Origin: Candidatus Poribacteria bacterium
GTDB taxonomy: Bacteria; Poribacteria; WGA-4E; B28-G17
Reading direction: 5' to 3'
NCBI GenBank assembly: GCA_021162805.1
Contig: JAGGXZ010000123.1
Span: forward strand, 1 to 35,058
DNA: 35,058 nt
In this document: positions 1-35,058 of the stretch, one piece after another
Position numbering within the stretch: position 1 is the stretch's first letter
Layout of the letters: each line of letters starts with the position of its first letter
The notes under the pieces: generated by a model
What the model was told of the DNA's origin: nothing
Seen by the model: the letters and a program-made list of their open reading frames with translations, nothing else
The model's database searches: none
Program-made: the position numbers and the translations under genes

Positions 1-92
1 CTTTATTTGAATCCTCATCAAATGGGGGAAGAGACAACCTTGAGAAGGTAGAATCCCTTATGGATCAAGCCTTCTCAAAAGCTGCGTAATTT

Positions 93-302
93 CTATACAA
101 ACTCAGGGCTCAGATACAGTGCTCTGCCCACAAACCCTAAGGCGTTTAGGATCATCCCCTCTGTTGCCTCTCCTACTGTCACTTTCCTGCATGTTGGGCC
201 TATCATCTCATCTATCTGTCCTGATAGATCTATCTCCTTACATATCCCTGCAACTATTCCCAGGTGATCTATTCTCTGGGTTGAGTATCTCTGCTGAGAC
301 AT
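93..302 (-). pseudogene. IS1634-type transposase, N-terminal remnant
   Basis: This 69-codon frame matches the N-terminal DUF4277 domain of IS1634-family DDE transposases. It has the RIDHLGIVAGICKEI start, the RKVTVGEA motif and the ALGFVGRALYLSPEF motif. Full-length members are roughly 500-570 aa, but here the frame stops right after SPEFV and further stops follow in all frames towards the window start. The DDE catalytic domain is therefore absent. The start at 302 is preceded by AGGAGATGGAAAT, a good ribosome binding site, so a truncated product could still be made. Family assignment is from recognised motifs; loss of function is inferred from the truncation. Confidence 0.75.
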
Positions 303-402
303 ATTTCCATCTCCTAGGATATGATTTGTCTCTATATGGTATCCGAAAAATCAAAAAACTTCCACATGATGCTGCGGAATGTAGGGTAACATAAGGGTTT
401 TG

Positions 403-437
403 AGCAAATTCGCGATAGATTAGAGCGCGAATTTGCT
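403..437. repeat. 12-bp perfect inverted repeat upstream of transposase remnant
   Basis: AGCAAATTCGCG (403-414) pairs perfectly with CGCGAATTTGCT (426-437) around an 11-nt loop. It lies about 100 bp upstream of the transposase remnant start and just before the promoter region of the next gene. It could be a remnant of the insertion sequence end or a terminator-like hairpin; no T-tract follows on either strand. Confidence 0.5.
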
Positions 438-540
438 TTGAATCACTTATGCCATCTAAGCCTTTCCCCACCTACATTCTTCAAAAGTTTTTGCGAAGTC
501 CTGCTCCGGTATACGGTATATGGCCTTGTCAGGTCGCTTT

Positions 541-549
541 TGATATACT
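541..549 (+). promoter_or_regulatory. candidate extended -10 promoter
   Basis: TG-A-TATACT forms an extended -10 element about 27 bp before the GTG start of the peptidase gene. No good -35 hexamer is present at normal spacing. The predicted transcript would begin just before the ribosome binding site at 563. Confidence 0.3.
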
Positions 550-575
550 TAAGTGGCAAGGTGGAGGAAGATGCG

Positions 576-1493
576 GTGAGAATTATATACCTGACGTCTC
601 TTTTCCTGATTTTCCTTACTTCCTCAGCTATATGTGAGGTCTGGGAACACATCGACTCGGATCACTTCAGGGTCTACTTTACCGGTAGCCGTTTGGATGC
701 CCGTAGGTCGATCGAGGAGGGAGAGGAGTTCCTGAAGGAGGTGGCCGAGAACTTCGGTATGCCTTTTGAGGGTAAAATCGAGATATGGATCTGCGGCAGC
801 GGAGATCAGTTCCGCAGGGCGGTGAACGCACCGATACAGGATTGGGCCGCGGGATGCGCCTTCCCGCTTCAGAGACGGGTACTCGTTCGAGATCCGGGAT
901 TTACGGAGAACAGAAACCTGAAGTTCCTGGTCGTTCTACGCCACGAGATCGCCCATGTGATCATCGGAGAGAGGATCGGGGAAAAACTAAGCGAGATCCC
1001 GCTTTGGTTCAATGAGGGGATGGCGATGCTGCTTTCAGGGGAAGGCATGTTTTTCAGGCGGGATCTCACCCTGATGGGACGGGCGATATGGGGATCGATC
1101 ATACCTCTAAGGGAGCTGGAAACCAGCTTCCCCGACGAACCAGATCTCGCCGGCCTGGCATACGCCGAAAGCCTCAGCGCCGTCTCGATGATAGCCAGGA
1201 GTTACGGCGGTGAATCGCTGAGGGCGATATTGGATCTGGTGAGGATCGGGGAGAGCTTCACAAACGCCATGACGCTGACGACGGGCATGACCCCTTACAG
1301 CTTCGACGAAAGATGGCGCTCATATGTCGAAAGGCACTATAAGATGATCCTCCTGTTCTCCAGCTCCTCCTTCCTATGGATGCTGATCTCGGCAGCCTTT
1401 CTGATCATATATGTCAGCTACAGGAGGATACGTAGGGAAAAACTGGAGAGGATGACGGCTGAGGAGGAAAGCGAGGATGAATTCTTCAGATAA
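576..1493 (+). CDS. secreted/membrane-anchored gluzincin peptidase (peptidase MA-like)
   Basis: Predicted zinc metallopeptidase of 305 aa. A hydrophobic N-terminal segment (about residues 2-20, ending SSAICE) looks like a signal peptide. The zinc-binding HExxH motif is in RHEIAHVIIGER, and the third ligand is probably the glutamate in PLWFNEGMAML, the layout of MA-clan gluzincins (DUF/peptidase_MA_2-like). A C-terminal transmembrane helix (ILLFSSSSFLWMLISAAFL) is followed by a basic, then acidic, cytoplasmic tail, so the catalytic domain should face outside the inner membrane. I chose GTG at 576 because GGAGG lies 8 bp upstream and it puts the signal peptide at the N-terminus; the frame is open further upstream to 438 but that extension is not peptidase-like. 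Substrate unknown. The gene is monocistronic and convergent with the next one. Confidence 0.8.
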   Translation: MRIIYLTSLFLIFLTSSAICEVWEHIDSDHFRVYFTGSRLDARRSIEEGEEFLKEVAENFGMPFEGKIEIWICGSGDQFRRAVNAPIQDWAAGCAFPLQRRVLVRDPGFTENRNLKFLVVLRHEIAHVIIGERIGEKLSEIPLWFNEGMAMLLSGEGMFFRRDLTLMGRAIWGSIIPLRELETSFPDEPDLAGLAYAESLSAVSMIARSYGGESLRAILDLVRIGESFTNAMTLTTGMTPYSFDERWRSYVERHYKMILLFSSSSFLWMLISAAFLIIYVSYRRIRREKLERMTAEEESEDEFFR

Positions 1494-1498
1494 GATAA

Positions 1499-1520
1499 GC
1501 GGGGGCTTAAAAGCCCCCGC
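1499..1520. terminator. bidirectional hairpin terminator between convergent genes
   Basis: GCGGGGGCTT (1499-1508) and AAGCCCCCGC (1511-1520) form a perfect 10-bp stem. It sits 5 nt after one stop codon and 6 nt before the opposing stop codon, so it can serve both genes. No long U-tract is present beyond the stem's own TT. Confidence 0.8.
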
Positions 1521-1526
1521 GGATCT

Positions 1527-2303
1527 CTAAGGCTTACGTGGGGCAAGCTGGGGGTTATCCGGCTCAAGCTGATAGGCCCAGTCGAACGTCACGGATCTAT
1601 CGGTGAGCTTCAAAACCTTTATCTTGGCATAGTTCCCCTCAGGGGTGTAAAAGGCATACGTGTGTCCCTCCAATATCTCTATGATATCCCCCACGTATCC
1701 CTTCTCAGGAGCGATGTCCAGGTCATCCCAGCTCTCATGATATCCCGTATCCTGCATCAGAGTGCCGTTATCTGAAAGCAGATAGTAGATGCCGTTATCG
1801 GCATCGAAGTAGATGTCGGTGGTCGTTTGATCATATGGAACCGGCCCCTGCTCACCGTTTGAGAAGTCGAAGCCGCTGGTGTTAGGCGAGAGCTGATAAT
1901 CGTCTAGGATAACCCTCCCCTCAGGACGGGGTGTATCCCATACCTCCTCGGGGCTGAGATCGCTCTCGTTCCCGTCGAGGTCGAAGGAGGAGATGGCGTA
2001 ATAGTAAGTCTCGCCGTTACGCACATCCCTGTCCACATATCTTGTTATATTCCCCGAGACCTCAGCGATCATCTCGAAATGGACGTTATCGTCGCTTCTA
2101 TAAACCCGATACCCGGCCAGGTCCGGCTCATCGCTGCCATACCACTCTATTGTGACCTTGCCATCCCCCGTTACGGTCCTGACGCCTCTTGGAGTTGCCG
2201 GCGGGGTTGTATCAGGGGTGTAACAGCTTTTATCGGTATCGCATCCGATGGAGATCAGCAGTATCGATGAAAGCGCCATACCGATAGACATCCATCTGAT
2301 CAT
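1527..2303 (-). CDS. lipoprotein with fibronectin type III domain
   Basis: Lipoprotein of 258 aa. The N-terminus MIRWMSIGMALSSILLISIG-C carries a lipobox with Cys21. Residues about 32-125 form one fibronectin type III domain (PPATPRGVRTVTGDGKVTIEW, then GYRVYRSDD, ETYYYAISSFDLDGNES). The last 120 residues are a beta-rich domain (GHTYAFYTPEGNYAKIKVLKL) like the C-terminal part of HmuY-like or other surface lipoproteins. The start at 2303 was chosen over an upstream one at 2375 because GGAGGT lies 7 bp before it and the lipobox is then correctly placed. Likely a surface or periplasmic adhesion or carbohydrate-related protein; no enzymatic function can be assigned. Confidence 0.8.
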   Translation of the reverse strand: MIRWMSIGMALSSILLISIGCDTDKSCYTPDTTPPATPRGVRTVTGDGKVTIEWYGSDEPDLAGYRVYRSDDNVHFEMIAEVSGNITRYVDRDVRNGETYYYAISSFDLDGNESDLSPEEVWDTPRPEGRVILDDYQLSPNTSGFDFSNGEQGPVPYDQTTTDIYFDADNGIYYLLSDNGTLMQDTGYHESWDDLDIAPEKGYVGDIIEILEGHTYAFYTPEGNYAKIKVLKLTDRSVTFDWAYQLEPDNPQLAPRKP

Positions 2304-2507
2304 CTCGAACACCTCCGTTGGGATTTCCACCACCTTCCAGAAGCAATCCCCATACCGTTTTGTCGAGAACGACAATCGCTGAGTTTTCGAGGAGAGATGC
2401 GATCGCTTCGCCGTTCTCCAGTTGCAGTTTCGACACAGGATGTATCATACCGTCACCGCCCCTGACCCGTTATTCATTCCGGCGGTATCAGCTCAGCAGC
2501 ACAATCA

Positions 2508-3074
2508 CTAGGACTTCAAGAAGGTATCACGCCAGTAACGATTGACCAGTGGTGCGGCAGGGTTATGACACATGGCTCTGTCCTTCACGACGAGCGTGGT
2601 AACGGGTGCTTCGGAGAACTTCGTAAACAGTATGTCGTGTCCCATGCAGAGGCCCATGATAACGTTCAGCTCTGTCCCCTGCTGATTCAGCGTCAGGGCC
2701 TGTCCGACGGGGTTACAGCCGCCGTTGACCGTGCATGCCACGGATGATACCTCAAACCCGTGGCTTTTCAGTATCTTGACCAGTTGTCTTGTCTCCTCCT
2801 TTAACCCTATACAGAAGGCTACGCCCAGCTTTTTCAACCCCATCCTCTTCGAGAACTCTATCAACTCACGCACCCTCGGCCAGATCCTATAGCCCTCCGT
2901 CTCCACGGATTTAGCGACGGTGGCGATCCTTCTCACCTCAGGGTCCGTATTTCGTATCTCCTCGGCCTTTTTCAAGGCTTCCCCTGCGCTTCTACGCGGG
3001 CAGAAGCTGGGCGTCTTTTGGATATCCTCCGTACAGGCCTGTACCTCGCAAAACACGCAGTTTACCTCAGCCAT
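2508..3074 (-). CDS. DUF1847 cysteine-rich metal-binding protein
   Basis: Protein of 188 aa in the DUF1847 family, described as putative metal-binding proteins of anaerobes. The N-terminal cysteines CVFC-x3-AC followed by SFCP, and later conserved cysteines in AFCIGLKEE, VNGGCNPVGQA and GLCMGHD, are typical. Start at 3074 has GGAGG upstream and gives the usual family N-terminus. It lies 14 bp after metF and is the last gene of the metV-metF operon, so a role linked to one-carbon or metal-cofactor chemistry is plausible but not established. Confidence 0.8.
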   Translation of the reverse strand: MAEVNCVFCEVQACTEDIQKTPSFCPRRSAGEALKKAEEIRNTDPEVRRIATVAKSVETEGYRIWPRVRELIEFSKRMGLKKLGVAFCIGLKEETRQLVKILKSHGFEVSSVACTVNGGCNPVGQALTLNQQGTELNVIMGLCMGHDILFTKFSEAPVTTLVVKDRAMCHNPAAPLVNRYWRDTFLKS

Positions 3075-3088
3075 AGCGGTCCTCCTCT

Positions 3089-4006
3089 CTAAGGTCGCGG
3101 CATAAGACCTGCCCTTTCGACTATCTCCGGCACGGCTCCCTCCCATTCGATCGCCATGATATGCACGCCGGAAACGCCCTCTATCTCCCTGATCTGCTGG
3201 ATGATCTCGACGCAGATCCTGATTCCCTCTTTCGCTCTGTTCTTCCTCGGCGTCTTACGGATGCGCTCTATGATCTCCTCCGGCACATCCATCCCCGGCA
3301 CCTTGGTGGCCATATACTTAGCCGCTCCCAGGGATCTGATCGGCCCCACACCGGCCAAGATATAGACCTTCTCATGAAGGCCCATATCCCTCACCTGCTT
3401 CATGAACTCCTTAAATCTCGGCACGTTGAAGATCATCTGGGTCTGGATGAAATCGGCTCCGGCCTTCACCTTCTTCGCCAATCGATGGGGTCGAAGCTCG
3501 AATGGAGCTGCGAAGGGGTTGGCAGCGGCTCCTATAAAGGCCAACACCTCGCCGGATATCTCCTCACCGCATTGGAATTTCCCCTCGTCCCGCATGCCCT
3601 TCAACGTTTGAATCAGCTGGATGGAATCGAGATCGTATACGCCTTTGGCCTCAGGATGATTGCCGAGGCTCGGATGATCCCCTGATAGGCACAGGAAATT
3701 TCGAATTCCTAAGGCTACAGCGCCTAGGACATCGCTTTGGATGGCTAGACGGTTTCTATCCCTGACGACGATCTGCATCACCGGATCGATCCCCATCTCC
3801 TTCAATATAATGCAGCTCGACCAGCTCGACATCCTCACCACAGCCGACTGATTATCGGTGACGTTCATGGCGTCGCAGTAAGGCTTGAGCGTTTCGCCCT
3901 TGTTCCTGATCTCGTCGGGAGCAGCCCCTTGAGGTGGACCGACCTCAGCGGTGACGGCGAAGGCGCCGCTTTCCAGGACTTTCTCCAGATTAGTTCCCGC
4001 TTTCAT
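3089..4006 (-). CDS. metF: methylenetetrahydrofolate reductase
   Basis: Protein of 305 aa matching MetF, a flavoprotein TIM barrel that interconverts 5,10-methylene-THF and 5-methyl-THF in the cytoplasm. Recognisable features are the early AVTAEVGPPQG strand, NVTDNQSAVVRMSS, the FLCLSGDHPS motif near residue 115, and GADFIQTQMIFN. The start has AGGAGGATA just upstream. It follows metV by 28 bp, and MetV-MetF pairing is characteristic of acetogens and other Wood-Ljungdahl or methyl-branch organisms, where MetV binds Fe-S/zinc and partners MetF. Length is normal for the family. Confidence 0.93.
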   Translation of the reverse strand: MKAGTNLEKVLESGAFAVTAEVGPPQGAAPDEIRNKGETLKPYCDAMNVTDNQSAVVRMSSWSSCIILKEMGIDPVMQIVVRDRNRLAIQSDVLGAVALGIRNFLCLSGDHPSLGNHPEAKGVYDLDSIQLIQTLKGMRDEGKFQCGEEISGEVLAFIGAAANPFAAPFELRPHRLAKKVKAGADFIQTQMIFNVPRFKEFMKQVRDMGLHEKVYILAGVGPIRSLGAAKYMATKVPGMDVPEEIIERIRKTPRKNRAKEGIRICVEIIQQIREIEGVSGVHIMAIEWEGAVPEIVERAGLMPRP

Positions 4007-4034
4007 GACTTATCCTCCTGACGACAACCCGTTC

Positions 4035-4766
4035 CTACAACCCTAAGCTCTCTATGACCTTCTTCGTCTCCTTCAGCTTCTCCATAAGGTCGATGGGCTC
4101 GACCTCCAACCTGCGCGGCCTCACAGCCTTGCTCCAATCGTGAGGTTCGTTTATCTTTGAGAACTTATCGAGCTCGCCGAGCTTTTCCAGCCTCCTGTAG
4201 ATCATAACCCAGGCGCAATCGCGTGTGGGATCTACCTCGCATTTGCCATCTTTAGTTGTCCCCCCGCAGGGTCCGTTCAACAACCCCTTGGGACATTGCA
4301 CCAGCGGACAGATGCCGGCGGTTTTGCCCAGCTCGCATGCGCCGCACGCCTGGCACTCCTCCTTGAAGACGGCGGGGCCTCCGCTGGAAAAACCCAAGGC
4401 GTTGACGGAGGGATATACAGGTTTTACGATACCCATCTCCTCCTCCAGATATCCCCTCACCGCCTGTGCCCCATCGCCGCAACACTGCATTAACATGGCG
4501 TCACATTGCTCTATCTCCTCCCTGTGTTCTCTCAGGAACATCGAGGACATCGGGAGATAACAGGCGAACACGGCGAAAGGCAAAGCGATTTTACCTACGA
4601 TCTCCTTGCCTTCCTTCTCCAGCCTCTCCGCCATCTCGTTTACCTCTTTCACGCCGCCGGTGTGGAAGATCGTAGCGCATCCTCCACAGCCCATAAGGAC
4701 TATCCTTTTCTTGCCCTCAAGGTACTCCAGGATTTCCTCGAAGGGTTTCTGTTCCTGTGCGTTCAT
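4035..4766 (-). CDS. metV: MetV-like methylenetetrahydrofolate reductase C-terminal (iron-sulfur) subunit
   Basis: Protein of 243 aa of the MTHFR C-terminal/MetV family. Cysteine-rich motifs include GCGGCATIFHTGG near the N-terminus, QCCGDGAQAV in the middle, and CQACGACELGKTAGICPLVQC followed by GPCGG and CEVDPTRDCAW. These fit a protein binding Fe-S and zinc. MetV partners MetF in the acetogen enzyme and is needed for electron input. The start at 4766 was preferred to 4823 because AAAGGAGGATGGG directly precedes it. It is first in the metV-metF-DUF1847 unit; its promoter may lie within the left inverted-repeat arm of the adjacent cassette. Confidence 0.88.
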   Translation of the reverse strand: MNAQEQKPFEEILEYLEGKKRIVLMGCGGCATIFHTGGVKEVNEMAERLEKEGKEIVGKIALPFAVFACYLPMSSMFLREHREEIEQCDAMLMQCCGDGAQAVRGYLEEEMGIVKPVYPSVNALGFSSGGPAVFKEECQACGACELGKTAGICPLVQCPKGLLNGPCGGTTKDGKCEVDPTRDCAWVMIYRRLEKLGELDKFSKINEPHDWSKAVRPRRLEVEPIDLMEKLKETKKVIESLGL

Positions 4767-4830
4767 CCCATCCTCCTTTATCGGTTTGCGGATGAGAGAA
4801 GCTGCCAAAGGCAACTTGGGCAAAGCCTTT

Positions 4831-4873
4831 TATCCGCTGTTATACGCTGTCGCCCCAAATCCTCAATCATAAT
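4831..4873 (+). repeat. left arm of long inverted repeat flanking the TauE/SafE gene
   Basis: Starting TATCC-G-CTGTTATACGC, this 43-bp arm aligns with the reverse complement of 5744-5785. I count about 34 matching bases in blocks of 5, 11, 6, 4 and 8, with one 1-nt gap. The two arms point towards each other and enclose one AT-rich gene, like the termini of a mobile cassette. Confidence 0.75.
4839..4866 (-). promoter_or_regulatory. candidate outward promoter in the inverted-repeat arm, towards metV
   Basis: On the minus strand TTGAGG (4861-4866) is followed after 16 bp by TATAAC (4839-4844). It would drive metV, whose start is 73 bp further on. Weak match; the position inside the repeat arm is what makes it notable. 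Confidence 0.3.
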
Positions 4874-4938
4874 AGGGCGCTTTCTACTTATGGTCTTTAT
4901 CCTCTCAAGTTTTATAGGTTCTTCAATTTTCGGCCGCT

Positions 4939-5718
4939 TTATATTAATCCTACGGCAACGGAAAGCCCAATAAGTCCTATGAGAACCCCAAATATTCCTT
5001 TTAAGACCCATGCTTTCATTATCTTTGTAGTTCGGGCACCTAACCATGAGAAAAACATTGTCACAAGTCCAATTGTTAGGACATAGAACCAGTTTTGAAA
5101 ACCATGTATTGTCAAGTTCGTTGCCCCAATTGCTGCAACGGGTATCATCTGAGTAGAAGATGTGCCTATGGCGATATGCATTGGATATGCGAGCGCATTA
5201 AAAATGGGCATGTAGTAAATACCTCCACCAAAGCCGCAAAGACCCGTTGCTATTCCAGCCAAAAGCATAAATCCTCCAAGTTTTAACCCATGCTCCAACT
5301 TTCCTACCTGATCAACTGTTACTCTTGGGGGCATTTTCCCTTTACTCTTTATAGAAGAATATGTCATATAAATTCCGACGCCAATGCATGCAATACCAAA
5401 AATTGTTTTGAGAATTCTGGATGGAACATACATTGCTATTTGGGTACCGATTATCACACCAACTGCTGCTCCTATAGCAGCTACAATAACCCCTTTTTTA
5501 TATACATGCTTCATCCTGTAATGCGTGATCACACCTGGTATTGTGGCAATAGCTATAACAGCCATATTTACCGCATAGGCTGTTTTGATGGATAAACCTA
5601 AGAGTACCATCATCATAGGTATTCTTAAAAAACACCCACCGATTCCAAGCCAAGTAGCTAAAAAGCCAGCGATTGCTCCAATTAAAAGTATCCACACTAT
5701 CTGCAATAATACTTCCAT
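4939..5718 (-). CDS. TauE/SafE family (sulfite/sulfonate exporter-like) membrane protein
   Basis: Integral membrane protein of 259 aa with about eight hydrophobic segments. The N-terminal half carries the family signature GFLATWLGIGGCFLRIPMM, and the internal repeat carries GLCGFGGGIYYMPIF. Such proteins are proposed to export sulfite, sulfoacetate or other organosulfur anions; the actual substrate here is unknown. The start has AGGAGGAGGT upstream. The gene is visibly richer in A+T than its neighbours (for example 19 G/C in the 60 bases from 5341) and is enclosed by inverted repeats at 4831-4873 and 5744-5785, which indicates recent acquisition as a cassette. Confidence 0.85.
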   Translation of the reverse strand: MEVLLQIVWILLIGAIAGFLATWLGIGGCFLRIPMMMVLLGLSIKTAYAVNMAVIAIATIPGVITHYRMKHVYKKGVIVAAIGAAVGVIIGTQIAMYVPSRILKTIFGIACIGVGIYMTYSSIKSKGKMPPRVTVDQVGKLEHGLKLGGFMLLAGIATGLCGFGGGIYYMPIFNALAYPMHIAIGTSSTQMIPVAAIGATNLTIHGFQNWFYVLTIGLVTMFFSWLGARTTKIMKAWVLKGIFGVLIGLIGLSVAVGLI

Positions 5719-5743
5719 TGTTTAATACCTCCTCCTACCATGA

Positions 5744-5785
5744 ATTATGATATAAATTTAGGGCGATTGCGTATAACAGTGGATA
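5744..5785 (-). repeat. right arm of long inverted repeat flanking the TauE/SafE gene
   Basis: Read on the minus strand this arm begins TATCC-A-CTGTTATACGC and ends ATCATAAT, matching the left arm at 4831-4873. It abuts, with no gap, the terminator hairpin at 5786-5807. No obvious target-site duplication was found outside the arms. Confidence 0.75.
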
Positions 5786-5807
5786 GGGGCGAAGGGTCCT
5801 TCGCCCC
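5786..5807 (-). terminator. terminator hairpin of the ORP-like operon
   Basis: GGGGCGAAGG (5786-5795) pairs perfectly with CCTTCGCCCC (5798-5807), 11 nt after the stop codon of the last operon gene. No U-tract follows; instead the inverted-repeat arm begins immediately. Confidence 0.7.
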
Positions 5808-5818
5808 CGATGTTCACC

Positions 5819-6076
5819 TCACCCTCTGGTCATTTTCGCCCCGCACTTCGGACAGCTTATCTGATAACACGGGGTTCCTGGCTGATGGGGGATCTGAGCT
5901 CCGCAGGAAGGGCAAACGCAGTAGCCGCCGGGACCGAGTCCGAAGCCTCCCATACGACCTCTGCCGCCGCCTCTACCCATACCTCTGCCCATTCCCCTGC
6001 CATAACCTCTTCCACCTAGACCTCTTCCGGTTCTGGGGCCCTGGCCTCTCGGCCCTGTTCCATCTCCCCTAGGCAT
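5819..6076 (-). CDS. DUF5320-type Gly/Arg-rich protein with C-terminal zinc ribbon
   Basis: Small protein of 85 aa. The N-terminus MPRGDGTGPRGQGPRTGRG is the hallmark start of DUF5320-type proteins. It continues into a Gly/Arg-rich run (residues about 20-50) and ends with a four-cysteine zinc ribbon, CVCPSCGAQIP and then ISCPKCGAKM. The coiled coil usually found at the C-terminus of such proteins is missing here, yet it occurs on four other proteins of the operon. GGAGGTGTGAAAC precedes the start, and the gene lies 3 bp after the NifX-like gene. It is the last gene before the terminator. Function unknown; the zinc ribbon and context suggest a small metal- or nucleic-acid-binding partner. Confidence 0.75.
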   Translation of the reverse strand: MPRGDGTGPRGQGPRTGRGLGGRGYGRGMGRGMGRGGGRGRMGGFGLGPGGYCVCPSCGAQIPHQPGTPCYQISCPKCGAKMTRG

Positions 6077-6079
6077 GTT

Positions 6080-6457
6080 TCACACCTCCTCTTCCGGATG
6101 TCCATGTCCTCCGATGCAGGGTTCGGCGCCCGATAGTCTTCCCGCCAGCAGATCCTCGATCGCCTGGCGCACCGTTCCGGCCGCGCCTGTGACCACGTGA
6201 ATTCCGTACTGCTCGAAAAGAGCTATCGCCCTCCGGCCCATTCCTCCGGCCACCATCACGTCGACCCCTTGGTCGCGTATGAAGCCGGGCACCAGCCCTG
6301 GCACATGACGGTTGTAAAACGGATTGGCTATTACCTTCACATCTCTAACCGAGTTATCCTCGATCTCCACTATGGTGTAATATGGACAACGGCCGAAGTG
6401 TTGGGCCACCATTCCGTCTAATCCGTTTTTATCCTCGGATGAGATCGCAACTTTCAT
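6080..6457 (-). CDS. NifX/ORP-like dinitrogenase iron-molybdenum cofactor family protein
   Basis: Protein of 125 aa in the NifB/NifX/ORP (dinitrogenase Fe-Mo cofactor biosynthesis) domain family, an RNase H-like fold that binds metal-sulfur clusters. Motifs are MKVAISSED, AQHFGRCPYYTIVEIED, VMVAGGMGRRAIALF and TVRQAIEDLLAGRL, with a short tail CIGGHGHPEEE that is rich in potential metal ligands. The start at 6457 was chosen over 6523 because it matches the family N-terminus and has AGAGGTG upstream. Orange Protein of Desulfovibrio, a Mo-Cu cluster protein, belongs to this family and is encoded with MinD-type ATPases as here. Cofactor identity cannot be read from the sequence. Confidence 0.85.
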   Translation of the reverse strand: MKVAISSEDKNGLDGMVAQHFGRCPYYTIVEIEDNSVRDVKVIANPFYNRHVPGLVPGFIRDQGVDVMVAGGMGRRAIALFEQYGIHVVTGAAGTVRQAIEDLLAGRLSGAEPCIGGHGHPEEEV

Positions 6458-6500
6458 CTGACACCTCTGCCTGCTTAGCCTGGATTTTAAGATCTCTTCC

Positions 6501-6740
6501 CTAATCCCTCCGGCAGCTCCCATCTATCGAGCAGGGAGGCACCTCGCATCGCTCCTCTCGACCGCAGCAGGTCAGTCCTCCGGATGGGGAAAATCCACCC
6601 ATCCTCACCTGGGGAACGGAGAGCAACCTCTCCATCTGTTCGCTACCGCAGTTCGGGCAGGAGGGAATTTCCTCTTCAGACCGGATCAGAACCTCAATCC
6701 GTTCCCCACATTCCTTGCATCGATATTCATAGATCGGCAT
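6501..6740 (-). CDS. FmdB-type zinc ribbon protein
   Basis: Protein of 79 aa starting MPIYEYRCKECGERIEVLI, the FmdB/CxxC_CxxC_SSSS zinc-ribbon signature, with the second knuckle CPNCGSEQMERLLS. FmdB-like proteins are often labelled putative regulators, but many are of unknown role. The C-terminal part adds further cysteines (LTCCGREERC, PPCSIDGSC), unusual for such a short protein and suggestive of extra metal binding. Start has GAGGTGATAAG upstream. It sits between a Trp-rich protein gene and the NifX-like gene in the ORP-like operon, with a hairpin in its leader. Confidence 0.85.
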   Translation of the reverse strand: MPIYEYRCKECGERIEVLIRSEEEIPSCPNCGSEQMERLLSVPQVRMGGFSPSGGLTCCGREERCEVPPCSIDGSCRRD

Positions 6741-6765
6741 CTTATCACCTCGCCAGGCTTAAAGG

Positions 6766-6798
6766 GGTGCGTAAGGCACGATAGGTGCCTCACGCACC
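6766..6798 (-). promoter_or_regulatory. intra-operon hairpin before the FmdB gene
   Basis: GGTGCGT (6766-6772) pairs with ACGCACC (6792-6798), and AGGCAC (6774-6779) with GTGCCT (6785-6790), around a 5-nt loop, with a single A-C mismatch between the two helices. It occupies the gap between the Trp-rich gene and the FmdB gene and may attenuate or process the operon mRNA. There is no U-tract. Confidence 0.5.
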
Positions 6799-6816
6799 GC
6801 GAGGATGGGATGAGGA

Positions 6817-7083
6817 TCAGCTTCCCTCCTTCGCTATCTGGCCCTCGAGCTCCTCCATCCTTCTCCTGATCGCCTCAAGCTCGCTCTCCAGCGCCTGTGC
6901 CTGAGATTTCAGGGATGAAAGCTCATCCTGAGGCGTCAGAGGCGGAGGAGCAAAGGGGAACCAGTATGGAGCGAGGTATGGCACTCTGGGCCAGTAACGA
7001 AGCCAGTATGACCACCACTGCGCCCACCACTGGGCGATATACGGAGCCAAGAACCATCCCGCGGGTCCCATGCCGAAAGGCAT
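6817..7083 (-). CDS. Trp/Pro-rich protein with DUF5320-like C-terminal coiled coil
   Basis: Protein of 88 aa in two parts. Residues 1-50 are extremely aromatic and proline-rich, with eight tryptophans (for example AQWWAQWWSYWLRYW). Residues about 52-85 form a charged coiled coil, TPQDELSSLKSQAQALESEL and then EAIRRRMEELEGQ. The same coil module ends three other proteins of this operon. GGAGGTGATCTT precedes the start. No known enzyme domain, signal peptide or convincing transmembrane helix is present: the aromatic part is interrupted by Arg and Pro. Probably a structural partner in a complex, by inference from the shared coil. Confidence 0.65.
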   Translation of the reverse strand: MPFGMGPAGWFLAPYIAQWWAQWWSYWLRYWPRVPYLAPYWFPFAPPPLTPQDELSSLKSQAQALESELEAIRRRMEELEGQIAKEGS

Positions 7084-7095
7084 AAGATCACCTCC

Positions 7096-7437
7096 TCAGC
7101 TCGCCTGGGCTGTTCCCGTCGGCTGCTGTGGCGTGCCCGTCACGTAGCCGCCATAGCCATAGCCGAACGGGGAAACGGGATATGTCGTGGCCGGATAATA
7201 CGGGTAATAGCCGTATCCGGCATAATACGGTATGGTCGCGGCGTATGAGGCCGCGTAGGGCGTCGCCCACCACCATCTAGGCAGCCACGGGAACCACCGG
7301 CAGAAGGGGTATGGATTACCTCTGCCCCACCAGAAGCCGTAGCCCCATCCGCGACCCCATCCGGGGCCCCACCATGGGTATCCCCACCAGAAGCCGCGGC
7401 CGAATCCTCGACCGAAACCGCGTCCTCGTCCGAACAT
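7096..7437 (-). CDS. Gly/Trp/Tyr-rich low-complexity protein
   Basis: Protein of 113 aa with no recognised domain. Residues 1-40 are Gly/Arg/Trp/Phe repeats (FGRGRGFGRGFGRGFWWGY), residues 40-60 contain WFPWLPRWWWA, and the rest is Tyr/Pro/Ala/Gly-rich. I count 13 tryptophans. It ends in a short polar tail (GTPQQPTGTAQAS) and lacks the coiled coil of its neighbours. GGAGGTGGATAGAG upstream supports translation, and its place in the operon, 12 bp before the next gene, supports it being real rather than a GC-rich artefact. The composition resembles RGG/aromatic sticker proteins that self-associate; this is inference. Confidence 0.6.
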   Translation of the reverse strand: MFGRGRGFGRGFGRGFWWGYPWWGPGWGRGWGYGFWWGRGNPYPFCRWFPWLPRWWWATPYAASYAATIPYYAGYGYYPYYPATTYPVSPFGYGYGGYVTGTPQQPTGTAQAS

Positions 7438-7482
7438 CTCTATCCACCTCCCTCGATTTTATAGTCACTTGTAGTCATTTAT

Positions 7483-7544
7483 GGTCATTTGTAGTCATTG
7501 TTGAGATGACGGCGAAGCCGAATGACCGATGACTACAAATGACC
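7483..7544 (+). repeat. 62-nt palindromic intergenic repeat, copy A
   Basis: GGTCATTTGTAGTCAT (7483-7498) pairs perfectly with 7529-7544, and a small GGC-GAA-GCC hairpin lies in the middle. The repeat overlaps the end of the MinD-type gene and supplies its last codons and stop. A related copy in opposite orientation lies at 11057-11118. The preceding bases 7463-7482 contain a partial, degenerate unit. Confidence 0.75.
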
Positions 7545-8429
7545 GTCTTTATCGAGCTCCGCCCTGACCTTCTTCCACAGGGATTCGATCTTCAAGGCCA
7601 GGTTCCCATCGACGTATTCCACAGCGGGCTTCATGTTCACCACCGCTTCGATGAAGGATTCATCGAACGGGATTTTGCCCACCACCTCAACCCTCGCCTC
7701 GTCGCACAGCGACTCTATCTCCCGTGTGACGGCGAGGTTCAGGTCATATTTGTTTACGCACACCAGCGGCCTGACGCCGAAGTGCAGGGCAAGTTCCAAA
7801 ACCCTTTCCATATCGTGTATACCCGAGAGCGTCGGCTCAGCTATCACCAGAACGAGGTCGGTGTTCGTCACCGATGCGATGACCGGACATCCCATCCCGG
7901 GTGAGCCGTCGATGATCACGTATCGCGCTTGAGTCTCGACCGCCATCTGTTCGGCGGCCTGTCTGACGACGGTGACCAGCCTGCCGGAGTTGCCCTCTCC
8001 AGGGCCAAGCCTTGCATGTACCATTGGCCCATATGGGGTTTCGGAGATAAACCAATACCCTCCCTCTCTCACCTGCATCGTGATGGCGTCGACGGGGCAG
8101 ACGTATTCGCATACCCCGCACCCCTCGCACTCCATCGGGTCTATCTCATATCTATCTTCCCGTCTGATAACCGCCTCGAACCTGCAGTGTTCGTAACATT
8201 CGCCGCATCCCGTGCATCTCTCCTGATCCATCACGGCGATCCTTCCGCCTGTGAAGGGCTCCCTATGCTTTATCTCCGGTTGAAGGAGTATATGCAGATC
8301 GGGGGCATCCACGTCACAGTCGGCGATTACGATCTTGACCCCATCCTTTTTGGCCAGCGCCGCGAACGACGTGACCACGGTGGTCTTGCCGGTTCCCCCC
8401 TTGCCGCTTATGACCGTCAACGACTTCAT
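7533..8429 (-). CDS. MinD/Mrp-type P-loop ATPase with ferredoxin insert
   Basis: Protein of 298 aa in the MinD/ParA/Mrp family. It has a deviant Walker A (SGKGGTGKTT, residues 8-17), switch region IADCDVDAPDLH, and IIDGSPGMGCP as Walker B. Inserted after the first beta-alpha units is a 2x[4Fe-4S] ferredoxin with Cys72/75/78/82 and Cys101/104/107/111. Such ATPases accompany ORP/NifX proteins in Desulfovibrio and other anaerobes and are thought to assemble or deliver metal clusters. Start ATG overlaps the stop of the paralogous gene upstream (ATGA). The C-terminus (DKDGHL) and stop are formed by the palindromic repeat at 7483-7544, so the native tail may have been replaced. Confidence 0.9.
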   Translation of the reverse strand: MKSLTVISGKGGTGKTTVVTSFAALAKKDGVKIVIADCDVDAPDLHILLQPEIKHREPFTGGRIAVMDQERCTGCGECYEHCRFEAVIRREDRYEIDPMECEGCGVCEYVCPVDAITMQVREGGYWFISETPYGPMVHARLGPGEGNSGRLVTVVRQAAEQMAVETQARYVIIDGSPGMGCPVIASVTNTDLVLVIAEPTLSGIHDMERVLELALHFGVRPLVCVNKYDLNLAVTREIESLCDEARVEVVGKIPFDESFIEAVVNMKPAVEYVDGNLALKIESLWKKVRAELDKDGHL

Positions 8430-9277
8430 CCGATAGCCTCCTTCACCCTCTCGAACATCTCCAGGAATTTCTCCCTCCAGGACTCATCTACGTCCAGCAT
8501 CATGGCGCCCTCGGAATAGGCTTCAGCGATGCGTCTATCCATCGGTATTCTCATCAGGATCGGTATTTTCTCCTCTTGGCAGAACTCCTCGGCCTTTCTA
8601 TCTCCGACGTCCGATCTGTTTATCACGACCCCATGAGGTATGCCGAGCTGGCGAACCACTTCAACGGCGATCTTCAGATCGTTCAGGCCGAAGGGCGTAG
8701 GCTCAGTCACGAGGATACAGTAGTCCGAGCCCTTAACGGCCTCTACCATCGGACATGCCGTTCCGGGCGGTGCATCTATGATCGTGACATCCGATTCGAA
8801 TTCCCTGCCTTTGCGCTTAACGGCTTTGATGATCGGCGGCGCTATGGCCTCTCCCACCTTAAGCAGACCGTCCAGAACCGGCATCTCATAGGCATATCCC
8901 ATCTCAACCACGCCTATCTCCCTGTCCACCTCGGATATCGCTCCCGTCGGACACACGAGGCTGCACCCGCCACAGGCGTGACAGAGCTCGGGGAAGACCA
9001 GTATTTTTTTACCCACGAGGGCTAAAGCGTTATAGACGCAGAACTGGACGCATTTTTTACATCCCACACATTTGTCCTGATCGACCACCGGGAGCTTGCT
9101 TATAACGGGATCGACCTGATAAAGCTGCGGATTGAGGAATATGTAAGCGTTCGGCTCCTCAGCATCACAGTCGAGGAAGGTTACGCTCACCCCCGCCTCG
9201 TAGAGGGTTCTGGCGAGGTTGGTTGCGACTGTGGTTTTGCCGGTTCCGCCCTTACCGCTGGCCACCGATATCGTCAT
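8426..9277 (-). CDS. MinD/Mrp-type P-loop ATPase with ferredoxin insert (paralogue)
   Basis: Protein of 283 aa, a paralogue of its downstream neighbour. It has the deviant Walker A ASGKGGTGKTT (residues 6-16), FLDCDAEEPNAYIFL, and IIDAPPGTACP. The inserted ferredoxin has Cys70/73/76/80 and Cys99/102/105/109. The two ATPases overlap by an ATGA and probably act as a heterodimer, as proposed for the ORP-associated pair in Desulfovibrio. I chose the start at 9277 because it gives the family-typical MTISVASGKGG beginning and has GGAGGGGGA upstream; an alternative start at 9304 is possible. Predicted cytoplasmic. Confidence 0.9.
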   Translation of the reverse strand: MTISVASGKGGTGKTTVATNLARTLYEAGVSVTFLDCDAEEPNAYIFLNPQLYQVDPVISKLPVVDQDKCVGCKKCVQFCVYNALALVGKKILVFPELCHACGGCSLVCPTGAISEVDREIGVVEMGYAYEMPVLDGLLKVGEAIAPPIIKAVKRKGREFESDVTIIDAPPGTACPMVEAVKGSDYCILVTEPTPFGLNDLKIAVEVVRQLGIPHGVVINRSDVGDRKAEEFCQEEKIPILMRIPMDRRIAEAYSEGAMMLDVDESWREKFLEMFERVKEAIG

Positions 9278-9323
9278 TTCCCCCTCCAATCTGGGTGTAT
9301 CCATCAGTTAACGCCATACTTCC

Positions 9324-9836
9324 TCATTTATTCTCAAGCTTTCTGATCTTTTCGTTTATCTCCTTAAGTCGTCTTTTAAGCTCTTGAGCGTACTGTTTGA
9401 GCATCTCGAGTTCAGCTTGAGGATTACCCTGTATCGGTTGCATGGGGCCTATACCGCCTGGGCCGAAACCGCCACCCCAGGGCCAGCCACCACGTCCATA
9501 CCCACCTCGGCCTCTACCTCGACCTCTGCCCCATCCACCTCGGCCGTAACCACCTCTACCTCGGCTTCCGCGAGCCATCCGGCCCATGCCAGGCCAGAAG
9601 GAGGTCATGAAACCTATATCGCCGGGGCCGGATGGGGAGATGCCGGGGCTGGTTACCGGTTGAAGGCTGATAGCGCCGACGGGACAGACGCGCTCACATA
9701 CGCCACATCCCCTGCACAGGGATGGGTCTACCTCATATCTGTCCCCTCGGGGTATAATAGCCCCAAATGGACAATTCCTGTAACATTCACCACATCCCTT
9801 ACATCTATTTTGGTCTATTACCGCTACCATTCTCAT
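9324..9836 (-). CDS. ferredoxin fused to RGG linker and coiled coil
   Basis: Chimeric protein of 170 aa. Residues 1-60 are a 2x[4Fe-4S] ferredoxin (Cys12/15/18/22 and Cys41/44/47/51), closely similar to the inserts in the adjacent ATPases. Residues about 85-133 are an Arg/Gly-rich linker with RGGYGRGGWGRGRGRG. Residues about 138-170 are the operon's shared coiled coil, NPQAELEMLKQYAQEL and then KRRLKEINEKIRKLE. The fusion suggests electron transfer to or from partners held through the coil; that is inference. The linker-coil junction shares near-identical DNA with the next gene upstream (9440-9470 versus 9987-10017). Confidence 0.8.
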   Translation of the reverse strand: MRMVAVIDQNRCKGCGECYRNCPFGAIIPRGDRYEVDPSLCRGCGVCERVCPVGAISLQPVTSPGISPSGPGDIGFMTSFWPGMGRMARGSRGRGGYGRGGWGRGRGRGRGGYGRGGWPWGGGFGPGGIGPMQPIQGNPQAELEMLKQYAQELKRRLKEINEKIRKLENK

Positions 9837-9867
9837 CTTACCGACCCCGGCATTTGCCTATTGGTTT

Positions 9868-10530
9868 CTACTGGTTCTTTTCAAGCTCTTCGATTCGGCG
9901 GTTGATCTCCTCGAGTTGTCTCCTAAGCATTTCGGCCTGCTGTCTGAGCATCTCCAGTTCGGCCTGGGGGTTAGCGCCTGCTGGCTGCATGGGGCCCATA
10001 CCGCCTGGGCCGAAACCTCCGCCGGCGCCCCAACCGCCACCGCGGCCGCGACCCCAGCCGCCGCCGCGGCCGAAACCACCTCCGCGGCCCCAGCCGCCAC
10101 CTCCCCAGCCCATGCCGGGCCCAGGGGGCATGGGACCCATTCCGCCGGGTCCAGGCGGCGGAACGTTCACGCCGAAATGAGATGGAACGTTAGGGCCGGT
10201 TGTCGGCTGAAATCTGCCCTGCAGATACCCGCGGACCGCCTCCTCGACCGTAACGCCGCTTACGCCCGTCACGATCTGTATTCCGGCGGCCGATAGGGCC
10301 TGATAGGCATTAGGGCCACAGCCTCCGGTTAAGACCACCTGAGCTCCCTTGTCGGCGACCATCTGTGCGGTCTGGATCCCGGCTCCTCCCGCTGCCGCTA
10401 CGTTCGGGTTCTGTATCGCCTCGAACTGCATCGTGTCCGAGTCGACGATCAAGATGTAAGGGCATCTGCCGAAGCGGGGATCGACCTGGGATCTCAGATC
10501 CGGTCCTGTGCTCGTAACGGCTATCTTCAT
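9868..10530 (-). CDS. ORP/NifX-like domain fused to Gly-rich linker and coiled coil
   Basis: Chimeric protein of 220 aa. Residues 1-107 are an ORP/NifX-type metal-cluster domain (MKIAVTSTGPDLRSQVDPRFGRCPY, shown in parts: MKIAVTSTGPD, DPRFGRCPYILIVD, VVLTGGCGPNAYQAL, TVEEAVRGYLQGRF). Residues about 123-184 are a Pro/Gly then Gly/Arg/Trp-rich linker. Residues about 187-220 are the shared coiled coil, NPQAELEMLRQQAEML and then RRQLEEINRRIEELE. The start overlaps the upstream stop as ATGA, and GGGGGAG lies just before it. The family usually ends near residue 120, so the linker and coil are additions. Likely the principal metal-cluster protein of the operon. Confidence 0.82.
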   Translation of the reverse strand: MKIAVTSTGPDLRSQVDPRFGRCPYILIVDSDTMQFEAIQNPNVAAAGGAGIQTAQMVADKGAQVVLTGGCGPNAYQALSAAGIQIVTGVSGVTVEEAVRGYLQGRFQPTTGPNVPSHFGVNVPPPGPGGMGPMPPGPGMGWGGGGWGRGGGFGRGGGWGRGRGGGWGAGGGFGPGGMGPMQPAGANPQAELEMLRQQAEMLRRQLEEINRRIEELEKNQ

Positions 10531-10871
10531 GAGCTACTCCCCCCTTCAAGCTCTTGAATCCTTCGGGTTATGGCCTCCAGCTCCTCCTGGAGCTGACGAG
10601 CCTGTTCTTTCAGAAACTGGAGCTCGTCCTGGGGATTCGCGCTCTGAGGAGCGCCATAGCCGGGCGCAGATGGCATCTGATAGGGCCACTGGTATCCGCC
10701 CTGCATCCCCTGCCACCACGCCTGCATCTGCGGCGTGGGCCATTGTCCTGTCAGAAGGAATGAGGCTGCCGGACCGAGCCCGGTCGGGCTTCTGCCCACC
10801 CATCCGGGGCTGAATCCGAACCTCATCCATCCCGGAAGTCCAGTCATGTAATACATCCATCTCCACCTCAC
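10527..10871 (-). CDS. Trp/Gln/Gly-rich protein with DUF5320-like coiled coil; first gene of ORP-like operon
   Basis: Protein of 114 aa. The first 75 residues are rich in Trp, Gly, Met, Gln and Pro (eight tryptophans, for example MQAWWQGMQGGYQWPY). Residues about 79-110 are the shared coiled coil, NPQDELQFLKEQARQL and then QEELEAITRRIQELE. GTG at 10871 is used as start because GGAGG lies about 8-9 bp before it; an internal ATG follows at codon 6. It is the promoter-proximal gene, 54 bp from the sigma-54-type element. No enzymatic domain is seen; a scaffold role is inferred from the shared coil. Confidence 0.65.
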   Translation of the reverse strand: MRWRWMYYMTGLPGWMRFGFSPGWVGRSPTGLGPAASFLLTGQWPTPQMQAWWQGMQGGYQWPYQMPSAPGYGAPQSANPQDELQFLKEQARQLQEELEAITRRIQELEGGSSS

Positions 10872-10924
10872 GGCGGAACACCTCCTCTCTCCGAATCAGG
10901 TAACTTCCCCAATGCTAGATAGAT

Positions 10925-10941
10925 ATGCATAATCCATACCA
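10925..10941 (-). promoter_or_regulatory. sigma-54 (-24/-12) promoter candidate
   Basis: On the minus strand TGGTATG-GATT-ATGCA matches the sigma-54 consensus TGGYRYR-N4-TTGCW with a single mismatch. GG and GC are separated by the required 10 nt. Transcription would start about 40 nt before the first gene of the ORP-like operon. Desulfovibrio orp operons are known to be sigma-54 controlled. Confidence 0.65.
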
Positions 10942-10995
10942 TCCCAAAAAACCGGATCACAAGCCGGTTCTCACGCTGTGATCACACCACGGGCT

Positions 10996-11011
10996 GTTTC
11001 ACGAATGAAAC
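10996..11011. promoter_or_regulatory. activator-site dyad 1
   Basis: GTTTCA-CGAA-TGAAAC is a perfect 6-bp dyad with a 4-nt spacer. It lies 55 bp upstream of the -24 element, within the usual range for a sigma-54 enhancer-binding protein. A near-identical site occurs at 11202-11217. Confidence 0.5.
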
Positions 11012-11056
11012 ATACTCCAGCTGCCGGAGAAGGGTCGAGAGTCGAAGGGAGCACTC

Positions 11057-11118
11057 GGTCGTTTACAGTCATTTAAGCCATTTCGCTACGCCGTCATTCA
11101 AAATGACAACAAATGACC
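11057..11118 (-). repeat. 62-nt palindromic intergenic repeat, copy B
   Basis: Same length as copy A (7483-7544) and similar to its reverse complement, including the GATGACGGCG-like centre. The outer arms match each other at 12 of 16 positions, so the hairpin is less perfect than in copy A. Confidence 0.65.
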
Positions 11119-11201
11119 ATCTCTGGACAGATGGCGGACGTCTCTAAGCTGAGCGCTGATTGCCGACGACTGGTTGCTTTCTAATGGGCGACACGCTTTG
11201 T

Positions 11202-11217
11202 GTTTCAAAAATGAAAG
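11202..11217. promoter_or_regulatory. activator-site dyad 2
   Basis: GTTTCA-AAAA-TGAAAG repeats the half-sites and 4-nt spacing of the dyad at 10996-11011 with one mismatch at the last base. It lies about 260 bp upstream of the sigma-54-type promoter. Confidence 0.4.
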
Positions 11218-11242
11218 ATGTCAAGATATTGAAATACAGGGG

Positions 11243-12433
11243 TCAGGTTTCGGCGGGAATCCTCCGTCGACGGAGGCGCAGATATGACCAGAAAGGTGCC
11301 TCATGGGAGGTCTGGATGGCCAGGATGATCCCTCCGATGCTGGTGATGATGTTTGGGATCCAAACGCTCAGCATCGGGTTCATCGCCCCTTTAATTCCCG
11401 TGGTCTCGCCCACCCTTAACAACACGTAATAGACGATTATCAGCGACAAACCCACCCCGAAACCTACCATCTTGCCGCTTTTTCGGGTCAGCGTTCCTAA
11501 AGGCACGCCTATCAGTCCAAAGGCGAAGCATGCGAAGGGGATTGAGAACTTCTTGTGATATTCCACCAACGCCCTATTGAGCTGTTGTTGAAGTACCTCC
11601 CTGTAAGGTTGGGCCCCATGGTGAAGGTCATTTCTTATCTGTGATATCTTCCCCGTCAACTCCCTGAGATTCATGCTTCTGAAACTCTTCCCCTTATACT
11701 CTATCTCACGAAGCGCCTTGCTCAGCCCTAGCCTTATCTCCTGTCGGTCGAATCGTATCGTCACCATATCCTCCGGCCTTTTACCGGGTTTATATATGAC
11801 TCCGTCAAAGAGCCTCAACCTTGTGTACATCCCCGAGAAATCCAGCTCCGCCTCTTTAGCCGACACCAGCGTGGGAAGTCCATCCTGATATTCCTCCCAG
11901 ATTCTGACGTTTTCCAATCTGCCCGTCCTCGGGTCCTGTCTTTCGAACATCCACATCTTCCCCTCCCGCTCCAGCTCCCTCATGATGATTCCCTTCTCCA
12001 GGATCAGCCCTGGGTGGCGCACGTTTATGCTGTACATCAGCCTCACATAGGCCATGTTCGCGTTGGGTAAGGCCATGTCCATGAAGAAAAAGGTGAATAT
12101 GCTGATGCCAAAGGAGAGGATGAGTACGGGAACCATCAACTGATGCAAGCCGATCCCGATCGATTTCATCGCTATTATCTCGTTGTCGGCCGAGAGGCGA
12201 CCGAAGGAGAGCAGTATCCCAACCAGGGTCGCCATCGGGATGGTCACGACCAGCGTGGCCGGAAGGACGTATATCAAAAGCTCTACGAGATACCAAGGGC
12301 TCACGTCCTTCGCCACGAAGGTCTTCGTCAAGGTGAACACCTCGTTCATCAAGAGGACCATCGTGAAACAGAGAAGGGCCAATAAAAAAGGCGCCACAAA
12401 CTCGACGAGGATGTATCTGGTAAGGATCTTCAT
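11243..12433 (-). CDS. LptF/LptG family lipopolysaccharide export permease
   Basis: Inner-membrane permease of 396 aa in the YjgP/YjgQ family, which with LptB extracts LPS and passes it to LptC/LptA. Three N-terminal transmembrane helices (residues about 10-120, including ILTRYILVEFVAPFLLAL and LSADNEIIAMKSIGI), a periplasmic beta-jellyroll domain (about 140-270) and three C-terminal helices (including PFACFAFGLIGVPLG) follow the family plan. ATG at 12433 gives the typical MKIL-RYI start; a GTG six bases upstream overlaps the previous stop and is an alternative. Only one of the usual LptF/LptG pair is here, so I cannot tell which. Implies an outer membrane. Confidence 0.88.
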   Translation of the reverse strand: MKILTRYILVEFVAPFLLALLCFTMVLLMNEVFTLTKTFVAKDVSPWYLVELLIYVLPATLVVTIPMATLVGILLSFGRLSADNEIIAMKSIGIGLHQLMVPVLILSFGISIFTFFFMDMALPNANMAYVRLMYSINVRHPGLILEKGIIMRELEREGKMWMFERQDPRTGRLENVRIWEEYQDGLPTLVSAKEAELDFSGMYTRLRLFDGVIYKPGKRPEDMVTIRFDRQEIRLGLSKALREIEYKGKSFRSMNLRELTGKISQIRNDLHHGAQPYREVLQQQLNRALVEYHKKFSIPFACFAFGLIGVPLGTLTRKSGKMVGFGVGLSLIIVYYVLLRVGETTGIKGAMNPMLSVWIPNIITSIGGIILAIQTSHEAPFWSYLRLRRRRIPAET

Positions 12434-12435
12434 CC

Positions 12436-14979
12436 TCACTGCTCCCGCGGTTTGAGGATCGCGATAACCCGCTTTGACTCGTCCAGTATCTCCCTCGCTA
12501 TCGATATCACGTCACTCATCTTAACTTTTTCTATCTCCTCCTCATATCTGATGAAGTGATCGTATCCTATCCCGTAGCTTTCCCCCAGGGCTGCGGAGGC
12601 GGATTTGTCGGAGACGGTCTGATGACCGATGAGATGATTTGAGACACACATGCTCTTGCCCACCTCCAGCTCCTCCTCGGATATATCCCCACTCCTCACC
12701 CTCTCGATCTCCTCCAACATGGCTTTTAGCGTCTGATCGCCGTTTTCACCTGACGTCGCGGCGTATATCGCTATATATCCGATATCCGGCCCGAAATAGG
12801 TGTAGGCATGGATGAGATAGACCAATTGCTCGTTTCTAAGTCGGTTATAGAGCCTGCCGCCGGGATAATCCATCCCCGATAGGATCGCCTTGAGAACCCT
12901 GACGGCGAACCTCCTCCTTGATCCGATCGGCACGGATGGATATCCTAGAAAGATCACCTCCTGGAATATGTCCTCCTCGTACGTGGCTTTCCCCGGCTTC
13001 ACCTTTAAGGGCGATATCCGTGGGGGTGAATATCCGGATTTCGGCCACATGCCGAAGCTCTCCGATACAAGTCTCCTGACCTTATCGGGGTTGACATCGC
13101 CGAAGATCGACAACACCATGTTGTCCGGCACACAGTATCGAAGGTAGAGATCGAACACATCATGCGGTGTGAGCTCCTCTATGGATGTGAGCTCGCCAAC
13201 CGGATAGAACTCATGAGCGCGATCGCCGAACATCGTCTGGTAGAACCGTTTCTTGGAGACCGTGATCCAATCGTCCGATTCCGATCTTATCTCCGCGACG
13301 GCCTCCTCCTTGACCTTCACAAACTGTTCAGGGTCGAAGATGGAATTTCGCAGCACGTCGAACAGTATCTCAAATCCGAGTTTGAAATCCTTGGAGAGCA
13401 TGCTGGCCGAGCAGCCGAAGAACTCCCTGCCGCAGAACGGATCTAAGGAGGCGCCGACCGATTCGACCTCGTCGGCTATATCCTGGGCGGTTCTGGACTT
13501 GGTCCCCTTCAACAGCATCCTGCTCATCAGTTGGAAGGTGCCGCTCTTGCTGGGCGGATCATATCTCGATCCTCCGGGCATTATGGCGGTTATCGCCACC
13601 ACAGGCGAGTCCTCCTCGGGGCAGAGAAGCAGCCTTATGCCGTTATCGAGGATGAACCGTCTGATCTGATGTTGAGTAGATCTTTTGGATATGCACACCG
13701 ATTTTCCGGCAGTGCTCCCCCTTTCGGGCGTGAGAATTGACACGGTCAGGTTATCCTCACTGAAGTACCTCTCCGCTGCCTTGAGGACATCCTCGTGATC
13801 GACCTGCCTTATCCTCTCCAGCATACGTTCGCTGAAGTTGGGATCTCCTGTCATATATTCGTCCGCACCGATGATATTGGCTATCTCCTCGATCGATTGC
13901 ATGGCGAATATATGCTCGCTCTCCAGAACCGCCTTTGCCTTCCGAAGCTCCTCATCGGTCACACCCTCCGATCTGACGCGGAATACCTCCTCCAGGATGG
14001 CGTCTATGGCGGCTTCGATCTTATCCGGAGCGGTCTCGAACTCCACAGCCCATACACCCGCATCATAAGAGGGGGTATCCGACCAGAGGTCGAAGGAGTG
14101 GATGAGCCTCTTCCGGTCCTTAACGATCCGCGATATCCTACAGCTTTCCCCCGTTCCGAGGACGGCAGCTATGACCTCAAGGGCGGGCACATCCCGATGG
14201 AAGAGGCTAACGGTGCGAAATCCCATGATACCATATGCTATCTCGACGTTAGCCGATATCTCGCTCCTCCTGGTTGAGCTCTGTGGCGGTTCCTCAGGGA
14301 GAAGGATCGGTTCGCTCGCTTTTCTTTCAAATCCCTCGAACAACTCCGCTACTTTCTCCCGCGCTCTCTCAGGGGATATATCGCCCGCTATCACGAGCGT
14401 CATGGCCTCCGGCGAATAGGCGGTGTTGTAATAATCGATCAGGTCATCCCGCGTCAGCTTCTCAAATAACTCCCTGTAGCCGCCGATAGGGATCCTTACG
14501 GGATGAACCCTGAAGGCGGTCTCGTAGAAATTGTCCAGCAGCTTTCTGGTAGGCTCGTCGCTGTCCTTGTTGAGCTCGCTCAGGATAACACCCCGCTGTA
14601 TCTCAACCTCCTCCGGCGGGAAGGTGGGATTTTGTATGTAATCGGCCAGGAGCTCCAGGGCCATCTCAAAGTGCTTCGACGGCACGGTATGGTAGTACTT
14701 GGTATGATCGCGACTGGTATAGGCGTTGGCGATGTTGCCCATGAGCTCTATCAGGCGGTCTATCTCCCGCCGATTTCTGGTGACGGTCCCTGTGCCTATC
14801 ACGTGTTCGACGAAATGCGAGACCCCGGTTCCCAGGTATTTGCCCTCGTAGATACTACCCGCCCTGACGAAGAGCTGGATGGAAACCAAAGGGGTGCGGT
14901 GATCCTCGATCAGGATCACCGTCATCCCGTTGTCCAGGTTCAATTTAAAGGGTCTGCCGCTGACGTCTGATCTCTTCAA
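12436..14979 (-). CDS. M16 family zinc peptidase (two tandem M16 repeats)
   Basis: Protein of 847 aa made of two M16 units, each with a peptidase and an inactive-type domain. The first unit carries the inverted zinc motif HFVEH (residues 55-59) with the third ligand Glu135 about 76 residues on. The second unit (from about residue 425, FILDNGIRLLLCPEEDSPVVAI) lacks HxxEH and keeps only the fold, as is common in fused M16 pairs. No clear signal peptide. The start is TTG at 14979 after GAGGAAAA, overlapping the upstream gene by 35 bp. Substrate unknown; relatives act as processing or peptide-degrading proteases. Co-transcribed with lptF/G. Confidence 0.85.
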   Translation of the reverse strand: MKRSDVSGRPFKLNLDNGMTVILIEDHRTPLVSIQLFVRAGSIYEGKYLGTGVSHFVEHVIGTGTVTRNRREIDRLIELMGNIANAYTSRDHTKYYHTVPSKHFEMALELLADYIQNPTFPPEEVEIQRGVILSELNKDSDEPTRKLLDNFYETAFRVHPVRIPIGGYRELFEKLTRDDLIDYYNTAYSPEAMTLVIAGDISPERAREKVAELFEGFERKASEPILLPEEPPQSSTRRSEISANVEIAYGIMGFRTVSLFHRDVPALEVIAAVLGTGESCRISRIVKDRKRLIHSFDLWSDTPSYDAGVWAVEFETAPDKIEAAIDAILEEVFRVRSEGVTDEELRKAKAVLESEHIFAMQSIEEIANIIGADEYMTGDPNFSERMLERIRQVDHEDVLKAAERYFSEDNLTVSILTPERGSTAGKSVCISKRSTQHQIRRFILDNGIRLLLCPEEDSPVVAITAIMPGGSRYDPPSKSGTFQLMSRMLLKGTKSRTAQDIADEVESVGASLDPFCGREFFGCSASMLSKDFKLGFEILFDVLRNSIFDPEQFVKVKEEAVAEIRSESDDWITVSKKRFYQTMFGDRAHEFYPVGELTSIEELTPHDVFDLYLRYCVPDNMVLSIFGDVNPDKVRRLVSESFGMWPKSGYSPPRISPLKVKPGKATYEEDIFQEVIFLGYPSVPIGSRRRFAVRVLKAILSGMDYPGGRLYNRLRNEQLVYLIHAYTYFGPDIGYIAIYAATSGENGDQTLKAMLEEIERVRSGDISEEELEVGKSMCVSNHLIGHQTVSDKSASAALGESYGIGYDHFIRYEEEIEKVKMSDVISIAREILDESKRVIAILKPREQ

Positions 14980-16048
14980 TTTTCCTCTCTATCTCCTCTA
15001 TCTCCCGATTTGACCTTAGAACCCCGATCTCGGTCTCATAATGTCTTCTGCCTCCTGGCTCGATGAACTGTAACGTTCCCCTCTCACGTTCCTTATCTCT
15101 CCCTTCGACGAGGCAGTTGGCCGGCTCCAAACCGACCACATATGTTCCCTCGCCCATCATCTTCCACTCGATGAAACGCGGCAGCTGGCTCTTGTGGTAT
15201 CTGACGTAGATCCCGATCCCTTCTCCTCCGTTGAAGTTTCGATTGACCAGAGCCACGTAGACGTGATCGTTTTCGTCACACGCCATCTCATGATAGAAAA
15301 CCTGTTCCCTGTATCCGGGCGTGGGAGGTTCGAAGGAGAAGTGGCGTCCGAACCCCGCTCTGGCATCATCGTCGCGCGGGGCCGATTCGATCGATGGCGC
15401 CAGCAACTCCGTTCCCTCGTCCACGATGGGGAAGCCGATGTTGATGTGGTAGAGGAGCATGTGGGGCGTCTCGGTGAATCCCTCGTTCTCGACGATATCA
15501 TATACGTGTAGTTTTGCCTCACCTAACCTCGCCCATATTCTTCTCGTCAGGAGCAGGTTCTCACCGGACGCGGCGGTCTCCCTGACCTTCCCCTGAACCC
15601 ACATCGTGAACTCATTGCCCTCCCATTTCGTATCGGCCCACACGTTTTTGGCCGGTATGTTGGAGACCCTCCCGTGCAGTCCGAGTTTCTCCCCCTCATC
15701 CTCGCAGGGAGCGCCGGCATAGGTCATTCCGCAGGTGACCATCAATCCGCCGTAGAAGCTCCTCAGCCATCCCAGCCCCTCCGGCTCGAAGAAGGAGGCC
15801 TCAACATCCCCCACGCTCGACCGCCAGCAAAGCGGTATGCCGTTATACTCGGCGAAGGATATGTCCATCCCCCTTCCCGGCAGCACGACGAAGTTAAACC
15901 CGGAACCCGTCCTGAATTCAACAGCCTCAACTCCCCTCTCGTTGCCCTCGCTCAGCTCATATCTTTTAAGCCCGGCGATCTGCGAGATATCGCCCACATA
16001 TCTCAAAAGCTCACCTCTGGTGAACTCCCTGCCGTAAAGCTTTATCAT
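14945..16048 (-). CDS. DUF4432 family protein (aldose 1-epimerase-like fold)
   Basis: Protein of 367 aa of the DUF4432 family, which adopts the galactose-mutarotase-like beta-sandwich. Typical motifs are FNFVVLPGRGMDISFAEYNG, FYGGLMVTCGMTYAG, LGLHGRVSNIPA and EWKMMGEGTYVVGLEPANC. The conserved histidines and glutamates (LHGR, YHINIGFP) suggest sugar binding and possibly epimerase-type activity, but the reaction is not known. GAGGAGGTTATA directly precedes the ATG. It is the first gene after a good promoter (16103-16132). The C-terminal 30 residues (EIEEIERKIEEIRRQRQ) form a short charged helix. Confidence 0.85.
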   Translation of the reverse strand: MIKLYGREFTRGELLRYVGDISQIAGLKRYELSEGNERGVEAVEFRTGSGFNFVVLPGRGMDISFAEYNGIPLCWRSSVGDVEASFFEPEGLGWLRSFYGGLMVTCGMTYAGAPCEDEGEKLGLHGRVSNIPAKNVWADTKWEGNEFTMWVQGKVRETAASGENLLLTRRIWARLGEAKLHVYDIVENEGFTETPHMLLYHINIGFPIVDEGTELLAPSIESAPRDDDARAGFGRHFSFEPPTPGYREQVFYHEMACDENDHVYVALVNRNFNGGEGIGIYVRYHKSQLPRFIEWKMMGEGTYVVGLEPANCLVEGRDKERERGTLQFIEPGGRRHYETEIGVLRSNREIEEIERKIEEIRRQRQTL

Positions 16049-16102
16049 TATAACCTCCTCGGATTTGAATAACGTTCATAGCCTACCGATGTTTTACCTA
16101 AA

Positions 16103-16132
16103 ATTATAAGGTCTCGAACCCTGTGAGGGCAA
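16103..16132 (-). promoter_or_regulatory. sigma-70 promoter for DUF4432-M16-lpt operon
   Basis: On the minus strand TTGCCC (16127-16132), an 18-bp spacer and a perfect TATAAT (16103-16108). The start codon is 55 bp downstream of the -10. Confidence 0.6.
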
Positions 16133-16178
16133 GCGTCGTATGATATGTAATCAACGGGTGAGGAGGACTGAACGGAGA

Positions 16179-16676
16179 TCAGATCTTCAGGAAGGAATCC
16201 GGATCTTTCCATTCTCCCCTTTCGAATCTGAACCGTCTGGAGGTGTCGACACGGATTTCGCCGGTTATATCAAGCTTAATGGCAACCCTGTCAAGTGCCC
16301 TGGAAGCTGGTCCTTTCAGCAGATGCCCCTCCATATCGAATTGGCTTTTGTGACAGGGGCATTTGAATCTCTTCTCCTCCGGCTCCCATCTGAGGGCACA
16401 GCCCAAATGCGTGCATTCGTCGTAGAGGGCATAGAAGGTTCCGTCCTCTCGCCTTATGATCCACACCTTATATGGGCTTTTCACCCATCTATCGCTCACG
16501 CTTTCCGGTTTGTATTCATCGGGAAATCCGACGTTAAAGGCCGAGATCGGCTCCGATATTCGTCTGGGCGAAAGATACCGCCATAGGCATCCGGCGAGTG
16601 AGGCGAGAAAGCCTAATCCGGTCCACCTCAGCGCTCTGCCGAGAAAGGACCTCCTCGATATCTTATCCTCTCTCAT
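16179..16676 (-). CDS. Tat-targeted Rieske [2Fe-2S] protein
   Basis: Protein of 165 aa with a Rieske domain. Cluster ligands are Cys88 and His90 in CTHLGC and Cys106 and His109 in CPCHKSQFD; Cys93 and Cys108 can form the stabilising disulfide of high-potential bc1-type Rieske proteins. The N-terminus has a twin-arginine signal, SRRSFLGRA (Arg8-Arg9), followed by a hydrophobic helix, so it would be exported folded and anchored. tatA and tatC lie at 22251-23316. The start overlaps the THEP1 gene by 14 bp. No cytochrome b gene is adjacent, so its electron partner is unknown. Confidence 0.9.
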   Translation of the reverse strand: MREDKISRRSFLGRALRWTGLGFLASLAGCLWRYLSPRRISEPISAFNVGFPDEYKPESVSDRWVKSPYKVWIIRREDGTFYALYDECTHLGCALRWEPEEKRFKCPCHKSQFDMEGHLLKGPASRALDRVAIKLDITGEIRVDTSRRFRFERGEWKDPDSFLKI

Positions 16677-17223
16677 TCGTCCTGCCCTTACAGATATCGA
16701 TCAGAGATTGCAAAACCTGGGTTTTCACCTCGTCGTAATTTGTCCTGGTCAGGACGAAAAGTTCGACGTCCTCGCGGGATTTTATCGCCCGGGTAAAGGG
16801 GTTATCTATGTGCATTATGGTGGCGAGGACCGGCTTCTCCGAGTCCAAAGCCTTCATCAGCACCGACATGAATCTCTCCGACAGCAGCTCCATCTTTCCG
16901 ATCTCATCGATCAGGATGAGGTCGAACTTCTTCGATCTGAGCCCCCTTTGAATAGCCCTTATCCCTATGAGATCAAGGTTATGCAGGTTAACGCCGTATT
17001 TCCCAACCCTGTATTTGGTTCTGAAGAAGGTGGAAGCCAGAAGCGCCTGTCTGCCGTCGAGATCGGATATCTGAAAACCGATCCTTTTGTTGTTCTCGCG
17101 GATCTCATCCGTGTAGAAGCCGATCGCCTTGATGTCGGATTTCGCCGCGTCCTCGATCACCTCTCGCACCAATGTGGTCTTACCAACCCTGGGCATCCCG
17201 GTTATCAGGATGTTGGTAACCAT
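16663..17223 (-). CDS. THEP1-type nucleoside-triphosphatase
   Basis: P-loop NTPase of 186 aa of the THEP1 family, common in thermophiles and archaea. Walker A is GMPRVGKTT (residues 9-17) and Walker B is LILIDEIGKMEL; GFYTDEIRENNKRIGFQI is the typical second block. The family hydrolyses NTPs in vitro and may act on nucleotides or RNA; the biological role is unclear. It follows the dehydrogenase gene by 3 bp and overlaps the Rieske gene, so all three are one transcription unit. GGGGGTAGAAG precedes the start. Confidence 0.88.
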   Translation of the reverse strand: MVTNILITGMPRVGKTTLVREVIEDAAKSDIKAIGFYTDEIRENNKRIGFQISDLDGRQALLASTFFRTKYRVGKYGVNLHNLDLIGIRAIQRGLRSKKFDLILIDEIGKMELLSERFMSVLMKALDSEKPVLATIMHIDNPFTRAIKSREDVELFVLTRTNYDEVKTQVLQSLIDICKGRTNERG

Positions 17224-17226
17224 CTT

Positions 17227-18228
17227 CTACCCCCATGGCTTGATGAGAACTTTCGCCGCCTTGCCCGATGCGAAGGTCTCAAACGCTTTTTGAGCCTCGG
17301 TTATGGGAAATCGATGAGTGATGAGCCTTTCAATCGGCACGCCACGTCTGACGATTTTGATCATGTCATCGTATTCCGAGGCGTTGAAATACCATGAACC
17401 GATCACATCCAGGTCCTTACGGATCAACTGGGCGCTGGGGTTGATCGTGACGCCAATGGAATTTTCACCTATGAAGGCCATCTTCCCCCGCCTTTTAACG
17501 GCATTTAATGCCAGAAGTTCCCCCTCCGCCTTACCGGTGCAATCTATCGCCTTATCCACGCCCAATCCATCCGTGATCTCCCTGACCGCTTCCAACACAT
17601 CATCCCTTTGGGGGTTAAAGGTGTAATCGGCACCGATGCTCTTTGCAAGCTCCAGCCTGTAATCGTTTATGTCAACTGCTATCACCTGGGCGTTTAAGAA
17701 CCTACAGATCAGAGTCGCTGAAAGTCCTATCGGTCCCTGACCGCATATCAGGACGGTGTCCAGTGCGTTGATCCCTAACCTCCTTATGGCGTGATAAGGG
17801 GTTCCGATCCCATCTCCCAGCAGCGCGCCCACCTCGAAGGATATGTCATCCGGCAATGGCAGACATAGCTCCTCATCCAGGAGCACATATTGTGAGTGGT
17901 TCCCCGGATAGCGGCGTGGGGAGGGATTCTGGCAGAGGATCCAATATCCGGCCCGACAATGTTCGCATCTGCCGCAGTGAGATTGGGCGAACAGCACAAC
18001 TCTGTCGCCTTCCTTGAGGTATTTGGGGTTATCGGTCTTCCAGACGATCCCGGAGGCCTCGTGACCGGAGTTATGCTCCATGGAATTAGGCCTCCTATAT
18101 GCTCCCAACTCGCTACCGCATATGGCTGAGGCCATTATCTTGACAACAACTAAGCTCCCCTCAGGTTCAGGATCGGGGAGCTCTCTCACGGCCACCTTCT
18201 CATTGCCCAACATCTGAACTGTTAACAT
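17227..18228 (-). CDS. zinc-dependent medium-chain alcohol/polyol dehydrogenase
   Basis: Protein of 333 aa of the zinc MDR family (sorbitol/threonine dehydrogenase-like). Catalytic zinc ligands are probably Cys37 and His56-Glu57 (GHEASG). The structural zinc lobe has Cys85, Cys88, Cys91 and Cys99 (SHCGRCEHC). The dinucleotide-binding motif is CGQGPIGLSATL followed by the acidic residue in VIAVDIND, which favours NAD. Substrate cannot be read; threonine, sorbitol or a sugar alcohol are possible. AAGGAGGCCCTT precedes the start. First gene of the dehydrogenase-THEP1-Rieske operon. Confidence 0.88.
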   Translation of the reverse strand: MLTVQMLGNEKVAVRELPDPEPEGSLVVVKIMASAICGSELGAYRRPNSMEHNSGHEASGIVWKTDNPKYLKEGDRVVLFAQSHCGRCEHCRAGYWILCQNPSPRRYPGNHSQYVLLDEELCLPLPDDISFEVGALLGDGIGTPYHAIRRLGINALDTVLICGQGPIGLSATLICRFLNAQVIAVDINDYRLELAKSIGADYTFNPQRDDVLEAVREITDGLGVDKAIDCTGKAEGELLALNAVKRRGKMAFIGENSIGVTINPSAQLIRKDLDVIGSWYFNASEYDDMIKIVRRGVPIERLITHRFPITEAQKAFETFASGKAAKVLIKPWG

Positions 18229-18263
18229 AAGGGCCTCCTTGATGTATTTTAAAGATCTTCGAT

Positions 18264-18272
18264 ATTATAGCA
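18264..18272 (-). promoter_or_regulatory. extended -10 promoter for the dehydrogenase operon
   Basis: On the minus strand TG-C-TATAAT is a perfect extended -10. The -35 region is poor (TAGCGC at 17-bp spacing), as is usual for extended -10 promoters. The start codon is 36 bp downstream. Confidence 0.5.
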
Positions 18273-18334
18273 TAAGATCGGTATTAGCGCTAGAAACCAG
18301 GTTAAAGCGCCAGGAGATGGTTACCAAGGTTTTA

Positions 18335-18363
18335 TTGACATTCTGAGAAAATAAGGGTAAACT
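18335..18363 (+). promoter_or_regulatory. sigma-70 promoter candidate for the 18469-22187 operon
   Basis: Perfect TTGACA (18335-18340), 17-bp spacer, TAAACT (18358-18363). A second, weaker candidate lies closer: TTGCAT (18403-18408), 17 bp, TAAAAT (18426-18431). Confidence 0.5.
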
Positions 18364-18468
18364 CCCTTCCGATCTCCTGTCTGAACGTCGGAGAATACCA
18401 ACTTGCATAGGATGTCGATATAAGGTAAAATTAAACTCAGATTTAAAATGGGCTGTGCGGAGTTAACT

Positions 18469-18885
18469 ATGAGCTATAAACAGATCCGAGCTTTGATAAA
18501 TTCAACGGCGGATTGGTTCCTGGAGCTTTCAGGAGACAGGGTTCAGTGGGAGGATAAGAAGCTCGTAACCGGGCTTGCAAGAATCGACGATAGACGGGCG
18601 GTGATCATAGCGTTTAATCCCGAACGAACGCCCCATCCCGAAGCTGCTCTTAGGAAGGGAGTTAGGATGGTGCGCCTCGCCCAACAGATGGGATGTGAGG
18701 TTCTACTTTTACTTGGCGCCGGATTAGGCAGCGGATGGTGGCCGATCGGAGATCATGACTTTATACACGCCCTTGACGGATTCATAAGAGCGCTCATCGC
18801 CGCTGATGTTCCCATCAGGACGATAAAAGTAGGCGATTTGGATGAGATCGAAAACCTTATCGGCGAGCTGTCATCCCAACGCTAA
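18469..18885 (+). CDS. truncated AccA-like (carboxyltransferase alpha-type) protein
   Basis: Protein of 138 aa that resembles only the middle of acetyl-CoA carboxylase alpha subunit (AccA, about 320 aa). ELSGDRVQWEDKKLVTGLAR corresponds to the AccA block LSGDR..DDKAIVGGLAR, and PHPEAALRKGVRMVRLAQQM corresponds to PHPEGYRKALRLMKLAEKF. The protein ends (VPIRTIKVGDLDEI) where AccA continues with VVIGEGGSGGALA, so the glycine-rich segment forming the oxyanion hole is missing and the usual DTPGAYPG is replaced by LLGAGLGSG. Start at 18469 is supported by GGAG 6 bp upstream and was preferred to 18448. It is first in an operon with a radical SAM enzyme. A catalytic role is unlikely; it may be a remnant or a repurposed binding protein. 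Confidence 0.6.
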   Translation: MSYKQIRALINSTADWFLELSGDRVQWEDKKLVTGLARIDDRRAVIIAFNPERTPHPEAALRKGVRMVRLAQQMGCEVLLLLGAGLGSGWWPIGDHDFIHALDGFIRALIAADVPIRTIKVGDLDEIENLIGELSSQR

Positions 18886-18927
18886 TCCCATTCGTTGGAG
18901 GGGAAAATTAACGAGGAGGTTTAAATT

Positions 18928-20418
18928 GTGAAGGCACTTCTTGTCTATCCTGAATATCCAGATACCTTCTGGAGTTTCAAACATGCCCTGAGGTTTATCT
19001 CTAAGAAGGCAGCCTACCCGCCTCTGGGGCTCCTGACGGTGGCGGCGATGCTACCCGAAAGATGGGAGAAGAGGCTTGTGGATATGAACGTCTCCCCGCT
19101 CAGGGATAAAGACCTTAAGTGGGCCGACCTTGTTTTTATCAGCGCCATGTCCATCCAGGAGGAATCCGTGAGAAAGGTAATCGCCAGATGTAAAAGGGAA
19201 GGGGTTAAAACCGTCGCCGGAGGACCTCTATTCACGATCGGGTATGAGAGGTTCGAGGATGTGGATCACCTCATACTCGGCGAGGCTGAGGTTACCATCC
19301 CGCCCTTTTTGAGGGATCTGAAGGATGGAGATGCCGGTCATATCTACGATCCCGATCGACGGGCGGATATGAGGGAAACCCCCGCTCCTCTGTGGGAGAT
19401 CGTCGATATGGGGAAATACGCATCGATGAGCATCCAGTATTCCCGTGGTTGCCCTTTCAACTGTGAGTTTTGTAGCGTAACAGCGCTTTTCGGACGCAAG
19501 GTGCGAACGAAGGATAAAAACCAGATATTGATGGAATTGCAAAACCTATACTCGCTGGGATGGAGAGGTGGGGTCTTCTTCGTCGACGATAACTTCATAG
19601 GAAATAAGACTGTCCTGAAGAAGGAGATTTTACCCGCTATCGTCGAGTGGATGGAGGAGAGAGGATATCCTTTCTCATTTACCACGCAGGTCTCGATAAA
19701 TCTATCCGACGATGAGGAGCTCATGCGGTTGATGGTTCAGGCCGGATTCGACACGGTATTCGTCGGCATTGAAACCCCGAATGAGGAAAGCCTTGCCGAA
19801 TGCGGAAAGCTTCAGAACACCAATCGGGATCTGATAGCCTGTATCAGAAGAATTCAGAGGTTTGGCCTGCAGGTCCAAGCCGGTTTTATTGTGGGATTCG
19901 ACAGCGATACGCCTTCGATCTTTGAAAGGCTCATCAGATTTATTCAGGACAGCGGAATTGTCACGGCGATGGTCGGTTTACTAAACGCTCCTCGCGGCAC
20001 AAGGCTTTATCAACGCCTCGCGGAAGAGGGCAGACTGTTGAGGGAGATAACAGGCGATAACACGGACTTTTCAATTAACTTCATCCCCAAAATGGATTAC
20101 GAAGAGCTCATAGGCGGTTATAGGAGGATCCTCAACACGATCTACTCCCCGGATCGCTACTATGAACGGGTCATAACCTTCCTGAAGGAGTATAACCCAT
20201 CTTCCCACAAAAGGGGATTTCAGCTCCGCTATAGCCGCCTTGAGGCGTTCCTGAAATCCGTATTGCGTTTAGGGGTGGTGGGGAAGGAGAGGATTCAATA
20301 CTGGAAGCTCATCTTCTGGTGTCTGTTTCAGCGTCCCCGTCTTCTCCCTCTGGCGGTAACTTTCGCGATCTACGGCTTTCACTTTCGGAAGATCTTCGGG
20401 GGTTACCGTGAGGGTTGA
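18928..20418 (+). CDS. B12-binding-domain radical SAM protein (DUF4070 type)
   Basis: Protein of 496 aa. Residues 1-140 form a cobalamin-binding-like Rossmann domain ([49 protein letters not shown]). Residues about 165-375 are the radical SAM core with the [4Fe-4S] ligands Cys175, Cys179 and Cys182 (GCPFNCEFC). The C-terminal region (about 380-490) resembles DUF4070. Hopanoid methylase HpnP and other lipid- or natural-product-modifying enzymes share this architecture and the N-terminal YPE-P-TFWSF motif, but the canonical B12-binding DxHxxG is not evident. GTG start with GAGGAGGT 7 bp upstream. Followed by inositol-phosphate and phospholipid genes, so lipid modification is a reasonable guess. 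Confidence 0.85.
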
Positions 20419-20477
20419 ACGAGCACCTTCCATATGATAAACTTAATCTTGTGACATCATATATGGAGGATTCAGCG

Positions 20478-21548
20478 ATGGGGAAGATCAGATTGGCCAT
20501 AGTCGGAGCGGGGAATTGCGCTTCCTCGCTTATCCAGGGCGTCCATTATTACAGAAACGCCAAGGAAGGAGAGTTCATTCCCGGCCTGATGCATGTCGTG
20601 CTTGGTGGATACCATGTGTCGGATATCGAGCCGGTCGCCGCTTTCGACGTCGATAGGAACAAGGTTGGAAGGGATTTAGCCGATGCGCTGTTATCCCCAC
20701 CTAACAATACCATTCAGTTCGCCGCTATCCCCAAAACGGGGGTTATCGTCCAACGCGGCCCCACCTTCGATGGGATCGGTAGGTATTACAAGGAGACCAT
20801 TGAGGAATCGGATGAGAAACCGGTGGACGTCGCCGCCGTTTTGAAGGAGAGAGAAGTTGATGTGCTCGTCAATTATCTGCCGGTGGGCAGCGAAGAGGCG
20901 ACGAGATGGTACGCCGAACAGGCGTTGAAGGCGGGATGTGCCTTCGTCAACTGTATGCCGGCCTTCATAGCGAAGGATAAGAAATGGCAGGAGAGATTTC
21001 AGGAGACGGGATTGCCGATCGTGGGGGATGATATAAAATCCCAGGTCGGAGCTACGATCACACATAGAGTCCTGACCAAGCTCTTCAACGACAGAGGGGT
21101 CAAGCTTGAGAGAACCTATCAGCTTAACGTAGGCGGCAACATGGACTTCAAGAACATGCTCGAAAAGGAGAGGCTCGTCTCCAAGAGGATTTCCAAGACG
21201 GATGCTGTGGTATCACAGCTTGATTACGAACTTCACCCCGATAACGTTTACATCGGCCCCAGCGATTATGTCCCCTGGCTGACCGATCGTAAGATCTGCT
21301 TTCTGAGGATGGAGGGCACAGCCTTCGGAGGGGTACCGCTCGTGCTGGATCTGAGGCTTGAGGTATGGGATTCGCCCAACTCGGCCGGAGTGGCGATAGA
21401 CGCCATAAGATGCGCTAAGATCGGGTTGGATAGGGGAATCAGCGGACCGCTATACGGTCCCTGCGCCTACTTCATGAAATCGCCTCCGATCCAATATCCC
21501 GATCCGGTCGCCAGGGAGATGACAGAGGCCTTCATAGAGGGAAGATGA
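20478..21548 (+). CDS. ino1: inositol-3-phosphate synthase
   Basis: Protein of 356 aa of the myo-inositol-1(3)-phosphate synthase family, which converts glucose 6-phosphate to inositol 3-phosphate with NAD. The NAD-binding motif is [15 protein letters not shown], followed by [63 protein letters not shown] and WDSPNSAGV, all conserved in the short actinobacterial/thermophile-type enzyme. Start at 20478 has GGAGG 8 bp upstream and gives the expected N-terminus; the frame is open to 20415. It is immediately followed by a CDP-alcohol phosphatidyltransferase, which together suggest phosphatidylinositol-type lipid or inositol solute synthesis. Confidence 0.9.
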
Positions 21549-21554
21549 TCGGCT

Positions 21555-22187
21555 ATGGAGTATCAAGTTAAGCTCCGGTATTACTTCAGCTTCGTGGTCG
21601 ATCCGGTGGCCCGAGCGCTTTTAAAGGTCGGGCTGACACCTAATATATTGACGTTGTTCGGCCTGTGCGTGAATCTCATCGCAGGAGCCTTTCTTGGCTT
21701 TTCCTATCTAACCACAGGCGGGCTTCTCATACTGGCTGCCGGTAGCTTCGATATGCTGGACGGTTCCGCGGCGCGACAGAGCAATAGAAAAAAAGCATCG
21801 GGGGCTCTGCTGGATTCCGTCATAGATAGATACTCCGAGGCCGCTATATTTCTCGGCCTGTCGATCCATTTCTACCTGAGCCATAATATCATAGGTCTCA
21901 GCATGACCTTCGCAGCTATGGCTGGTTCCTTCTTCGTCAGTTATGTCCGAGCACGTGCCGAGGGGTTGGATCTGGAATGCAAGGTTGGGCTGATGCAGAG
22001 AACCGAAAGGCTGGTGTTGCTCTCGGCCGGGCTGATATCACAGGGAGCTTTCTCATATTTCGGCGTTCTATCGAACGAGGTGCTCATAACCATCGTCGTT
22101 TCGCTGCTTGCGGCTTTGGCCCATATGACCGCCTTACACCGCCTCATCTTCTCCTTCAAAGCGCTCGATCGGGCCAGTAGAGCCTGA
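21555..22187 (+). CDS. CDP-alcohol phosphatidyltransferase (phosphatidylinositol-phosphate synthase-like)
   Basis: Integral membrane enzyme of 210 aa with about six helices. It has the complete CDP-alcohol phosphotransferase signature D-x2-DG-x2-AR-x8-G-x3-D-x3-D: DMLDGSAAR, then GALLDSVID. This family transfers a phosphatidyl group from CDP-diacylglycerol to an alcohol. Coming 6 bp after ino1, the acceptor is probably inositol phosphate, giving phosphatidylinositol phosphate, as in actinobacteria and archaea; this is context inference, and phosphatidylglycerophosphate synthase is the alternative. GAGGGAAG precedes the start. Last gene of its operon; the tat promoter begins 1 bp after its stop codon. 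Confidence 0.85.
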   Translation: MEYQVKLRYYFSFVVDPVARALLKVGLTPNILTLFGLCVNLIAGAFLGFSYLTTGGLLILAAGSFDMLDGSAARQSNRKKASGALLDSVIDRYSEAAIFLGLSIHFYLSHNIIGLSMTFAAMAGSFFVSYVRARAEGLDLECKVGLMQRTERLVLLSAGLISQGAFSYFGVLSNEVLITIVVSLLAALAHMTALHRLIFSFKALDRASRA

Positions 22188-22188
22188 T

Positions 22189-22217
22189 TTGCCAACCGGC
22201 TAGATCTGAAGTATAAT
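22189..22217 (+). promoter_or_regulatory. sigma-70 promoter for tat operon
   Basis: TTGCCA (22189-22194), 17-bp spacer, perfect TATAAT (22212-22217). Predicted transcription starts about 30 bp before the tatA start codon. Confidence 0.7.
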
Positions 22218-22250
22218 TAAGCTGAACGCAGATTAAAGGAGGAGATCTTT

Positions 22251-22475
22251 ATGGGCAGCATCGGATGGTCGGAGCTACTGGTTATATTCCTCGTCGTCCT
22301 GTTGCTCTTCGGCACCAAAAGGCTCCCTGAGGTTGGAAGATCTCTTGGGAAAGCCATAAGGGAGTTCAAAAAAGCAGGTAAAGAGCTGCAGGACGATCTC
22401 TACACGAATCTGGATTTGGATGAGGATGACGATACGGTAAGCCGAAAAAGTGAAAAGCAGGTCGGGCAGGGATGA
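22251..22475 (+). CDS. tatA: Sec-independent translocase subunit TatA
   Basis: Protein of 74 aa with the TatA/E plan. A short N-terminal transmembrane helix (GWSELLVIFLVVLLLFG) is followed by the hinge and amphipathic helix (TKRLPEVGRSLGKAIREFKK) and an acidic tail (DLDEDDD). TatA forms the protein-conducting assembly for folded substrates. AAAGGAGGAGATC precedes the start. tatC overlaps it by 26 bp. At least one Tat substrate, the Rieske protein at 16179-16676, is encoded nearby. Confidence 0.93.
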   Translation: MGSIGWSELLVIFLVVLLLFGTKRLPEVGRSLGKAIREFKKAGKELQDDLYTNLDLDEDDDTVSRKSEKQVGQG

Positions 22476-23316
22476 CGTTAAGGAGATGACCTTCCTCGAA
22501 CACCTCGAAGAGCTTAGGCGGAGGATTATCGTCTGTATCATAGCGGTGTTCGTGGGGATGGTCATCAGTATCTGGTTTAAAGATCAGCTTCTCAACTTCC
22601 TGGAGCTTCCTCTCAGATTTAGAGCTCAGCGATTTATCGGCGACCTTCTCAGAAGAGCGACCGGTGGTAGGGATAACTCGATATGGAATTATATCTCCCT
22701 TTTTCTCAGGTCTCGCTCCTCTATGCGAACGAACGTTGATATTATCATAACAGGACCTCTGGAGAGCTTCCTGGCCCTTCTGAGGATATCGCTGGCGACG
22801 GGAACCGTAATGGCGGCGCCGGTGTTGCTCTACGAGATATGGGCCTTCGTTCTGCCGGCCTTAAAACCGCACGAGAAACGATATGCTCTTCCGCTTTTCG
22901 CCCTTCTGACCTTCTTCTTCATCATCGGCGCCTTCTTCGCCTTTTTCGTCGTCGCTCCGATAGGGTTAGAAGTGTTCGCAAATTTATGGGGAGGATATCA
23001 TTCCGGACTGAGGAACCTCTGGACGTTGAACAGGTACGTCACCTTCATCACCAAGTTGATTCTCGGCTTCGGAGCGGCCTTCGAACTTCCGATAGTGATG
23101 GCCTTTATCTCATATATCGGAATCATAGATTCCAACGGCTTCAGGGAGAGGAGAAGATACGCCATAGTTTTGATCATGCTTCTCTCCGCCTTTCTGACGC
23201 CATCGGATGTTTTGACGATGTTGTTGATGGCGGGGCCGCTGATGGCCCTCTATGAACTGGGAATCTGGTTTTCTGTCCTAACAGAACGTAGACGGGAGCC
23301 GCTTACAGATGGCTGA
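22450..23316 (+). CDS. tatC: Sec-independent translocase subunit TatC
   Basis: Polytopic protein of 288 aa with the TatC signature FLEHLEELRRRIIVCIIAVF at the N-terminus and six predicted helices, ending after PSDVLTMLLMAGPLMALYELGIWF, the conserved last helices. TatC binds the twin-arginine signal. The first periplasmic loop (residues about 40-105) is enlarged relative to E. coli. I used GTG at 22450, which overlaps tatA; ATG at 22486 is an alternative with AAGGAG too close to serve it. Confidence 0.92.
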   Translation: MKSRSGRDDVKEMTFLEHLEELRRRIIVCIIAVFVGMVISIWFKDQLLNFLELPLRFRAQRFIGDLLRRATGGRDNSIWNYISLFLRSRSSMRTNVDIIITGPLESFLALLRISLATGTVMAAPVLLYEIWAFVLPALKPHEKRYALPLFALLTFFFIIGAFFAFFVVAPIGLEVFANLWGGYHSGLRNLWTLNRYVTFITKLILGFGAAFELPIVMAFISYIGIIDSNGFRERRRYAIVLIMLLSAFLTPSDVLTMLLMAGPLMALYELGIWFSVLTERRREPLTDG

Positions 23317-24040
23317 GACGGTCAAGGATAAACTGAAACGGTTGTATGAGCTTCAAACCATAGACGAGAGGATAAAGGAGCTTCAAACCAAATTTCGCGG
23401 GATACCCATACGCGAAAAACAGATCGAGGAAGAACGGGATAGGGCAAAAGCCTCCCTGGAGAAGAAAAGAAACCGATATAAGGAGATGCTCAAACTCCAG
23501 GGGCGCAAAAATCTGGAGCTCGAAGAACAGGGCGAAAAGCTAAACAGATATAAAGCACAGAGATTCCAGGTCAAAACCAACGAAGCCTTCGCAGCTCTGG
23601 AGAGAGAGATAGAGGCTACGCTCAAAAGACGGGCTGAGCTGGAGGAGGAGATACTGGAGCTCATGATCTCCATAGATTCCTTCTCGGAGGAATTGAAGGA
23701 GGAAGAGGAAAGATATCGAAGGGCAGAGGAGAAGTATCGAAGGAATGCCGAGGAACTGAAAAAAGCGGCGGAAAAGCTTAAATCGAAGATGCAGACCTGG
23801 ATTGACAAACGGAATGCCCTTATCCCGAAGATCGACCCGGATATCCTGAGAAGATATGAGGAGTGGCGTCGAAAAGGTGATTTCATGCTATCTGTCGTTG
23901 ATAGGAATGTCTGCGGAAGATGCTTCCTGGCCCTTCCACCTCAGACCGTCGCCGAGCTGCGAAAGGGCGAACGGTTGATAACCTGCAATAGTTGTGGGCG
24001 GGTGCTGATATGGAAGGGATGGATCGATGAGGACGCTTAA
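23309..24040 (+). CDS. coiled-coil zinc-ribbon protein (CT398/DUF164-like)
   Basis: Protein of 243 aa. Residues about 5-185 form a long antiparallel coiled coil (YELQTIDERIKELQTKFRGI, then many E/K/R heptads). The C-terminus is a zinc ribbon with CGRCFLALPPQ and CNSCGRVLIW. This is the bacterial CT398 (HP0958/FlgZ-like) family, described as possibly nucleic-acid-binding. It overlaps tatC by 8 bp and the RNase H gene by 14 bp. Pairing of this family with RNase HI is also seen in actinobacteria, supporting a link to nucleic acid metabolism. Confidence 0.85.
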   Translation: MAETVKDKLKRLYELQTIDERIKELQTKFRGIPIREKQIEEERDRAKASLEKKRNRYKEMLKLQGRKNLELEEQGEKLNRYKAQRFQVKTNEAFAALEREIEATLKRRAELEEEILELMISIDSFSEELKEEEERYRRAEEKYRRNAEELKKAAEKLKSKMQTWIDKRNALIPKIDPDILRRYEEWRRKGDFMLSVVDRNVCGRCFLALPPQTVAELRKGERLITCNSCGRVLIWKGWIDEDA

Positions 24041-24464
24041 GATCTACGTCGACGGCGCCTCAAGCGGAAATCCGGGTGAAGCGGGATATGGTTTCCTCAT
24101 CAAAGATGAAGAGGATAATATCCTGACGAGCAAATCGGGATATATCGGTCGGACAACCTGTAACGTGGCCGAATATACGGCTCTGATACTCGCCTTACAG
24201 GAAGCGATGAGGTTTAAACCCGATCACGTCGAAATATACACCGATAGTCAACTTGTGGCCGAACAGATATCCGGAAGATATAGGGTTAATTCGAGAAGCC
24301 TGAAGGTCCTGCATCAAAAGGCCCTTTCCCTCCTCAGCGGTTTCAAAGGTTTCACCGTTAAAAGGATACCTAGATCCCAGAACAAGGAGGCGGATAAGCT
24401 AGCTACCTCGGCGATAAGGAAGCACAGGGAAAGGGCTAGAGACGAAATGGGAGGTGAAGGATGA
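24027..24464 (+). CDS. rnhA: ribonuclease HI family protein
   Basis: Protein of 145 aa with the RNase H fold. Catalytic acidic residues are Asp9 (YVDGASSGNPG), Glu49 (NVAEYTALILAL), Asp73 (YTDSQLVAEQ) and Asp123 (NKEADKLA), all present. It belongs to the short type lacking the basic handle of E. coli RNase HI. It should cleave RNA in RNA-DNA hybrids. Start overlaps the Zn-ribbon gene and has GGAAGG upstream. The stop overlaps the next start. Confidence 0.88.
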   Translation: MRTLKIYVDGASSGNPGEAGYGFLIKDEEDNILTSKSGYIGRTTCNVAEYTALILALQEAMRFKPDHVEIYTDSQLVAEQISGRYRVNSRSLKVLHQKALSLLSGFKGFTVKRIPRSQNKEADKLATSAIRKHRERARDEMGGEG

Positions 24465-25330
24465 TCCATACGAATGCCGATAAGCTGATCAGGATCTCCG
24501 TCTGTGGCGAGATAGACCATCCCAGCGCCACACCATATCGTATATCCTCCGAAGGGATACCGATGGTGCTCCCCGGCGTCGGGGGGATAACCTATAACCT
24601 CAGAATCGGTGATCCGGCTGTGGGATGGATGGCGGATCACGTCGAACCGGGAGTTAGCATCAAAAATTCCGATGGCAAGGCTAACGATGGACTCAACACG
24701 CTGGCATGTATCGGCAACGAGGCCATCGTCGTGAGCGGCGAGGCAAAAGGGGCAAAGGGGGTGGTTGTCGGGAAACACGGGGGGATAGAACACGTGCTGG
24801 TGGATTTCCCGCCCGATGTGCTCGATAAGCTCATGATCGGAGATAAAATCCTCGTAAAAGCCTATGGCGTCGGATTGAAGCTGATCGATTTCCCGGACGT
24901 GAAGGTGATGAACTTGGATCCCTCCCTCTTGACTTTCCTGGAGGCCGCCGGATTGACGGTGGATGAAAACGGAGATCTAGTTGTGCCGGTAACGCATCGG
25001 ATCCCATCCTGTATAATGGGCTCAGGACTAGGTTCCAATACCGCTCATAGGGGAGATTACGATATCCAGCTCTTCGATGAGTCGATCGTAAAGGAGTATG
25101 GTCTTGAGGATCTTAGGCTCGGAGACCTTGTGGTGATAATCGATGCCGATAACTCCTTCGGTCCTATCTATAAACGAGGAGCGGTGACGATAGGGATCGT
25201 CGTGCATAGCGATTGCGTCACAGCCGGGCACGGACCAGGCGTGACGAGATTGATGACCTCCTCAACGGGGAGGATAAAGCCGAAGATAGATCCGAGGGCG
25301 AATATCGCTTACATCTTGAAGCTCAGATGA
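24461..25330 (+). CDS. DUF4438 family protein
   Basis: Protein of 289 aa of the DUF4438 family, known from Thermotoga and other thermophiles and structurally characterised (TM1086), with no assigned function. Recognisable stretches are GIPMVLPGVGGITYNLRIGD, ACIGNEAIVVSGEAKGAKG, GDKILVKAYGVGLKL, IPSCIMGSGLGSN and SDCVTAGHGPGVT. The start overlaps the rnhA stop by 4 bp (ATGA). Its stop codon directly abuts the stop codon of the opposing regulator gene (TGA|TCA). Confidence 0.8.
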   Translation: MIHTNADKLIRISVCGEIDHPSATPYRISSEGIPMVLPGVGGITYNLRIGDPAVGWMADHVEPGVSIKNSDGKANDGLNTLACIGNEAIVVSGEAKGAKGVVVGKHGGIEHVLVDFPPDVLDKLMIGDKILVKAYGVGLKLIDFPDVKVMNLDPSLLTFLEAAGLTVDENGDLVVPVTHRIPSCIMGSGLGSNTAHRGDYDIQLFDESIVKEYGLEDLRLGDLVVIIDADNSFGPIYKRGAVTIGIVVHSDCVTAGHGPGVTRLMTSSTGRIKPKIDPRANIAYILKLR

Positions 25331-26698
25331 TCACATCACCTCGTCAAGGGTGATGCCATACCTTTTGATCTTACGCCATAATGTGGTCCGCCCGATACCA
25401 AGTTCCCTAGCCGCCTCCTCATATGTCTTACACCGCTTTAGCTTATGCACTATATAGGCGCGCTCGACCTCTTTAAGCGTGAGATCATCTTTGATCCTGA
25501 AGGTGTTTCCCTTTCTGGAGAGGGGGGATCTATAAGGGTCGGCCGACCCATATCTGATTTTAGGCGGCAGGTCCTCCAACTCTATAAAGTCGGATCTGGT
25601 CAGCACGACAGCACGTTCTATGGCGTTCTCAAGTTCCCTGACGTTGCCCGGCCAATCGTAATTCATCAGAGCCGCCATTGCGTCGGGCGAGATACCATTG
25701 ATCGCCTTTTCCATCTTCTGTGAGAACCTTTTCAGGAAATGGTCCGCCAACAGCGGTATATCTTCCCTGCGATCCCGAAGCGGCGGCAGGTAGATTGCCA
25801 CAACGTTTAACCTGTAATAGAGATCCTTCCTGAAATTTTTATTTTCAACTGCCTCTTCCAGATCGACGTTCGTGGCAGCTATCAGGCGGACATCAACGTG
25901 GACGGGTCTATTCTCACCTATTCTTCTGACCTCGCCGTATTGGAGGAACCTGAGAAGCTTAACCTGTGTGCTCAGCGACATCTCCCCGATCTCATCCAGG
26001 AAGACGGTACCCCCGTTCGCCTCCTGCAAGATCCCTATCTTATCCCTGTCAGCTCCCGTGAAAGCTCCCCTGACGTGACCGAAGAGCTCGCTTTCCTGCA
26101 GGTTTTCAGGTATCGCCCCACAGTTGACAGTTATAAGCGGCATATGGCGTCTCCTGCTGTTTTTATGGATAGCCCTCGCAACCAGTTCCTTTCCCGTGCC
26201 GCTTTCACCCAGTATCAGAACGGTACAGTCGGTTTTGCACACCTGTGTGATGAGGTCGAAAACCTCTTTCATAGCGGGAGTTCGACCTATCAGGCCGTTA
26301 AGCTCATATCCGCCCCCGCTCCAGGCGATCGAACTTCTTCCGATGAGAGCGGCCTCCACCTTTCTCAGCACGTCGTTCCCCTGGAAAGGCTCGCTGATAA
26401 AATCAAAGGCTCCGGCCTTAATAGCTCTAACGGTGTCATCCACCGTTCCATAGGCGGATATGACTATGACCTCCGGCGGGAACGGTCTCTTCCTAGCTTC
26501 CCTTAAAACCTCATATCCCGATCCGCTCCCTCCCAATCCCAGATCGGTTATGACCAAATCGTAACTTGCCCTTCTCATGCAGGCGATCGCTTCATCGCCT
26601 GAGGCTACCTCCTCCACCTCATGTCCGTTATGTTTGAGGATGGCTCTCAGAGTTGCCCTCACACCCTGATCATCATCTACGATCAATATCTTCGACAT
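25331..26698 (-). CDS. NtrC-type sigma-54-dependent response regulator
   Basis: Protein of 455 aa. Residues 1-118 are a receiver domain with phospho-acceptor Asp52 (YDLVITDLG). Residues about 135-365 are the AAA+ domain with Walker A GESGTGKE (164-171) and the sigma-54 contact loop GAFTGA (211-216). A Fis-type HTH lies at the C-terminus (YEEAARELGIGRTTLWRKI). The conserved receiver lysine before the Pro-Phe of strand 5 is glutamate here (FISEPF, Glu103), so phospho-signalling may be altered. No histidine kinase is adjacent. Start at 26698 has GGAAGGTG upstream. The only clear sigma-54 promoter seen in the window is that of the ORP-like operon, a possible target. Confidence 0.93.
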   Translation of the reverse strand: MSKILIVDDDQGVRATLRAILKHNGHEVEEVASGDEAIACMRRASYDLVITDLGLGGSGSGYEVLREARKRPFPPEVIVISAYGTVDDTVRAIKAGAFDFISEPFQGNDVLRKVEAALIGRSSIAWSGGGYELNGLIGRTPAMKEVFDLITQVCKTDCTVLILGESGTGKELVARAIHKNSRRRHMPLITVNCGAIPENLQESELFGHVRGAFTGADRDKIGILQEANGGTVFLDEIGEMSLSTQVKLLRFLQYGEVRRIGENRPVHVDVRLIAATNVDLEEAVENKNFRKDLYYRLNVVAIYLPPLRDRREDIPLLADHFLKRFSQKMEKAINGISPDAMAALMNYDWPGNVRELENAIERAVVLTRSDFIELEDLPPKIRYGSADPYRSPLSRKGNTFRIKDDLTLKEVERAYIVHKLKRCKTYEEAARELGIGRTTLWRKIKRYGITLDEVM

Positions 26699-26720
26699 GA
26701 TCAACACCTTCCGCCCGTTT

Positions 26721-26744
26721 AGGGACACGGCACGCCGTGTCCCT
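26721..26744 (-). terminator. terminator-like perfect hairpin
   Basis: AGGGACACGG (26721-26730) and CCGTGTCCCT (26735-26744) form a perfect 10-bp stem with a 4-nt loop, 11 nt after the stop of the NTF2-like gene. No U-tract. It may separate that operon from the regulator gene. Confidence 0.6.
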
Positions 26745-26755
26745 TTGTGTTAATG

Positions 26756-27706
26756 TTAAAGCTTCGGATAGCTCGGCACCTTCTTGTAGATCTTCCAGTT
26801 CTCGGATATTATCTTCCAGGTGTTATCTTTGACATCTCTGACGAACTTAAGCTGTTTGGTGCCGAAATCCTGATAAGCGATCCTTTTATTGTCTGCAACC
26901 CAAGCTTTGTACTCCTGTAGGAAATTGACGTCGGCCGTCGCGTAATCGCCTTTGATCTGAAGCGTGGATATGTTCACCTCGATCCTGCCGTATCTTTTCC
27001 ACAATCTCCTCATTCTCCTGCGTAGCTCCTCCTTGGTCAGCTTCACCGGATACTCCTTGCCGTTCACCACTGTAACCCTTCTTATTTCGGCGAAATCGGC
27101 ATATTTGCCGACGTACCGGTCCACATCCTTTTTCTCCCATGCCTGCCGCCAGTCCTCTATGATCTGTCTGAGTTTGAGCTCGGTGTCGAGGGGGGTACCC
27201 CTTTCGACCTTCGCTGTAGGGGGTTTCTCCGTTCCGGGCTTGCCTCTGACCTCAGGTTTTCTCACGACCGGAGCGGTGGCCGATATGTAGCTCTCCTCAT
27301 CGATCACCCTCCACCGTCTGCTGAAGCCGCGGCGTGCGATGATGAGTCGCTTCTTGGTCTCAGCTACGGATCCATCTTTCCTGTGTATCTTCACCGATAT
27401 ACCGGAGAACATCATACGTTTGTCATTTCCCTTCTTCTCGATCTCATCCAGGTTTATCTCAAGCTTGTTGTTCTTCATCAGCTCTGCTGCCTCTTTAAAG
27501 TGGGGTTCCCTTTTTCTTCTAGCGGTCTCATCCCACAGCGACTCATAAAGTTTCACATCTCCCCTTTCAACGGCGTTTTTCCAAACCTTGATAAACTCGT
27601 CGGGAGTTCTGCGGTCATAGGTGATCAACATAACGGTTAGGATTACGAGCACAGCCAGGAGGACGCTTCCAATCGGTATCAGTGCGTATTTGATCTCCGC
27701 TCTCAT
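26756..27706 (-). CDS. membrane-anchored protein with tandem NTF2-like domains
   Basis: Protein of 316 aa. An N-terminal transmembrane segment (YALIPIGSVLLAVLVILTVM) anchors it, with the rest probably outside the inner membrane. Residues about 33-140 and 185-316 each look like NTF2/SnoaL-like folds (TPDEFIKVWKNAVERGDVKLY; IIEDWRQAWEKKDVDRYVGKY). A Pro/Lys-rich linker joins them. The last block WKIISENWKIYKKVPSYPKL resembles the end of the upstream lipoprotein (WKITKEIWRFYESVPDY). No catalytic residues can be identified. It lies 4 bp after that lipoprotein gene; both likely act in the envelope. Confidence 0.7.
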   Translation of the reverse strand: MRAEIKYALIPIGSVLLAVLVILTVMLITYDRRTPDEFIKVWKNAVERGDVKLYESLWDETARRKREPHFKEAAELMKNNKLEINLDEIEKKGNDKRMMFSGISVKIHRKDGSVAETKKRLIIARRGFSRRWRVIDEESYISATAPVVRKPEVRGKPGTEKPPTAKVERGTPLDTELKLRQIIEDWRQAWEKKDVDRYVGKYADFAEIRRVTVVNGKEYPVKLTKEELRRRMRRLWKRYGRIEVNISTLQIKGDYATADVNFLQEYKAWVADNKRIAYQDFGTKQLKFVRDVKDNTWKIISENWKIYKKVPSYPKL

Positions 27707-27710
27707 CCTC

Positions 27711-28997
27711 TCACCTCCGCACGGCGTAATCTGGGACCGATTCGTAGAAACGCCATATCTCCTTTGTGATCTTCCACTGGGAGTCGAGTTTTCTCACGTA
27801 TGCCTCTCTGACCCACACGTCCACGAGCTTGGTCACGCCGCCCTTACCGTTTGCTTTTGTCTCTCGTCTGAGGGTATATCTGCCCACGACGGCCCTTTCG
27901 CTGAAACTTTTCTCGGCGAGTTTCCAGCCGCGCTCGGCCTGTTTTCTTAGCTCTGACTCGAACTGGCTCCGCGACAGCTCGGTCTTGCTCTCTTCGCCGC
28001 CTTTGACGATCACCTTCGTGAACTTGGCGTCCGGAGCATATCTAAGCAGATGCCGGGCGATGTTGCCGTTGGCCCAATCCAGATACCAGCTCTCCACGAA
28101 GGACCTTGCCTCCTGAATCTCCTTCTCGCTCAGCGGCGGTGGATATGATTTCGCCTCTTCGGCCTGTTGCTTGGCGACGTACTCCCTGGCCTTGGCGATC
28201 GCCAGCTCTCTGGCCTTTTCCCTCTCGATCCTACTTATCTTCTTAGAGTAGGCAACGGCCTGGGATCTAGCCCTTTCCCTTGCGGCTTCAGCTTCTCTTT
28301 CAGCTTGTTCGAGCTGAGTTCTGGTCTGCTCCATCTGGCTGCTGAGCTTCTTTATGAGACGTTCGGCCTCCCTCTGACTCCTGTGTTGGGCGAGCCTGGC
28401 TTCATCGAGCTGATCTTTCAACGCGTCCAGTTGGCTCTGAAGTCTATCGATCTCCTGATAGGCCCTCTCAACCTCCCTCTCGGCCTCTCTCTGTGCCCGT
28501 TGTGCCTCCTCAAGCTCCCTTCGCTTTTCCTCCTCTAGCTTCGATACCCTCTCGGTAAGATAGGCCATCTCGTTGCGTGCGTCCCTCATCTGCTTTTGGG
28601 CCTGGGCGAGCTGTTGTCTCATTCGTTCTAACTCCGCCTCCTTGCTTTTGAGAAGCCGCTCAGTTTCCTCTCTCCTCTTCTGAATCCGCCATGATGCCAA
28701 ACCGGCGGCTTTCGCCTCAGCCATCGCCTTATACGCCAGATCCATAGCTCTGAGGCCATCTCTGCGCGTGAAAGCCTCCTGCGCCTGAGCCAATAGCGTC
28801 TCCGCCCTCATCAGCTGATCCTTCGCGTACTCCTCCGCTCCGAGCCTTTTCGCCTCTTCAATCGCCCTCTGGGCATCGGATATCGATGAGTTGACATTTT
28901 CCGGGCGGATTTCCCCCAATTTCGCACCGCATGAGGAGAGGAGAGGAACCGTCACCAGTAAGATCAGAAGAGGAAGAGCGGGTTTATAGATCCTCAT
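27711..28997 (-). CDS. lipoprotein with long coiled coil and C-terminal NTF2-like domain
   Basis: Lipoprotein of 428 aa. The signal peptide LLILLVTVPLLSSC has a lipobox with cysteine at about residue 23. Residues about 35-110 resemble DUF4398 (helical, Ala/Glu-rich: AQRAIEEAKRLGAEEYAKDQ). Residues about 110-290 are a continuous charged coiled coil. Residues about 300-428 form an NTF2-like domain (SFVESWYLDWANGNIARHLL) ending WKITKEIWRFYESVPDY. A long coil tethered to a membrane suggests a periplasm-spanning or scaffold role. AAGGAGGGATAGGCT precedes the start; promoter at 29081-29109. Confidence 0.8.
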   Translation of the reverse strand: MRIYKPALPLLILLVTVPLLSSCGAKLGEIRPENVNSSISDAQRAIEEAKRLGAEEYAKDQLMRAETLLAQAQEAFTRRDGLRAMDLAYKAMAEAKAAGLASWRIQKRREETERLLKSKEAELERMRQQLAQAQKQMRDARNEMAYLTERVSKLEEEKRRELEEAQRAQREAEREVERAYQEIDRLQSQLDALKDQLDEARLAQHRSQREAERLIKKLSSQMEQTRTQLEQAEREAEAARERARSQAVAYSKKISRIEREKARELAIAKAREYVAKQQAEEAKSYPPPLSEKEIQEARSFVESWYLDWANGNIARHLLRYAPDAKFTKVIVKGGEESKTELSRSQFESELRKQAERGWKLAEKSFSERAVVGRYTLRRETKANGKGGVTKLVDVWVREAYVRKLDSQWKITKEIWRFYESVPDYAVRR

Positions 28998-29080
28998 AGC
29001 CTATCCCTCCTTAGATCTGTTCTGCGGAGAGACCCGAACGGAGGTTCGCGGCATCCAAATAGAAGCTTCATCCAGGAAGG

Positions 29081-29109
29081 ATTATACCAAAGCTGAAACC
29101 GATATTCAA
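29081..29109 (-). promoter_or_regulatory. promoter for the lipoprotein/NTF2-like operon
   Basis: On the minus strand TTGAAT (29104-29109), 17-bp spacer, TATAAT (29081-29086) with an extended TG-G just before it. Start codon lies about 84 bp downstream. Confidence 0.6.
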
Positions 29110-29180
29110 GTGTGACACCCGCGGAAGGGAAGCGAAAAGGAGGCGAGAGGCCGGACTCCGCAACAAACTCCAGATGGTCG

Positions 29181-29294
29181 GATGTCGGCGAACGGCTCTT
29201 CTGTGTCTCGATTCATCCGCTCATGACTAGCGAGGATAACGAGTATATCTGCGCCGCGCTGATCGAGACCATCGAGCGCCTACGAAAGGAGTGA
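29181..29294 (+). pseudogene. DegT/DnrJ/EryC1 aminotransferase, C-terminal remnant
   Basis: The frame reads RLFCVSIHPLMTSEDNEYI followed by CAALIETIERLRKE and a stop. This looks like the extreme C-terminus of a DegT-family PLP-dependent sugar aminotransferase, where a basic residue, a hydrophobic strand, IHP and T-x-EDN-x-YI are typical. The PLP-binding body of the enzyme (about 350 residues) is absent upstream. It therefore appears to be a deletion remnant. Homology is judged by eye from a short segment. Confidence 0.5.
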
Positions 29295-29295
29295 T

Positions 29296-29324
29296 TTGAA
29301 GTCGGAATGGAAATCTGGTAAAAT
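29296..29324 (+). promoter_or_regulatory. promoter candidate for the oxidoreductase at 29435
   Basis: TTGAAG (29296-29301), 17-bp spacer, TAAAAT (29319-29324), beginning one base after the stop of the DegT remnant. Confidence 0.5.
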
Positions 29325-29373
29325 TCCAGGAGAGATAACCACCGAGTGTAGCAGAGAACGGGGACCGGAGATG

Positions 29374-29397
29374 GGAGATCGGGTTTTCCCGATCTCC
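29374..29397 (+). promoter_or_regulatory. perfect leader hairpin before Gfo/Idh/MocA gene
   Basis: GGAGATCGGG (29374-29383) pairs with CCCGATCTCC (29388-29397) around TTTT. It lies in the predicted leader 38 bp before the start codon, without a U-tract. It may be an operator or an mRNA stability element. Confidence 0.45.
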
Positions 29398-29434
29398 TGC
29401 CTTCTGATAATCGCTACGCTCAAGGGGGTAGACG

Positions 29435-30532
29435 ATGACATCCGGAAGGAAGCTTGGAGTCTTGATTCATGGCGCAGGGTGGGTCAGCACCCAACACATC
29501 AAAGCGTTCCAGGCTAACCCGTATACCGAGGTGGTCGCCATCTCCAGCAGACGAATGGAGAGCTGCCGGAGAAGAGCCGAGGAGGCAGGGTTGGAGGGCG
29601 TGGCCCTATATACCGATTATGAAGGGGCGTTAAAACATGACGGCGTGGATATCGTCTCCATCTGCACCCCACAACATCTCCACCCGGAAAATGCCATCGC
29701 CGCCGCTGAGGCGGGGAAGCACATGGTCATCGAAAAACCCGTGGCCAACAGCCTTCAGGAGATGAGGGAGATGCTTGACGCCGTGAAAAAGGCGGGGGTC
29801 AAGACCGTTGTGAGCTTCGTCCTGCGCTGGAATCCGCTCTTTAAAACCCTTAAGAAACTGATAGCTGATGATTTTTTCGGGAACGTCTACTACGTGGAAG
29901 CGGACTATCAGAGCAACATCGCCAGCTGGTGGTCGGGATATGACTGGGCCAGAAGGAAGGAGACAGGTGTCAGTGCCTTTCTAGTGGCAGGATGCCATGC
30001 TATCGATGCCGTGCGCTGGTTCGCCGGAAGGGGTGAATATGAGGCGGCCAACCCTGTTGAGGTCTTCGCATACTCCGGGGGATGGCGTAGGGGCTCCGAC
30101 ATCGAATATGATTATATCTCCGGAGTATGGCGTAAGGGAGCTCCCCCGCTGGAGTATGACGGATTGGAGGTCGCCCTTATAAAGTTCGATAACGGCGTGC
30201 TGGGAAAGGTCTCAACCAACTTTGACTGCATCATGCCTTATACCTTCCCCATCGAGATCTTCGGGGATAAGGGGACGGCAAAGGACAACCGGATCTGGTC
30301 ACACAAATATCCCGAACAGAAAGGATGGGTGGAGATCCCCACGGTTATGCCTGATACGGCCGACGTGACCCATCATCCGTTTCAAGGCGAGATAGACCAC
30401 TTTGTGGATTGTATCCTGAACGGCGTGGAGTCCCATTGTAACCTGGAGGACGCTATCCGAACACATGAGATCGCTTTCGCTGCCCTGCGCTGCTACGAGA
30501 CGGGTAAACCTGTGAAACTGCCCCTGCTATAA
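29435..30532 (+). CDS. Gfo/Idh/MocA family oxidoreductase
   Basis: Protein of 365 aa of the NAD(P)-dependent sugar/inositol dehydrogenase superfamily. N-terminal Rossmann fold with LGVLIHGAGWVSTQHIKAF and AISSR; the conserved catalytic-region motif is EKPVANSLQEM (Glu-Lys-Pro), and a histidine follows in VAGCHAIDAVRWF. The C-terminal alpha/beta domain contains GDKGTAKDNRIW. Substrate is probably a sugar or cyclitol but cannot be specified. AAGGGGGT precedes the start. The 3' end overlaps the end of the opposing hydantoinase fragment by 80 bp. Confidence 0.88.
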   Translation: MTSGRKLGVLIHGAGWVSTQHIKAFQANPYTEVVAISSRRMESCRRRAEEAGLEGVALYTDYEGALKHDGVDIVSICTPQHLHPENAIAAAEAGKHMVIEKPVANSLQEMREMLDAVKKAGVKTVVSFVLRWNPLFKTLKKLIADDFFGNVYYVEADYQSNIASWWSGYDWARRKETGVSAFLVAGCHAIDAVRWFAGRGEYEAANPVEVFAYSGGWRRGSDIEYDYISGVWRKGAPPLEYDGLEVALIKFDNGVLGKVSTNFDCIMPYTFPIEIFGDKGTAKDNRIWSHKYPEQKGWVEIPTVMPDTADVTHHPFQGEIDHFVDCILNGVESHCNLEDAIRTHEIAFAALRCYETGKPVKLPLL

Positions 30533-31010
30533 TCAAGTTGCCAAATCGATCCACTTTACAGGTGAACTTAGGGGGAATGAAGGTTGTGCCGCTGTATTCG
30601 GTTATGATAGCGGGGCCCTCTATCAGGTTATTCGGGAGAAGCCCTCTTCTGTCGTATATCCCCACCTCGAGCTGTTCACCCCTGTAAAGAAGCTTTCTCA
30701 CAGCCATGAGGGCATCGGAGGGGTCATCGGTTCCCGATGATATCGATCTGAGGTCGGGTTTCTCGACCGCCCTGATCGCCCTTAGCCTGAGTGTAACTAT
30801 CTCCGTATCGGCATTAGGATGTAGGTGGCCGAATCTGCGTAGATAGGCCGCTTCAAATTCCTTCCTATATTCGGTATTGAACGGGATGGTCAGCTCATAG
30901 GATTGCCCCTCATATCTCATGTCGAGCGATCTGATGAGCAAGACCTCGTCTCGATCGAATCCCTCTTCCCTCATCTCCCTCAGCGCCCGATCCTCCAGAG
31001 GACGAAACAT
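30453..31010 (-). pseudogene. hyuA: hydantoinase/oxoprolinase HyuA, C-terminal part after frameshift
   Basis: Frame of 185 codons encoding the HyuA C-terminal domain: YEGQSYELTIPF, FEAAYLRRFGHLHPN, EIVTLRLRAIRAVEKP, IEGPAIITEYSGTTFIPP. It is out of frame with the main HyuA body at 31024-32487. Removing one A from the run of six at 31050-31055 would join both frames into a continuous protein of about 675 aa, the normal HyuA length. The last 22 or so residues after FGNLIIAG are not family-like and overlap the opposing oxidoreductase gene, so the native end may also be lost. The start codon given is just the first ATG of the frame. Confidence 0.75.
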
Positions 31011-31023
31011 CGAAAACAGCTCC

Positions 31024-32487
31024 TCATAGCTCGCCTCCTCCGTTTTTTAGCACGGTCTGGGAGTAATCTCTCGTCACATCGGCCAGTGCCATGCCGAAAG
31101 CCGAGAGGAGACCGGGGTTTTGAGGCACGATCACATATGGGATCGAAAGGAGATGGGCGAGTTCGCAGGCGTGTAATCCCCCCGCTCCCCCGAAGGATAT
31201 GAGGGCGAAACCGCGGGAATCATATCCCCTTTCGAGCGAGATCATCCTTATCGCCTTCTCCATCGTGGCATTGGCTATCTGTATTATACCCTCACATGTC
31301 TCCTCGATGGAGCATCCGATCTCACGGGCGAACCTTTCCACAGCCCTCCTGGCCCTCTCCACATCAAGCGGCATATCGCCTCCTAGAAGACCCCCCGGAG
31401 GGATCCTGCCCAGGATGAGATTGGCATCTGTAACTGTAATCTGGTCTCCTCTGCCGTAGCAGATGGGACCGGGATCGGCCCCCGCGCTTTGAGGTCCAAC
31501 CCTTAAGGCTCCTCCTCGATCGAGATAAGCTATCGAGCCGCCCCCCGCTCCGACGGTATGTATCTCCACCATCGGTATCCTGATAGGTATCCCTGCTATC
31601 TCGTTTTCAACCCCTACCTTTATCTCACCATCGTAAAGGGATACATCCGTCGACGTTCCGCCCATATCAAAGGTTATGACCCTCTTGAAACCCGACGCTC
31701 GTGTGACAAATGAAGCACTGACCACACCTCCTGCTGGTCCGGACATGACCGTATAGATCGGGATTCGGCGCGCCGATCGGGACGAGATTATCCCCCCGTT
31801 TGACAGCATCACCTGTATCTCGCCGAGCTCTCCCTCCAACCTCGCTAAGTATCCTTTCATGATCGGGGCGATGTAAGCGTTGGCGACTGTGGTGCTCGTC
31901 CGCTCATACTCCCTATACTCCGGCAGAACCTCGTGGGAGGATGAAATATGAACGCCAAGTCTTCCGAGGAAACGCTTGATCCTCCTTTCATTTTCGGGGT
32001 TAGCATATGAGTGAAGCAGGGATATGGCGATCGACTCGATGTCCTCTGATCTCAACTTATTGAGCAACGCCCTAAGTTCGTTCTCATCGATCTTCCTTTC
32101 GACTTCGCCCCTATATGTCGTTCTCTCGGGGATCCCGAAACGGAGTTCTCGCGGCACAAGGGGAGGGGGTTTATCGACGAAGAAGTCATACAGTGACGGC
32201 CTGTTCTGCCTTCCGATCTCGATGATATCCTCGAAACCCTCCGTCGTAATGAGGGCGGTTCTGGCCCCTTTCCTTTCAAGCAGGGCGTTCACGGCTATGG
32301 TCGAGCCGTGAACGATGTGCGCCTGACCGATTTCAACCCCACGCTTTGCAAGTATTCTCCTGACTCCCTCTATGACGGCAAGGGCAGGGTCATGCGGGGT
32401 TGACAGGAGCTTATATTTTAGAACCCCATCCTTGAGAAAGGCGATGATATCTGTGAACGTGCCACCTATGTCGACACCGATTCTCAC
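31024..32487 (-). pseudogene. hyuA: hydantoinase/oxoprolinase HyuA, N-terminal and central part (frameshifted)
   Basis: Frame of 487 codons with the HyuA N-terminal and actin-like ATPase domains: RIGVDIGGTFTDIIAF, HGSTIAVNALLERKGARTAL, SNGGIISSRSARRIPIYTVM, FDMGGTSTDVSLYDGEI, VGAGGGSIAYLD, GPQSAGADPGPICYGRG, ISFGGAGGLHACELA. HyuA with HyuB performs ATP-dependent hydrolysis of hydantoins or 5-oxoproline, or carboxylates ketones in acetone-carboxylase relatives. The frame ends early at SQTVLKNGGGEL, next to an A6 run, and the C-terminal domain continues in another frame at 30453-31010. GTG start with AGGAGG upstream, overlapping the hyuB stop. Confidence 0.85.
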
Positions 32488-32699
32488 CCGTATCCTCCTC
32501 CGCCCGGCGTTTCGATTCTTATCACATCGCCCGCTTTAACGTTGAGGCTGATCTTTGATCCCAGAGGTATCTCTTCCCCGTTTCTTATCAAAAGATTCTT
32601 CCCCTTTTTGCCTGGGCCGCCGAGGGCGCCATAGGGGGCTTGCGGCGGGGATTCTGTCGGGACAGGCCTGAAGCAGGGCTCCCAAAAGCAGATCCACAA
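32484..32699 (-). pseudogene. hyuB: HyuB C-terminal block
   Basis: From about 32635 this frame reads PPYGALGGPGKKGKNLLIRN and ends AGDVIRIETPGGGGYG, the characteristic C-terminus of HyuB-type hydantoinase subunits. The preceding 20 codons are out-of-frame sequence. A separate middle HyuB block lies in the third frame at 32638-32706. This is the last of three HyuB blocks left after internal deletions. Confidence 0.75.
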
Positions 32700-33268
32700 T
32701 CCTCTGCGGCGATCTGAGCCCTCAGATCCCCCTCCCTCTCATCGGGGGTCCTGACATTCGCCAGTATTAAGGATAATATCTCCTCATCCAGCACGCCCTC
32801 CTTCAGGAGTTTGACCGGCGGGATGCGAATTCCCTTCTGGATCATCTCCGTAGAGGGCGACATCGACCCCGGAGAGATACCGCCTACATCGGAATGATGC
32901 GCCCTGTTGGCAACGAGGAAGGGTAACTTGCCATCGAGAAAGACAGGGGAGATCACGGTTATGTCCGGGAGATGGGTTCCGCCTGAGAAGGGATCATTCA
33001 AGATGATCACGTCTCCCGGTTTCAGTTCATCTATCCTGCTGAGAGCTTTCTGCGCCGATAGCGGCATCGATCCGAGATGCACGGGGATATGAGCCGCCTG
33101 TTCGATCATCCTGCCCTTTCCATCAAAGACGGCACAGGAGAAATCCCGCCTTTCCTTGATGTTCGGCGAGAAGGCGCTCCTCAAGAGCGTGACACCCATC
33201 TCCTCCGCTATGGATGAGAACAGATTTCTGAAGATCTCCAATCTGACCGGATCGTGCTCGCGCACCAT
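32588..33268 (-). pseudogene. hyuB: hydantoinase/oxoprolinase HyuB, N-terminal block
   Basis: HyuB N-terminal region: DPVRLEIFRNLFSSIAEEMG, LRSAFSPNIKERRDFSCAVF, HIPVHLGSMP, GDVIILNDPFSGGTHLPDIT, ANRAHHSDVGGISPGSM, ANVRTPDEREGDLRAQIAA. Family similarity stops at about 32705, after some 188 residues, whereas HyuB is normally 500-580 aa. The next 69 bases carry a middle motif (QRIVDLLLGALLQACPDRIP) in another frame, then the C-terminal block in a third. I set the start at 33268, after AAAGAGGAG; GTG at 33265 is equally possible. Not functional as HyuB. Confidence 0.8.
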
Positions 33269-33408
33269 CTCCTCTTTGATCCTCTCACCATCATCGAGTG
33301 AAGACGGGAGACGGGAGGCCGGAAAAACCGGTCTCTGTTCCAACGGCCTCCTATCTCCTATGGGTAACCGCTATACTGTGGCGGCACGAGCCTCGCGCCC
33401 ACTTTAGA

Positions 33409-34605
33409 TTACCTGATCCTCCAGTATTCGTTTATAGGTTTCTGATAGAACTCTATCTTACCCTCCAAGACGTCATCGTATTTGACGGAACGCCCTAGGA
33501 AACTCGATTCGAATATGGCCTCACATATCGCCTTGGCCTTCATGCCGGTCTCGCCGTCCACCTCAGGTGATCTGCCGTTCTGTATGGCATCCAGGAAATC
33601 GTAGCATTCCAATGTAACGCCGTCCATGAATCCATGGGGGAAGAGCTTGTTGCGTCCCTCTTCGCCTAGCTCCTCGAGGAACTGTTTCTGTAGATCCTCC
33701 ATCGGGTATTTCGTACCATCTTTGAGAATCACCTCGGCATTTCCGAACGGACCATGAAAGACGTCTCCGTGATCTAAGAGACACCCCTCGCTTCCGTAGT
33801 AGACAACGTGCGTGAAGCTATGTCCGGGTGCAGCCCAGGTGCAGGACCAGACGCCTGTCATACCGCTTTTGAAGGTGATGTTGGCGATCCACGTGTCCTC
33901 GGTTTCATCCTTGACTATCTCTCCGCCTTTCGTGACCTTCTTGTCCTCCCAGCTCGTCACCTTAGCATAGACCGTGTCGACATCTCCGAAGAGGTATCTG
34001 ATCGTGTCGCAGAAGTGAGCGCCTGAGTCCATGACCATCCCGCCGCCGCTCAACATCCGGCTGAACCTCCAGCGCCATGGTGAGGAGGGATCGGTCTTAC
34101 GCCAGCTTGCGTGTTGGGCGAAGAACATCCTCATCTCGCCCAGCATCCCCTTCTCGTTTATCAGCCACCATGCCGTGCGCTGGCTCAGGCCCCTTCTGAT
34201 GTTCTCAGCGGTAGCGGCGATCTTCCCGTTGCGTTTCGCCGCCTCGATTATAGCTTTGCTCGCCTTAATCGTCACGCCAAACGGTTTCTCTATGATGACA
34301 TTCACCCCGGCCTCCAGACAGGCTATGCCGTTTATGTGGTGATAGGCATGAGGGGTACAGATGTCGGCGCCGTCAAGGTTCTCCTTGGCCAGCATCTCAT
34401 CGACGTCTGTGTAGATCGACGGTCTCTCGCCGGTGGCCTCCTCGACCTTTTTGGCGAAGTTGGCGGCACGTTCCTCCACAGGGTCGCACATCGCCACCAG
34501 TTTCACCTTGTTTGGTTCCTTCTCTCTTATCCTGAGGTAGGCCCCTAGATGACCGCCGGCCATACCCCCACACCCGATTATAGCCATTCTGACCGGTTGA
34601 GACAT
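33409..34605 (-). CDS. Gfo/Idh/MocA family oxidoreductase
   Basis: Protein of 398 aa. Rossmann motif RMAIIGCGGMAGGHLGAYLR, then MCDPVEERAANFAKK, the EKPFGVTIKAS catalytic-region motif (Glu-Lys-Pro) and MDSGAHFCDTIRYLFGDVD. The C-terminal domain contains ETGMKAKAICEAIFES. It differs clearly from the other family member in the window (29435-30532), so they are not recent duplicates. A sugar or cyclitol derivative is the likely substrate. Start at 34605 has GGGAGGTC 6 bp upstream and a textbook promoter before it. Confidence 0.9.
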   Translation of the reverse strand: MSQPVRMAIIGCGGMAGGHLGAYLRIREKEPNKVKLVAMCDPVEERAANFAKKVEEATGERPSIYTDVDEMLAKENLDGADICTPHAYHHINGIACLEAGVNVIIEKPFGVTIKASKAIIEAAKRNGKIAATAENIRRGLSQRTAWWLINEKGMLGEMRMFFAQHASWRKTDPSSPWRWRFSRMLSGGGMVMDSGAHFCDTIRYLFGDVDTVYAKVTSWEDKKVTKGGEIVKDETEDTWIANITFKSGMTGVWSCTWAAPGHSFTHVVYYGSEGCLLDHGDVFHGPFGNAEVILKDGTKYPMEDLQKQFLEELGEEGRNKLFPHGFMDGVTLECYDFLDAIQNGRSPEVDGETGMKAKAICEAIFESSFLGRSVKYDDVLEGKIEFYQKPINEYWRIR

Positions 34606-34644
34606 GTTAGACCTCCCATGAGCGAGGTATGTTTGAAGCACTTA

Positions 34645-34673
34645 ATTTTAGACTCAGAAGACGGTTTTGTCAA
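34645..34673 (-). promoter_or_regulatory. strong sigma-70 promoter
   Basis: On the minus strand a perfect TTGACA (34668-34673), 17-bp spacer and TAAAAT (34645-34650). Predicted transcription starts about 33 bp before the oxidoreductase start codon. Confidence 0.8.
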
Positions 34674-34761
34674 ATACAGCTCAAACGGGGGGTGTATGAA
34701 AATTTTGTAGGTAAGAGGGAGTAGACAAAGAGGCTAGATGAATATAAAATAACCTCCAAAC

Positions 34762-35058
34762 TCAAAAGAGCCTGGAGTTGAAAAAAGGAGATACAAGATC
34801 TAAGCAGAGAGATACAAGAGAGATGGGCTGAGATGAATATGATGGAGATAGAGCAAAAACATAAGGATGACTTTGGAGTATAACCTCAACGTTATAGCAA
34901 ATCAACTTGACCAATCCATTAAACCCACGGGGCTGCCACCGGCGTCGCCCACCGTTGACCTCAACGCGCAAGGCCTTCAGAGGGCGAGTCAGGTTGTATA
35001 CCCAATCCTCCCAAGCGCAAGAAGCCTCCAGCATCTCCCTTTCTTTGGAAAAGGACAA
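34762..35058 (-). pseudogene. transposase C-terminal remnant (runs off the window edge)
   Basis: The frame enters from the window edge and reads SFSKEREMLEASCAWEDWVY, then NLTRPLKALRVEVNGGRRRW and QPR. This resembles the C-terminal segment of a DDE transposase family in which WEDWVYNxTRPxKALR is followed by RxWxPRTPAMAAGLTDHxW. Here the expected TPAMAAG continuation is replaced after QPR (about 34930) by unrelated sequence, so the C-terminus is broken. The part beyond the window is not visible. It belongs to a different family from the remnant at 93-302. Confidence 0.55.

Follow-up and report, generated by a model that had tools for sequence, protein, structure and literature searches.

How did a single AT-rich gene for a membrane exporter, enclosed by inverted repeats and with no recombinase of its own, come to lie inside an operon of a Candidatus Poribacteria bacterium? 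The gene occupies 4939..5718 on the minus strand of the window, as we call the whole 35,058-nt stretch of DNA that was analysed, and encodes a protein of 259 aa. An earlier note, made from the letters of the window, had named it a TauE/SafE gene far richer in A+T than its surroundings, and both descriptions held; the product scored 131.8 bits against the PF01925 profile (curated cut-off, 32.6 bits), and the gene has a GC content of 0.40 and a GC3 of 0.335, against GC3 values of 0.485-0.726 in 28 other genes of the window. The TauE/SafE assignment is profile-based, and anion export is the predicted function. A sequence search returned no solved relative of the protein, and nothing matched in an Rfam search.

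The inverted repeat around this one gene proved to be real. The arms at 4831-4860 and 5756-5785, which lie 895 nt apart, match in opposite orientation at 26 of 30 positions (87%); among 1000 dinucleotide shuffles of the gene flanks, none gave an inverted match better than 21/30 over 30 nt, so that the observed value was never equalled. The arms had been described as 42-43 bp long, of which the outer 30 nt stood and the inner extension did not: over 43 nt only 29 positions match ungapped, and longer pairing requires a 1-nt gap. Moreover, part of the inner extension (ATCATAAT) falls within a host-specific leader segment that homologues of the gene lack, so that meaningful arm symmetry stops at about AAAT. 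Within the window the arm core TATCCRCTGTTATACGC occurs at these two sites alone (expectation 0.08), and in the 4.35-Mb host genome it is found at the arm pair and at a single 2-mismatch site in unrelated sequence; a search of that genome for other cassettes bounded by the same arms thus yielded no further copy of the ends. The dinucleotide TA is present at the outer end of both arms. Separately, a 16-nt exact match, CATAATAGGGCGCTTT, links positions 4868-4883, at the 3' end of the cassette, to unrelated sequence elsewhere in that genome (L012 574-589, on C202).

The gene lies between a small Zn-ribbon protein gene upstream (5819..6076, minus strand) and a DUF5981 gene downstream (4035..4766, minus strand; PF12225), the product of which resembles the C-terminal part of methylene-THF reductase. 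The DUF5981 gene probably starts at ATG 4766, not at the listed TTG 4823, as judged from three features: the TTG lies in the remnant of a recombination site described below, the ATG is preceded by AAAGGAGG, and the homologue in a related genome aligns from residue 21. That related genome (G001), a single genome of the same family and a sister genus, carries the NifX-like, Zn-ribbon and DUF5981 genes contiguously on one contig with no TauE gene, the gap from the Zn-ribbon stop codon to the GTG of DUF5981 being only 13 nt long. An empty site in relatives, which the earlier note had proposed to look for, was therefore present. Exactly at the position of this gap the window holds about 1 kb, comprising a hairpin, the TauE cassette and the site remnant, which indicates that an element split the operon; as the empty site comes from a different genus, the exact target sequence is not reconstructable from it.

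No close TauE homologue occurs among 58 relatives of the same class, in which the best matches reach at most about 38% identity. When genome contigs from bacteria and archaea were scanned, in contrast, proteins with 80-94% identity over roughly the whole length emerged from metagenome-assembled genomes (MAGs) of unrelated phyla: a MAG labelled only as bacterium (L038), WOR-3 (L039), 'Thermococci' (L040), Latescibacteria (L041) and Acetothermia (L045). At the DNA level, identity to the window gene is 91.0-93.1% for L038-L040, 76% for L041 and 79% for L045. In a tree the copies cluster across phyla, with the window copy placed with L038 and L039; ingroup branching alone was used, and the outgroups, which were in wrong reading frames, were disregarded. 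The flanks of the window copy, of L038, of L039, of L040 and of the L041/L045 pair are mutually unrelated. A unit of about 90-93% nucleotide identity thus recurs in four unrelated contexts (the window, L038, L039 and L040), and the same-family genome provides the site without it. TauE was found neither in viral contigs nor in plasmids, phages gave no close match (a single one, at 29%), the exact 3' arm was not found in viral contigs, and 99 relatives of the L045 genome did not contain the cassette DNA. Cassette exchange across the archaeal and bacterial domains has been reported (PMC9668308), and the present case is alike in having close cassette relatives in bacterial and nominally archaeal MAGs; it differs in that the archaeal copy, L040, sits on a 5.4-kb contig, and its archaeal label should not alone be taken to prove cross-domain transfer, since mis-binning is possible.

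A foreign, mobile gene between inverted repeats could have been moved in more than one way. The earlier note had proposed either a non-autonomous mobile cassette or paired miniature elements; if the locus were a non-autonomous transposon or two MITEs, its arms would be terminal inverted repeats recognised by a transposase, TA would possibly be a target duplication, and the gene would have moved in trans. The near-perfect symmetry over 30 nt, the TA at both outer ends, and the combination of a single foreign gene, no recombinase of its own and an empty site in a relative all speak for this. The host genome holds neither a second copy of the ends nor an autonomous partner, which counts against it, although a fragmented MAG may lack repeats. 

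The substrate of integron integrase (IntI) is an attC site folded into a hairpin, which the enzyme cleaves within the R' box, after the G and before the TT. An attC site is defined by a folded palindrome bordered by an R'' box (RYYYAAC) and an R' box (GTTRRRY); the crossover takes place on the bottom strand, between bases 1 and 2 of R' (PMC12901181). The 5' boundary of the window copy, TATCCACT-G|TTATACGC (5769..5785, minus strand), consists of an L'-like box and an R' core box, and homology starts at its GTT. In the alignment of the 5' flanks of the window copy, L038, L039 and L040, homology begins with GTTAT(AC)GCAATCGCCC; upstream of the GTT, neither the window nor L040 is related to any of the other copies, and L038 and L039 share about 18 nt more. 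The same holds in a second clade, in which the BLAST alignment of L041 with L045 starts at L045:2473, the G of GTTATACGCC, which is the corresponding GTT. The box in the window, GTTATAC, deviates from the R' consensus at one position, and the crossover would lie between 5777 (G) and 5776 (T).

The other end behaves differently. At the 3' boundary, GCGTATAAC-AGCGGATA (4831..4847, minus strand), the R''-L'' boxes of a cassette attC recur without a mismatch behind the TauE gene of L040. Homology between the window and L040 passes through this boundary and ends at 4829; the two are homologous through GGGYGACAGCGTATAACAGCGGATAAA and then diverge, and GCGTATAACAGCGGATA is exact at the L040 3' end. 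At their 5' ends, L038, L039 and L040 lack the outer 8 nt of the arm, with TATCC, and the whole arm is present at the L040 3' end. Such asymmetry fits an integron cassette and not the symmetric ends of a transposon. Together with the coincidence of the homology boundaries with the integron crossover, and with the true attC in sister cassettes described below, it makes transposition in either form an unlikely explanation. Passenger-gene transposons and MITEs are alike in that inverted repeats flank a cargo gene in the absence of a transposase; they differ from the present locus with its asymmetric homology boundaries, its lack of further end copies and the attC in its sister copies. Of the proposal of a non-autonomous mobile cassette carrying an anion exporter, the foreign origin, mobility, lack of autonomy and predicted cargo were borne out, and the transposon or miniature-element type was not.

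We consider it likely that the TauE gene reached its place between the Zn-ribbon and DUF5981 genes as an integron gene cassette, inserted outside any intact integron; its candidate membership in the integron gene cassettes rests on the boundaries and the mobility of the unit. As a circular cassette inserted by IntI into a chromosomal site, the element would start with TTATACGC, continue with the gene and close with its attC in the order R''-L''-loop-L'-R'. The gene would then be preceded by the R' half and followed by the R'' half, and since R' and R'' are complementary by construction, the two would take on the appearance of terminal inverted repeats. The right arm would correspond to L'-R' (TATCCACT-GTTATACGC); the left arm, read along the strand of the gene, would be R''-L'' (GCGTATAAC-AGCGGATA), and the outer TATCC/GGATA part of the arms would represent the L' and L'' boxes. 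Expression of the gene could proceed by read-through or from a captured leader.

The putative attC of the TauE cassette (4788..4847, minus strand) is degenerate. It has a GCGGAT/ATCCGC stem, and its folded bottom strand is the plus strand of the window; R'' and L'' are shared with L040 and an L' hexamer is present, yet R' is unrecognisable (CATCCGC-AAACC, with no final GTT). The fold is weak, with z between -0.6 and -1.8 (-1.8 for the site as delimited here). Because this attC is degenerate and has no recognisable final GTT box, we infer the insertion event rather than observe it. No 3' attC was seen in L038 or L039. Among the genomes of the homologues, the known L040 site was the only attC-like one with similar R''-L'' boxes, and the others had no attC-like palindrome; plasmid BLASTN with the attC regions of the window and L040 gave short chance matches only. 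A canonical attC does stand behind the gene in the second clade: in L045, R'' GTATAAC and R' GTTATGC surround an 87-nt imperfect palindrome immediately after the stop codon, and the bottom strand folds with z -5.9.

These imperfections lend something to the view that the gene came by ordinary horizontal transfer, through homologous or illegitimate recombination, and that the inverted repeat is a chance or regulatory feature; the imperfect attC at the locus is compatible with it, as is the presence of the gene in L038 and L039 without a recognisable 3' site. It is nonetheless very improbable, given that the window and L040 share both boundaries in unrelated contexts and that the repeat exceeds 1000 shuffles.

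Integrons themselves have left traces in the host genome. Three canonical attC sites of a GCCTAAC...GCGGCTGAGCTTGGTCGTTAGGC type were found, at C178:44985-45054, C178 ~45762-45828 and C119:16069-16135, and the two sites on C178 enclose an MntA/HepT-like toxin-antitoxin pair. Two integron-integrase relics adjoin these attC sites (L103, G000:C178:43000-45997; L104, G000:C119:14000-18000), with a TIGR02249 score of 172 bits versus 53 for XerC; the relics share 85% identity across 381 nt, each has a premature stop and lacks the catalytic C-terminus, and the one on C178 neighbours the MntA/HepT-like genes. The attC sites and relics indicate that the lineage has hosted integrons. An intact integrase was not found in the MAG, which is 95% complete. 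A C-terminal tyrosine recombinase fragment near the end of contig C9 (L078, ~2946-3116) matches integron integrase positions 259-315. The L045 genome, for its part, encodes an integron integrase above the curated cut-off (400 bits), so that integrase is represented by relics in the host and by an intact IntI in the genome of a homologue. The latter is an open frame of about 430 aa at L074 12328-13230, on a 13-kb contig on which neither attC nor an integron array was found beside it.

Several observations count against the integron reading: the degenerate attC with its weak fold, the departure of GTTATAC from the consensus, the lack of a 3' attC in L038 and L039, and the failure to find, in the host genome, either an intact integrase or another attC of the TauE-locus sequence type. 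The L'-like box before the gene, too, is unexpected under simple insertion at a random site; it may be a remnant of a preceding attC or of an attC-like target. This last point bears on a variant of the integron reading, in which the cassette would be the survivor of a small decayed array and TATCCACT, with the hairpin directly upstream of the 5' boundary (~5786..5808, minus strand), would be what remains of the preceding attC. The hairpin had been called a terminator; it folds well, but it has no T-tract and is not a canonical terminator, and a terminator scan gave no report there. It is possibly the remnant of a preceding attC, and it has no counterpart in the empty site of the sister genus. 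Ranked among GTTR sites, the hairpin before the GTT falls at 1.3% in the window and 2.5% in L040. In L040, moreover, an imperfect direct repeat of 21-24 nt, AATATCTCGGGAATTGGGA, is present at both ends of the unit (before 2151 and at ~3137-3160; shuffle P ~0.003), which could represent attC 3' halves or a target duplication. The hairpins and the direct repeat fit the remains of neighbouring attC sites, short of proof. A general rule of a hairpin before the GTT was considered and rejected, as it applies to the window and L040 only and the other four copies have no significant hairpin. That absence, and the lack of a convincing R''-L'' partner upstream of the hairpin, leave a decayed array possible but doubtful.

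A further peculiarity of the window copy concerns its leader. Compared with L038-L040, the window carries an extra stretch just before the TauE gene, which includes the 22-nt segment TATCATAATTCATGGTAGGAGG (5731..5752, minus strand); the segment is absent from the homologous cassettes and exact at two other places in the host genome, C152:8820-8851 (L005/L075, within a 32-nt match to the window) and C21:7952-7973 (L016). In the host genome the segment, which includes the ribosome-binding site, immediately precedes three unrelated genes; a search of 84 other genomes of the phylum, allowing up to 2 mismatches, did not find it. One might speculate that the cassette gene gained a host expression signal after its arrival and that the 22-nt segment is a small dispersed leader element which domesticates imported cassettes, a proposal we regard as rather unlikely. 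Beside the 32-nt repeat, at the end of contig C152, lies a long imperfect palindrome, GGCAGGGCAGGAGGACTC...GTTCCCTGCCTGCC (L005 1533-1627), which is perhaps a separate dispersed element.

Isolated attC sites are termed SALIN, in the usage of PMC12690207, and clustered ones CALIN. The TauE locus resembles a SALIN-type isolated cassette in that one gene of foreign composition lies outside an intact integron, with a GTT crossover on one side and an attC-like site on its 3' side; it differs in that the attC is degenerate and its final GTT box unrecognisable. Cassette insertion mediated by attG sites was described by Loot et al. 2024 (doi 10.1038/s41564-023-01548-y, as cited in PMC12901181 and PMC12444791). 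The two cases are alike in that a single cassette enters the chromosome at a site outside integrons, which in the present case lies within an operon; they differ in that an L'-like box precedes the crossover here and that the target is seen only in the empty site of a different genus.

On the integron reading, one anion-exporter cassette, at about 90% DNA identity or more, is common to hydrothermal-sediment lineages that are very distant from one another, and a second clade bears a different attC type. The split operon, taken together with the empty site of the sister genus, would be a tangible example from nature of a cassette inserted outside integrons, and the locus suggests that isolated integron cassettes can pass for inverted-repeat transposons when one genome alone is read.
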